This document shows positions 1 to 64,000 of a DNA stretch of 64,000 nt, piece after piece; the first letter of the stretch is position 1; each line of letters starts with the position of its first letter. Source of the stretch: Sporopachydermia quercuum (lineage: Eukaryota > Ascomycota > Sporopachydermiomycetes > Sporopachydermiales > Sporopachydermiaceae); assembly GCA_001599295.1 (NCBI GenBank), contig BCGN01000011.1:248001-312000 (forward strand), read 5' to 3'. The notes under the pieces are model-generated. The model saw only the letters and a program-made list of their open reading frames with translations, had not been told where the DNA came from and ran no database searches. The translations under genes were made by a program, and so were the position numbers.

Positions 1-1097
1 AGCGGGTAGGCAGACGATAGTATTATGGTACCATTTAATTTAGGAATTAAATACCTTTTGTTTGTTACTAGAAGCTACTTGAAAAGTTGTCAGCTTCTGA
101 TTGATAATATAGTAATAGTAATAATAAAAAAAGTCTATAATTGTATGACACCTAAAAACCCTGCTATTTAACCATAAGATTGAATGAATGCTCAATACAG
201 TATTCATTAATTACCTTCGGTAAAAGTTATTTTCGATAGTAAACAATAAGTAATACTAATTATAATACTAATGATAATTATATGACAGCTAGCTATGTTA
301 AGGCAATGATGCTGTTTCCAGCTGAAAATGTAGTGGTTTATCATTGGGAAATGGCTTGAGAGCAAGTGATACTAATAGGAATAATGAAATGAGTTCCATA
401 CTGATATTCTTACTATGCTCTATCATCTCTATTCTCTTTCTCATTTCTCTTACACATTCACTTTCTTACAGAAAAGCGCTACGTTTAACAATATAAAACA
501 ACACTATGCTATAACACTAATACGATCTATCATACATATATAAATAATTAACGCATGGAACTAAAAAAAATGATGTGAAATGAGTCACATAGCTCATAGA
601 ACCAATGGTGAAGATACTGGTTTAATATGCTAGTAATTGTAGTAGTTCTAGTGTACCAGTTCTCGTTACTCGAATAACAGTTACTCTAATAATACTATAG
701 AACCAATCCACTATTCAATTGCTGGTAAAAAAAAATTGAGAACATGAAAACTTTGAGTTAATCGGATACTTCATACCATAACAAATTGAAAGAAGAGATG
801 AGGTACTAATGGTTGGTTCGGTTCGGTTCGGTTCAAGTAGTAATTGATGTAATTGATGTAATTGATGTAATTGACGCATTCAAATGCCACTGATATCCTG
901 ATATCCTTCATGGTACATTCAATTCATCCACTCCAGTTTGGTGTAGTTAATTTATTTCGATTTCTTTTGCTTTTGCTAATGCACACTTTCTTCTGCTTTT
1001 TTTAATCCATTTTCTCTATTCTAAAATAACACAGAACGAGTACCCAAAGCATCTACCGCAGCACATTTAGATACCAATAATGTTATGTTTTCGCTGA
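1..1097. other. non-coding left flank
   Basis: No convincing gene is seen on either strand; all frames are interrupted often. It lies downstream of the SFL1-like gene. It holds two adjacent short tandem repeats, (GGTTC)4 at 815-834 and a 9-bp TAATTGATG-type unit repeated four times at 841-876 (last copy TAATTGACG). Confidence 0.6.
815..876. repeat. two adjacent microsatellites, (GGTTC)4 and (TAATTGATG)4
   Basis: Four perfect GGTTC units (815-834) are followed after six bases by four 9-bp units (841-876), the last with one change. They lie 3' of the SFL1-like gene. No function is inferred. Confidence 0.85.
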
Positions 1098-3602
1098 TTA
1101 ATTCAACAGAGAATGAACATTTGATCCAGCATTTGAAGTATTAACAAAATCAATTCTCTTAGGATCTTCTTCAATTCTGCTTGAATTCACCTTGTTTTTA
1201 ACTCCAATCAAAGAAAACTCAGCCCCAACAACACTTTTCCTATCTGATGCTCCTGACACTGATAGCTTTGGTAACGGCAATTCACTGATATAAGACACAG
1301 ATTGCTTTCTTCTCTCTACAGGTTGACTGCTTGAGCTCAGCGAACGTACTTTCCCTTCATGAGGCTCTCGTATTATTATAGGCACAGGAACTTTCTTATT
1401 ATCAAGTCCTGATCCACTTTGATTCTTGCTGTTGTCAGGAACAGAACCTGATCTGTCAACTCTTTCCTCGAGAACAACGCCAGAAGAAGACGAATGTGCA
1501 GTTTCACCTAACACGGTATTGTTACTATTAACGTTTGCTGTTGACACATGAGTTATGTTATTGCTATTGGGTTTTAGCATTGAAGACGTACCACTAGTGG
1601 AATTACTAGGATGATTCATAGAGCTTGACGAGGGACCTGAGATAGACCCTTGGAAAGGATTCGTTGCCAACGGATCATATAAGACAGAAGGATTTCTGTT
1701 TCTGCCCGCCCCAGTGAATTTGATTTCACTCCAATGAGAATCTCTAGCAGTTCTACTCCATGGGCCGGTAAAATTACCTACATGAGACGTGTCATCAGGC
1801 TTCAGTTTACTTCGAGCTCTTCCACCGTCGTTGGTATCATTTAGACCAGATCTTTGATGAGATTGGGTCTGATTTAGGCCAAATGCTCTCCCTGATCTTG
1901 GTGATGGTTCCTCTGATCTTTCAAATTTACGAACAGGAGGAGGGGTTCTTGCCTTCATTCTCTCATCTGATAGTTTCTGGCTCAATGCTGGTCTTTTGTT
2001 GTTTTGGTTCAATCCTAGATGATTCGTACTGTTATTGACTTGTTGCTGTTGTTGCTGTTGTTGTTGCTGTTGATGATGATGCAGCTCATCTGTACCACCG
2101 AATAAACCTCCTAAAACCGAAGAATTGTTGACGCTTTGTCCCTGGCCTTGGTTTTGGTTGTGGTGCTGGTTATGACTCTGGTTCCGACATTGATCTAGCT
2201 GTTGTATGATCGTCCGGAGGAGAAATAACATGTCAGACTTCGTCTTGCTTAAGTCTTCTACCACTTTATCATATTTCGAGAACAAATGAGAATAATCCTG
2301 TGATATCATCGCCATCTTCTCCTGAAGTTCATATAATCGTGCCTCTAGAAATGCTATATGGTCTGGTGAAGTATGAGAAGATGCCTGAGGAGAAACAGAA
2401 TCAATCCAATGACCTTGAAGATACGCAGAAGTTTGAGCTTGTTGAGAAATGTTTTGTTTATAGCTACCTGAAGATGTTGCTGATGAAGCTTCTTGGGGTT
2501 TCATGAAAGGTGTAGATGCAGATGAAGGAGCCTGCGAGCATGGCGGCCTTGAATAGCCTGGAGTTGAGAAATCAGAAGCTTTCCGCTGAGGACCATTGGG
2601 TCCTGTTTGATGCGATGGAACAAACCGCAGTTCTGTCAAAGAATGAGATCTTGACCCAGACAATGATGATCCTGGTGGATAATTCACAGGGTAACTTCTA
2701 TCACGTATGCTCTCTAAATCAGAATACTCTATTGACAGATGGCGCAATTGCGATGAAGACTGAGGTAAATACATTGACGGGCCGCTAGCACCAAGCGGTA
2801 AAGGTCTTTGGGTCATCATGCCACTATCATCATGTAAAGAAGCTGCATTCTCATCACCTGTAGAGGAAGCAAGATCATGTTTCCACGATGCTTGCACTGC
2901 TGATCTAACATCTTTAGTCGATTGTTTTGAAGATCTTCTTTTGATGTTTTTTAACGATTCGGAATCACCTTTCTTAAAATTGCCTGTCGAATGCTTGAAT
3001 TCCCATAGATTAAGAGCATGTGCATGTTCATCACTATGCACTGTGTCACTAGCTGATGACTGCGAGTTATCGTTTACTTTATGGAAACCATACATATTTA
3101 ACTGACGGATAAATGATGAAATGTTTCCATGTTTAAAGTACTGGCTCAAAATGTTGGAAAACTCTTCACCAGGATTAATGAAAAATGAATCACCTGTCTC
3201 CGACCAGAAGATCAGATGAGTCAGAGATTCTTCCTCAAGCATATTGTATAATTTATGTATGAATATTGTTTGATTGCCTGAGGTTGGCCTTGAAGAAGTT
3301 GTGGTGTCCGTACCTGTATTTGGTCTTGACGAGGTTGTAGTATCAGCACCTGTATTTGAATCTGCAGATGCATTGGTAGCAGCAGCTGCTCCAGAGTTTG
3401 ATGTAGCTATGGCTGTTGTTGAACTGACAGCTCCTAATGAATCATTCATGGTGGTACTACTACTAATATTAGAAGTGCTATTATTACTGTCTGATTTATC
3501 ACTTTTTGATGATTTCAACGAAGTTGTCGATGTTCGTCTTGGAGGATCTGTTTTGCTTTCAGCCTTCACTTCAGGCTTACCATCTTGTTTACCTGGTAAC
3601 AT
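1098..3602 (-). CDS. SFL1: SFL1-like HSF-domain transcription regulator
   Basis: Sequence-specific nuclear regulator of the heat-shock-factor fold. The HSF DNA-binding domain is at about residues 109-225 and contains FIHKLYNMLEEES, SFIRQLNMYGFHKV and WEFKH. Spacing and the FIHKLY start resemble Sfl1 (flocculation and filamentation repressor) more than Hsf1. A coiled coil follows at about 414-470 (FLEARLYELQEKM), then a His/Gln run at about 509-520, and the rest is Ser/Asn-rich and disordered. Length is 834 aa against about 770 in S. cerevisiae Sfl1. The frame stays open 20 codons upstream, but only to a GTG, so the ATG at 3600-3602 is chosen. Just before the DNA-binding domain a TTTSSRP-containing segment is tandemly duplicated. 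The 4.1 kb upstream without another minus-strand gene suits a heavily regulated factor. An Mga1-type paralogue is the main alternative. Confidence 0.88.
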   Translation of the reverse strand: MLPGKQDGKPEVKAESKTDPPRRTSTTSLKSSKSDKSDSNNSTSNISSSTTMNDSLGAVSSTTAIATSNSGAAAATNASADSNTGADTTTSSRPNTGTDTTTSSRPTSGNQTIFIHKLYNMLEEESLTHLIFWSETGDSFFINPGEEFSNILSQYFKHGNISSFIRQLNMYGFHKVNDNSQSSASDTVHSDEHAHALNLWEFKHSTGNFKKGDSESLKNIKRRSSKQSTKDVRSAVQASWKHDLASSTGDENAASLHDDSGMMTQRPLPLGASGPSMYLPQSSSQLRHLSIEYSDLESIRDRSYPVNYPPGSSLSGSRSHSLTELRFVPSHQTGPNGPQRKASDFSTPGYSRPPCSQAPSSASTPFMKPQEASSATSSGSYKQNISQQAQTSAYLQGHWIDSVSPQASSHTSPDHIAFLEARLYELQEKMAMISQDYSHLFSKYDKVVEDLSKTKSDMLFLLRTIIQQLDQCRNQSHNQHHNQNQGQGQSVNNSSVLGGLFGGTDELHHHQQQQQQQQQQQVNNSTNHLGLNQNNKRPALSQKLSDERMKARTPPPVRKFERSEEPSPRSGRAFGLNQTQSHQRSGLNDTNDGGRARSKLKPDDTSHVGNFTGPWSRTARDSHWSEIKFTGAGRNRNPSVLYDPLATNPFQGSISGPSSSSMNHPSNSTSGTSSMLKPNSNNITHVSTANVNSNNTVLGETAHSSSSGVVLEERVDRSGSVPDNSKNQSGSGLDNKKVPVPIIIREPHEGKVRSLSSSSQPVERRKQSVSYISELPLPKLSVSGASDRKSVVGAEFSLIGVKNKVNSSRIEEDPKRIDFVNTSNAGSNVHSLLN

Positions 3603-6600
3603 TGTGCTCAGAGTTACTATAATGATCGTGTCGGAGCAATATCTATAAGCCTGTCGTTCCACTTTCTTTTGTTTTTGTTTTTGTTTTACTTAGCTGGATC
3701 TAATGTAATGAGCTCTCAACATTCGGGAAGGCCAATCGAATAATTAACTGAAATGAGTTTCACCGCGTATTGATCGCACCAAGTAGCAATTCTATACCTT
3801 GATCTAATAATAATGGGGAAGACTGACTTAGGAGAAGACTGAAAATACTTCAAAAGCTCGATTTTAGTGACTTAAACCAAATTCCACTAATACTCCAAGA
3901 ATAATAGGCAAATTGTTTGACGGACCAAAGTGTATCGAACAAAGAAAAAAGCCTTGTGACAACAAAATATGTTGTGTTGCAGGGAATATAATTATGCTTG
4001 CTTTTGAAAGAACCAATACTGAAAATTCACACAATTTCGATTAATAGTTAACAAATAACAAGCAAACAGGCTGAGCAAAAAAAAAAGAAAATAGAAGACG
4101 TATGACAATTCAAGTGATATCAACTGCAGTTACTTCTAGCTTATTGAAATGTGAAAAAAATCCTAGCCATTAACCCGCCGTTTCTCAAAAGATATATTCT
4201 CTTAGTATCTAGTAATTCTCTTCTCTTCTATTCTATCGTTATACGATGCTATACTCAAATCAGGTCTCTGTAATGGATTACAAACACTCACCTCATTTCA
4301 CTCAGACATTCAAATGGGCTCAAATATAAAAGAATAAAATAAATTGTAACTGCGAATGTATTTTAATCCACTTCATAGAGCTCCTGCACAACCTACTGCC
4401 AGGCTTCTAATACTAAGTCCTAAACAAGCAATGACAAGACTAGTATGAATATCTATGGTCGATACCATATCAAATTCAAGCCAGATGATGGAAGCTCGAA
4501 GGTTTCTACATTGCTATTCACTGAGTTTTGATATCTTTAAATTTTTGCTATATAACTATTGAAAGAATGGTTTACCAAAGGAGATGCAAAGACCATGCGG
4601 AAATATGTCAAATGGTGTGAGTTCCTGAGTCGGATAAACTTCACTTTACATGTAGGGTTAATTTGTAACTAAAAACCGAATACATATGATTTATAGTTTG
4701 GCTTTGTATCTAACTAAGCCAGGTTTCCCTTGTGTTTTGTCATGAAATCCTGAGTTTTGATATACTTGTCAAGGTTTTCTATGCCAGAAGCGAGAATAAT
4801 AAGAGGGTGAAAGAAGTGAAGCAATTACATGGATCTATATCGTCCAAATGAAAATTACAGTATTGATACTAAGAGAGAGAATTGATATTAGCAAGTTGTT
4901 GATACCGGCCTGTTATGTATATTTCATGATGATAGAGTTTCTTCTTATGGAGTGTTTGAGTTGAGTGTTGATACATTAATTGATTGAAACTCAGTTGAGC
5001 TAAGTTTCAAACTCACAAGATTAAACTCCCAATTAGAACTAAAGAGTATATATAATGGAATACAACTATATAGTATGTACTTCTTTAAAGTGGCTAAGAA
5101 CAATGGTAAGGCGAAGAACTGAACGTACATTATGTTCCCGTCTCAGAACCAGTAAATAACATCTCCCAAGAGGGGAAGTTTTTATGAATGGAAATATTAA
5201 AATTGTATGGAAGTTTCGAAGATGGAAAAGAAACAAAACCCTATTAGTGTGGTGCTATTTTCGAATGTCAGGTTGAAGCACTTAGTGATTCATGAATCAA
5301 TCAACAGATGCATCTTCAATATTCGCTTTCGTCAACCGCCAAGTTTCTTTCGGTCCTATAAAGTAAAATGATTTGTAATATGAGCTATAAATTATAGTCC
5401 ACAATTTTATTCATATTTTGGTGTTTTGAGACGTTGATTTTCAGTAAGAAGTCCTCTCTATTTCTAAGTGACTCTCATTCATTGCAGATAAAATAAAGAC
5501 ACTAGTTCTTGGAAAACAATGTCCTGATAAAAAAAAATTATTCGATAGTTTGACTAGTGTCTACTTTTTTCATTGTGCGTACTCTGGAAAAGTCCTACCC
5601 GACCATATTTAATCAAGTAAGTTAATGTTAATAGTAAGTTATCGTCCTATTTCAGAGAGTTGAGAATTCTGAATAATACTCTCAGAATAATATAATTATT
5701 ACAACACCTGTCATAAATTATTATACTTGATTCCGCAATTAGAAAAAATATAATGAGAAATGGTTAATGATTGTGACATCACTGAATCTGTGGATAAATA
5801 TAAAAAATAGTTTAGAATGAGAGTGATTGCAGCTATTCAATTCTTATCTACTTCTTTTCAATCGAAGATAAGATGTTATTGATTCATTTAACGTTTGGAC
5901 TGGTAGAAGGGCTCAATCAAACTTTGCTAAAGCCTTCACAAAACCTTCACTTAGAACTCTGGTAAAAAGTTAACCAATTAGACCTGACTATTCAACACTT
6001 TTTTTTCTATTTCAGAATTAGTATTCAACATTATATCCATCGGAATAGGTTCAAGTTACTTCAATGAATTATGAAATCACTTTACTGTATGTATTCTATC
6101 CCCTAGGGAAAGCTAANTAAACGAACATACGAATGATATCTTATTCCCTATCAATTATTTTTTCATTTATTATTCAATTTGGCGCTTGTCAGGATTCCTT
6201 ATTAATATTCCCTGATTTACTGTATCATTAAGAGTTAATTTAGTGAGCATTTCCTTAGTTCCTCTTTATGATGAACTATAATAAGAGGCTTGCTTAGCAA
6301 GCAAATACAAACTGAACTGTTACATGTATAAAACTTTGAAAAACACAAAGGATAATATACAGTGACGATAGTTTGATTGAGAAGGAAAGAAGCCCATTTA
6401 CTTGACTTTTCTATTCACAATTTATTAGTATATTTTCTCGATTGAAGTATTGACGAANGTCTTACTCGAAACAGGTATGCAATGATGAAATTATTACAGA
6501 TAATCTGATCTAAGGGGTTGTTGAGTTTGTTCGACAATCAAATCCGGTAATTTTGNTATTGGTATAAATGTGACATTGATTAGGTTAACTTAAAAATGTA

Positions 6601-7739
6601 CTAATCGGGTAATACAACTTAAATCAGTAAAGTAGCTAGTAATGCAAGATTTATGCAATGAAGATTAGTTTCATTATGGTAGATATATAATTTACATGCA
6701 AATATATGCATGATACAGCTCCAGGTGACTAGAAATTACCTATTGAAGATGAAAAAGCCAATATAACACTAGTTGTTATCATCATGCCAAGGCGATATTT
6801 ATTCCAACAAATATGCCGCGCATAAACAAGGTGCTTGATTTAAGTTATGATAAAGATAAACTTAAACAGTTGAGTATCTTGCATTCTATTCCTTCCAAAT
6901 CGGTATTGGANAAAGAAGTGACTTATATGAGAGAAGAATAAGAATCTTATTTAGGAATGTCACAAGAAAACGGAGATAAATGGAGAATGAAACAATCAAA
7001 TAAGCAAGCAAAAGACAGTTGATACAATTGCCATACTTTTCATACATCGTCTACTCTCGTACTTCAGTATGACATGACTATTACTGAGTATCTTCATGAT
7101 TTACAACGCATGTATGAATATCATTACTTCACAATATCTTTTTATCTTCGAAACGAAAATATCTCATCTCATGAAATTATATTTACCGGTTTGTTCTATG
7201 TCAAGCTCATCGTGACCCATACGTAATATATTAAGCTCATTCACTTCGTGATACGTTTTGTATGAAGTGGGCGAGCATTTTTCACTTCTTTCACTTCTTG
7301 TTACTCATTTTATTTTTTCCATCTTGGACATAAACCATTTTGAGTTGTAAGGATGCTCTAGTCGAAACGAACTTGATGGCCGACCATACAAAATTTTGTC
7401 TGTGACATGACATTATGTCTCATTTTATCAGTNTCCAAAATGTTGATTACCAAATCATAAAATCATGAAATCGCTTGCATAACTAGAAGGTCAGATGACA
7501 TAAATTTCCCTTTTAATAGATTGTGCAGATGTTGATTGTAGTATATCACCAATATTGAATTGATGTTGCTCATAGGATCAATAACAATGAATTGATGATG
7601 ACTATTCATGAGAGAACCGTGATTGATAATTTGCTGTGACTAACTGAAATTATTTCTTGATGTTATACGTATTATCAGTTTGCTTTAAGAGTAGTGTCTG
7701 AAAAGTTGTCATTTAGGGAAGAAGCATCAAATACTAAGA
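3603..7739. promoter_or_regulatory. 4.1 kb intergenic region between divergent SFL1-like and CENP-W genes
   Basis: No gene, tRNA or homologous coding exon could be supported over this stretch; frames are short on both strands. It is the shared upstream region of the SFL1-like regulator (minus) and CENP-W (plus). Long upstream regions are typical of yeast morphology regulators, so a large control region or an unrecognised non-coding RNA is plausible, but that is inference. Confidence 0.4.
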
Positions 7740-8239
7740 ATGGCTCCTGGTACCACCTATCCTAAGGCTAACATCCGAAAAGTGATGAAAAGAAATCAAC
7801 GTCATAAATTATCAAGAGGATCTGAATTACTCGTAAGTTGCGTAGCTCTTTTCTGTAAATTAGATCTCGATCATGCAATTAAGCAGGTTGAAGGATTCGA
7901 AGATCGGAGGCTAACACCCTAGAAAAGATTTACTTAGATTATGTGATATTCCTTGACAGGTAAGAGATTGTAAAAGTATATATGAAGTGACGCTTGGTGA
8001 AAGATAATTCTTTAGCAGTTGATAAGAAATACTAACAGATTTAAAGACTAATGAAATCTGCGGTGGGTGATCATAGGAATGAAATGGGAACAAAAGGAAC
8101 AATATTACCAAGAAATATTCGAATTGTAGAGTCTGTAAGTGCTTTTGGATAATTAATGATTACTATGTATTAATGATTCTGCAAGCACTCATTCTAACAT
8201 TTTTGTTTACAGAGCGTTCTAGATGAGTTCAAAGGCTGA
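7740..8239 (+). CDS. CENP-W-like kinetochore histone-fold protein, four exons
   Basis: Exons 7740-7832, 7928-7959, 8047-8134 and 8213-8239 give a 79-aa protein. Introns of 95, 87 and 78 nt start GTAAGT, GTAAGA and GTAAGT; the first and third have CTAAC branch-like sites before AG, the second TACTAAC close to its AG. Phases fit exactly, and the nearby alternative acceptors in introns 1 and 2 hit stops at once. The product matches the fungal CENP-W pattern from end to end: TYPKANIRKVMKR at the N-terminus, ELLIYLDYVIFLDRLMK in the central helix, PRNIRIVESSVLDEFKG at the C-terminus. CENP-W pairs with CENP-T in the inner kinetochore (CCAN) and contacts DNA through its histone fold. The match is from memory of the family, not a search. 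Three introns in 240 coding bases is extreme for a yeast. Read without splicing, only a meaningless 60-codon frame is seen. Confidence 0.85.
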
Positions 8240-8740
8240 CAGTGTTACAAGTCACGAAAGGAAGGAAGACCAGATAACTTTTTTGAAAACTGGCGGTAAT
8301 CCTGTCAGATAAGGATGCACTCTAATATAGAAGCATACACGACCCTATGAGCAGTCCAATATTCACTTCATTTATCTAGCCTGAGAATGTTCAGATTACG
8401 AGCGGATAGCTTCTTCTAGGTATTGTTGATGGCATTTCTTTGATACTGTTAATGGAGTGGAACGCTTGATAGATTATATAATATTGTGATTAGCAAAGGA
8501 CACTCAAATTTAACATTCTGATAAATGTCTAATTTGGTCAGTTAAAAGAAAAGTTCTTAAATCATACAAGCAACAGATATGTGATAACATAGATCCAAAC
8601 NGATATTAGGATACTGTTCAGCAGGGTGGATTGATCGAGTTACCATCAAAAATACTTCCAAGGATGTACAATACTTTGGTCAATTATATCAAGTCAGTTT
8701 ACAAATCGTTATTATTATTATATACAGGATATTTATTGCT
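8240..8740. other. convergent intergenic region (CENP-W / BCS1)
   Basis: The 3' ends of CENP-W (plus) and BCS1 (minus) face each other here. No gene or recognisable structure is seen; it is presumably 3' UTRs and terminators. Confidence 0.5.
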
Positions 8741-10196
8741 TTAAGCATGGGCTAAAAATCGCACCATTTTGATTGCCTCTTCAGGATCTTTCTTATTCAT
8801 GGAGAATAAACCCTGTAACTCAGCAGTGCTGACATTCTGGCCGACCATTCTAACTGCCTTGAGGAACTCATCTCCCAACTCTGTCTTGTCTTTACCATAG
8901 AAATGAACGAACATCTCCTTAATTTGATAATGAGAAGCATAATTCAAGCATTCTTTCACGTCAATTCTACCTGGCCGCATCAAAGCAGGATCTAGTTTTT
9001 CTGGGTGATTAGTTGTCATGAATGTGATTGCTTCTTCAGCAGAAGCCACACCGTCTAAAGCATTCAACAAACCAGAAAATGTAACTCTTGATGCGTATCC
9101 ACCATCTTCCGTTTGCTCTCTTTGGTTAAATGCAGCATCAATATCTTCCAAGAGTAAGATACTTCTAGGTGGAACGTGGTTCATCAAATGATTCAGTCTG
9201 TCATCAGTCAAATGGTTTTCTGATAGATTAAGAATACAGATATTATAGTTCAAATGACCGGCTAAAGCTTGAATAAAACTAGATTTACCACTGCCAGGTG
9301 GACCAAACAATAGATATCCTCTTCTGTAAGGAATACCTCTGTCATAGTACCATTGACTGCTACGTAAAAACTCTTCCACATCTCCAACAATCTTCTCCTT
9401 AACACCATGATCTAATACTACAGAATCTAGAGATCTCTTCTTTCTGGGCTGACCAAACTGTCTCCACTCGTGACCCCTTGATAGGAACATCACAGTTTTT
9501 CCTTGCGTTGATTTCAATGCCAAATCTCGAGCATCCGCAAGCATCTGCGAAAACAAATGTCGATCTCGATACAAAGTAGTAATCTTGACCATTTCGAAAG
9601 GTGATCCATTATTCAAATCCATTATCCGTTCAGATCGTTCCCTGTTAATAAATAAATATGCACCTTTATACTTAATCAAATGATTTCCTGTGCCCGGTAC
9701 CATGGAAAACTTTGTAGATGCACTTCCGTTATCATGAACAACATATTCCGTTTCTACTCCAAACTTACGTGACATTCTATTAGGATTCTGTGCAACCCAT
9801 TCTAAAAACCAACTATATGACTGATCTCTCGATGTGATCTCTAGCTCTGCTAACATTTGTCGATACATGAATTGAGATCCCTGTATGATACCTTTCCTAG
9901 CTATAGCTAATGCTGATCCTAAGAGCATGAGGCCTCCTCCCTATAATTGAGTTAGAACCATAATTCGTCCAACATTCTGCTGTCCAATGAAGGAGGTATT
10001 CACAAGAAGAAATTCAGAGTATTCTACATACTGCGGCAAAATAAGGGTTTGATTTGATGACTTCCCCTAGTAAATTTCTTAAGGGTTCTGGTGCACTATG
10101 GATGAGACTTGACTGGTCTCCCAGGCCTGGTTGGCNTGGTGGTGTTGAGGAAACATCAACAGGAGTAGGATTAGCTGGGTTGGTTTGGGAATCCAT
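8741..10196 (-). CDS. BCS1: BCS1, mitochondrial AAA protein for Rieske Fe-S insertion into complex III
   Basis: Inner-membrane AAA ATPase that translocates the folded Rieske protein during bc1 assembly. Two exons, 10196-10032 and 9940-8741, flank a 91-nt intron (GTATGT, TTCTAAC, TATAG), giving 454 aa against 456 in S. cerevisiae. The splice joins NPYFAA to GGGLMLLG, exactly the conserved start of the membrane segment (about residues 54-73). The Bcs1-specific domain follows ([30 protein letters not shown]). In the AAA domain, Walker A GPPGSGKS is at 268-275 and Walker B LLLEDID at 317-323, with [21 protein letters not shown] as sensor and arginine-finger region. The N-terminal exon is divergent, as usual. 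One N lies in codon 21. The ATG-proximal gene is divergent from UBP2. Confidence 0.97.
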
Positions 10197-11243
10197 TTCT
10201 CATCTATTGTATCATACTAGTTAGTGAATCTACTGAAGTAAATGTAAATAGATTTTGATTTTGGTGTATTCATTAGCATTCAGATCCTGTTGTAATAGAG
10301 GAGGATTGGAGGAAGAGAGTGAGTTCGTATAGATAGTGAAAAATTCACTATGAGACTCCTTGCAATTATATAGGGTCTACTATATAGGGTCTTGTCCATA
10401 AGTAAGTATCTAGGTGACTGAGAGACATATAGATGTCAACATGAGATTTGAGATAGTAGGCTGTTATAATAGCTCTATTTTATATTTAGACAAAAAACTT
10501 GATATGATTTATAATAATAATCTTTTGTTTTGCCCGTACATTATATAAATTATAGAGCTATAGTTATGGTATTCTCATACACTAGGGCAGACCCTCATTT
10601 GATAATTTAGAGCACAATTATGCACAAATTTGCAAGAATATGCTCCAATGCGCGTAACTGTGCATACCAATTGATTCAATCAAGATGTCTTCTAACTAAC
10701 CATTTATGTTCCAAATAAATTTTCCTGTTGATTTTAATGAAATACGTATAGAACTACTAGTTAATTTACTTATTACTCTCCATTACAGATAACAAATATC
10801 AATCAGTTATTATTTCAACATCATTCCACCCTCCCACCAACCCTATACGTAACTCTAGTTATACTCACANATACTAACAGACCCCTTGCAGAAATAATAC
10901 ATCATCATACATATTCCTACATGACCTTCACCCTACTTACAAAAAATGTTCAGTGCCTTCGGATGATATATGTATTTGCCGCATACTAATGTTCTTGTTT
11001 TTTAATCCAAGAATCAGTGATTATTTGTTCATATTCTCGTATATATGATCAATTGGGCTTCTATTAGCAAACAAAGTCCGCTTGAAATGATGTGTGGACC
11101 AAGAAGCTCGAATCCATACTACTAAACACGTTATTTCTTCACATTTGTTCTGCATGGCTGTGCCCTGCTATATCCAATATANTATAATATAGTACAAGTA
11201 CAATCAATTCGTATAAAGGAAGACAGGATAATAAGCAAACAAG
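10197..11243. promoter_or_regulatory. divergent promoter region BCS1 / UBP2
   Basis: Shared 1-kb upstream region with no gene seen. A TATATAGGGTCT element occurs twice within about 30 bp (around 10368-10392). Whether it is a regulatory site is unknown. Confidence 0.45.
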
Positions 11244-14200
11244 ATGCATGTGATACCAAACCAACATGGCGATTATGGAGAAAATGAAAATGAAGCAATA
11301 TCTGCTTGGATTGGAGTGAATTCTTCCGTTGGAGATGCTGGAGCTAATAATCCCGTGGTGAATGATGGCAATGGCAGTAGTGATGGTAACTTAATAGATG
11401 TAGATCTGGGAACTGGTGAAGCTGTTACTGATAGTAGCAAATCGAGAGAAATAAAAGAGGATGTCAGACAATTTACTAAATTTCAAGGAGGAAAAACTCC
11501 TGCTAGAATTATTCATGATATACTACGCACTGTTATAGCAAGAGAGAACCCATTCCGTAAACACGCTGGCGATACAATAGCCACTTCGAGGTCTAGAAAT
11601 AAGCAGTGGCCACACTATTTAAGCAAGCTTCCTCTTCAATACTGTCGATCGATTCCTTCTAGTACACCTTTCGAAATATATGTCAACAAGAACGTCTGGG
11701 AGTTTTCCCCATGTGTCTCTAAAGCTGTTTCTGATAAAGGTATTGCTTACACGCGAATGAGAGCTTTAATATGCCATNAACAAGAATTCAATGTATTCCA
11801 CTTAGATTTAAAAGTACAGGTACGAGAAGATGAGGCACTTAGACTGAAATTTGATAAATCATTTATCCATTTAGTACTGGAAGAGGAAGACCCGAATCTT
11901 ACACTATCTACAGAATGCATTGACTATGCTGTATTTACATTACCTGGTTCTTCACTGAGAGTCACTATTAGTATTACAGAATCAGAATTCAAAGAGAAAG
12001 AACTGTTGAGTTTTGATCCTGATAATATGCGAGCTAGAATTAATCAATTCCATGGTGCTGATCCTANAGCTGAGAGTATAACAGATAAAGAGGGCAAAGC
12101 ATTCAAGTATCCCACGACATTCGACAGCTTAGGACTATTGTTGCGTATTATGATAAAGCCTTTGGCTGCTAGCAATGAACAGGAACTGAGACCAATTGGA
12201 TTTTTCAACGAAGCATTAAATAATAAAATAGACCCTCAATTGCTCCCTACAGTGAAGTTCAGTGAAAACTACGAAACTTCCCAATACGAGCCTCCTGACT
12301 TTCGTAGCTTGGGGCCAATACAGGACTCGGTTCTNCCTGAAGTATATATGAGGAACCCTGAATTGCAAGCAGTAAGAGATCAAATGGTAAGGCAACTACT
12401 GGAAGTGGTGTTTTATATGGATCGAAACATCAAACTAATGGAAACAGAGCAACCACAAACTGGTCTGAAAGACGGCACAGAGTTACTAATGAGGACCCTT
12501 TTAGCACCAACAAGAAAAGAAACAGTTTTGCTCGAAGCCAATCCAGATACTTATCCTGGGTTTGTAGAATTAGGTGCTGTTCCAGGATTCACTAGCGGGC
12601 AAATACTTAGATGCTTTGAATCGCAATGTAAGCTTGATCCAAAGAATACACCATCATACTTTGGCTCCCTACGTATATTAGCATTGAGTAGTGGTGATGT
12701 AGAACTAGAAGAGCAAACTTCACGGTTAAGATCCCTTGGTTATTTGTCTGATGACGAGATTCGAAATGGCTACGCCTGGTTTCTTCCCGGAGTACATCCT
12801 GATAGGATCCGAGATTTGGATCTTGCTTTAGCATATCGAAAGCAACTAAGATTGAAACCNGAGAATCATAGACAAATCTCGGAACTCTTAGTTTCACTCG
12901 GTATCGCAAGAGGGTCTCAATTCATCCGTGAACTTCCGCGATCAGACCCTCTGCCTTTATCGGAAGCTTATAATGTGTTAGGAGCCGATGAGAAAATCGA
13001 AGATGACTCGGTAATAGTAGCTTTTGAAGTACTTCGGGGTGATTATACGGATGGTGAGCAAAATCCTACATTAGTAGACCACGGCAAAAGAGCATTAATA
13101 TCAATAGCAGAAGCTCGGATGACAGCTAGGCTTTTATCTTATGCTGAGACATCGGGGAAGGCTATTCCTGTTTGGCCATATGATGAAGATGATTTATTAG
13201 AATATAGCGATAAAACAGACATGGAAATTTTATCGGAAATCTCCAATCAAATTCAAAAAGAGCCTGATCAAGTTTGGTATCAACGCCAGGTACTTAGAAG
13301 AATAGGCGAAATCAGGAACAGTGAACTAATAAACGATTTCCTTCAAAGTGGAAGAATCAATGCTAAAAAGTTAGAACCTAATGAATGGCCAGTAGGGTTA
13401 ATGAATTTAGGTAATACTTGTTATCTTAACTCATTATTGCAATATTTCTTTGCTTTGAGACCTCTTCGAGAATTTGTTCTTGACTTTGATGCTTTAGCTG
13501 TAGGGAAGGATGATGAATTGTTGAANAGAAGAAGAATAGGTGGAAGNAAAGTGTCCCAAGAGGAGTCTATTAGAGCGAGACAGTTTGTTTTCTATTTACA
13601 GGATCTATTTCGTACATTGATATCTACTCCTGAGAGGGAAATATGCCCCAAGAAACAATTAGAGTATTTGGCTCTTATGCCGTCAGGATTAGAAGATTTC
13701 ACAGTTTTCCAGTTGGAAGAAGCAACTGACATTGAACCGACGACAGGACCAGAATCTCGTCCTGAAATAACTACTGAGAATACTGAANATCAAAGTGAAG
13801 GTGATTTGGAGATAGTAGATACTCAGGGAAATAAGCACAAGAGAGAAAAGACTCCTATTGTTGAAAGTGACAGTGAGAACAAAGACCAGGTAAAGGAACA
13901 AACTCAGGAGCGTAAAAAGGAGCTGGAAAACGAGTTTGAGGGCCCAATTGAAATAGTGAGATCAAAATCTGAAGGTCGGACTGGTGATGAGTCTTCTACA
14001 TCGAATACTCCTTTAGGAGATTCACAATTAGAGCCTAATAGCTTCAAGCGAAGAGTTTCCGAATCACATATTACTGAGAGTCGCAATAGAGCGTCTGGTA
14101 ATAGAGTCCAAGAGCTGTCTGATACACCAGTTGTTTCTGATACTGTGATAGATGTAGCTAATGACAGTATTGCTGGTGGTCCCGATACCAACGGCAGTAG

Positions 14201-15749
14201 TGAGAATAAGAATTGTAGTAACGATAATCAATTAACAGGATCTGAGCAAAATACAACAAGCTCTTCTTTACCAGCACAACGAAATAAGAGTATTATACCC
14301 GGTTTTGAAGTTTCAGAAGAACAAATGCTCACGGCTTCAGAAATGGGCAGACAGCAAGATGTCACTGAATGTGTCGGTAATGTTCTATTCCAAATCGAGG
14401 CAGCAGCAGATCCTGAAGAGTTAGATAACTCGGGTGAACAAATTGATATTATCAAGCGACTTTTCTATGGTAAAACCAAACAATCAATGCGATCAAGAAA
14501 CAAAGAAGGAGATATTCGGGAAAACATTGAGCAGTTTAGTTATGTTATAGTAAACGTAGCCAACAAACCAAAAGACATATATCAAGCGTTTGATCAATAT
14601 TTCGCTGGAGAAGCAGCTGTTGAGACTGATAATCAATTATTTGATCGATCAGTAAGTGTGATAGATCTACCACCTATTTTGCAGGTGCAAGTTCAACGTA
14701 TTGACTATGACAAAGTAAGAGAACGATTGGTTAAATTGAATAATCCTTTACCGTTCCCTACTACTGTTTATATGGATAGATATGTTGAAGAGGCTCAAGA
14801 GTCATTGAGCAGAGGCCAAAAAAGACAGAAATACTTCGAATTGGTAAGAGAGTTCTTGGAATTAAGCGAAAAGAAGAAAGAACTGAGTAAGTATGAAGAT
14901 GGGTTAACGTTGAAAGACGCTTTGAAAACTTGTGCTGATTGGCTGACAGAGGCAAGTAGTAGAGAGGATATTATTGTTGATCCAGAGACAATAGAGACAT
15001 TGGATAATCAAATCCGTCAGATTGAGTCTGAAAGGATTGAATTATCAAATAGACACGAAGAATTAGAAGCGATTCTTGAAAACGAGTTCTCCCAAGATAA
15101 GAACTATGGCTATAAGTTGTTTGCAGTGTTTATCCATAGAGGTGAACCAAGTTTCGGTCATTACTGGGTTTATTTACGAGATTTTGATAGAAAGACACTC
15201 GACGGGCAGTTATTATTCAGAAAATATAATGATCAGCATGTGACTGAAGTGCCTATTCATGAAGTTATGAATTTCGATGAGGAGAATACAGCTACACCAT
15301 GTTTCCTTACTTTTGTTAGAGAAGGCATGGAGAAGGAACTTGTGAATCCACTACTACGATTAATTGAAGATGTCACTTCAGATGAGGATAACAATAAAGA
15401 AAACGCGGTAGTGACTAAACCCAATAATATTACTATAGATGTAACAGATGATACTGACGTGGATGTGGCTGTTGATGCTGATGTTCAGATCTCGAGTTCG
15501 AAGGAAGTCAAAACGAAGGTTAAAAAGGGAAAATATATTGATACAGATAGAAGCATTGAGGGCATACCGGTTGCTGAATTATTGCATGAGGATTCCGAGT
15601 CTGACTCCAATTCAGAGATGGGGCTAATAGAAGATGATTTTAACAACGATTTCGAAAGTAGCAAAGATGATTATAATTTAGAGGTTGATCCTAAAGATTT
15701 CAACATTAGTATGATGAAATCAGACGGGTATTTAAATGATCATTGGTGA
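11244..15749 (+). CDS. UBP2: UBP2-type ubiquitin-specific protease
   Basis: Deubiquitinase of the USP family. Yeast Ubp2 trims K63-linked chains and works with Rsp5 and Rup1. It has 1501 aa against about 1270 in S. cerevisiae. A long N-terminal half (about 1-715) resembles the Ubp2 N-terminal domain and is followed by the catalytic domain: Cys box GLMNLGNTCYLNSLLQYF with nucleophile Cys726, QQDVTECVGN, and His box SFGHYWVYLRDF with His1306. Between Cys and His boxes lies an acidic Ser/Glu/Asp-rich insert (about 830-1025) that accounts for much of the extra length. The C-terminal 120 residues are acidic and Asp-rich. The start is the first ATG of the frame. Seven isolated N bases fall inside the gene. 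Confidence 0.95.
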   Translation: MHVIPNQHGDYGENENEAISAWIGVNSSVGDAGANNPVVNDGNGSSDGNLIDVDLGTGEAVTDSSKSREIKEDVRQFTKFQGGKTPARIIHDILRTVIARENPFRKHAGDTIATSRSRNKQWPHYLSKLPLQYCRSIPSSTPFEIYVNKNVWEFSPCVSKAVSDKGIAYTRMRALICHXQEFNVFHLDLKVQVREDEALRLKFDKSFIHLVLEEEDPNLTLSTECIDYAVFTLPGSSLRVTISITESEFKEKELLSFDPDNMRARINQFHGADPXAESITDKEGKAFKYPTTFDSLGLLLRIMIKPLAASNEQELRPIGFFNEALNNKIDPQLLPTVKFSENYETSQYEPPDFRSLGPIQDSVXPEVYMRNPELQAVRDQMVRQLLEVVFYMDRNIKLMETEQPQTGLKDGTELLMRTLLAPTRKETVLLEANPDTYPGFVELGAVPGFTSGQILRCFESQCKLDPKNTPSYFGSLRILALSSGDVELEEQTSRLRSLGYLSDDEIRNGYAWFLPGVHPDRIRDLDLALAYRKQLRLKXENHRQISELLVSLGIARGSQFIRELPRSDPLPLSEAYNVLGADEKIEDDSVIVAFEVLRGDYTDGEQNPTLVDHGKRALISIAEARMTARLLSYAETSGKAIPVWPYDEDDLLEYSDKTDMEILSEISNQIQKEPDQVWYQRQVLRRIGEIRNSELINDFLQSGRINAKKLEPNEWPVGLMNLGNTCYLNSLLQYFFALRPLREFVLDFDALAVGKDDELLXRRRIGGXKVSQEESIRARQFVFYLQDLFRTLISTPEREICPKKQLEYLALMPSGLEDFTVFQLEEATDIEPTTGPESRPEITTENTEXQSEGDLEIVDTQGNKHKREKTPIVESDSENKDQVKEQTQERKKELENEFEGPIEIVRSKSEGRTGDESSTSNTPLGDSQLEPNSFKRRVSESHITESRNRASGNRVQELSDTPVVSDTVIDVANDSIAGGPDTNGSSENKNCSNDNQLTGSEQNTTSSSLPAQRNKSIIPGFEVSEEQMLTASEMGRQQDVTECVGNVLFQIEAAADPEELDNSGEQIDIIKRLFYGKTKQSMRSRNKEGDIRENIEQFSYVIVNVANKPKDIYQAFDQYFAGEAAVETDNQLFDRSVSVIDLPPILQVQVQRIDYDKVRERLVKLNNPLPFPTTVYMDRYVEEAQESLSRGQKRQKYFELVREFLELSEKKKELSKYEDGLTLKDALKTCADWLTEASSREDIIVDPETIETLDNQIRQIESERIELSNRHEELEAILENEFSQDKNYGYKLFAVFIHRGEPSFGHYWVYLRDFDRKTLDGQLLFRKYNDQHVTEVPIHEVMNFDEENTATPCFLTFVREGMEKELVNPLLRLIEDVTSDEDNNKENAVVTKPNNITIDVTDDTDVDVAVDADVQISSSKEVKTKVKKGKYIDTDRSIEGIPVAELLHEDSESDSNSEMGLIEDDFNNDFESSKDDYNLEVDPKDFNISMMKSDGYLNDHW

Positions 15750-16223
15750 GTAGGTTCAATTTATTCAACACCTATCTATATCTATATCTATATATCTATC
15801 TATATTATTAGGAAGGATCATAAATTTGATGTAGGAAATGCATAGCGTTTTGAGAAGTTCAGCCCAGAAACAGTCTAGTAATTGAGTTCCACTTGCATAT
15901 CACTCACTAGTNGAATTATGTAAGACTATGTAAGACTATGTATGTCTTAGAGTATTGAAAGTATGACACAGTCTTGAGGCATGAAAGTGGAAGGAGTAAT
16001 GAGACTACAACTAGTTGATGATAGAGAGATCTAGAATAGTTCGCCAATAAGTAGCTCATTATAAAAGGAGAACAGTGAATTGTATAGGTTCCATTTCTTG
16101 AGGGAATGAATTGAGTGTATGGTGGTTCTATCCTGCAAAAAAGCTCAGCTCTCTTCAATTGATTGACCTGTTTCCTGTTCCTTTGAATCGAACGGGTAAT
16201 CGTGATTGCCAAAATTTACCAGA
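15750..16223. repeat. UBP2 3' flank with TATCTA-type simple repeat
   Basis: A pyrimidine/AT simple repeat of TATCTA units runs over about 15773-15806, 25 bp after the UBP2 stop. A short duplication of ATGTAAGACT lies at about 15918-15937. A 98-codon minus-strand frame here starts only with TTG and is not supported as a gene. Confidence 0.6.
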
Positions 16224-16556
16224 ATGGGGTCAGATCTGGGGATGCCAGCAATAGAAGAAGTCACATTTGTCACGATCAATAGTAACCCAAAATCAACTGA
16301 AGTGGTCTCCGCATCACCCCTGTCAACATCCCTTGGACCTGTTGCAGCTCGATTAACGACTATACGGTAAGAAAATTAATAATAACTTATATTGGGGTCT
16401 CAATAAATTGATTCTTGAAGTATTACATAATACATAAATCNTACGTAAGCAAAATAGGTCAGCAACCGAGATGAATTCGTCCGAATTTACATTACCGTGC
16501 CTAATGTCTTATGTCTGAGAAATTTTCGCAATCAAGAATCTGGAACTGAAACCTGA
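16224..16556 (+). CDS. possible small two-exon gene, unknown function
   Basis: Unrecognised. Exon 1 (16224-16366) opens MGSDLGMPAIEEVTFVTINS and is much more GC-rich than the flanks. It ends at ATACG followed by the donor GTAAGA. With acceptor GTCAG, exon 2 (16463-16556) continues in phase as RNRDEFVRIYITVPNVLCLR and ends ESGTET, giving 78 aa. The 96-nt intron lacks a clear CTAAC branch site and contains one N. That weakens the call, although the intron length fits its neighbours. It lies between UBP2 and VPS74 on the same strand. No domain, membrane segment or signal is evident. It could be a chance open stretch. Confidence 0.4.
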
Positions 16557-17265
16557 GAGATTGGTGCATTTCAACGATGAAAAGAGTACAACTGTCTAAA
16601 ACGAAAATAACCCATTTTCCTCGATTTTCCAGCACTAATTACCATCAATGTATTACTAGAATCAAACCGCTAATTAGCTCAATACTAATACTATCTTCCG
16701 TACTCATTATCTCTTTCCCCAGTGACACCTTCTCAAATCTTCACTTAAAGTTTGTCTGAATTAAGATAATGATTATGTCTAGTCGAATGAATCACATGAC
16801 ATTTGTTGTCAGTACACTNCAAAATTAACCACCAAAAAGCGTGTAAGAATAAAACTACAGTGTTTGATTATAGAACAGACACCGAAATCAGTCTGAAGGA
16901 ACGTAGAAGAAAACAGTTATTTGAAGCTTTATGGAAAAGTAATGCTATTAAATAGCAAGTCTTAAAGATCAATTTTAATAGGTCAATATTAGATAAGATA
17001 TTTGATTGATTAACTGAAAGTTTGGTTAGTTAGCTGATTCTTATTGATGGAAAGATAATTGCGTCTGGTCNCTTGTGGTATTGAAAAAGGATAACTTGCA
17101 AGTACCCCTTAGATGAGAATCAATAAGGCAATTAGTAAGATAAACAGTCTTAATTGCATTCAAAACAATAAGAAAACGCGGTAAAATCCAATATATATTC
17201 TAGTAGAATACGTTGTATTGATTTCCATAATTAAACCAATAAGAAGGTAGCATAGCATTATCATT
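16557..17265. promoter_or_regulatory. upstream region of VPS74
   Basis: No gene seen. It contains two N positions and presumably the VPS74 promoter. Nothing in it could be tied to a known regulator. Confidence 0.4.
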
Positions 17266-18303
17266 ATGTCAACAGGACTGCAGAGAAGAAGGGTTAGAGG
17301 ATCGACAGATGGAGATGATGAATCAAGAAATGATACAAATGATTACAACAATTTAGGCGGTGGAAGCAGCAGCAATAACGGAGCATCGCAAGTTGAAGTT
17401 GGTGATCACAAAGTTGTGTTTGATCCAAGAGATATCAATAATAATGAAGAATCTAAAGTGCCATTGCTTACTTTAATGGAAGAAGTTGTATTGATGGGAT
17501 TGAAAGATAAAGAAGGATATCTTTCTTTTTGGAATGATAATATCTCGTATGCTTTAAGAGGTTGTATAATGTTGGAACTCGCTTTCAGAGGTAAGATTGC
17601 TGTTGTAAATGACCCTGCTAGGAAAAGATATGAATTAAGTGAAAGAGTGATTGAATTGATCGATGACAGAATCACTGGAGAAGTTATTCTCGATGAAACT
17701 ATTAAATTGATGAAAGGAAGCGAGAAGTTATCAATTGCCAGTTGGATTGATTTATTGAGTGGTGAAACCTGGAATATCATGAAAATCAACTATCAGTTGA
17801 AGCAAGTGAGGGAAAGGTTAACCAAAGGTCTTGTTGATAAAGGTATTTTAAGAACCGAAAGAAGAAATTTTTTTCTATTTGATATGGCTACTCATCCAAT
17901 TTCTGATAACACAGCTAAAGAAGGTATTAAGAAAAGAGTTGTCAATTTATTAGCAGCAAGAACTGTTACACTACCTTTTGTTCCTAAGCTATTTTCAGAG
18001 GATACTAAGTATAAGTATCTAAGGTCAATAGCATTAGTATGTGGTGCTTATGCTGCCAATGTCCTAGAAAATGTCTTAATGGGATTGAATTATGATTTAA
18101 GAGATAAAGCATTTGCAAGAGCTGACGAATTATTATCTCAATATTCAGAGTATCCTTTCAATTTGACTGTAACCAGCTCACTAGGCGTTGGAATCAATTT
18201 GAATCAAGAAGTTTCCGAGGAGATTGAAGGTAGTAGTGACCTTCAACTTGAAGTGATTGCTGGTGTTTTGAGTGTTTTCTCAAGAATGGATTCCATCTTG
18301 TGA
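17266..18303 (+). CDS. VPS74: VPS74 / GOLPH3-family Golgi PI4P effector
   Basis: Peripheral Golgi protein that binds PI4P and sorts glycosyltransferases into COPI vesicles for retention. It has 345 aa, the same length as S. cerevisiae Vps74. An N-terminal arginine cluster (LQRRRVRG), the kind used for coatomer binding, precedes an acidic/Ser/Asn-rich linker to about residue 60. The GPP34 domain then runs to the end: [53 protein letters not shown], the hairpin [14 protein letters not shown], and the terminal [17 protein letters not shown]. There is no intron. It converges with the complex I gene downstream. Confidence 0.97.
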
Positions 18304-18914
18304 TCATCCACGAAATAATACCCATTCCTAAGTTCACGCTGTGGTTACAAGTTTCCTTCAAACAATAGACTTAGCTGAAGAGCTTAGCATAACAGTTATT
18401 CATTCTTCTTTCGATATGAATAAGAATAAGGAAGTTTATTGCTATGATAAAAATTTCTAACAGGTTTAGATGTACAGGAAATTATTCTTAAATACATTCT
18501 TCTTCATAAACACTCCCTTTTATTTTCTAATTCTTACTTTTTTTTGTTAGTTCCTTTTTTCTTGACTCATATTCATTTCCATTCTCATATTTCATCATGG
18601 GTTCATTGTTTAATTTCATATTTTCCATGTCAATATACTATAGACATGGGGATATAGACAACCTGAGCAATAAATGGTAATATAATTTGGTAAAATAGAG
18701 GAAAAGTTCTGTAAGAAGTAACTAATCTTCCAAAAAAAAAAATTAAGAAAGCAACTCAAGACAACTTTGATAAATAAACTAATTGACTGATAAATATGAT
18801 GATTTATTGTGATCTATTTCCTCATGAATCAAGAAAATATACAAGATAAAAATGAACATACAAGAAAACCCAATAAATGTATGACTATTGACGTGAATGT
18901 AACGAGTGAGTTAC
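18304..18914. other. convergent intergenic region (VPS74 / complex I TYKY)
   Basis: 3' UTR and terminator territory of two converging genes. It has T-rich runs on the plus strand (around 18537-18546) and nothing else recognisable. Confidence 0.5.
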
Positions 18915-19604
18915 TTATCGATAAGGAGCATCAGCGTCCAAGCAGTATTGTAATTCTTGTTCCCATTTATCACCATTAGCTAATAGCTTCTCCTTGTTGT
19001 ATAATAATTCTTCTCTCGTTTCGGTACTGTATTCAACATTGGGAGTTTCAACGATGGCATCAACAGGGCATGATTCCTGGCAATAGCCACAGTAAATGCA
19101 TTTAGTCATGTCAATATCGTACTTAACAGTTCTTCTTGATCCGTCAACACGTTCTTCAGCTTCAATTGTGATAGCTTGAGCTGGGCAAATAGCTTCACAC
19201 AGCTTGCAAGCAATGCACCTTTCTTCACCAGACGGGTAACGACGTAAAGCGTGTTCACCTCTAAATCTGGGAGAAATTGGACCCTTTTCAAAAGGATAAT
19301 AAATAGTATAAGGAGCTCTGAAATATTGTTCAAGACAAATATACATTCCTCGGAAACATTCTGCCAATAAGAAAAATTTAGTTGCTTTGTCTAACGCTGA
19401 TTCAGATTGTTCATCCCATTCTTTTGCTCTGTGTAAACGGAATCCGGATGGTGGAATAGCTTCTTCAGTGCCAACAGCGGTCAAACCATTAGATTTTGTA
19501 GATGTTATAGTTCTGAGTTGAAATCCAACTCGACTGTTTGAAACAATTCTAGCTGTTAAATTTTTGTTCAATGGTCGAACAGAAGTCCTTAGTATAGAGG
19601 CCAT
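18915..19604 (-). CDS. NUIM: NADH:ubiquinone oxidoreductase 23 kDa subunit (TYKY/NUIM)
   Basis: Peripheral-arm subunit of mitochondrial complex I that carries clusters N6a and N6b and passes electrons toward quinone. It has 229 aa. The first 35 residues are basic and Ser/Thr-rich ([15 protein letters not shown]), a mitochondrial presequence. Two ferredoxin motifs follow: [12 protein letters not shown] (Cys130, 133, 136, 140) and [12 protein letters not shown] (Cys169, 172, 175, 179). The conserved [20 protein letters not shown] precedes them. The frame is open for 34 codons upstream to another ATG, but the extension is hydrophobic, non-conserved and would bury the presequence. The ATG at 19602-19604 is therefore preferred. 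Its presence shows that this yeast keeps complex I. Confidence 0.97.
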
Positions 19605-20848
19605 TTTGTCGAATGTTGTATGCTTATGTGTGTATGTGATGATGAAGTAATTTGCTATGATGCCAGCTGTGCGATCTAATTTAAATGATGTGAAATGAAA
19701 AAACAAATTAAATCCTACTTTTCCCCTACTTTCTCTTTTATTCTATGATTTCTTCCCAAAGTTGTAATAATGATGATGTTGACTATTGGTGTATCTTCAT
19801 CCCTCGACCACATACAATCCAACTCGATTCAATTTCGAACCAACAGGTAGAATAAATGCTTATTTATAATATCACCAATAAGTAAGAGCAGTCTATCTGT
19901 CTCTGAATTACTTTTTGATTTCAGNGCTATATTGAGTTCTACAACAAAGTCCTCCCTACTATAATAATCATAGGTAATATAAAGATCCTTCTCTGCAAAG
20001 TGCTATATTATGCTATGGTGAATAATCTAGCATAGAGTGTTTTACCTGTCATAAGCAAATGAACATAATAATGGAATAATAATAATGTGATTGGTTCAAA
20101 TTACTCCTCATGCTTAGCTGGACATTTTGCTGTGTAACTCTCAACATAATGTCCGGTTACTTGATTAATGGAGGGATAACTCTACAAGAAGTTTTAGAGG
20201 GTAGTTTTTGTTACCAGTTTGAAAATACAGGGGACCTCTAAAGAGAGAATCGATAATAATTCTGCCTTGATTGGCGAAATTCATGGCGTCAACTATGCGT
20301 AAACATGTGGGACATACAGAAATATGCATAGATGGTGCTGCTGACATTAATCGCGTATATCACCTTAGAGCTATGGAGTCGTTATTTCAATTGGTAGTAT
20401 TCTGCTACATGTTAAGTTGTTATTACTCCAAAAAAACTGACAGTTGGGTGCTAAGATAATATGCCACTAAGTGAATCTAATGGCTTAATTGATATTAATG
20501 GCTACTAAAGGAGTAAAAGAGAAATGATGGGAAACACAATCAAGCGCTATTCTATGCAGTGACATCAAGCAAGCTATAAGGTTTTTCCCTTTCTAACCTC
20601 CAGTTACATGGAGACTTTTTTTTTATCATAAACAAGCTTAATCCTTTCAAAACATTATATAGATGAAATATGTATACATATTAAGACCTATTTGTGTAAC
20701 AACTAAAACAAATAAACAAATAAATAATCAGAACCAATTCAAAACAATAAACTATGTTCTCAGGTCAATCTCGTTTCAGAGATGTTTCAGATAGAATTCA
20801 TATTCATGCATGACTTGCATATAGGATCGTATTGCCTTACATTATTAT
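19605..20848. other. intergenic region upstream of complex I gene
   Basis: Mostly featureless AT-rich DNA up to the tandem repeat array. The only content suggested is the low-confidence spliced frame at 20101-20347 listed separately. Confidence 0.4.
20101..20347 (-). CDS. doubtful two-exon mini-gene (36 codons)
   Basis: Not recognised. Exon 1 (20347-20318) reads MSAAPSMHIS and ends at a perfect GTATGT donor. With acceptor TTGTAG, exon 2 (20181-20101) reads in phase SYPSINQVTGHYVESYTAKC and ends PAKHEE before TAA. The intron would be 136 nt. The branch site is weak (TAACA or CTAAAAC). Unspliced, the first frame runs for 60 codons instead. Support is only the donor, phase and somewhat coding-like composition, so chance is a real alternative. 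Confidence 0.22.
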
Positions 20849-22194
20849 TGTAACAACCAGCTTATTACTAAATCCACGTGACCCTTAACGTGACACATTT
20901 GACATTTTAGATTTATCTATATTTCTATTTGTACCTTTTATATATATACTATTTACTTCGCTGATTATTTACTCTCATTCTTCTCTTTCTAATTAATAAT
21001 AAGAAGAAGGAGAAGAAGGGAAAAGAGTAAGAACTCTAATATAATTCTTCATTATTTCTTAAAATTCATTTTATTTTACTGAATGATATATGATCAGACA
21101 GTAACACTTTGTAACAACCAGCTATGCATTACTTATTACTAAACCACGTGACCTTTCACGTGACACATTGGCATTTCACATCTATCTATATTTCTATTTG
21201 TACCTTTTATATATATATACTATTTACTTCGCTGATTATTTACTCTCATTCTTCTCTTTCTAATTAATAATAAGAAGAAGGAGAAGAAGGGAAAAGAGTA
21301 AGAACTCTAATATAATTCTTCATTATTTCTTAAAATTCATTTTATTTTACTGAATGATATATGATCAGACAGTAACACTTTGTAACAACCAGCTATGCAT
21401 TACTTATTACTAAACCACGTGACCTTTCACGTGACACATTGGCATTTCACATCTATCTATATTTCTATTTGTACCTTTTATATATATATACTATTTACTT
21501 CGCTGATTATTTACTCTCATTCTTCTCTTTCTAATTAATAATAAGAAGAAGGAGAAGAAGGGAAAAGAGTAAGAATTCTAATATAATTCTTCATTATTTC
21601 TTAAAATTCATTTTATTTTACTGAATGATATATGATCAGACAGTAACACTTTGTAACAACCAGCTATGCATTACTTATTACTAAACCACGTGACCTTTCA
21701 CGTGACACATTGGNATTTNACATNTATCTATATTTCTATTTGTACCTTTTATATATATATACTATTTACTTCGCTGATTATTTACTCTCATTCTTCTCTT
21801 TCTAATTAATAAGAAGAAGAAGGAGAAGAAGGAAAAAGAGTAAGAATTCTGATACAATTCTTCAATTTTTCTTAAAATTCATTTTATTTTACTGAATGAT
21901 GTATGATCAGACAGTAACACACTTACTGTAACAACCAGCTATGCATTACTTATTACTAAACCACGTGACCTTTCACGTGACACATTGGCATTTCACATCT
22001 ATCTATATTTCTATTTGTACCTTTTATATATATATACTATTTACTTCGCTGATTATTTACTCTCATTCTTCTCTTTCTAATTAATAATAAGAAGAAGGAG
22101 AAGAAGGAAAAAGAGTAAGAATTCTGATACAATTCTTCAATTTTTCTTAAAATTCATTTTATTTTACTGAATGATGTATGATCAGACAGTAACA
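20849..22194. mobile_element. tandem array of five LTR-like units next to tRNA-Leu
   Basis: Five head-to-tail units: 20849-21106, 21110-21377, 21381-21648, 21652-21919 and 21927-22194. The last four are each 268 bp and the first is 258 bp. All begin TGTAACAACCAGC and end GACAGTAACA, the TG...CA ends of a retrotransposon LTR. Spacers are CTT three times, then 7 bp. Inside each are two CACGTG boxes 12 bp apart, a TATATATATA box and an AGAAGAAGGAGAAGAAGG purine tract. The array stops 11 bp before a tRNA gene, the usual target zone of Ty3/gypsy- and Ty1/copia-type elements. No internal region is present. Units 2-5 are nearly identical, so the amplification is recent or homogenised; unit 1 is older or altered in its first 70 bp. 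No clear target-site duplication flanks the array. The constant CTT spacer suggests tandem duplication of one solo LTR. A non-retroviral minisatellite is the alternative. Confidence 0.75.
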
Positions 22195-22205
22195 CACTTA
22201 TGTAA

Positions 22206-22288
22206 GGCAATCTGGCCGAGTTGGTCTAAGGCGTCAGGTTAAGGTCCTGATCTCTTCGGAGGCCTGGGTTCGAATCCCAGGGTTGTCA
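22206..22288 (+). tRNA. tRNA-Leu(AAG)
   Basis: Class II tRNA. The acceptor stem GGCAATC pairs with GGTTGTC (two G-U pairs), and 22288 A is the discriminator. The D arm carries the A box TGGCCGAGTTGG. Anticodon stem TCAGG/CCTGA encloses the loop TTAAGGT, anticodon AAG. There is a long variable arm (TCTCTTCGGAGG), and the T arm with B box GGTTCGAATCC closes it. There is no intron. A run of eight T at 22295-22302 is the Pol III terminator. It decodes CUU, and CUC as well if A34 is inosine. The LTR-like array ends just upstream. Confidence 0.97.
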
Positions 22289-22294
22289 ATTAAA

Positions 22295-22302
22295 TTTTTT
22301 TT
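22295..22302 (+). terminator. Pol III terminator of tRNA-Leu
   Basis: Eight consecutive T, starting seven bases after the discriminator base. Confidence 0.85.
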
Positions 22303-22751
22303 CAGTTGTCAATTCTTTTCTATCTCTTTTACATTGACAGTCGCTTGATATGTTTTGTATTTTTATAACACTTTGGTGAGCAGCTATTTGATAATAAATT
22401 AATTAAGGAAATAGAAATAAGAATTAGAAGAAGTTAAGAGTTGTGTCAACTCATACAACTTAAATGTATATATTCTCATATCAAGATGGAGAATGACTAG
22501 AATGTTATGTTCTGACGAAAACGACTCCTTCATAGTAGAAGACATAATATTGATAGCATGCACTTGATATTCTAAAATGCAAAATAGTACATAGGTTAAA
22601 AATGTATAAGAATCATCTATATGTATATGAAAGTGTATATGAATGTGAATAATGTAAATAATGTAAATAATGATAGAGTAAAATAGAGTGAGTAGTTTCA
22701 CGGTAATAGTTTTTGAAATGCTGTGGTGTTTATCAGAAAAAGATCAGTCAT
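22303..22751. other. intergenic region tRNA-Leu / FRE-like gene
   Basis: Downstream of the FRE-like gene. Minus-strand frames here are AT-rich and start without good context; nothing is supported. Confidence 0.45.
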
Positions 22752-25064
22752 CTACCAAGAAAATTCCTCGGAACATAGCTTCAGATTCCAACCATATTGG
22801 TCGATGAGGGACGAAACTTCGTTCCTCGTAACCTTGACAAGGGATGATGGACCACATACAGCGACATAACCAGGTTTTCCCGATACGATTGAAGAACTCT
22901 TAGGATGTAATGATGGAGGTACTACAGTGCTCGAGCTATCAACTGATGATGATAATAGACAGTCAGGAAGAATAAACTTCAAGTCCGGCCTCTCGCCATT
23001 AGGACCACCGGTTGTGAAAATATGAATGCAATCCTTGTTGGCTTGCAAGCAGAGTTGGATATATTCCGCCGTGCTAGTGGAATCAATTCCATAATTACTG
23101 AATTGGTTTTCTGTTGAGTCTTCTGTTGAATCTTCTGCTGAGCCCTCTATATTGTCGTCGTAATTATCAGACTCTATATTATTGTTTTCTCCGTCCAGCA
23201 GTTGGTACAAAGGATTGCACCATTTCAATTGAGACCTGCTCTTGATGGTCCATATAAGATCCACTGAATAAAGATGGGGATACATGATATATTTTAAGAA
23301 GAATGGGAACGCAAAAGCTATACCTGTACCACCTGCGATCAGGACAATGTGGATTTGCAATGGTTTGATTAGTGGAATATTCGGTGTGTCAATCAACCCT
23401 TGAGATACCTCCTCTAATAGTTGTTCATTTAAGTGTTCATTTAGGTGCCCATTTAAACCATTTACGTCTTGGTCTTCAAACAAGTCTAGAGTGTCTCTGT
23501 ATGGCTCTATAGCATCAGTGACACGTGGTGATAATTGATTCAACATTACTTCGTCAAACATTGTTCTCCCAGAGTTGTAACTTAAACCGTTCTTCAACCA
23601 TCTCACATCAGCCTTAGGAACATCAGGCAACGAGAGTCTTGATGTTCCATAGGAACCATCAGTTAGTATAAGTAATTTAGTAGAACCACCTTCTTGCTTA
23701 GATACATAATCGTACAAATGCTTTGAGAATCCTCCTTGTGCTTTCACTATGATATCTAACGTTGAAGAATATTTGCTATACGATGCAATTGTGAATGGGT
23801 GTGCCTGTAAAGTATCAATCCCTATAACAGTTATGAACACGTGAGAACCAACTTCCCACTCCAACGGCCGACATAGCCCTAATGCATACACTATTGAAGA
23901 TAAGACATATGATTTATATGGCAAGGGGCAGTTTTTGGAGAACAATAATGATTTGGCACCTTGTTTTGGTATTCTGAGATAAGTGAGGTCACCATCAGTG
24001 ACATACGCTTCACATAAGTTCAAGCGATAGCAAAATATTATCCTCGTTATTCTATCATAAATGAAAGCTAGTCCAGCTGCGATTCCAAATGGTGCAGCAA
24101 TAGGAACGTGTAAAGTGATGGCTGGAATACATATGAGCATGAAAATAAAATGTATTGCATAGAAAAACTCATACGTTTTTCTTCTGACGTATTCAAACGA
24201 TGTGACTCCTATTAGTAGGAATCCGAGGGCGCCAATCAATCCAGTGACGCCGAAATTTTCTCGAAGAATAAAGTCGAAATGAAATGTCATTAAAAAGGAC
24301 ACTGTATGAACAAGTGTAGCGAATACTACCAGCGCGCCAATATATCTGTGAAATACGTTCAACTGTTCATATGACCATCCAGTAAGCCATGATAGAGGTG
24401 AATATTTGAACCCAAAAATATAAAGTATTGGGATATTGACGCCAGATATGATACCAGATCTGAATCCGTAAAAGCTTGGAGTATGGACATANCCTATAAA
24501 GAAATAGAATATATTAATCATGAAATATAACACTAAAACCAGACTTATTCCCACTGGTTCAAGCTTTGAATGGAAGATGTTATCTGTTGGTTGATACATC
24601 AAGAAAGCCATGATCTTGCTTTTCAACCGGAAGAAGAAACTTTTTTTCACTATAAAAGCGTTGGCATTCAATAGGTCATCTCTACTTGGATACGCTTGAT
24701 GTATGTTTTTCAACCCAGAATCAGAAAAGCTATAGTGAACTGTTTCCAGGGAATATTCACTTTCGCTTCTGGAGTTTGTATTTCTCACTGGCTTATGCTG
24801 TGATCTCCATTGAATCCATTTGTTGCTCAGTCTTATTATCCAGAATGCTGCAGAATAACATATCAGAAGTACTACTAGTGCCGATACATATATCTTCATG
24901 TACTTCCTTCCGCCGAATATTGATTTTATGACTTTTTCTCTGCTGTCTGAAAGGAAAGGATTTGTACCTCGGAAAGGGTAATTAGGATCAACTGGTATTG
25001 TCCCCGTTGTTTCGGGTGACGATCTTGGTTGGAGATGCACAAACTCCTCCGTTGGTCTAACCAT
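22752..25064 (-). CDS. ferric reductase / NADPH oxidase-like transmembrane protein (FRE8-like)
   Basis: Membrane flavocytochrome of the FRE/NOX family that passes electrons from NADPH through FAD and two haems to ferric/cupric ions or oxygen. It has 770 aa. There is no cleavable signal; the first membrane helix is at about 57-77, then a soluble loop, then the ferric-reductase helices from about 170. Haem ligands are visible as two pairs: His239/His253 (FHRYIGALVVFATLVHT) and His305/His319 (YAIHFIFMLICIPAITLH). FAD-binding HPFTIASY, NADPH-binding GGTGIAFAFPFF and the C-terminal CGPSSL follow. An acidic low-complexity insert (EGSAEDSTEDSTEN) lies before the last NADPH segment. The lack of a long secreted N-terminus is more like Fre8 than Fre1-Fre7. 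The substrate cannot be told from sequence. One N falls in codon 191. Confidence 0.9.
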   Translation of the reverse strand: MVRPTEEFVHLQPRSSPETTGTIPVDPNYPFRGTNPFLSDSREKVIKSIFGGRKYMKIYVSALVVLLICYSAAFWIIRLSNKWIQWRSQHKPVRNTNSRSESEYSLETVHYSFSDSGLKNIHQAYPSRDDLLNANAFIVKKSFFFRLKSKIMAFLMYQPTDNIFHSKLEPVGISLVLVLYFMINIFYFFIXYVHTPSFYGFRSGIISGVNIPILYIFGFKYSPLSWLTGWSYEQLNVFHRYIGALVVFATLVHTVSFLMTFHFDFILRENFGVTGLIGALGFLLIGVTSFEYVRRKTYEFFYAIHFIFMLICIPAITLHVPIAAPFGIAAGLAFIYDRITRIIFCYRLNLCEAYVTDGDLTYLRIPKQGAKSLLFSKNCPLPYKSYVLSSIVYALGLCRPLEWEVGSHVFITVIGIDTLQAHPFTIASYSKYSSTLDIIVKAQGGFSKHLYDYVSKQEGGSTKLLILTDGSYGTSRLSLPDVPKADVRWLKNGLSYNSGRTMFDEVMLNQLSPRVTDAIEPYRDTLDLFEDQDVNGLNGHLNEHLNEQLLEEVSQGLIDTPNIPLIKPLQIHIVLIAGGTGIAFAFPFFLKYIMYPHLYSVDLIWTIKSRSQLKWCNPLYQLLDGENNNIESDNYDDNIEGSAEDSTEDSTENQFSNYGIDSTSTAEYIQLCLQANKDCIHIFTTGGPNGERPDLKFILPDCLLSSSVDSSSTVVPPSLHPKSSSIVSGKPGYVAVCGPSSLVKVTRNEVSSLIDQYGWNLKLCSEEFSW

Positions 25065-26231
25065 ATTTATTTTTGTTGTTGTTTCTCTTGGTATTTACCG
25101 TCAGTGATGCGGTCAGGATGTCTCTATATGCTTCGTGAGATCTATCTATACTATGCTTGTACGATTAAATCAGTATGTTTCTAGTGGAGGGAACTTTTTC
25201 GCGGATTCAGTTCACGTCTTGGATAACGAGTTCATCCTTTTGACTTTGGTATCAACTGATATCTGACAACAACCAGTGATAAGCAAATAAGTAAAGCAAT
25301 AGGAANGTAAGCGAAAAGAGAAAGAAAGAGGAAAAACAAATAGATTGAAATTATAATTGTATCTAGTAACAAGTACTTCAACTAAAAATTATTTCTTATC
25401 ATCCAATCCACCTAATACTTGCCATTTCTGTACGGGTCGTTCCACTTTCTAACCGAAAAATTACCCCTTAATTTGATTAATATTATTCTTCTTTTCAAGT
25501 AAGTCATCTATCTACATTGCTTCTTGCTCCCCATGTTGTTTCTAGAGTGTCGTTAGAATCATCAGTCGTCTGCTACCGAATCACAGACCACCCCCTGGAA
25601 GAACCCCTTAACATCCGTAAGCGATAGTAGCACTATGAGAGAGTAAATAGTAGTACATGTATTGATTGATGAGATAAGATTAACTTAGCGTTAAGTCATC
25701 GCAAAAAGTAATAACTGGACATAAATGTAAGACAGCTAATTGTGTCCGATTTTTGAACAGCGAAATGGTTTATGAGGGGGTTCTTCTTTACGGAGTACAA
25801 TTTATACAATCAGAAAACAGTTTTCATTATTCAAGCTTATTAGGTGAATACTTATTATATCCCTTCAACTTCTCCTATGCTTTTTTCTCTTTTATATAAT
25901 CCAATAGCTATATGAAATCTGCTCCTTTAGNTAAGTATCGGACTACGAGTTTAATCTTATTTCTGACAGTTTCTGACAATTTGTCTATGACAATAGGCAT
26001 TTTTCACTTTTTACTAATCTTGTGCAATTCCAGGACAATCGTGACAATCTCAACGGACATGAAGAAAAGTAAAAAGTATGCAATAATGTGAGTAAAAAAA
26101 ATACTCAGAAGCATTCAAAGATATGAAAGAAATATATCAAGTGTATTTTGACTTTTCTCTTTGTCTATCTTATCTCGATAAAAGATAATGTTAGCTAGCT
26201 CGTTACATTCCAAGCTCGAAGGAAAAAAACA
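25065..26231. promoter_or_regulatory. upstream region of the FRE-like gene
   Basis: No gene seen over 1.2 kb between the FRE-like start and tRNA-Tyr. It presumably carries the FRE-like promoter; no iron- or copper-regulator site could be assigned with confidence. Confidence 0.4.
26223..26229 (-). terminator. Pol III terminator of tRNA-Tyr
   Basis: Seven T on the minus strand (A run on the plus strand), two bases after the tRNA discriminator base. Confidence 0.85.
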
Positions 26232-26317
26232 TCTCCCGAGGGTGAATCGAACACCCGATCTCAAGATAACAATTAACCATTACAGTCTCGCGCCTTAGCC
26301 AACTGGGCCATCGGGAG
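26232..26317 (-). tRNA. tRNA-Tyr(GTA) with intron
   Basis: Acceptor stem CTCCCGA/TCGGGAG, discriminator A (26232). D arm with GGCCCAGTTGGCTAAGGC. Anticodon GTA in CTGTAA, then a 12-nt intron at 26268-26279 one base 3' of the anticodon, the canonical tRNA intron position. The T arm is GGGTGTTCGATTCACCC. Layout and sequence match yeast tRNA-Tyr, whose genes all carry introns. A run of seven T on the minus strand (26223-26229) is the Pol III terminator. Confidence 0.97.
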
Positions 26318-26610
26318 CTTATTGCTAAATCTAAAAATTAGTCTATACCCGGGGAAAATAAATAAAAGTAAATTTATACCAAAATATTCAATTTTCAGTT
26401 TCTTATGTAGGCAAAATATCATGAGTTTTAACCTATTTTTAACGGTGTTTATCAAAATATGTACGTTACAAAAAAAAGATTACTTACTTATTGGATGAAA
26501 TTAAAGCATCATCAGATTTCAATATATACAAAGTGTAATGTAGACTATATACAGATACGGAAAACCCAAGACCAAGATTATGTTCATATACACACTATTA
26601 ACCATGGAAC

Positions 26611-27624
26611 CTAGGCAGAGAGAGGACGGGGTACAATAGAAGCAATTCGTCTTGACCCACCAAGGAAACCAAGTGTGATAGTCTTTTGAGGAAGGTTGAA
26701 CGTGCTGTTATGGAGGAGAGCGCTAACATGAAAAGATGTGGCAGTCGGTTCAAGAATTGGAGCTGTTTTCGATTTGGGTAACATGCTAACTAATGCGGCG
26801 GGCTCGGGGAATTCACCTGCAACCGTTTCATTCCAAATCTTCTTCTTTTGAGAAATATCGAGAACTGAAGAAGCAATTTCAAGCTTGTCTGAAAATGAGA
26901 TAGTCTTCCTACTGTCAGGAGTAATTTGGTAATTAGGATGCAATTCAGACTGCCTGATAAACTCACTCAATGCTCGAACAACACGGCTACCATGAGATGT
27001 GGCAGTATATGGAGAATGCTCAATTAGAGATTCAGAAGAAACTTCGTCAACCACGAACTTCTTTTCTTCTAACTTTTTCATAGGTGACACGAAGGCACTC
27101 TTAGTACTAGTTTCAAATCTATTTCGTGATCTGGGTGCAGCCGAGTTATTTCTGCTAACTTTTCGATCTTTCTTGTTATAACCACTAGGTTTAGAGAATT
27201 TGGGAGTGAATCTCTTATTGTTGTCTGACCTATTGGGTATCAATCGATTTCTTGGAGTATTGGAGCGATCGGTATCTCCATTGAAAGTTCGTTCTTGCGG
27301 AGCAAACCGCGATACTCGAGTAGGTAACGGTTCGGACAATTCAGTATTCTTCACAGTTTCGGATGAAAACTTCTTGTTTTCACTTGCCTTCTCGCGATTA
27401 CCATTCCTTCTTTGGTTACCTGGACCCCGGGCTCTTCTTTCAGTATTGGTTGTATTGGCCTTCTTTACGGCTTGCTGTGCTGCTTTTGTAGGGTCCGCCT
27501 GAATGCTTCTGATGTTTTCAATTAAAGACTGAAGACTTGATAACGCATCATTTGGTTTTGTGCCCCCATTCGTTGCATATCCACGACGTATTACAGTCCT
27601 AGTAATTGATCTGCTAAACATCAT
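26611..27624 (-). CDS. putative mitochondrial protein, basic and low-complexity
   Basis: 337 aa. The N-terminus MMFSRSITRTVIRRGYATNG has the Arg/Ser/hydroxyl pattern and RGYA cleavage context of a mitochondrial presequence. Residues about 50-180 are Arg/Asn/Lys/Ser-rich and disordered. The C-terminal third looks folded and conserved (FIRQSELHPNYQITP, KKKIWNETVAGEF, LGFLGGSRRIASIVPRP). A mitochondrial ribosomal small-subunit protein of the fast-evolving fungal type (such as Rsm28/mS46) would fit the size, basic character and presequence, but I cannot confirm it from motif memory. Two adjacent ATGs exist; the upstream one is used. Confidence 0.75.
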   Translation of the reverse strand: MMFSRSITRTVIRRGYATNGGTKPNDALSSLQSLIENIRSIQADPTKAAQQAVKKANTTNTERRARGPGNQRRNGNREKASENKKFSSETVKNTELSEPLPTRVSRFAPQERTFNGDTDRSNTPRNRLIPNRSDNNKRFTPKFSKPSGYNKKDRKVSRNNSAAPRSRNRFETSTKSAFVSPMKKLEEKKFVVDEVSSESLIEHSPYTATSHGSRVVRALSEFIRQSELHPNYQITPDSRKTISFSDKLEIASSVLDISQKKKIWNETVAGEFPEPAALVSMLPKSKTAPILEPTATSFHVSALLHNSTFNLPQKTITLGFLGGSRRIASIVPRPLSA

Positions 27625-28828
27625 GTCTTAACAGATACGATAGAATATCTTATGAGAGCTGAAACTTTGATTTCGGCCACCTGTCTATGCCTACTCCTGG
27701 CAATCTACTATCCCAGATCAATAATAATATTCTAGAGTTGAATTTAATATTGACTTATCTTCCCTAATGATTTTCATGAACAAAGACAATTTCATGACTT
27801 CCTATCGCAAATACCTTTACCATGCATTCTGTTGGTAGATCCACCACTCAGTGAATATGAAAAATTGGACGAAAGAGAATGAAATTACCCGGAGATGGTT
27901 AGTCAAAAAGCAATTAACGATTACGTCAACAAATATGATTTCTTCATCCTTAAGGGGTAGGGACACGAGACTTCAAGAAGAAAACTCTNAACGTTACAGT
28001 TACTTATTATTGTGGGATGGGATGATCTGAAATCGATGACTTCAGAGAGGGCGGATTNATCATCGACAGACATGTATGTAATTGAACGAAAACAGGGAAT
28101 GAAGNGTCCATAATCGAACCGATAACATATTTTATTCAATTTATCTCTGTTTTTCTTCTTNAAACAATGAAGAAAACAAGCCATAATATAACCATTATGT
28201 GTTCAATGTCCGGGGTCTCTTGTACCCCAGATGACCGAATCAAAACTAGCTCTACTGAACCACATCCGATATTTCCTTGGAATAGCGTTATCATGTAACT
28301 CACATATGACATGGCTAGATTCATGCTAGTTCGTGTATAATTTGCCCTTATCGCGTATTATTGCATGAGTATAGTNAAGAAACAGGGTGTATCATACTCC
28401 TCTCTTCCAAACACCCTTACCACCGATGACATTTCTCAGTGAGAGATGACGCATGATCATGCACGATTCAACAAAGATTCGAGTTTGGTCCTTAATTACA
28501 CACTCAAGGCTCAGTCAGTATCTGCGGCTCGGCCCAGAGAATATAGTTATAACCATCGCAAGAGCTTATAACAACATTTCTTTCGGCTTCCATTTCTTTT
28601 CTATCCTATATTGTTCAGTTATAATCCATCTCTACCCTATTATGACATTCATCTTCGCAAACAGATAATACATAAAACAAGTTGGAATTACTTCAATTGA
28701 GTTACGTGAGGCAAATAAATACTCTCAGTTTAGCATCGTTATCAGTTCCATTGGATCAAGAAGACTATTATCTTGCTTGCTTGACTGTTAGCTGTATGAG
28801 CTATACGATATCAACTTNACTAATCAAG
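27625..28828. promoter_or_regulatory. divergent intergenic region upstream of OSH1
   Basis: 1.2 kb between a minus-strand gene and OSH1 (plus). Several N positions. Minus-strand open stretches at 27921-28324 are in different frames and interrupted; no gene is supported. Confidence 0.4.
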
Positions 28829-31800
28829 ATGCAGAATAATGGTATGTTGACAAAACGAAATAGAATCGATAAAATCTAATTGAAATAGAATTTTATCAAG
28901 GAACTACTAGTAGAAGTTTCCGGTAGTTTTCCTGGTTATTGAAAGTACTAACCTTCGTTTGCGACAGAAATTCAATTCTTCCTTTGGAAATTGAAGTTAC
29001 TTGATGCCCTTAGGTCGATTGAGGACGCCAGTAAGATTAAAGCCTTACTCAACTCCGAAGAAGCCAAAGGATATAAGAAATCTTCAATTCTGAACTTAGC
29101 GTGTAAAGTAGCATCTTTACAAATAATTGCAAGTCTTTTAGAAGACCCGGAGTTAAATTTTGACATCAATGCTCAAGATGAGGATGGTAATACACCACTT
29201 CATATAGCTGCTATGTCAGGCAGAGATGATGTTACTGCTTATTTACTGAGCAAGCCAGAAATTAATGACACCATTGTGAATTTAGAGTATAAAACACCAC
29301 TGGATGTCTCGAAAACTCCTGAAACAGCCCAAATTTTACAGTATGCTCGTGACCAGTACGTCGAACATGTAGCTACCTTATTGAAAAAGTACTTTCAAAC
29401 AAAAAATTACGCTGGACTTGAAGAATTACTTTCAAATAACAGAACAATCGAGCTCATTGATATCAATGGACCTGATCCTGACACTGGGAATACTGTTTTA
29501 CATGATGCTATCAAACAACATGATGCCGAGATGGTGAAATTCATCCTTGATCATGGTGGAGATCCGTTTAAGAGAGATAAACGAGGAAGACTACCAATTG
29601 ATTTAGCTAAAGGTAGTGATTCAATTAAAAAGATTTTAAAACAAAGCGCTAAAGATCAAACAGTTATTATCAGCACATTGCCANCAGAGCCAAAATTATT
29701 TGGCTACGAAATCTCTCCTATCTCTTCGGCTGCTTCTCCAGGCAATTCTATATATAGCTCAGCTGCATCTAAACATTCTTCAATAATGAACAAATTACCT
29801 TCAGGACCTAAGATTAAATCAAGTAACGTGAAAGATGTAACAGAGAGCTCAACAAATCTTCCTTTAGGTCCTCCTCCTGCCATGAAAGGTTACCTCAAGA
29901 AATGGACAAACTTCACTTCTGGATACAAATTAAGATGGTTTGTCTTAGAAAATAACATTTTATCATACTATAAATCGCCTGATGACACTTCTATGTCTTG
30001 CAGAGGAAGCATTAATATGCGGTATGCCAAATTGCATTTGGACTCCTCTGAACAGCTTAAATTTGAAATCATTGGTAAAAACACTAGTGGTTCCGGGACA
30101 ACAGGTACAGTGAAATATCATCTGAAGGCCAACCATCCAGTTGAGACTAATCGCTGGGTTTGGGCTTTACAATCAGCCATCAGAAATGCTAAGGATGAAT
30201 CTCAAAGAGGTAAAGGCAGAAGCGCTTTAAATCCTTCAAATCCTGGTGAATTCAGTAGAACTGATCTTACCAATGAAAGCTTATTACTTCCAGGTAATAA
30301 CTCCACGACTACAGGATTCCGTAAATCTGGAATGTACCATCAAAGAGGCTATTCAGATTCTCGTTCATTCCATGAAGAATTTGATTCAATGTCGCTTCCA
30401 ATAAAAAATCTTGGAGTTCCTAGTAGTCCTTCTGTTGGATCTATGATATCTTCAATTGGTTTAAGTAGCAATGAAGGCTCCCCATCAGTTGAAGAAGCAG
30501 TTGTAGTTCATAACGAGAAACCTGAGATTAATGACAAGGACATTGATGCAGCAGAGGAATTTGCCAATGATGATTATGAAGAAGACGACGACGATGACTA
30601 CGTTGAATATGATATCGAAAAAGCTATGAAGTCAGAGCCTTACAGTCAAGAGTTATTGGTTGAATTCCAAACATTAGCTGCTCAAATAAAGGAATATATC
30701 AATTTGACTTCAACTATTATAAAGAGCATCAATGAGAAAGGATTTGAATTTAATAAAGAAAGATCATTGAGCCTTACGAATGCTTATCTTTCAGGATTGC
30801 AATCGTTTGCTGAAAGGAACAAGAATATCTCAAATATGGTAAATACCAGGGAAAAATACTTCCGGACAATTATTGAAAGGCAACAAGAGACTTCACGTCT
30901 ATGGGAAGAGAATATTCGTAAATTAGAGGTTGAACATATGGAACTGGAGAAGAAGCTCGATGTATATGAAGACGAAAAGAAGAATATACGAAAAGCTATA
31001 AGAGAAACCGGTGGGGAAACAGAAGAACTGTTGAAATACGTGGCTAATTCAGGAGAAGAAGAGGAAGACGATGATGAGTTTTTCGATGCTGATGATTATG
31101 TTGATGAGGTGACAAAAGTAATCACTAGGACACCCACTGCAACAGATAATAAATTGGAAGCTATCAGTGAAGTAAGTACTGAAGAAGATAGGGAATCTAA
31201 AACCGATTTATCAACTTTGGCAGTAGAAGAAGAAGGGAAAGAAGGAAGAGGAGGAGAAGAACAAGAAGAAGAAGAGGAAGAAGATAAAGCTGAGTTTATT
31301 GAAGCCGATGAAGCTATCAAACCACTAGGCGCTGCAGAATTAGCTGGTACTAAATCAGATTCAATGAGAACACTCTCCAAAATAGCTGAATCCCATCTGA
31401 CCGATGCTCAAAAGACCAAATTGGACATTATCTTGACTGAGAAATCGTTTGAAGGTTACACCGACCCACCGAGAGAAAAGCTTTCTCGTAGCGAAGACGA
31501 TAGACCAACTATCTCCTTATGGGGTATTTTGAAATCGTTAATTGGAAAAGATATGACTAAGATGACTNTACCAGTGTCGTTCAATGAATGCACAAGTTTA
31601 CTTCAAAGGGTTGCAGAAGATATGGAATATTCGGAATTGGCAGATATAGCAGCTGAATTTGAAGATTCCACGTTAAGGATGGTTTATGTTGCATCATTTG
31701 CAGCATCTGAGTATGCAAGTACAATTGATAGGATTGCTAAGCCATTCAATCCTTTGTTGGGTGAAACGTTTGAGTACTGTAGGCCTGACAAAAAGTACCG

Positions 31801-32767
31801 ATTTTTTGTTGAGCAGGTTTCACATCATCCTCCGATTTCTGCTGCTATTGCCGAATCACCTAAATGGGATTATTATGGTGAAAGTGCTGTTAAATCAAAA
31901 TTCAATGGTAGAAGTTTTGATATTAAACCTTTGGGTACTTGGTATTTAACTTTAAGACCTAGTAATGATCTAAATGGCATTAAAGAAGAAACTTACACCT
32001 GGAGGAAGCTTACAAGTAGTGTTGTTGGCATTATTACTGGTCGACCTGTATTGGATAACTATGGCACGATGGAAATTATCAACCATGTTACGGGTGATAA
32101 GTGTATTCTAAAATTTAAACAGCGTGGATGGAGAAGTAGCTATGCCTATGAAGTTCGTGGTAGTGTTGTAAGCGGTAAAGATGGTGCTACTAAATGGATT
32201 ATTGGCGGTAGATGGAACGATAAACTATTTGCTAAGAAAGTAGTACCAGAGAATTACTCACAATTAGTTGAAGGAAGAAGAGAATCTATTCTTGATTCAT
32301 CGTTAGAATCAGATTTAGGACTCAAAGAAGATGATCATGAAGTTGCTCATAAAGGTTGGATTGTTAGCGATCCTGATATTATTCAAGGAAAAAAGAAGTT
32401 TTTAGTGTGGAAAGCTAATCCTAGACCACCTAGGCCTTTTAATTTAACCCCATTTGCTATTAGTTTGAATGCTCCTTATCCAGATTTAGTAAAATGGATT
32501 GCACCTACTGATACTAGACTAAGACCTGATCAACGAGCTATGGAAGACGGTGAATACGATTTAGCAGCTGACGAGAAAAACAGGGTAGAAGAGAAACAAA
32601 GAGCAGCTCGCAAAGAGCGTGAACTGAAAAACATCAATTATGAGCCTAAATTCTTCAGAAAGGCAGTTCATCCTTTAACGAAAGAAGAATACTGGCAGCC
32701 GATTGATGATAAATACTGGAAATTGAGGAAGGATAGAAAGCTTAAAGATACTGGAGATATTTTTTGA
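28829..32767 (+). CDS. OSH1: OSH1/SWH1 oxysterol-binding protein with micro first exon
   Basis: Lipid-transfer protein of ER-Golgi and nucleus-vacuole contact sites. The long frame has no ATG at its start. A 126-nt intron (28842-28967; GTATGT, TACTAAC, CGACAG) joins exon 1 (28829-28841, MQNN plus one base) to exon 2. The result, [20 protein letters not shown], aligns with the KLKLLDALR start of yeast Osh1. Total 1270 aa. Ankyrin repeats occupy about 70-230 ([27 protein letters not shown]). The PH domain is at about 308-415 ([20 protein letters not shown]). A coiled region is near 650. An acidic FFAT-like motif DEFFDADDY at about 706 is for VAP binding. The ORD runs from about 860, with the family signature [12 protein letters not shown] at about 953. 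Long acidic stretches flank the FFAT motif. Confidence 0.96.
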
Positions 32768-35700
32768 AATAGAGGCGTTGTGTTTGGTAGATATTAAATA
32801 ATACGTTTATTGATCATGGAATTGAATGTATACTTTCAATAGTTCGGCTCCATAGTATTTTTCTACATATTTCAGATTTTTTATAAACAATTGTTGGTGA
32901 GTTAATAGTTAATTAAATATTCTTTCTTCTGTTTACCCTATTGTAATAGAAGTACTACATACAAGTAAAAGAAGAACCGTTACTCCCATGACANAATAGT
33001 ACCTCAACTCTCAACTCGTTTATACGTATAAATCACACTAAATCTTGCTTCAACTTGAACTTAAAAAGAAGGTTTTCTTAAAGCTTATTTTATTTTATTC
33101 GTCACTAAAGGGTCTCAGTGCCTTTCATGTTTCGTTTTATACATAACTATAATTTTGGGCCTCTTAGCAATCTTGGCATTTCCATATATCTTTGCTTAGT
33201 TTGGACCGTTGAGATTATGATGAATTTAGCAAAATTTGCGGACACCTGATATGAATATTGATAGATATACTATTCTAATCATAGAAGTGCTCGGTGTAAT
33301 GACAGGATAGGAAGAATGAAAGAGCCCCGCATTTGATGTTAGCAATCAGATTTAGAACTTTCCGGCATTCAAGTTTGAAGAGAAAAGGTAGTTCATATGT
33401 CAAGTCTGTCAGCTATTTAATGGAACTTTTTAACCTAACCATAAGATGCTGGAAAATATAGAGAACCCATTATCGGCAAAAAATTTCTCTGATCTACGGA
33501 AAAANCTGCTGTAAATAAGTTCTATCTGCGACACCTACTGGCGATACCATTANTCATCAGGTTCCTCAGCTGCAATTGCTTCCAAGTACCAAATACTTCT
33601 ACAGTAAAATCTAGAAACAAGGCAGACATGCAGCCACAGAGAATATTATATACAACGAAGCCCAATTAGTAAATACGTAAAATCGTAGAAGCATCCATGT
33701 ATTCCATATCTGTTTTTCAGTGCATGATATGATTCCTAATTCAACGATTCTCTTGGAAAAGAACTAATCAATTGAGTTTCTAGAATTCCTATCGTGCATA
33801 TCAAAGTTTGATTAATTTTTAGAGCTGGTTGATAATGCTCAGTGTAGATAGGAACAAAAATATTACAATACAATTTGACAGGTAGGAGTTCTTCCTGGTT
33901 ACACAGTGGTTAGCTGAAATCGGGCTATAGATATGTTGGTAGAACATTAATTTAGTGAGTTTTCAGTTTTTCTAGAGAAGAATGAAATGTGGCTGGTAGA
34001 ATGTGGGGATACAATACGATGAATAAGTAGTGAATGGCTGAATACTATTGGTGTCTGCAAAGAAACCTCACTCTCATTGTAAGAAGTACTAGGAGTAAGT
34101 TTTGCGAGGATAAATAACAATTTTTTGTAACATAAAACACTCTGGTTTACTTTACTCATAAACGAGTTTTATTATTATCCAATTTCAGCATTCGTTTATT
34201 TTATATCAATGTCTTTCCCATAAAATGAAAGATTCTCAATAGCATATTTCTTCAGAACAGAACTACAGTATTTACGTCATAATCACATGCTACATTTCTT
34301 ACAGAAACTATACAGTAAAACAATGACTTGTTCTAAACAGAAAATATAATAGTACTTGTTATTCAACGGTATCATTTCCTTATCACACAACTTGAATGAT
34401 TAACTGATTGAATGAATAATTTGATGCCAATTTCTCTGTACTAATAAACTTTTATCTTATGATGTATCACATGCATAACAGTACCTGAAAATAGATTATT
34501 TCAGCATTTAGCAAGATGATATCTATGGTATATAATCTTATAGTAANAGCAAAGTCGAAAGAGAAATGAAAAAGAAAAAAATATCACCTCCTACATATAG
34601 AATTCGAGCTGAGATTTCTATAAATCCACGATTAACTGTATTCAGTCTCCAGTAAACACACTAAAGGACAGCCTCCGAATTTTCATTATGCTAAATGATT
34701 ACCCTAGACCCTTAAACCCGTTATCTATACTCCGTACATCTTTTTGCTTCTCTGTTAACCAACATAAAGTTTAGGTTTACACTACCCTATGCATATTCTG
34801 ATGAAGGACAAGAAATTTCTTGATAACTTTGATAAGTTTCCTTTATCGTGTCAATCATCAACCGTTTGGACTATTCTCAGTCGATCCATAAATATTTGTG
34901 AAGTAATTTTCATTTTACATAGTGTAACCAATGATTGATAGGCTGGCTGTAAAGGGATAAGAAGAAAAGTGCGATTCTCAATAGAGTAGTAGGTTTAGGG
35001 GGTGGAAATGTTGATTTCATATAATCCAACGTTCAAGGGTCTTTTGTAGGTATTATAGTATGATGGGACAATGATACAAGAGAGCACTCAATTGACAACT
35101 AGAAAAAAAAAGAGATCATATCATACATTTATTAATATTATGTAGAAACAAGAACAAATTAAAATTGATATGTAGTTACATTTATTAGTATCTTGAAAAG
35201 CGATCGATAAAGTAGTAATATTGATTTAACCAAATTTCATTAAGGAAGGACCCTGCAATTGACCCTGAAAGAATGTTTTAGAGTGAGGCTGGAACTGTAA
35301 TTAATGGGGAGGTCAATAACAAGAAAGACCCTTTTGAAATGAATGAAGTACATCATTCGATATGAAAGAGAAGGAATAAAAGAATAACTAACCATGTATG
35401 TAGTTCAAAATATTAGATGATTAGCAGCGTGTTATTGATACCAGCAGAACAACAAGCGGTTAGCCAAACTAGAATTTATCTACTACCTATTTGCTTTTCT
35501 TCTCTTTAGCTAGTTGTCAGATCATTTTATCAGCTCATGAAAGTCAAGTGGATCATATTTTTTCATTACTCACTCCTTGGGTGAAGTGAAATGAAATCAG
35601 AACGTTATGTCATTCCAATCAATGCCTAGAAATAATTCATTGACTCTTATTATTATTAGAATTATTATTGAAATTTTTTTGTTCCGTCCTTTCATCTTTA

Positions 35701-37050
35701 TTATTTTTTTCGCTGTATTCATATCAATAATTGTTAGTCCAATCTCAAGAAACTTATCCTCGGTAAATAGAGTAGCCTGCACTACCTGTCCTTTGGTGTA
35801 TTGTTTGTCAATCAGTTCATAATTGATCCAGCGAATATTCGTTCTCGACATCCTCAACATCCTCATCATCTATAAACTTCAGAAAATCTACAACCTTTTG
35901 GGAATCTTTAAGATGATCTTCCAAGCCATCGAAGAGTAAACAATCAGTTAATTCAATACTTAATTCGTTCTATGTTCTAAACGATCGACACAGCGAACCA
36001 AACCAAACATGATTAATTTGGCTATTAGGTAAATAAGCTTTGCTAGCGAGATAGAAAGTATTCTGTACGTAAGGGAGTTTCTCATCATTATACTTTTTGT
36101 TATCTCAGATGACCTGATATGGAAATGTATTCTCGTAGTCCAGCTTGTTAGGAGAGCTTGATGATTTCAAATAGAAGGGAAGAGGTAAAACTGGGGGAAT
36201 AGTTGTAACACCAAGAAAGATTATTGTAAAGATATGAATTTTCCAAATTCATACCTTCAACTATTTTGATTGACAGCTTGTTGTTGTAATGCTGATGGAT
36301 CGTTAAACTTCATTTTACCCCGAAGATACAAAGTAAGACTAGTCATAAAACAAACTTCTAAAAGGGTCGCTCAGGGTCTGAAATGAAACCCTGCATACAT
36401 GGAACGTTCAACAGAAACATTACGTTATCTTTCAAGATCAGCATTCTACAAATAATTCCATCGAAATTTCAATGAGAATCAAAATAGACATTTAAACTTC
36501 TTCAATTGATTGTAGTATTCTAACTCAAATTCATTCTACATTGTACTTCATTTTGTTCCCAGAGGACGAACAAATATACCTGCTTGTCCCAAATATACCC
36601 GTTTTTCTATTAGCTATTCACTTTTTACTTTCCCAAAATATCTATCAGTACAACTATAATTTATCCAAAAGCAATATTCTTTCTCATTATTAAGGTTAAA
36701 GTTGTCGATAAAGCTGTACTTAATTAAACATCTTAAACTCTATTTTGTAATCTATCTGCTATGGTTTCCGTTCATCTACCAAATTCGCTGTATTTCCACC
36801 GTCCTTTCCTACGAATTATCTATTTTTTCCATTGGTTATCATATCATATATATATAGAACACAAGGTACCTTCTTCTCTTTTTGTTTACTCAATCTTCAA
36901 ACTTCCGTTGATCATTTCTAGTTCATAAAACCTTTCTCTTTCTCTTTCCATCTCTTGTATATTATCACTGACTCGAGTTTTATCCAATTATCAACAACTA
37001 ATCAACTAGTTGGTGGTATTCAAATTTGAGTAATTAATCCTACATCAAAA
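32768..37050. other. 4.3 kb gene-poor region upstream of the ammonium permease
   Basis: No intact gene is supported. A 70-codon minus-strand frame (33947-34159) is Ser/Thr-rich and not recognised. A minus-strand stretch at 35817-36240 looks coding-like but carries in-frame stops (see findings). The last 400 bp are the permease promoter. Confidence 0.45.
36661..36992 (+). promoter_or_regulatory. GATAA-motif cluster and TATA box upstream of MEP gene
   Basis: GATAA or its complement TTATC occurs seven times in 332 bp: 36661, 36707, 36816, 36836, 36962, 36980 and 36988. About one or two are expected at this base composition. A TATATATATA-like tract lies at about 36845-36857. GATA factors (Gln3/Gat1) activate yeast ammonium permease genes under nitrogen limitation, so nitrogen control is a reasonable inference. 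The last three sites lie within 90 bp of the ATG and may be in the 5' UTR. Confidence 0.55.
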
Positions 37051-38469
37051 ATGGGTGTCAATATGATTGCAGTTCTCCGCAAGAGAGAAGATGTCTATGA
37101 AGAGCAACCTTATGATAGTGGTACTACAGCTTACATTTTACTATGTACTTGTTTAGTATTGTGTATGATTCCTGGACTGGGGTTCTTATACTCTGGTCTA
37201 GCTAGAAGAAAGTCAGCCCTTTCAATGATTTGGGCTTGTATAATGGGTGCCATTGTTTCAATTTTCCAATGGTATTTCTGGGGTTTTTCCTTAGCTTTCT
37301 CAGAAACGGCTACTAATGGATTTATTGGTAACTTAGATTCATTTGGTTTGAAAGATTTAGGCAGGGATGAGGAAGGCACTGAAATACCTACTTTATTATT
37401 TGCTGCTTTCCAAGGAATGTTTTTATGCGTAACTATTGCCATTATTATGGGTGCTGTTGCTGAAAGAGGTAGATTATTCCCAGCAATGATTTTCTGCTTC
37501 ATTTGGGGTACCATTGTTTATTGCCCATTAGCTTGCTGGGTCTGGAATTCCAATGGCTGGGCCTTCAAGTGGGATGTGTTAGATTATGCTGGAGGTGGAC
37601 CAGTTGAAATTGGTTCTGGTTTTGGTGCTTTAGCTTATTCATTCGTTTTAGGTAGAAGAAAGGAACAATACTTATTGAACTTCAGACCTCATAACGTTTC
37701 AATGGTTACGTTAGGTACTGCTTTACTATGGTTTGGATGGTTAGGATTCAATGGTGGTACTGGATTGGCCCCAAATTTAAAGGCTGTTTATGCAGTCTGG
37801 AACTCAAATTTAACAGCTGTTTTTGGTGCCATGACTTGGTGTTTACTTGATTACAGATTAGAAAGAAAATGGTCAACTGTTGCTGTTTGTTCTGGTATTA
37901 TTTCTGGTTTGGTTGCTGCTACCCCTGCTTCAGGATGCATTCCTTTATGGGCTTCCATTGTTCTCGGTATTGTTGCTTCAGTAGTATGTAATTTTTCCAC
38001 CAAGATTAAGTATTTGATCAAAATTGATGACTCTATGGATATCTTAGCCGAGCACGGTATCGCAGGTATTGTTGGTTTGCTATTTAATGCTATCTTCGGT
38101 GCAGATTATATTATTGGTTCCGATGGCGCATCTGCCCACGAGGGTGGCTGGATCAATCACAACTGGAAACAATTATATAAGCAAATTGCTTTCATTGCAG
38201 CTGGTGTTGCATATACATTTGTTGTATCTGTCATTATTTGTTATGCTATTGATAGAATCCCTGGATGTAAATTAAGGGCAAGTGAAGAGGCTGAAATTAG
38301 AGGAATGGACGAAGATCAAATTGGTGAATTTGCATATGATTACGTTGAGGTCAGAAGGGATTTTTTCTCTGATATGTCTGGCCTTAGTGCAGCAGCAGCA
38401 ACTACTGCACCATCAACTAATTCTGGTGATGCTGCTCCTGATAGCAACTCAACTGAAAAAGAGTCATAA
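37051..38469 (+). CDS. MEP/AMT-family ammonium permease
   Basis: Plasma-membrane ammonium transporter, 472 aa, with 11 predicted helices. The family signature in the first helix is MIPGLGFLYSGLARRKSAL. YCPLACWVWNSNGW and DYAGGGPVEIGSG (signature 2 region) follow. Pore His positions are expected in the ALAYSF segment (His replaced, as in Mep1/Mep3-type proteins, which have Glu or other residues) and in HGIAGIVG, where a His is present. The cytosolic tail is short (about 65 aa), with EEAEIRGMDEDQIGEFAYDY matching the conserved Mep tail, then a Ser/Thr/Ala-rich end. The CTG codon at 37177 encodes the conserved Leu43 of PGLG. The upstream GATAA cluster suggests nitrogen regulation. Which of Mep1, Mep2 or Mep3 it corresponds to is not settled. 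Confidence 0.96.
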   Translation: MGVNMIAVLRKREDVYEEQPYDSGTTAYILLCTCLVLCMIPGLGFLYSGLARRKSALSMIWACIMGAIVSIFQWYFWGFSLAFSETATNGFIGNLDSFGLKDLGRDEEGTEIPTLLFAAFQGMFLCVTIAIIMGAVAERGRLFPAMIFCFIWGTIVYCPLACWVWNSNGWAFKWDVLDYAGGGPVEIGSGFGALAYSFVLGRRKEQYLLNFRPHNVSMVTLGTALLWFGWLGFNGGTGLAPNLKAVYAVWNSNLTAVFGAMTWCLLDYRLERKWSTVAVCSGIISGLVAATPASGCIPLWASIVLGIVASVVCNFSTKIKYLIKIDDSMDILAEHGIAGIVGLLFNAIFGADYIIGSDGASAHEGGWINHNWKQLYKQIAFIAAGVAYTFVVSVIICYAIDRIPGCKLRASEEAEIRGMDEDQIGEFAYDYVEVRRDFFSDMSGLSAAAATTAPSTNSGDAAPDSNSTEKES

Positions 38470-39210
38470 TTTAATTTAAGTACAGGAGTAATGGTATGAA
38501 GTTTTGTTTATTTGTTTAATTTAATATCTGTTTTTCTAATTATTTGTTTATATGTTAAATATCAATTATCGTAGGAATAAATGTAAGATTGATAAGAGTG
38601 TTGCATTGTTTTCATTATAACTTCCGTAGGTAGGAATAGAATTTATGCAGAGATGAGATGAATTAATGTAAGTGAGATTTTTTCTTGTTGGTAATTTTTA
38701 GGTGGAAATGCCCGCAGAAGTTATTGCAATAATGAAACAGATGCATATGGCGAGAAAGAGAGATGAAATATAACATACATTATCACGAATCTATTATTAT
38801 ATTATTATATCACTAAAATTATTCATTAATATTATTCTTATTGTCATCAGACATAACTATACAATAGAATAATCTGAAAATATCAATGCAGCTATAAAAC
38901 AATCACTAGTATATTAGAAACTCCGTATTATTGCATGGTACAATATTGCAAACGTTCTACCAACAAAATATTCCAGTAATAATTTCATACACTTCACTCA
39001 AAACTCAACCTTTCATTAAATTCTCAGTCGATTCTTTCACGNTTAAGCGTTTATACGTCCACTTTGAATCAATTGCTACAAGGTCATCTTATTTCATTGA
39101 ACAGTTGAAAATCATCAGCATAGTTTATTATTATATATACTTATCTATATTGTGCTCCGTAGTATTGCCAATTCAATACAATTTAATCCCAACAAACTCC
39201 AAACCACTTC
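38470..39210. other. convergent intergenic region (MEP / CSN2)
   Basis: 3' flanks of two converging genes. AT-rich, one N, no gene seen. Confidence 0.5.
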
Positions 39211-42160
39211 TTATCTGTCACTAGCCATCATCCATTCTTTCCTATTACTTCTCCATTTATTCATTATAGCCTCCAATTGATTAGTTGCATCGCGACTTGA
39301 TTCAATACCCAAAAACCCCCATACTTTGTCAACTAATGACTTCAGGCCCGAATTCCAATGATACAACATATCACTCTTACTATTCCATATTCTATTATTA
39401 ACGTAGTCAGTTAATGATAAACATTGCATACTGATTATATGTCCATTATCTTTATCCGCAATAGTCATAGGGGAATCAATAGGATTACTAATAACAGTAT
39501 TATTGATACTAGTATTACTATAATGATTATCGCTTGACTCTCTTTGTTCTTGTTCAACTCTTTCTTTTTGACTTAACTTGTTATTATTCTTCAGCGGTTC
39601 AGCGAATATCATAGCAAAGAACCATTCAATTAATTGCTGTTTCTGCCTCAGGTTTGATGGAATAGAAGCTGATGCGCTAATAGAATGATTTTGATTTGAG
39701 CCTGGAATTGAGCTTGTATTTGAAGAAGAATTTGAAGCTGAGCTATTTTTGGTGTTGAGAGTACTTGTTGATGAAGAAATAGAATCAATAATGTCCGATC
39801 GTCTGAACTCTTCCGTTTGATGGTTATTATAATCTTCTGGTCTTCCTAGAGGTTGGAAAAGTTCACCAGGAGAGACCAACACCTGAGAAGACTGTGAATT
39901 GGTATCAGACATAGCACTATTAGTGTTACTGGTATTGGCGGTATCACCACTAACAGTGCCACTTTTGCTATTAGTATTACTATTAGCAGAAGAAACAATC
40001 TTCATGTCCCAGTAGTTATTCATAACATATTTACACAAGGGTGATTTTGAGAACTTATTCAATCGTGCAGTATCCAAGTAATTGGTGCTTAGCGTTGGGA
40101 AAATTGACTTCGCTGGTGCAATCTGGAATATTGAATGTTCGTTAATACCTCCAGAATTCACTCTATTCGAAAAAGATCCTTCACCGTGTCCTGTTGTAGA
40201 CCCTACATTAGAATTATTAGCTCCTGCCGTAGGATTTCGATTACCACCAGCTAAATTGCCTCCGGGCGTTGCAATACGAGCACTATTACCTGAACTCATT
40301 CCTATTATTGAACCAGTCGTTGATGGATAATCTGACAATCCAATACTTCGTTTGACATTCATGCTAACGTTATTATTAGTACCAGTACCAGCACTGTTAC
40401 TATTACCACTATTACTCACCAATCTCTGCTTCACAAAACTGTTAATCACTTCTTGATCTCTTTGTCGTTTACTGTCAATAATCACATCATCAATAATAAC
40501 TAATCTATCAACAAAATCAATTTTTGCATTAAATATTTTCCCCGACGTCAGAACATTAATCAACAATAATTCGAACTCTTTCTTTTCTTCTTCCATTCCA
40601 AGGCTTTCACATAAATATTGTAACGATGCCCGTTTATATGGCTTCACTATATTCATTAGTGCTTTTGTTCTTATTATGTTACTGAGATCATTGATAAACT
40701 GCTTAATAAATAGATCATCTTCAATTTCTTCTTTGTATTTGGATAACAATTCGTTGTATCCTAATACATCTGAATCTTGAAACACTTGAACCAATTGGAT
40801 AAAGAATATCAATTGTTCATTTGTTTTATAGTAACGAGTTTCCTGTGATTCAAATGGACCAATTTCTGATTCTGCTAGTAAAGATGCCAAAATCAAATAT
40901 TTAATTAGATTGATTCTTTTGATTGAACCTGCTTCATCGTAATTTCTGAAGCTTTCGAAGAAATCTTGTCTTGCTTTTTCCCATTTTCTTTCTCTCATAT
41001 TCATTTTGCCTGAACATTCTTTCAACGATCCGATGATTTTTGGGTGAAGAATTGCAGTATTGATTTTCAGTGTTTTATTGCACAATTTTTTCAAATGTTG
41101 ATAATTTTTAGTTTCCGTATATAATTGGATTTGATTTGCATAAACCTCCATTAGAATACTACCAATATTGTCGCCTGGTGCTAAACTGATTCTTGATAAT
41201 GATGATGTAGGATTTGCAGTGCTAGCAATAGTTGTCGTATTAGTAGAATTGTTGTTATTACTAGTAGAGTATTCACAACAAATTGATTCCAAATCATTCA
41301 ATAAAGCTTCAGCTTGACTATAAGCTCCAGTCTGAATTAAAAGATTTGCTTTCTTTAAGTAAATTTTCAGTAATAAACGATCACGTTTATTATCAGAAGA
41401 CTGGGATAATTTTGATATGAATAAATCACACAGCAAGCTCAAGTATAAAGAATCATCAGTTTTGGTTATCGAATCAAAAAGTTTAGACAGAGAAGAATCA
41501 AAGTAATTTTTGTTTATATTTTGTTGATAAGTGAATAATTGATGTAGATACTTGATGACATCTTCAGTATTATTTGTTGTGAACGAGACTTTGATGGCTT
41601 GCTTCAATGCTTTGAAACCCCTAAAACAGTTTACGTTAATTTACGCAATTAATAGAAGTATTGACGGCTGTTGCCAAACATAGAGGACATTTTCCTGACA
41701 CTTACCATTCCCCTTTATCTTTCTCTGAATTGATAACTAAAAGATATTGCTGTAAAGCAGCTGATGGGTCGTCCTCTTTTAATGCTGAATATATGTTAGT
41801 TCTCATATTTCCAACATGTCATGTGGATTGCGCCTATCAACAAAATTGTACTATCAATTAACAGGTAATAGAATTTGATATACAATATCATAAAATAACA
41901 TACATTTTCCATTGTAATACTTATTCTCTAGATCAACTTCACTTCCTTCTTCAAATTCTTTACTATTAGGATTCTCTTCGTTCATATCAGCATCATCGAT
42001 CTCATCGCCATCTTCCTCATCATAGTCGAAGTCATACTAGAGGGATTACATATTAGTATCAGTATCAGATAGATTAAACAGCTGTATTCCTAAATGAACC
42101 GCAAAACAAACATACAGTTTCATCATCATCGGAGATGAAGAAATCATCATCATCAGACAT
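39211..42160 (-). CDS. CSN2: COP9 signalosome subunit 2 (CSN2), four exons
   Basis: PCI-domain scaffold subunit of the cullin deneddylase. Exons: 42160-42116, 42036-41904, 41784-41706, 41620-39211. Introns of 79, 119 and 85 nt start GTATGT, GTATGT and GTAAGT. Spliced length is 888 aa. The start MSDDDDFFISDDDE and acidic EEDGDEIDDADMNEENP are the typical CSN2 N-terminus. LENKYYNGK, KEDDPSAALQQY and KGEWGFKALKQAIK then span the exon joins exactly as in CSN2. TPR-like helices follow, with the PCI core at about 385-470 (RASLQYLCESLGM, GKIFNAKIDFVDRLV). Usual length is 440-500 aa. Here Asn/Ser/Gly-rich inserts and a long tail nearly double it, though WFFAMIFAEP and the last 90 residues look structured. 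One insert (STSNNNNSTN) interrupts the TPR part. Confidence 0.93.
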
Positions 42161-43280
42161 TCTTATCACCTAGTTTAATCGAATAAATCGTTTGATGTTC
42201 TATACTTGATTGATCAATTGATTATTGAAAAAGGGTAGTGAGTAGAAAGTCAGAAACCAAATACTAAGTTTTTAAGCATAAGCTAATTATAGAACTCAAT
42301 ACTAATATTGTTATTTATCTAAAACTCTTTGCTCTTTTCAAACACTGTTTTATGTTAATGCAATAAAATGAGCGTTCAGCCTCTTTATTAATTCTCTCCA
42401 TTCATTCATTGTGCACTAATGAAACGAAGAAGCACGAAAACTTGAAGGGTCGAAAGAAAGTTCACTTATCATGCAGAGTTCATGCAAGTAAAGAAAGTTT
42501 AGCTAATCTTGATTTCTTGTTTATGTTACTTGTGTTGTGTGAGATAGCAATCTTCTAACGGTTTACTAATTGACAGATGAATAACGAATGAGTAATGAAG
42601 GGTTACTCGATTATGTCAGAGTGTGTTTATATAAGGACGGGGTATGACGCGGGATATGGTTCAGTGATAGATAAAAACCCAATAAAAGACTTGAGATGTA
42701 AAATTGATAATAATGATGAATTCTGGTTTATCGATGTAGTTGACAACTACGATTGGTTCTATGATTTCTTTCTTCCTTTGATTCTATTCAATTCATAGAC
42801 TTTTTTTTGAACCTCTATCCCTCTAAAGAGTTTCCAGTTTTGACGACTAATTGTACTTAATATTACTTTAGTATTTCCTACAAAATTGAACCATCAAGTT
42901 CTCTGAACCAGCACAAACTGGCCATCAGAGACATTAAAGCGGGATAAAAGGAATATAATGTTGACAACCAATGGCCTGGAGGGAGCAACAAAGAAGCCAA
43001 AGGAATCAAAAAACTGACGGAGGAATATATACCTCGAATATGTCGATTGAATGGAACATACAATGCAGTCCCAGCCGAATGTATGGAGTAGCTGCTGCTG
43101 AGTACATCAAAACTAACATATTGCCAGTATGGATTATCATCAATGAGTTGAGCAAATATCAAAATATCCTTGAATACAGTATAATAGACCCGTTCGATAA
43201 GTACGTAGATAGAAAAGAAAGGAATGAAAGCGAATTCCTTGTATTTTCTTTTTTATTATTGCTATAATATCATAAATCAT
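42161..43280. other. upstream region of CSN2, with coding-like plus-strand segments
   Basis: 1.1 kb between CSN2 and the next minus-strand gene. Plus-strand stretches at 42595-42641 and 42872-43267 have coding-like composition and splice-like signals but no recognisable product; they are discussed under findings and not called as a gene. Confidence 0.35.
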
Positions 43281-44117
43281 TCAACCCGACAGATCAATAC
43301 TTTCTAATAACTCATCTAATTCATCCATATTATACTCATCATCATCATCATCATCATTATCAACAATGCGATCATAATTATTTTCACCATTATTCTCATT
43401 TTCATCAAATTGTTTCATCAAATATTCCAATTCTTCTTGCTCTTGTAGAATTAACTGATCCAGCAGTTTTGCTTCTTCAAGCGTTCGCCAATAATTATCC
43501 TCATCATCATCATCATTCAACAAATCTTCAATATTGATTCGATGCAATTCAGCTTGTCTATTCAACTCTTTTATTTCATTCTGCCAATTCATTTTCANCA
43601 AATCATCAACCATTTTATCAAAACCTCCACGATGCCGCAAGGCTGCTTCTTGTCTTTTTAGTTTTAGATCAGCAACAAATCTTCTAGTTGTTCGATTTCT
43701 TGCTTTAGTTAAGCTTATTGGTGATGAACTAATAGAAAAATTGCTATCCTTGATATCATTGATATTGCTATTACTGTCTACACAGCAGCCAGTATTACCA
43801 CTACCAGCACGATTAATATTTATTTCGTCAGAATAATCACGACAATGATTATTAAAGATGATATTATTACTACTGCGCACTGGTGAACTGGTTATCATCC
43901 CTTTTTTGGTATGTCTAGGTAGACTATGAACTGATGGGGTTGAATCAGTGAACCTTCTTGGTCTTCTTGATAGCTCATTTCTTGATTTTATTCTCTTTGA
44001 TGCACTATCGAGAATTGAATTCGATGTGTCATTATTTATATTGACATCTTCATTTTCGCTAGGTGAACTTGATATGGAGAAAGGATTCATTCTGTCTTCC
44101 ATTAATTGGCAATCCAT
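43281..44117 (-). CDS. hypothetical acidic coiled-coil protein
   Basis: 278 aa from the first ATG (44117); the frame extends 14 codons farther only to a TTG. Not recognised. The N-terminal half is Ser/Asn-rich and disordered, with possible Ser-Pro phosphosites (ISSSPSENED, ITSSPVRSS, ISSSPISL). The conserved-looking part starts at about 155: RRFVADLKLKRQEAALRHRG, then amphipathic helices (EIKELNRQAELHRINIEDLL, LEEAKLLDQLILQEQEELEY). It ends in an Asp run and MDELDELLESIDLSG. No signal peptide or membrane segment. The layout (disordered basic N-terminus, coiled coil, acidic tail) suits a nuclear protein, but that is a guess. One N lies in the helical part. Confidence 0.75.
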   Translation of the reverse strand: MDCQLMEDRMNPFSISSSPSENEDVNINNDTSNSILDSASKRIKSRNELSRRPRRFTDSTPSVHSLPRHTKKGMITSSPVRSSNNIIFNNHCRDYSDEININRAGSGNTGCCVDSNSNINDIKDSNFSISSSPISLTKARNRTTRRFVADLKLKRQEAALRHRGGFDKMVDDLXKMNWQNEIKELNRQAELHRINIEDLLNDDDDEDNYWRTLEEAKLLDQLILQEQEELEYLMKQFDENENNGENNYDRIVDNDDDDDDEYNMDELDELLESIDLSG

Positions 44118-45282
44118 CCGAGTTATATCATAATGTGTACAAGTAAGCAGATGGATCAATCATCAGATTGAAAATGATTGGTATGGTTTGGTATAGTTTG
44201 GTATAGTTTGACGGTATGCAATTAGCATGTATGATTTGATCTTTATGTGGTCTTGCTAGTCTTCTTCACAATCGCAACTTTGTTCCTTTCCGTCAATTTA
44301 TTATGAGTTATTTGTTTCTTCCGATTAAACAATAACCTACAAACACACGAAGTGTTTGTTTGATGCTTGAATGAAAGCCATTGAGCGTTTCCATATGTTT
44401 TCCGTAATTGGGAGAAAAATAAAAATTCATGTAAGAAGGAAATAGTGAACATTTCCTGAATTACAGTAATCACGGAAATGATGAGGAAGATTGAATGACA
44501 GTGAAGATGAGGAGCAAATATTGATAAAAGTAGAGAAGCTAGAAAAATCCAGAAAAGTAAACAATGGAGCTTTAGAAGCCATTAAGAATATCAATTTCTA
44601 ATAACATGATATGCAAGATCTATTATATATATAAGTCATTCGCGCATATTCTATACTGTACAATCATCATAGTTTTGTTCATAATACGATTATGACATTT
44701 TGTTTTCGGATACTTAACTTTTATCGGACAAACTCTATCTTGTAAATTCTAGTATCGGCATAATCTCCTTAAGCTATATACTTCCGCTATATAACTGTAA
44801 GTAATATGAATAAAGATAAAGATAAAATGATTGTCTGACCCTATATTTAAATTGTTGATTATATTCTTTACGGATTGTTAATGAGGGTTTCGGAGCTTTC
44901 TTCTAGTAAAACAATTCTCCTGGCTTTGTTAGGTGATGTCAGGTTTTATACCGGAACAGTCTTGCATGTCCGACAAGTCTGTCAAATAATTTAGCTGTTA
45001 TATTTTCCGATATATAAATTGACATAAATCTCATAGTTTCCGAATTGTTCTTCTCAGTAAAGGTTTTTTTTTCGTAACATTTTATTTCTATGTGTTCCTT
45101 ATACTTATAAACAACTGCTTCCTCCTAATAGAATCATAAGATCATAAGATTTAGCCGTTAAACAATTGCAACCATTACAAGGATACCCACTACAAGCTCA
45201 TTTATTGCATACTGAAACAGTTTTCACCAGAAGCACTTAACCTGGTCACATTCTATACCATTCACGTATTCACCTACCCATC
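44118..45282. promoter_or_regulatory. divergent intergenic region upstream of RRP40
   Basis: 1.2 kb between a minus-strand gene and RRP40. No gene, tRNA or clear motif was found. Confidence 0.45.
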
Positions 45283-46161
45283 ATGCCTATCCTTCTACCA
45301 GGTGACTCTATAACGAGCAGCGGCTTTTCGGAATCAGACCATCAAATACTCACAGGACCAGGGATTGTAGCAAACAATAAAACAAAGGAATTAAATCCTG
45401 TGTCTGCGGGATTTTTTATCGAGAAAAGAAAATCTGACAAATCATTTCTATACATCAATTCTCCTATCCCAAGATACATTCCCAGTTTGAATGATCTAGT
45501 AATAGGGACAGTTGTTGGAACAGGAGCAGAAATATTCAGAATCAAATTAAGTGCATTTAGCCCAAGTTGCATTTTATCAGCATATAGTTTACCAAATGCT
45601 ACCAGAAAGAATAAGTTGAATTTCAAAAAAGGCGCATTAGTATTTGCTAGAGTTTCTTTCTGTGATCCTGACTTGGAAGTTGAATTAGAATGCATTGATG
45701 CAACAACAGGAAAGAATGATGGGTTTGGCCAATTAAATGATGGCTATGCATTTGATGTTGATATTCCCTACTCGAGGTATCTTTTCAATGCTATCCGATC
45801 TACTGGCGAGCAACAGAACATTATAACTGTATTATCTGAACGATGTAAATTTGAAATAGCAATTGGAGTTAATGGCAAAGTGTGGATCAAGATAGATGAT
45901 AGCAACGGAGAAGAAATAGCAGGTGTTGAGGGACATCCAGTGATAGGATCAAATCAGAAAGCAAATAAAGCAAATGTTCAATCTAACGTTAATGAGGAAG
46001 AGGAAACTGAGGAAGATATAGAATTAAGGCGGAATACTGAGAGAGTTACTTTGGCTGTTGCTCAATGTATTAAGGAGTCATTTAATTGGAATAAAGCTGA
46101 TCTAACGAGTAATGTGGGAAAAGTATTCAGCAAGTTTCAAATTTCAAATCAAATTAGTTGA
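45283..46161 (+). CDS. RRP40: RRP40, RNA exosome cap subunit
   Basis: S1/KH cap protein of the nuclear and cytoplasmic exosome, which threads RNA toward Rrp44. It has 292 aa against 240 in S. cerevisiae. The N-terminal domain begins PILLPGDSI and ILTGPGI. The S1 domain has RYIPSLNDLVIGTVVGTGAE. The family motif PNATRKNKLNFKKGALVFARV is clear. The KH domain has ELECIDATTGKNDGFGQLNDG and FEIAIGVNGKVWIK, close to yeast FEVAIGLNGKIWVK. Extra length is an acidic Glu/Asn linker (NVNEEEETEEDIEL) before the last helix. There is no intron. Confidence 0.96.
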   Translation: MPILLPGDSITSSGFSESDHQILTGPGIVANNKTKELNPVSAGFFIEKRKSDKSFLYINSPIPRYIPSLNDLVIGTVVGTGAEIFRIKLSAFSPSCILSAYSLPNATRKNKLNFKKGALVFARVSFCDPDLEVELECIDATTGKNDGFGQLNDGYAFDVDIPYSRYLFNAIRSTGEQQNIITVLSERCKFEIAIGVNGKVWIKIDDSNGEEIAGVEGHPVIGSNQKANKANVQSNVNEEEETEEDIELRRNTERVTLAVAQCIKESFNWNKADLTSNVGKVFSKFQISNQIS

Positions 46162-47082
46162 GATAGGAAATGTGAATGATATGTGGTGTTAAACTATGAT
46201 TTTTTAAGATGCATGATAAGTCTTTGCTGTTTATTAGTGTTATTCGTAATGAACAAATTGGTGATCTGGAATAAAGGATAGGAGAAAAGAGAAGCTCCGT
46301 ATTATTGAGCGAATCATAATAGCTCTGATTTTTAATAACCGTTCACGCAAACATTCGAAACAGAAGGACGTCACATCGGTCCTCTCAGTGATGAAGTGTA
46401 TTGAATCGTCATAGGCAAATGCTAAGAAAAGAAGCTAGGCTATTATCAATAGAGAAAGCATCGACGGATTTGGAAATGTAGAAATTTAAGGCATAATCAC
46501 ATGAATGAAGTAAGTAANGGAATACATAGAGTAATATTATTGGTAGAAAATCAGAAACATTAGTGCATTAGACTCTATCATCCAGGTTTTCAATAGAAGA
46601 GAAGATTCTATTAATTAAGTCAGCTTTTAACTTTGCTTTTAATTGCTTGACAATACCGGTTATACCGGTTATTTATAGTCATGAAAATGTGAATTTATTA
46701 TTATTCTGTTTGATTGTTGATCGCTATTGGTAATGAATATGATACGTTATCGCTATTTTCGACGTATGGCAACTCACGCTTCATAAACCGAACAGACCAG
46801 AAAAGATAAACCAGTTGGTTTATCTTTTATATTACTTGGCATTATCAATGATACCCAGTGTCATCGATGATACTAGAACATAATCTCATAATCTCAAAAC
46901 CAAGAAAATTATAAGATAAACTTCAGCCAAGTGATTTCCACCATCAATAGTTATAGTAACATCGATTATAGAAATACATATAGTTAGCTATACCAACGCT
47001 GATACTATTATCAATTATAATAAGTGCTAATGCTTTAACAGCATAGGGATTATACTCAATTTTTTTAGTTCGGTTTTCATCA
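46162..47082. other. convergent intergenic region (RRP40 / FIG4)
   Basis: 3' flanks of two converging genes, AT-rich, one N. No gene seen. Confidence 0.5.
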
Positions 47083-50000
47083 TTAAGCAAAAGAAATACC
47101 AGAAATACCGGAAAACCAGTGAGAATAAGAGTGTTGAGGACCTATTTTCGGTTTCTTATTAGGATTATTGATAGTATTGCTGTTACTAGAATTAATAGTA
47201 CTTTTCCCATTACTGATATTACTAATGTAAGCTTCATTATGATGCAATTTCTCACTACTTGATAATAAATTCAACCCATTGAATGTAGTCCTGTTGCTGT
47301 TATTATTATCATGATAAATATTATTATTATTGGCACCAGTATTGAATGTTAATGACTGAAATATTTCTGGATTCATGCTGTAAAGACTCAAATCATCTTT
47401 ACGAACTTTTGGTTCAGAACTATGAACCAGTCTTGAAATCTTCCAGTAAACAACATCATCGTCATCATCATTGATATTGCCATTGTTATTGTTATTGTTA
47501 TTGTTAGCATCAGCCACATCTTGATCATTATTGTCATCAAAGTGTGAACATTTCTTCCCCTTGGTAGTATTTGATAGATATTTAGAATTAGCAGTAGTAT
47601 AAACAGATAAGTCAACCTTAGACGGTGAATGACCGATGAGCGTGTTACCACTACTGTTCTTAGTATTATTATGATTTTGTTTAGTCAAATGATCCCTTGT
47701 AATACTTGAATAAACATCAGTTCCATTGACTCTCAATCCATTCATTTGTCCAACTACTTGTGACTGTCTTCTTACTTTATTATTGGTATTGACAATATTA
47801 GCAGCGTTACCACTACCATTATTAGATTCATTACCATTCAANTCAAATTCAAAATCCCCATAATGAATAAAAGGGTCAGGAATAATATTACTGCTAATAT
47901 TTCCATAGTTGGTACTATGGCTACTTCCATTAATACTATCACTCATTCTACTGTTCAAACTACTAACTGATCGTTCATTCTTCAATAAATCTGTTGATGA
48001 TGAAGCTTGCCTTGTAACATTGTTATTAGTATTATCCTTATTATGTGATAATAGTGTACTGAACATATTATTTCTTTGTTTCTTTACAGGAGGGATAGGA
48101 ACTCTTTTGGCGTTGATTTCAGAAATAAATGAATTAGCTGTTGTGGGCGCAAAAGATTGGAATGAATCGTTCGAAGCATTAGCAGCTGCACTAGAATGGC
48201 TTCCGCTTTCGCTTTCGCTTCTACTTCTACTTCTACGTCTTGTACTTTCATTGTTAGCATGCGTTCCTGTTGTTGTTTTCTCAATCAAATCCATAAAAGA
48301 AACAGTAGGTGTAATTGATGCTGATGACGAAAGGGATGCCAATGATGTTGTTGACGCCGAGGAGATTTTAGAATTGAAACTTAATTTGGATTTATTATTA
48401 GAATTCAATGATAATATAAGAGTGCTGCCATCACTGTTATCATTCTTGTTATTATCATTATCATTACTTGTAATATCGTTAGCAACACCATCACCAGATA
48501 CTTTATTCTGAGCTCCAATCAACGGTATACNTCTATTCCTCATTTCAATATAATCCTTATAGCCATTAAAATCATAATCGTTCACAGTTGGCTCCATGCT
48601 TTGTTCCACCATTGACTGTAAAAGCTTTTTCTGACTAACTCTTCTGGAAATCTCTTTCTCGGCCTGTCTTTCTGTTATTTTAGTAATCAAATTTGAATCC
48701 AGATTCGTTACTATGTAGTTATATTCATAGGGATTCAATGAGACGTACAGATCATCTTTCATTAGTGGTTTGATGATTTCACTTTCACTAGGGACGATTG
48801 GAATAGAAATAGAATCATTAGGATAATTATCATTGATTTTCATTTTAACGGAAAGGAATTGACGTAGTTTATTTCTGCTGTTGCCAATGAAACGTGAGAT
48901 AGATTGCGAGTGTTTGATGTGCTGTTGACCAGTACTTTGGCCAATGGTGCTAGTATTTACTCCATGGATAGTTTTAACCGTGGAACCCTTTTCATTACTA
49001 CCAACAGCATACCCGTGATAGCCTTGAGAATCATCAATCCGCACATAGCTGAAATTCCGATACTTATAATTTGGATTAACTAATCGTTGATCCATACGAG
49101 ATCTTAACTTGGCACCGTTTTTCCTGTTCTGGAAAGGACCCAATTGAACCAATTCGATCACTTTGTAGTCGTATTTAGAATTAACTGACGATCCATTTAT
49201 CATTGAATTTCTTCGTCTTGAATTCCTTTTCTTCCCAGTAATGGCACTTAGCTTATCATTCATATTCCTACTACCCCTATTACTAATAATACTAACGTCA
49301 CCTTCACCATCCATATCATGGAAATGACTAGTATTGATAGTGCCCGAACCCATTGGTAAATATCTTATAGAGCTATTCATATTAAACTCAAAACAAGTCT
49401 TAAAACTAGTAATATTTCTAGGAGCATATGTTTCGTTCCAATAATTATCAAAAAAACCAATATAAGGCTCAAGTTTATACCTTGGTGATAAACCACCGAA
49501 GCTCAACTCAATAGAATTCTGTAGATCATAAGCAATTGGCAAGATTCTCGACGGGAAATAACCAGCTAAAGTTGAATCAGTCCACCAGTGTTTATAGCTA
49601 GTTTTATATTTTATACTGCCACCGAGATAATCATTATGAAGGTAATAATCAGTGTTCAAATCCCATAACATCGGTTGACCTTTTTCCCAAACATAATTGC
49701 CTAAAAATAGATTGATAGCTTCCTGACGTTGAGGATCAATAAATGAATTTGAGTAAAATCTCCTAATAGATTCAATCATATCTCTTGACTGTGATGACCA
49801 TTGATTGATCTTTCTATAAGTTTCCATTGTATTCACTAGGTGGGACCCGCCGTATTGTAAAGCAATAGTATCACCATGGTTATGAAACATTTCTGTTAAC
49901 ATATTAATAGCATCTGAGTCGTAGTCTAAATATGGTTCATCAATTAAACCCATAGAGAACAATTGATAGCCTAAGGCTCTTTTCCCTATGACAAACTGAG

Positions 50001-51927
50001 CTGCATTGGTTCTATCAAGACAATCAATACAGTTAGTTCTGCAAATGCCTTTCTGGATGGCCATCTCTTTGAAATTATACCCGTTTTTGAATATCCCTGT
50101 TGTCAATAATGTTTTATCAGCATAGTTTTCTAAGTACTCAATAACATCCTGACCCGATTTTGAAGCTCTTGACATATCCCATGATGTGTACTCTATTTTA
50201 TATTTTTCAGGTAGAAACTGGTTCAAATACTTTACACACTCTTCGAACTCATAGAGTAGTTTCGTTTCCCGTGGTCCTTTCTTCTCCTTGGTCTTAATTA
50301 GATTCAACACTAGGATTGGACAACCATACCGTTTGAATAGATCATCAAAATGTAACGCAGCAGCTGAGAAAAAAGGGTCTACCACATTCAGAAAAATCGG
50401 TGGCTTCGGGGTAATGTTATTACTATCCTGTGACCAGAATAATGGTATACTGCCTCTATGTTGTACATAGGAACAGTAATGAGGATTATTGTAGAATCCA
50501 GTTCCAGGGTCATGGAAAGAAGACGTGATCATATCACATACGATTTGTTCTGTTTCTACTTCATTAGCAACATTTCCTTGATCGTTGACGCCTCTTTTGA
50601 GGAATCTAGCACCAGCGAAATGATGTGATCTCCTAGCAATCAGCATCACATAGACCTTTTTGTTGAAAATGGGTATATTTGCTTGGTCAATAAAGCCATG
50701 GATTATTGGTTGAAACCAGTCGTAGACTCTGTCATATATTTCAAGCACCGGCTTCAAAAGATTAGTATTCCAGACAAATTTCTCATTGAAACCAAAGTCG
50801 AATTCTTCATTTGGAGGGGGAGGAGGAGGTAATGGCGTAGGTGGTGTTTCAGAACGGGAAGGAGAGGGAGATAGCGGAGGAGAGGGAGATAGGGGAGGAG
50901 AGGAGGAAGGGGATAGAGGATTAGAAGGAATGGTGTTCATACGAGTTATTGTATTTATGGGACGATCGAACTGGTCTAAGTCTATTCTATTCTCTTCTCC
51001 TTCCTGTTCCCCATCTTGTGGTTGCTGTTGATGCTGTGACTGTAATAAATCTTCTTCATACTTCCCCTGTTGATTAAGATCGTTATACTGAACACTATCA
51101 TCCTCTAAATCCTCTTCAGAGCTTTCGTTCAAAACATCAGATACATCATCATCTTCGTGATGATTTAAATCTTTGTCTGATTCACCTATTGAAGCTTCCG
51201 TTGTTTCTTCGGCGTATGGCAAATCCTCAGTATTCGTAGTCTCATCTAGTCTCTCATCATCCCGAGGATCCTGCGGTGAATTAACACTTGAACTTTCATT
51301 AACAGCATTTATAATATTCATAGCCCTTGCTTTTTCCCGGAGAATATTCGTTTGTAAAGTATGAGTTATATCGTAAGTATAACTAAAATAAAACGTCTTA
51401 CTTAAATCAAGATTCTGCAATGTTGCAAGAAACCTTGATTCTTCAGAATTCCTATGAGGCTTTTTATATTTATCGGACGATATAATTGGTACAAGTTCAG
51501 TACCATCAATATGATAGATAGCATGACCACCAATAAGGGCTACCTGAGATCTTTTAGTTGTCATCAGAAGATAATAACAGGAAGTGAATCTGATGAAGCC
51601 CAGTAAACCCCATCCAGTGAGACGTTTCGATAGAGTACTTCCATTGTTTTCACATTCTTCTTCTAAACCAGCTAATACCTGCATAATTTCTAGTCGAGTG
51701 TAGAAAACATCATCTTCTATAATTGTCAGTTTATCAATAGGAACAGTGAGATCTATTTCCAAAACTCTAAACATGGATTCTCGAAAATTGGATCCTACAA
51801 TGTACATTCTAGTTTTTGTTTCATAGATAGTATACTTTTGTAGAATTGGTTTCCTATTATCTGAGTTTCCGGTTGTTTGGTTCCCATTTTGATGGAAAGG
51901 CTGGGCATTTGGTTGATTTCCTAACAT
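47083..51927 (-). CDS. FIG4: FIG4 polyphosphoinositide 5-phosphatase with very long C-terminal tail
   Basis: Sac-domain phosphatase that turns over PI(3,5)P2 on the vacuole with Fab1 and Vac14. It has 1614 aa against 879 in S. cerevisiae. The N-terminus [20 protein letters not shown] and [16 protein letters not shown] match Fig4. The Sac catalytic loop is [16 protein letters not shown], with CX5R(T/S) Cys633. [28 protein letters not shown] and [17 protein letters not shown] follow. Conservation ends near residue 980. Beyond that are about 630 residues rich in Asn, Ser and Asp. A long acidic, Pro-rich insert lies at about 210-370. The start is the first ATG. One N lies at codon 1131 and one in the tail. 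Confidence 0.95.
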
Positions 51928-53538
51928 TCTAGGGAATTTGTATATGAAAGAGGATGTTGTTGCTATTGCTGATAGCCTATTTATTAGTTTGATAAGTGGT
52001 AAGTGAGCTGGAAAGCTGATATTTATAGGGAATTCAAAACGAGGGAATCGTTAAACCTCAATTGGAACAATAAGTTACTAAAATAGGGCAAGTATTCGAA
52101 GGTCTGTACTTTTGGCATCCCAATTCATTTTCTGTATGGTGTTGTCAATTGATCCTTTATGTTTGATCCAAAGGATAGTGACATTTGACCTGAAGATGAT
52201 GACCACGATATGTCGATTTGTATGTTCTTCGAGTGCGTTCAGAAAAGAATACAAGCGTTTGTGTACCGGCAATTAGATCAAATAGTCTTTGTCAACTACA
52301 ATGCTCTTTAGTATACTCATTTCTTAGTTAACTACATTCTTGTGCTGATTTAAATGATTAACCCTTTTGTTTATATGAAAAGGCTGTTTATACAAGGGAT
52401 GACAGACAAATGATTATGTGATATTAAAACAAGATAAGAGTAGGAAATAATGTACAAGCAAATAGTGTCCGGTTCTCGTGGATAGGTTGTGGGGGTATAC
52501 TGAAGAAAGATATGGAGTGAGAAAAAAGCCAACATCTCCTTTCATAAAAGTCTTTTGGCATTCCCATACCACGTTTCATTCTCCCCGCATTCGGCTGTCG
52601 GAATTTAAGTTCAAGTGGAGAGTTTTCTGAATCCTAATAGTTCTTACACAGAAAACAAGAGGATGAATGCGAAAACATTACACGAATAGGAATAAGTGAG
52701 CGAAAGGAATAAATCCGATAGTATTTTATTATATTTTAATAATAATAGCAATGAAATGAGTTATACATGAAATATTGATGCATAACAATTGCATAAATGC
52801 ATAGGACGCTAGATCATTACATGTTAGTTTGGTTCATACTTCTTATTTCTCCTATTTCTTATAACCTAACAATTGAATGGACACGGTTCAGCCGAGCAAC
52901 CGAAAAACAGTAAAGCAGAAAGGAACATAGATGATAAGGCAGAAACACAGTAGGGATAGAAAGCCGATGAGATGAATTGATGATTATCTGAAGAGAAATC
53001 GATTTATCGAAGTTGTATAAATAATATTGACATTTCGTATTTTTCATGTTAAGAAAGAAAGCTGNGGAAACTTATAGACGTAGATGCCCATTCTCACTGT
53101 TTTAACTATCTACCAATTGTTCAATCCAATAAGCTAGAAGAACGATAACAATCAGTTAACTACCATTAAACTCCTTTTGTTATACACAATTTGAAAATAA
53201 ACGTTAACAACTACCGAGATTGCAGCAGATTTATTTCTTTTCTGCTGTTTAATCCACCTTCTATATCTTTGGAGCAAACTGTATCTATCTATTCAACCCT
53301 CATACTCTTTCTTTACATACTAAATCCCCACTTTTACTAATCAAGGAATCACATCACAAACAAAGTTCATAACTTGTTTCTCTCTACGTTAACTACTATC
53401 TTTGGTCACCTTATTAGTAGTAGATTAATACTAATAACTATTATCTATTCATATAAAGAGAAGTGGTTTGTTCTTCTCTCTGTTTGCTCTAAATTTCGAG
53501 TCGTCTGTTATTCTATACAGAATTATCCTAATCCAATC
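51928..53538. promoter_or_regulatory. divergent intergenic region FIG4 / enoyl-CoA hydratase
   Basis: 1.6 kb shared upstream region. Minus-strand open stretches (52078-52272 and 52859-53047) lack a supported start or known product. The pyrimidine-rich 200 bp before the hydratase ATG look like a yeast promoter/5' UTR. Confidence 0.4.
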
Positions 53539-54689
53539 ATGTTCACACTATCACTTGCCCGAGCTACAGTTCAATCAAGGATCAAACCAGTTATTGGGAT
53601 CAAAACTATCAGAGCTATAAGAAACATGTCAGTCTTCAATAAGCAATTTGAACATATTTTACTATCAACACCAAAACCAGGTGTTGGATTGGTTCAACTG
53701 AATCGTCCTAAGGCTTTGAATGCTTTATGTTCACCATTGATTAGTGAATTAAATGAAGCATTGGGGGAATTTGAAAAAGATGATAAAATTGGGGCTATTG
53801 TAATTACAGGCAGCGAAAGAGCATTTGCTGGTAAGTAAGGTGTAGATTTAAGAGAAAGATGTGGATTTAAATAGAACATATTGATACACTTGAACAGTAT
53901 GATTTCTTTGATTACTAGTTACTAACTAAGTATCTTAGCTGGTGCTGATATCAAGGAAATGCTTGATTATTCAACTGAGGATGTATTGTCCAAGGATTTC
54001 ATCAATCCATGGTCAAACATTATGAATATAACAAAACCAATTATTGGTGCTGTTAATGGATTTGCTGTAAGTGGGTTTTCATGTACTTGCTTGGGATATG
54101 CCAGATACGAGATATAATACTACTTCTGAAGCAAACAACTAAAGTTCAATCAGCTACTATGATCGTTCGTTTATTTTTATATCCTTATTATTAACATTTT
54201 TATCAGCTTGGAGGAGGATGTGAATTAGCTATGACTCTTGATATTCTGTATGCTGGAGAAAAAGCAAAATTTGGGCAACCAGAAATCAATCTTGGTATCA
54301 TTCCTGGTGCAGGTGGTACTCAAAGATTGATTCGTGCTATAGGAAAATCAAGAGCGATGGAATATTGTCTGACCGGTAAGATGTTCACAGCTCAAGAAGC
54401 TTACAATTGGGGTTTGGTTTCTAAAATTTTTCCACCTGAGCAATTGTTAGAAGAAACTATTAAGCTTGCAGAAGAAATTTCTAGTAAAGGACGTCTTGCT
54501 ACTAAGAGTGTTAAGAAATGTGTTAACATGGCTAATCAAGTTGATCTTGAAAGCGGATTGATTCTTGAAAGAAGCACATTTTACGGTTTATTTGGTACTT
54601 CTGATAGAGTGGAAGGTATGAAAGCATTCACAGAGAAGAGACAACCTGTTTGGAGACATCAAAGAGCAGAATCATCTGAGAAGTTATGA
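53539..54689 (+). CDS. mitochondrial short-chain enoyl-CoA hydratase, three exons
   Basis: Crotonase-family enzyme that hydrates 2-trans-enoyl-CoA in mitochondrial beta-oxidation or amino-acid breakdown. Exons 53539-53830, 53939-54066 and 54207-54689 with introns of 108 nt (GTAAGT, TACTAAC, TTAG) and 140 nt (GTAAGT, TTAAC, TCAG) give 300 aa. The splices restore [11 protein letters not shown] and [16 protein letters not shown], both conserved. Catalytic Glu146 (GGGCELAM) and Glu166 (FGQPEINLG) have the 20-residue spacing of rat Glu144/Glu164; PGAGGTQRL follows. The C-terminus [12 protein letters not shown] matches ECHS1. The frame continues upstream to 53374, but [17 protein letters not shown] is a better mitochondrial presequence start. 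The CTG at 53698 encodes the invariant Leu of [10 protein letters not shown]. Confidence 0.95.
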
Positions 54690-55307
54690 GGAGAGTAAAA
54701 CTAAAGGGAACTCTACATGATGAGTAAACGCTAACTACTTCTTATACTTTGTTGCTTCGATGTAAATAAATGAACAGAAGCAATTTATATTCAATTTTTA
54801 TATACATGAATAGATTGATATAAATGAATCACCAGCTTATTTGCCTTGCACTTGGTTGATAATTCTATTCTGGCTTGGATTACAATGTGACGTAACGTGT
54901 TATTTATAATAGGTACCTACGCAAGCTTGATATATAACATAAGTTTAAGTGTCGTCAATTGCTAATTAAAAAAATGAAGCTTTAAATCAAAAGATTTCAT
55001 CATGATGGAAGCAAACAAAACAAAACAACAAGCAATAAGGTAAAGGTAAAATGTGATGATATTCGAAACAACTGAATTGAGATTTATGATGTTGAACTGA
55101 ATAGCTACTTCAATATTAATCGAACACCATAAATGTACAACCCATGAGAAATATTTACAATGAGTGAAGACTATTAGTGAGTGAAGACTATTAGTCAATG
55201 ATACTAGTAGTAATGTAGTCAGTGAATAAATAGTATTTGATATAATGAAGTTGACAATATTGCAACAAGAATCAAACCTTTATTACAATACAGATCATTA
55301 ATTATAC
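54690..55307. other. convergent intergenic region (hydratase / TOM70)
   Basis: 3' flanks of two converging genes. It contains a short direct duplication (GTGAAGACTATTAGT, about 55164-55194). No gene seen. Confidence 0.5.
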
Positions 55308-57113
55308 TCATTGGCTTAAACCAGAACTGTTGATGAGGGTTTGGAGATGTTTTTGTAAAGCAGCATCTTTCTTCATTTGAATTTGAGTTTTAGTAGCTTC
55401 AGCGAAAGAAATAGCTTGAATCATTTCTTCTTCAGTTCTAGCATATTCGGCGACCTTCTCAAATAATTCACCAGCATGTTGAACTTCACCTAACTGTAAC
55501 TCAACTTGAGCTAACTGTGATAATACCATATCATTTCTACTATCGATTCTAGCAGCTTCTTCCAAAAGCTCTTTACCCTTCTCCATATTATTATAAAATT
55601 GAAGTTCACACGTTGCTTTAGATAACAAAGGTAAAACACCTACACCTGGCTTGCCAATCTTCTTTTGTAATTCATAAGCTTCATCCCAGTTCTTTTGAGC
55701 GTTTTCAATATCACCTTGATCTAATAAGATTTCAGCGAAGAAACTAAGTGCTTCTGGTGAATTTGGGAATTTCTTGATGGTATCTTGGAACTGTTTGACT
55801 GCTTCTTCCTTCTTACCACTCTTGTAATAAATGACAGCCAATTGAATATAACTGAAAACAAAATTTTCATCGAGATCAATAGCCTTTTGAAAATTCTTCT
55901 TTGCTTCTTGCAAGTTTTCTGAAACGAAGAGGGTTTGCGCTAAATGGTAGTAGATATCAGCATTATTAGGATCCATCTTTAAAGCAAGATCGAAATCCAC
56001 TTTGGCAGCATCCAAGTTACCTAATTCTCTATTCACAACAGCTCTTACAGTGTGAGCATGAACAGTTGGGAACAATTTGATAGATTCATTGATATCAGCT
56101 TTGAATCCTTCGATATCAAATTTCAGGAATTTAAAGATAGCAGAGTATTCAAGAGCAAGTGCATAATAAGGTTTGAGGTCTTCTTCAACAGAATCAGCGC
56201 CGGATGTCAGTTTAGCAGCTTCAGTGAATAATCTATCAGCAGCTTGATAGTCTTCATCAGATTGATTGTCAAGATGTTGGAAAGCTTTTTGTAAGACAGC
56301 TTTGATAGAAGTTTGATCTTCAATAGGGGCAGATCCAGGCTTAATATCATCAGGTAAAACAACAGATCTAAATGAATCAAAGAAGGCGCTGAGAGTTGAA
56401 ATTGAGGGTAAACATTTCAATTTGTTCTTATACTTTTCTTCGTAAATCTTCACTGAATGTTTCTTCAAAACTCTTTCCATAGCAATGTTGATAGTGTTAT
56501 CCTTAAAGTTGTCGTAAACAATAGCACAGGTTAAATCCATTAATGCTTCTGGATACTTTTCTAATTGCTCATAAGCTGCACCTCTTCTAGAATAACATTT
56601 TGTATAATCAGGCTTCAATTCCAAAGCTTTAGTAGCGTATTCAACAACTTTTTCATAATCACCCAATCCGTTGTAACAAGCAGACATATTTGAATAGAAA
56701 ATTGGATCTTCATTGAACTTTAAACAAGTTTCGTAATATTTGATAGCTCCTGCATAATTTTTCCTAGCAAACTCTTGATTGCCTTTTTCCTTATATGATA
56801 CACCATACTTTGTCTTCTCTGCACTTGATAATCCAGCAACAAATGCATCAGTTATAGATTCAAGAGCAAGCAAGCCATCTGACTCTTCTGAACTAGAAGC
56901 CTTCTTCTTATTCTTCTTTTTATTCTTCTTTTTCTGCTTTGAACCACTACTTCCTGCGGACTCTCCTCCAACAGATCCTGATGGTGAGTTGGAGTAGACA
57001 TAATAAGCGGAAGCCCCAGCGCCAGCGACTGCAACTGCACTGGTTAAAGCAATAGCTAATTTGTGTTCAGAGACAAACTTACCTGCTTTAGAGATAAATG
57101 AATCAGAGGACAT
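55308..57113 (-). CDS. TOM70: TOM70 mitochondrial import receptor
   Basis: Outer-membrane receptor for carrier-type preproteins and Hsp70/Hsp90 clients. It has 601 aa against 617 in S. cerevisiae. The N-terminal anchor is about residues 18-40 (KLAIALTSAVAVAGAGASAY), then a Lys-rich linker (KQKKKNKKKNKKK) and the clamp TPRs from about 105 (KEKGNQEFARKNYAGAIKYY; KPDYTKCYSRRGAAYEQLEK). A second TPR block runs about 330-590 (DPNNADIYYHLAQTLF; DENFVFSYIQLAVIYYKSG). There is no intron. Its promoter side faces a CACGTG box at 57550. Confidence 0.97.
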   Translation of the reverse strand: MSSDSFISKAGKFVSEHKLAIALTSAVAVAGAGASAYYVYSNSPSGSVGGESAGSSGSKQKKKNKKKNKKKASSSEESDGLLALESITDAFVAGLSSAEKTKYGVSYKEKGNQEFARKNYAGAIKYYETCLKFNEDPIFYSNMSACYNGLGDYEKVVEYATKALELKPDYTKCYSRRGAAYEQLEKYPEALMDLTCAIVYDNFKDNTINIAMERVLKKHSVKIYEEKYKNKLKCLPSISTLSAFFDSFRSVVLPDDIKPGSAPIEDQTSIKAVLQKAFQHLDNQSDEDYQAADRLFTEAAKLTSGADSVEEDLKPYYALALEYSAIFKFLKFDIEGFKADINESIKLFPTVHAHTVRAVVNRELGNLDAAKVDFDLALKMDPNNADIYYHLAQTLFVSENLQEAKKNFQKAIDLDENFVFSYIQLAVIYYKSGKKEEAVKQFQDTIKKFPNSPEALSFFAEILLDQGDIENAQKNWDEAYELQKKIGKPGVGVLPLLSKATCELQFYNNMEKGKELLEEAARIDSRNDMVLSQLAQVELQLGEVQHAGELFEKVAEYARTEEEMIQAISFAEATKTQIQMKKDAALQKHLQTLINSSGLSQ

Positions 57114-57680
57114 GATTGCTATATGTTATATAATGCAACAGATATAATTAGAACTAACTAATTTCCCCAGAAATCAAATCACCTAGTAGAAACAAACCAA
57201 AATTAATAACGAATCAATATTCAATCAATAAAAGATTGTTGATCATAAGTCAATCCTGTTCCGGCTATTCCTGTGGTTAAAGGTGTTACAATAATACTCT
57301 AGTGTCTTCTGAATATCAATTATTCACTAAAGAAACTGTAACCTTCACTCAGTTAAATGAACTATTGTTTTGTTCATGATTAAATTAATCCTATAATTCA
57401 CGTCATACGACGAGTAACTTCGACTTTGAAAAATTATGAGGAAATCAATAAATTTTCCATCCGTTGATTTTCATTAAGAAAAAATGAAAAATGGCAAAAA
57501 ATGAATATAAAGTTTTGCAGGGGAGAGACGCTAGATATATATTGTTTGCCACGTGATAAAATACAGGGGTAGTCTAGAGATGAGAAGTTTAGAATCAAGG
57601 GTGGATAAGGAAACAAGTAGACAGAGTGGTAATTAAAAAATTTAAAGATAAGCTAGTTCTCGCTGCTCACTGTGAATCAG
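57114..57680. promoter_or_regulatory. TOM70 upstream region with CACGTG box
   Basis: Intergenic. A CACGTGAT element at 57550-57557 matches the Cbf1/Pho4/Tye7 E-box. No gene seen. Confidence 0.4.
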
Positions 57681-57899
57681 GATNGTGCAATAATAGTAAT
57701 AGTAGTTTGCCTTGCTAGTAATGTGGCTAGCATAGCTGTCTTGTTCGCATTGACATACACACTGGGTCTCACACTTTTAAAAAAGGATATGCATAATTAC
57801 GTAGCTCTACTTTATGCGAAGTCAGAAGGGCCAATTGATTTTGAGAGATTCCTAATGGAAGGGGGTAGTCTGGCCATCACTGAAGAAACTGAGACCTAA
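57681..57899 (+). CDS. doubtful small membrane-protein exon
   Basis: Not recognised. The open frame has no ATG upstream before an in-frame stop at 57654; its only early start would be GTG at 57672. It would make sense as a second exon after the acceptor AATCAG at 57680, but no matching first exon with a good donor was found. The product has one strong hydrophobic helix of about 30 residues (IIVIVVCLASNVASIAVLFA onward), then KKDMHNYVALLYAKSEG and an acidic end, EETET. One N is in its second codon. It may be a chance frame. Confidence 0.25.
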   Translation, partial: DXAIIVIVVCLASNVASIAVLFALTYTLGLTLLKKDMHNYVALLYAKSEGPIDFERFLMEGGSLAITEETET

Positions 57900-59487
57900 C
57901 AGCTTTTCTGATAGAACAGTTACTGAAAGAAACGAATGACACTTGAACAAAAAAAGAGAGTGGCACAAATTTAGAAATGTTAACTAAGCGTTTCTAGTAT
58001 AATACAGAGAGCAAAGCAGAAATGTGACGACGTTTCCCGTTCAAACCCGTTCGAAGCCTAATGTTGGGTCATTATGTGGAGCAGTCTAGCAAAAGGATGA
58101 CATACGAATCAATTGGACAGTCCTGACAAAAATTAAGTCTAGTACAGGGAAGTCAAGACATGAAATGACAGACAAACTCAGTTTTTCACCTCGGTCTGAA
58201 AGCGGAAATAATAATCAGATATAATATCCAGTTTGATTGTGTTACCTCGGACAATCGGTTCGAACTGGCATTCGATAGAAATAACTATATCAAATTGGCA
58301 TGGTTATAGGGGAGATAAGTAGTTTATTTACCCAAAGCACAATCTAAACAGTTGAAAATATTGGTTTCATCGAGTAGTAGGCGTCCATATATTTACAAAA
58401 TAGTCAATTGGAAACAGCGGAGTTTCCTAGTTCAACCAATACCGTTCACCCCCAATTAGCCATTAGGCCGAGATACATGAGTTTATGTAGTTGTAGGTAT
58501 TGAGCACTTTAGCATTTTTTGATTTTGATAATTGCTTCTCCGATAATCAGTAATATGCTTATAAACATCTCAGATTCTCATACAATTTAGGCAATTGATT
58601 TGAATTTTGATTATTTATAAATATTGGATTATTAATTTTATCTCATAAATATAAAAATCTTTCTGTTCCGTTTGTCATCTCATTCTACTAAAACAATTTA
58701 GTTTGACCTGTGGAAAGTGAAAATTCTCTCCACTCCTCCGGACCGAGAAACAAATCATTTCAATGTTCAAGCCGCTTTTAACTACCACACCAATGATGCA
58801 ATCAGTATCCAACCAGTATTATATATCTAAAATTTATTCAATTATCATTTAATCATTCTAATAACACACTCTATTTTGTTTATCAAACGACTAATCTAAG
58901 CAATTTATCCAACCAAGTCATTACCATCTCATCGGTCATATGATGATCTTATCCGTACATACTTAATGTTGGCGGTATACAAAACAATCAGAAACGAAAA
59001 GCACAAACATTTAGTTGAATCAAGTACCCCCAGTGCATATAAACATATCACATAGAAAACACAATTGGATATTAAATTTTTATAGATATATATAATGAAT
59101 TGATAGACATTTTTATCTTCATATCAGTGAAAAGTTCTTTCAAGCTCACTGATTTGTTATCAACTACCGAATCTCATCGTGACATTTGTTCTCTACATAG
59201 ATTTTAATCCGAAACTGCCTTTCCTGGATATCAGAAAACACTACTTAAATTCCCCACATCCCCACTTTTTCACTCCCTTCTTTTTTGGTTGAAAGAGTTG
59301 TGTTTACTTCTTCTCAAATGTATATATAACAACTCATTTTCTCTATTCTCAATTGTTGGAATCTAGTTAGCTTATTACTGCTTTATGTTTTTTTTTGTAG
59401 AGATACCGGAGTTATAGGTGTTTTGCACTTTACTGGTTTGTCTGTTCAATTGATCAAGAGGAGAGTGTAACATAAATTATTTAAACC
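57900..59487. promoter_or_regulatory. upstream region of CAT2
   Basis: 1.6 kb with no supported gene. A CTCCGGACCGAG element at about 58736-58747 has the paired CGG/CCG look of a zinc-cluster factor site, unassigned. A B-box-like GGTTCGAACTGG at 58258 has no tRNA around it. Confidence 0.4.
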
Positions 59488-61365
59488 ATGTTGAGAACAT
59501 CAGTTAGAACTGTGAGATACTTCTCATCTTCCATTGCCAGAAAGTCAGGGCAAGTTCCCCCTGGATATGTGGAAAACTTGGCAAAAGGAGCAATGCTTCG
59601 ATTTCAAGATTCCTTACCGAAGTTACCTGTTCCTACTCTTGCGGAAACTTGTGATAAGTACTTGAGATCAGTTCAACCACTTACGACCGATGCTGAATTT
59701 AATAAGACCAAGAATGCCGTGGAAGAATTTTTGGCTCAAGGATCATTGGCACATACATTGCAAACCCGACTGTTAGAGAAATCACAAGATCCCAACGTAC
59801 GAAACTGGCTATACGATTGGTGGAATGATGCTGCTTATCTTTGCTATAGAGGACCAGTTGTACCTTATGTATCTTATTTCTACTCTTACAAGAACGATCC
59901 AGCTCGAACTGAACCCGCCAAAAGAGCTGCAGCTATCGTTTCAGCTGTTTTGACTTTTAAGCACGAAGTTGATACCAAATCATTGGAACCTGATTACATG
60001 AAAGGCTTGCCAATGTGTATGGATTCGTTCAAATATATGTTCAATGTTTGCAGAATACCCGCTGAAGGCAGAGATTACCCTAAAAGCTATTCTGAAGCTG
60101 AAAACAAATTCTTTCTTGTAATCAGGAAGAACAGATTCTACAAGGTTTATCATGAGGTCGACGGTAAAGTATTGACCACTGGTGAATTAGAAGTGTTATT
60201 CAATAAGATCTACAATCAAACCGCTGATTTAGCTGAAGCTCCTGGGGTTGGTTTATTAACCTCTGAACATCGTGATAAATGGACTAACTTCCGTAAGAAT
60301 CTCGTTACTGGAAGTGCTACAAATGAAAAATCATTGGAAGCAATTCAAGCATCATCCTTTGTAATCTGTTTAGATAATGCCACACCAACTACATCCGAGG
60401 AAAAAGCTCATCAATACTGGCATGGTGATGGTGCTAATAGATTCTATGACAAGCCTCTTCAATTCATCATCAACGACAACGGTACTGCTGGTTTCATGGG
60501 AGAGCATTCTATGATGGACGGTACTCCTACTCATAGAATCAATGACTATATCTGTGATGTAATCAAGGGCAACAAGATTGAGCTTTCTGAAGTTGTTCGT
60601 GATGATGTAGTAGCTGGTGCTGAACCACAGGAATTGCCATTCGAAATCTCCGAACAAGTTGCTTCAGATATCGAAGAAGCATATACAGATTTTGATAACG
60701 AAATCCGTCTTCACGACCTTAAAGTCTTTGACTATCAAACCTATGGTAAAAACCAAATCAAGAAGTTCAAAGTGTCTCCTGATGCCTACATTCAAATGAT
60801 CATTCAACTCGCATATTATAAACTCGTCGGTAAGAGCAATCCTACCTATGAATCAGCTACCACTCGTCGTTTCCAACAAGGTAGAACCGAAACATGCAGG
60901 TCTGTTTCAAACGAGTCTGTTGCATTTGTTAAGACTATGAGTGACCCTTCAGCATCCAATGAATCCAAATACGAAGCTGCAATTGCTGCTATNAAGGCAC
61001 ATTCTAAATACATTGCTGATGCTTCTGACGGCAAGGGTGTCGACAGACATTTGTTTGGTCTTCGTAAATTAATAAAGTCTGACGAAAAAACACCTGCCTT
61101 ATTCAGGGACCCTAGTTTCACGTACTCTGGTTCGTGGTACCTTTCTACATCTCAATTGTCATCGGCTCACTTTGATGGATATGGTTGGTCACAAGTAATT
61201 GATACTGGGTTTGGATTAGCATATATGATCAACCCTGATTCACTCCATGTTAATATTGTCTCTAAGAAATTAGGAGTTGAAAAGATGGCCGAAAAACTTA
61301 CTGAAGCTGCCGATGAAATATTTCTTGTTTTCCAGAAACAGCTTGGTGAACAAGCAAAGCTTTAA
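59488..61365 (+). CDS. CAT2: carnitine O-acetyltransferase, mitochondrial and peroxisomal
   Basis: Transfers acetyl groups between CoA and carnitine, moving acetyl units from peroxisomes into mitochondria. It has 625 aa. The N-terminus MLRTSVRTVRYFSSSIARK is a mitochondrial presequence and the C-terminus ends EQAKL, a PTS1-type AKL, the same pair of signals as S. cerevisiae Cat2. A second Met at residue 36 (MLRFQDSLPKLPVPTL) could serve a presequence-less peroxisomal form, as in yeast. Signatures: choline/carnitine acyltransferase start LPKLPVPTL, NWLYDWWNDAAYLCYRG, catalytic His340 in GEHSMMDGTPT, FYDKPLQFI, GRTETCRSVS, and STSQLSSAHFDGYGWSQV. There is no intron. One N in codon 503. Confidence 0.97.
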   Translation: MLRTSVRTVRYFSSSIARKSGQVPPGYVENLAKGAMLRFQDSLPKLPVPTLAETCDKYLRSVQPLTTDAEFNKTKNAVEEFLAQGSLAHTLQTRLLEKSQDPNVRNWLYDWWNDAAYLCYRGPVVPYVSYFYSYKNDPARTEPAKRAAAIVSAVLTFKHEVDTKSLEPDYMKGLPMCMDSFKYMFNVCRIPAEGRDYPKSYSEAENKFFLVIRKNRFYKVYHEVDGKVLTTGELEVLFNKIYNQTADLAEAPGVGLLTSEHRDKWTNFRKNLVTGSATNEKSLEAIQASSFVICLDNATPTTSEEKAHQYWHGDGANRFYDKPLQFIINDNGTAGFMGEHSMMDGTPTHRINDYICDVIKGNKIELSEVVRDDVVAGAEPQELPFEISEQVASDIEEAYTDFDNEIRLHDLKVFDYQTYGKNQIKKFKVSPDAYIQMIIQLAYYKLVGKSNPTYESATTRRFQQGRTETCRSVSNESVAFVKTMSDPSASNESKYEAAIAAXKAHSKYIADASDGKGVDRHLFGLRKLIKSDEKTPALFRDPSFTYSGSWYLSTSQLSSAHFDGYGWSQVIDTGFGLAYMINPDSLHVNIVSKKLGVEKMAEKLTEAADEIFLVFQKQLGEQAKL

Positions 61366-61765
61366 GCAGTTTGGTTACCATTTAATAACATATTTATAAA
61401 TATAGATCTGAAATGAATTATATACGTTGTTATGTCAGTTTCTCGACCATAGATTATTAGTACACCTTCCAATTGGTTTACTTCAAATAGTCAAATGCGT
61501 AAAACATGCAATAATCACTAGTTTAAACATCCGCCAATGGTAATACAACTATTGATCCATTATTTTGCTATACCACTCAATTGTAAGTTAACAAATGTAC
61601 AAACTAAGTAAATGTGTAGATTCGGAAATCAATATCATCTCATTCAATCACTATTATGTAAAAAATTCATCAACATCGTTCTACTAATTAAAGATTCTCT
61701 GAATATTTTCTTTCCTCCATTTCGATCATCACGTTTATATACAAGTCAAATACCGAGCCTTTTCT
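61366..61765. other. convergent intergenic region (CAT2 / COX23)
   Basis: 3' flanks of two converging genes. Plus-strand open stretch 61612-61842 overlaps COX23 exon 2 antisense and is not a gene. Confidence 0.5.
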
Positions 61766-62274
61766 TTACCACCAATTTCCGTTCCTTCTATCACTACCTC
61801 TTTGACTTAACCAGGCTTTTTTACATTCTCTGTACGCCTTGAAATACTCCCAGCACTTTTCTTTATCATAGTCGTTTCTTTCTAAACATTTTATTGACAT
61901 GTTGGACGATTCTCTACAAGGATCATAGAACTGTGAAGGTTGTTTCCTATATTAGTGAGTTAGTATCAACATCATCTTGTTTAGGCAGTAAAGGTTTTTC
62001 CCTATTAGCATCACCAGCTTGTGATATAGCATAGGTACATTAGCGGAAACATCACATACGCTCTGAAGGCATTCTTATGTTCATCATCTACTGGGTTGTC
62101 AGGATAAAACTTGTAACTCCCAGTGGAATCTTTTTGAGTAAACTTCACTCTATTTATGTCATAATCCACCTTGCCTTCATCACTAATGCCCTTAGTAGAA
62201 TATTCCTTTGGTGTCACCAAACTCCTCTGATTATTATCAAGAGGAGGCGAAGAGGTAGATTCTGACGATGCCAT
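61766..62274 (-). CDS. COX23: COX23, twin CX9C protein for cytochrome oxidase assembly, two exons
   Basis: Intermembrane-space protein imported by Mia40, needed for complex IV assembly. Exons 62274-62060 and 61946-61766 flank a 113-nt intron (GTATGT, TACTAAC, TATAG), giving 131 aa. Exon 1 supplies the disordered N-terminus and [18 protein letters not shown]. Exon 2 supplies [18 protein letters not shown] (first CX9C) and, after [21 protein letters not shown] (second CX9C), then [16 protein letters not shown] and [11 protein letters not shown] are characteristic of Cox23. Without the splice, exon 1 reads into a false 87-codon frame and all the cysteines are lost. Divergent from NCS2. Confidence 0.95.
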
Positions 62275-62825
62275 TGGAAGTACTGGAAAATCAAATCAAA
62301 TAACAGTAAACACACTAAACTGTGTCTACAATACAAATTACTAACAACCAAATAAACTAAGCTTTCTGCAAGTCACCATCTCCAAATTTTTTACTAGTCT
62401 CCTATTGCCTACACATATCACTTGGAGATTACAGATTACTTTGGCTTGTTGGTGATTGAATGANAATGAATCCTCAGAGACGAAACAGCTTCAGAACCCC
62501 CTCAAAAAAGACAGCACATGAAGTCTCATCTCAAAGTTAAGTTTAACCTCAAGTAGCTAATCTCCCAATGGGAAAGTCAAACCTAAACAACTTTTGTGTA
62601 AGTCGAAAAGAATAATTCTGGAAACAGAGAAAAAAAAGTCATCAAGTGCATGTGAAGAGTTCCGAATGATGAACAAAAAATTTGGGACTGGTAATAGGAG
62701 CTCTGATGATTGATCTATAATATTGAAGATACTGAGAATAGAGAATTGAATTTTTGGATATTTTGTGCTTAATAATTAATTAGTAAGCTAATAAGAGAGT
62801 GAGAGTAAACAGTTCAGCTTAAGTA
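62275..62825. promoter_or_regulatory. divergent promoter region COX23 / NCS2
   Basis: 550 bp shared upstream region, one N. No gene or recognised motif. Confidence 0.5.
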
Positions 62826-64000
62826 ATGAGTGTCAGAGAATCTGGATCAGGTATGTTGATTATTATTAACTATCAGCAGTAGGATAATGCCTTATTTGGC
62901 GTATAACTTATTGGTGGTGGGAAAAAAGCAAAATGAGAGAAGTTTGCTTATTTTCTTCAAGAACATAATTCTAACTGCTGTTCAGACGTTCTTTGTAAGA
63001 GATGCAAGAAAGAACAATCAATTTTGGTCTCAAGAAAAGAGCCTTTTTGCAAGTAAGTAACCTGGCGATAGTACTCACTCGTTGTAAAAGGTGGAGATCA
63101 AAGGATGAGAGCCGCAGACTTTAAGTAAAGCGACCAAATATTAACAAGCATGCAGATCATGCTTTCTGAGGTTTCTTAGGGGTAAGCAGAGAAAAGCTCT
63201 AGATAATTACAAAGTAGACTGGAAAAGTGAAGATGGAAGTGAACCAACTGTGCTATTACCTTTGTCGCTTGGTAAAAACTCTTTAACACTTCTAGACATG
63301 GTAGCTGATTTGTTAAGAGAACAGAAAGCGCACAACAGAGGGCGCAGAGGATTTAAACTAATTGCAGTTATAATTGATGAGTCGGATGCTTTCAGAAAGA
63401 CCGCCACAACTGATGTTAAGAACCGTTTGGATCGACTGAAAGTGAGATATGAAAACGAATGCAAAATCTATTATATCAACATAAGAAGTTATATAATGAA
63501 TCAAAATTTAAGTGAGATCATAATGGATGAACATTATCATACAACAGTCAAAACTGATAAGATTCCGGATGATAAGTTAGAACAAATGCCCTTTGACTAC
63601 ATATTGCAACAACTAGGCCCCAGAACATCAATTCAAGATACCATAAGCATATTCCGACGAAGAATAGTCATTGAAACAGCTAAAAAGTTTTCCTGCACAA
63701 CTATCATTTGGGGTCATTCCATGACAAAATTAGCAGAACTTGTCTTATCATTAACCACTAAGGGTAAGGGAAATATAATAGCGAGAGAACTTTCAGAGTA
63801 TAACGAAGCTGTTGAGCCTGTCACCCAAATGTATCAAATCCATCCTCTGAGAGATATTTTAGCATCAGAAATTGATCACTATATCGATCTTCAGAATTTG
63901 TCAGAGTTAGTTCTTGATTTCTCACCTTTAGACCCTAAGATAAGCTCAAGACAATTAACAATTGATGAATTGACAAAACAGTATTTTCAGTCTATATCAG
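62826..64000 (+). CDS. NCS2: NCS2/CTU2, cytoplasmic tRNA 2-thiolation protein, 5' part, three exons
   Basis: Partner of Ncs6 in thiolating the wobble uridine (U34) of tRNA-Lys, -Glu and -Gln with sulphur from Urm1. Exons 62826-62850, 62986-63052 and 63156 to beyond the window. Introns of 135 nt (GTATGT, CTAAC, TTCAG) and 103 nt (GTAAGT, TTAAC, TGCAG). Spliced, the N-terminus has two zinc-type pairs, CKRC (12/15) and CKSC (30/33). FLRFLRGKQRK, VLLPLSLGKNSLTLLDMVAD, TIIWGHSMTKLAELVLSL and TKGKGNIIA follow, all Ncs2-specific; MTKL replaces the catalytic ATP-pyrophosphatase region of active Ncs6. About 310 residues are present; the C-terminus is cut by the window end. Confidence 0.94.

What the first reader, a model, noticed from the sequence alone, without database searches (positions are those of the whole stretch)
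7740..8239. Hidden four-exon CENP-W gene in an apparently empty 5-kb gap
Without splicing this locus shows only a 60-codon frame of no meaning. Three short introns with good donors restore a 79-aa histone-fold protein that matches the fungal CENP-W pattern from first to last residue (YPKANIRKV, LIYLDYVIFL, VLDEFKG). Exon 2 is only 32 nt. Small kinetochore proteins are often missed in yeast annotation, so gene-loss claims in this lineage could be wrong.
Basis: partly seen in the sequence, partly recalled or inferred. Interest (0 to 1): 0.75.

Follow-up and report, generated by a model that had tools for sequence, protein, structure and literature searches.

The report
Four-exon CENP-W kinetochore gene
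A tiny yeast gene, chopped into four pieces by three introns and easily missed by simple gene searches, encodes CENP-W, a small histone-like protein that helps anchor chromosomes to the cell-division machinery; it is an ordinary member of a known family.

Summary
Joining 7740-7832, 7928-7959, 8047-8134 and 8213-8239 (+) gives a 240-nt frame for 79 aa; unspliced, the ATG opens 60 codons. The product aligns end to end with nine fungal CENP-W-like proteins (32-44% identity) and scores 56.0 bits with their profile. Its four PDB matches at E<=10 are all CENP-W (three chicken, E 6.6e-5 to 1e-4; human 0.32). Pfam CENP-W is its best family, but below the curated cut-off (20.6 of 25 bits). Chance is unlikely: 20,934 spliced frames from 20 shuffled windows reach at most 14.9 bits. 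The introns resemble ten introns of six other genes here, except that introns 1 and 2 end in AAG, seen in none of the ten. CENP-T, -S, -X, -I and -C are in the genome, and none of 18 other histone-fold proteins or exons scores above 16.6 bits. A six-frame genome search with the Pfam model finds nothing; splicing and divergence both hide the gene. New member of a known family. No loss claim for this lineage was found, so that corollary stays open. Transcription and CENP-T binding were not testable.

The parts
7740..7832 (+). exon 1 of CENP-W: start codon, N-terminus, helix 1 and start of helix 2 (MAPGTTYPKANIRKVMKRNQRHKLSRGSELL)
   Evidence: translation; YPKANIRKV aligns to fungal YPRATVKKI; in-frame stop upstream at 7692
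7833..7927 (+). intron 1, 95 nt, GTAAGT...GGCTAAC...AAG
   Evidence: acceptor AAG, earlier TAG 8 nt behind the branch A gives a stop after 35 residues
7928..7959 (+). exon 2, 32 nt: core of helix 2 (IYLDYVIFLD + first two bases of the R codon)
7960..8046 (+). intron 2, 87 nt, GTAAGA...TACTAAC...AAG
   Evidence: earlier CAG 3 nt behind the branch A gives a stop after 45 residues
8047..8134 (+). exon 3: end of helix 2, loop and helix 3 (RLMKSAVGDHRNEMGTKGTILPRNIRIVES)
8135..8212 (+). intron 3, 78 nt, GTAAGT...TTCTAAC...CAG
8213..8239 (+). exon 4: C-terminus SVLDEFKG and stop TGA
   Evidence: lines up with fungal LRKFKG and vertebrate LKKSRG ends

Best explanation
The locus is the single CENP-W (Wip1) gene of a budding-yeast genome, split into four exons by three short spliceosomal introns. 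Shown: the frame, the splice signals, end-to-end similarity to CENP-W, and the presence of the partner CENP-T and other inner-kinetochore genes. Inferred from the family: after splicing, the 79-aa histone-fold protein pairs with the histone fold of CENP-T (gene on contig 12); the CENP-T/W dimer sits on the CENP-H/I/K head, touches DNA of the CENP-A nucleosome, and holds CENP-T so that its N-terminal arm can recruit the Ndc80 complex that grips microtubules.
Against: Pfam CENP-W score is under the curated cut-off (20.6 against 25). Acceptors of introns 1 and 2 are AAG, seen in 0 of 10 control introns. A profile of all ten matches archaeal-type HmvA (E 9.1e-7) better than human CENP-W (4.8e-5), so part of the signal is general histone fold. 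No S. cerevisiae Wip1 chain was matched. No RNA evidence was available.
Confidence: 0.94

Rival explanations
1. The product is another small histone-fold protein (Dpb3, Dpb4, NC2, NF-Y subunit), not CENP-W.
For: Pfam CBFD_NFYB_HMF is a weak second match (E 0.18); 9 of the 10 members of A3 match it at E<=0.1; profiles also touch NC2, NF-Y and S. pombe Dpb3-Dpb4 chains.
Against: Each of those slots looks filled by another gene of the same genome (my labels, from recalled sequence patterns: NC2 alpha L039, NC2 beta L037, NF-YC L038, NF-YB L036 and L035, Dpb3 L045, Dpb4 L046). With the fungal profile they score 6.2-16.6 bits (L037, L038, L039, L045, L046) or below 0 (L035, L036) against 56.0; with the vertebrate profile 14.3 at most against 28.6.
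Confidence: 0.03
2. The spliced frame is a chance assembly, or the remains of a dead gene.
For: Two AAG acceptors unlike those of the 10 control introns; no expression data.
Against: Null maxima of 14.9 bits over 20,934 shuffled spliced frames and 3.4 or 3.6 bits for the best unrelated frame in the window, against 56.0; start, stop and splice signals present and no stop inside the spliced frame.
Confidence: 0.02
3. CENP-W is real but its dose is set by competing acceptors: in introns 1 and 2 an early TAG or CAG behind the branch point gives a frame with an early stop, the later AAG gives the protein.
For: Early AGs at 8 and 3 nt behind the branch A; alternative products stop after 35 and 45 residues.
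Against: Two control introns also skip an early AG (5 and 3 nt) and no control uses an acceptor nearer than 11 nt, so the early AGs may simply be too close to be used.
Confidence: 0.05

Closest known systems
Filamentous-fungal CENP-W-like proteins (for example P0078 Geoglossum umbratile, P0101 Rhexocercosporidium, P0106 Histoplasma; listed)
   Same: 76-78 aa (P0093: 117 with an N-terminal extension), YPRAT...LSKN.D.LIFLDY.LF...SVRKVTE..L.KFKG alignable end to end
   Different: 32-44% identity; the yeast protein has two single-residue insertions, near the end of helix 2 and in the loop behind it, and a more acidic C-terminus (DEFKG against RKFKG). The sources do not name these proteins CENP-W in the names shown.
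Vertebrate CENP-W (chicken 3b0c/3vh5/3b0d, human 28op/7qoo)
   Same: best solved-structure matches by sequence; same length class and order of helices
   Different: 31 and 24% identity to chicken and human; the single-sequence match stops at residue 55 or before
Saccharomyces cerevisiae Wip1 (CENP-W)
   Same: expected orthologue by clade (recalled)
   Different: no Wip1 chain matched in the PDB searches; per PMC7641736 (passages) it has a disordered 20-residue loop between helices 1 and 2, which the window protein, aligned to chicken without such an insertion, lacks

Membership tests
CENP-W | small protein made of one histone fold only | tested here: met
   79 aa, end-to-end alignment to the family. 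Support by structure is indirect and weak: a model of fungal relative P0097 shows helices 10-21, 25-54, 62-76, pLDDT 70.6, pTM 0.41; its four best Foldseek matches are CENP-W chains, but at E 0.014 to 0.11 and rmsd 8.4. The window protein itself was not folded.
CENP-W | sequence closer to CENP-W than to any other histone-fold family | tested here: met
   PDB: 4 of 4 matches at E<=10 are CENP-W; Pfam best CENP-W; 56.0 against at most 16.6 bits for 18 other histone-fold proteins or exons of the genome
CENP-W | Pfam PF15510 above curated cut-off | tested here: not met
   20.6 bits against 25. I do not count this cut-off as defining: the ten A3 members match the model at E<=0.1, the best only at 1.8e-5.
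CENP-W | conserved N-terminal P-[RK] motif and C-terminal (K/R)G end | tested here: met
   (P8, K78 and G79 invariant in A3; P8 and G79 also with chicken and human)
CENP-W | partner CENP-T in the same genome | tested here: met
   PF15511 86.5 bits, E 1.7e-23, C12:50839-51150; 498-aa frame, PF15511 82.5 bits
CENP-W | binds CENP-T; sits at centromeres | not testable with these tools
   needs bench work
spliceosomal three-intron gene | donor, branch point and acceptor like other introns of this genome | tested here: met
   GTAAG donors, CTAAC branch, branch A to AG 11-15 nt against 11-20 in 10 controls; exception: AAG acceptors in introns 1 and 2, against TAG or CAG in all 10
spliceosomal three-intron gene | junction reads | not testable with these tools
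   no RNA data held

The most novel reading that the evidence does not exclude
CENP-W supply in this yeast is throttled by splicing: introns 1 and 2 place a tempting early AG (TAG, CAG) just behind the branch point ahead of a weak AAG acceptor, so that mis-chosen acceptors give stop-bearing mRNAs, and productive splicing of three introns limits how much CENP-T/W dimer, hence outer-kinetochore recruitment, a cell can build.
Probability: 0.05. Interest if true: 0.45.

Novelty: new member of a known kind. Interest (0 to 1): 0.27.

Why it matters
It is a clean example of how a conserved kinetochore gene of about 80 codons can look absent: a six-frame Pfam search of the whole genome returns nothing, since the longest exon holds 31 codons and the protein scores low with that model even when spliced. 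Presence/absence maps of CENP-T/W, which PMC12678787 (passages) says are typically kept or lost together, should use splice-aware searches with fungal profiles; PMC7531349 called WIP1 losses from YGOB plus an ORF scan of intergenic DNA (passages). The general point is not new: PMC3161974 (passages) already says that short, diverged or intron-bearing yeast genes are overlooked, and added intron-aware finds to YGOB, which makes the losses called from YGOB less open to this objection.

Tried and rejected
Direct homologue search with the 79-aa product alone found nothing, since no candidate shared three 5-residue words; an alignment with a bait sequence found the fungal relatives. The Pfam CENP-W six-frame search of the genome gave 0 matches. 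Identifying the species: in the best 120 of 4889 BCS1 hits identity was 62-67%, so no close relative shows in that database, and whether CENP-W alone was missed by annotation cannot be told (the neighbour BCS1 is not in it either). The one CTG codon in the BCS1 frame reads Leu (119 of 120 homologues L), which argues against CUG-Ser or CUG-Ala yeasts but rests on one codon. A pattern match at C3:1680227 that encodes YPKANI was checked: its surroundings list no CENP-W-like frame and the protein search gives no hit there. Van Hooff et al. 2017 (PMC5579357, passages) has no occurrence of CENP-W or CenpW in the main text. The structure model of a fungal relative gave only weak matches and is not used as strong evidence. 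The + strand list of frames outside the locus is headed by longer variants of this gene; one search repeats that count without overlapping frames. The ten control introns are joins that I placed by eye on recalled family patterns and then measured; a second NF-YB intron (L036) was left out because both of its acceptors leave the frame open (by eye).

Full report
WHAT WAS CHECKED. The window is G000:C11:248001-312000 of an unnamed 16.4-Mb, 12-contig genome. Its genes look like those of a budding yeast (BCS1, HSF-type factor, Ubp2-like hydrolase). The finding lies in a gap of about 5.1 kb between an HSF-type gene (1098-3602, -) and BCS1 (8741-9928, -). The four exons join to 240 nt and give MAPGTTYPKANIRKVMKRNQRHKLSRGSELLIYLDYVIFLDRLMKSAVGDHRNEMGTKGTILPRNIRIVESSVLDEFKG; read without splicing the ATG opens 60 codons.

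IS IT CHANCE? A script listed every spliced frame with an ATG, one to three introns of 45-250 nt, a GTA[AGT]G donor, a CTAAC branch and an AG 3-21 nt behind the branch A. The whole window, both strands, holds 19 distinct frames of 55-130 aa (16 on +, 3 on -). Scored with a profile of nine fungal relatives that does not contain the window sequence, the six best are all versions of this gene, the full one at 56.0 bits; the best unrelated one has 3.4. With a looser grammar the window gives 2,592 frames on + and 1,524 on -; outside the gene the best score is 3.6 (+) and 2.9 (-). Twenty dinucleotide shuffles of the window give 20,934 frames and a maximum of 14.9 bits.

WHAT IT IS. Against 177,635 distinct PDB sequences the product matches four at E<=10, all CENP-W: chicken 6.6e-5, 7e-5 and 1e-4, human 0.32. 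Best Pfam family: CENP-W, E 5.5e-4, 20.6 bits, below the curated 25. An alignment of the product with chicken, human and a bait sequence found 658 proteins at E<=1 among 871 candidates, 120 listed: mostly named vertebrate CENP-W, and some fungal proteins. I took nine of the list (eight with fungal names, and P0097 without a source name); they align with the window protein from end to end, 32-44% identical, with 17 invariant columns from Y7 and P8 to K78 and G79. In the names shown none of the nine is called CENP-W. All ten members of A3 match Pfam CENP-W at E<=0.1, nine match the general CBF/NF-Y family. With the ten-member profile the PDB order is chicken CENP-W (3.4e-10 to 8.3e-10), archaeal-type HmvA (9.1e-7), human CENP-W (4.8e-5), a chain of the S. 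pombe Dpb4-Dpb3 structure (6.3e-5), then weaker ones (27 in all). So the family call is clear, on top of a general histone-fold signal. The nine were retrieved with an alignment that held the window protein, so their profile is not wholly independent; the PDB search with the product alone is free of that, and the vertebrate profile (28.6 bits) nearly so.

RIVAL HISTONE FOLDS. To exclude a Dpb3, NC2 or NF-Y subunit I looked for those in the same genome. PF00808 finds 17 places. Reading frames of them I label, from recalled patterns, NF-YB (two), NF-YC, NC2 alpha, NC2 beta, Dpb3, Dpb4, TAF6, TAF12 and core histones. In one run over 19 proteins or exons (the window product and 18 others) the window product scores 56.0 bits with the fungal profile, the next is NC2 alpha at 16.6; with the vertebrate profile 28.6 against 14.3 for NF-YC. 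H2A is not listed by the fungal profile, CENP-T and CENP-X are not listed by the vertebrate one.

SPLICE SIGNALS. Ten introns in six genes (ECHS1 two, BCS1 one, CENP-S three, Dpb3 one, Dpb4 two, NF-YB one), joined by eye so that the protein follows its family, have a branch [CT]TAAC and 11-20 nt from branch A to the acceptor; the three CENP-W introns have CTAAC and 13, 11 and 15 nt. CENP-S is split into four exons as well, of 39, 124, 34 and 106 nt, so a 32-nt exon is not odd here. Against the model: introns 1 and 2 end in AAG, all ten controls in TAG or CAG. An earlier TAG (8 nt) and CAG (3 nt) exist but lead to stops after 35 and 45 residues, and two controls skip an early AG in the same way (5 and 3 nt).

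SURROUNDINGS IN THE GENOME. CENP-T is on contig 12 (PF15511, E 1.7e-23; 498-aa frame). CENP-S (C5), CENP-X (C3), CENP-I (C4) and CENP-C (C4) pass their Pfam cut-offs; C2:2105058 holds an H3-like protein that I read as CENP-A. So the gene stands in a genome that keeps much of the inner kinetochore; CENP-H, -K and others were not searched. No second copy shows: beyond the exons of this locus only an H2A.Z-like gene rings, E 0.056.

HOW IT WORKS (inferred from the family). PMC7641736 (passages): CENP-T/W is a histone-fold dimer which binds CENP-H/I/K mainly through CENP-T, the fitted model contacts DNA of the CENP-A nucleosome, and CENP-T links to the outer kinetochore by its N-terminal Ndc80-binding motif. 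PMC12678787 (passages): CENP-T generally depends on CENP-W for stability, insects and some mites or ticks being exceptions, and the two are typically kept or lost together. The presence of CENP-T here therefore leads one to expect a CENP-W; this gene fills the slot.

NOVELTY. A new member of a known family. That short or intron-bearing yeast genes are overlooked is in print (PMC3161974, passages). The practical lesson stands: a six-frame search of this genome with the Pfam model gives 0 matches, for reasons of splicing and of divergence (the spliced product itself stays under the cut-off). One published WIP1 loss call rests on YGOB and an ORF scan of intergenic DNA in 20 pre- and post-WGD yeasts (PMC7531349, passages). 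Literature searches.

VERDICT.

Noticed in passing
window 9941-10031 (-) and 10032-10196 (-): BCS1 has an upstream coding exon (MDSQTNPANP...NPYFAA) joined by a 91-nt intron; the single-frame ORF 8741-9928 lacks it.
   Followed up: yes
window 53539-54689 (+): An enoyl-CoA hydratase (ECHS1-like, recalled pattern) gene of three exons, introns 53831-53938 and 54067-54206; the ORF list shows only its last part.
   Followed up: yes
G000:C5:44527-45033 (+; L024): CENP-S gene in four exons, one of 34 nt: a second small kinetochore histone-fold gene that an ORF scan would break up.
   Followed up: partly
L045, L046: Dpb3- and Dpb4-like genes are also intron-split, so several small histone-fold genes of this yeast carry introns.
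   Followed up: partly
L035 and L036 (C8:915153, C2:542024): Two NF-YB (Hap3)-like genes in one genome.
   Followed up: no
window, 48 single N: 48 isolated single N scattered over the window, no two adjacent, some inside reading frames, as if ambiguous or heterozygous bases had been masked.
   Followed up: no
window 22206-22288 (+) and 26232-26317 (-): Two tRNA genes by ARAGORN (Leu anticodon AAG; His anticodon ATG as called) and Rfam; 83 and 86 bases long, so the second may hold an intron and its anticodon may be miscalled.
   Followed up: no
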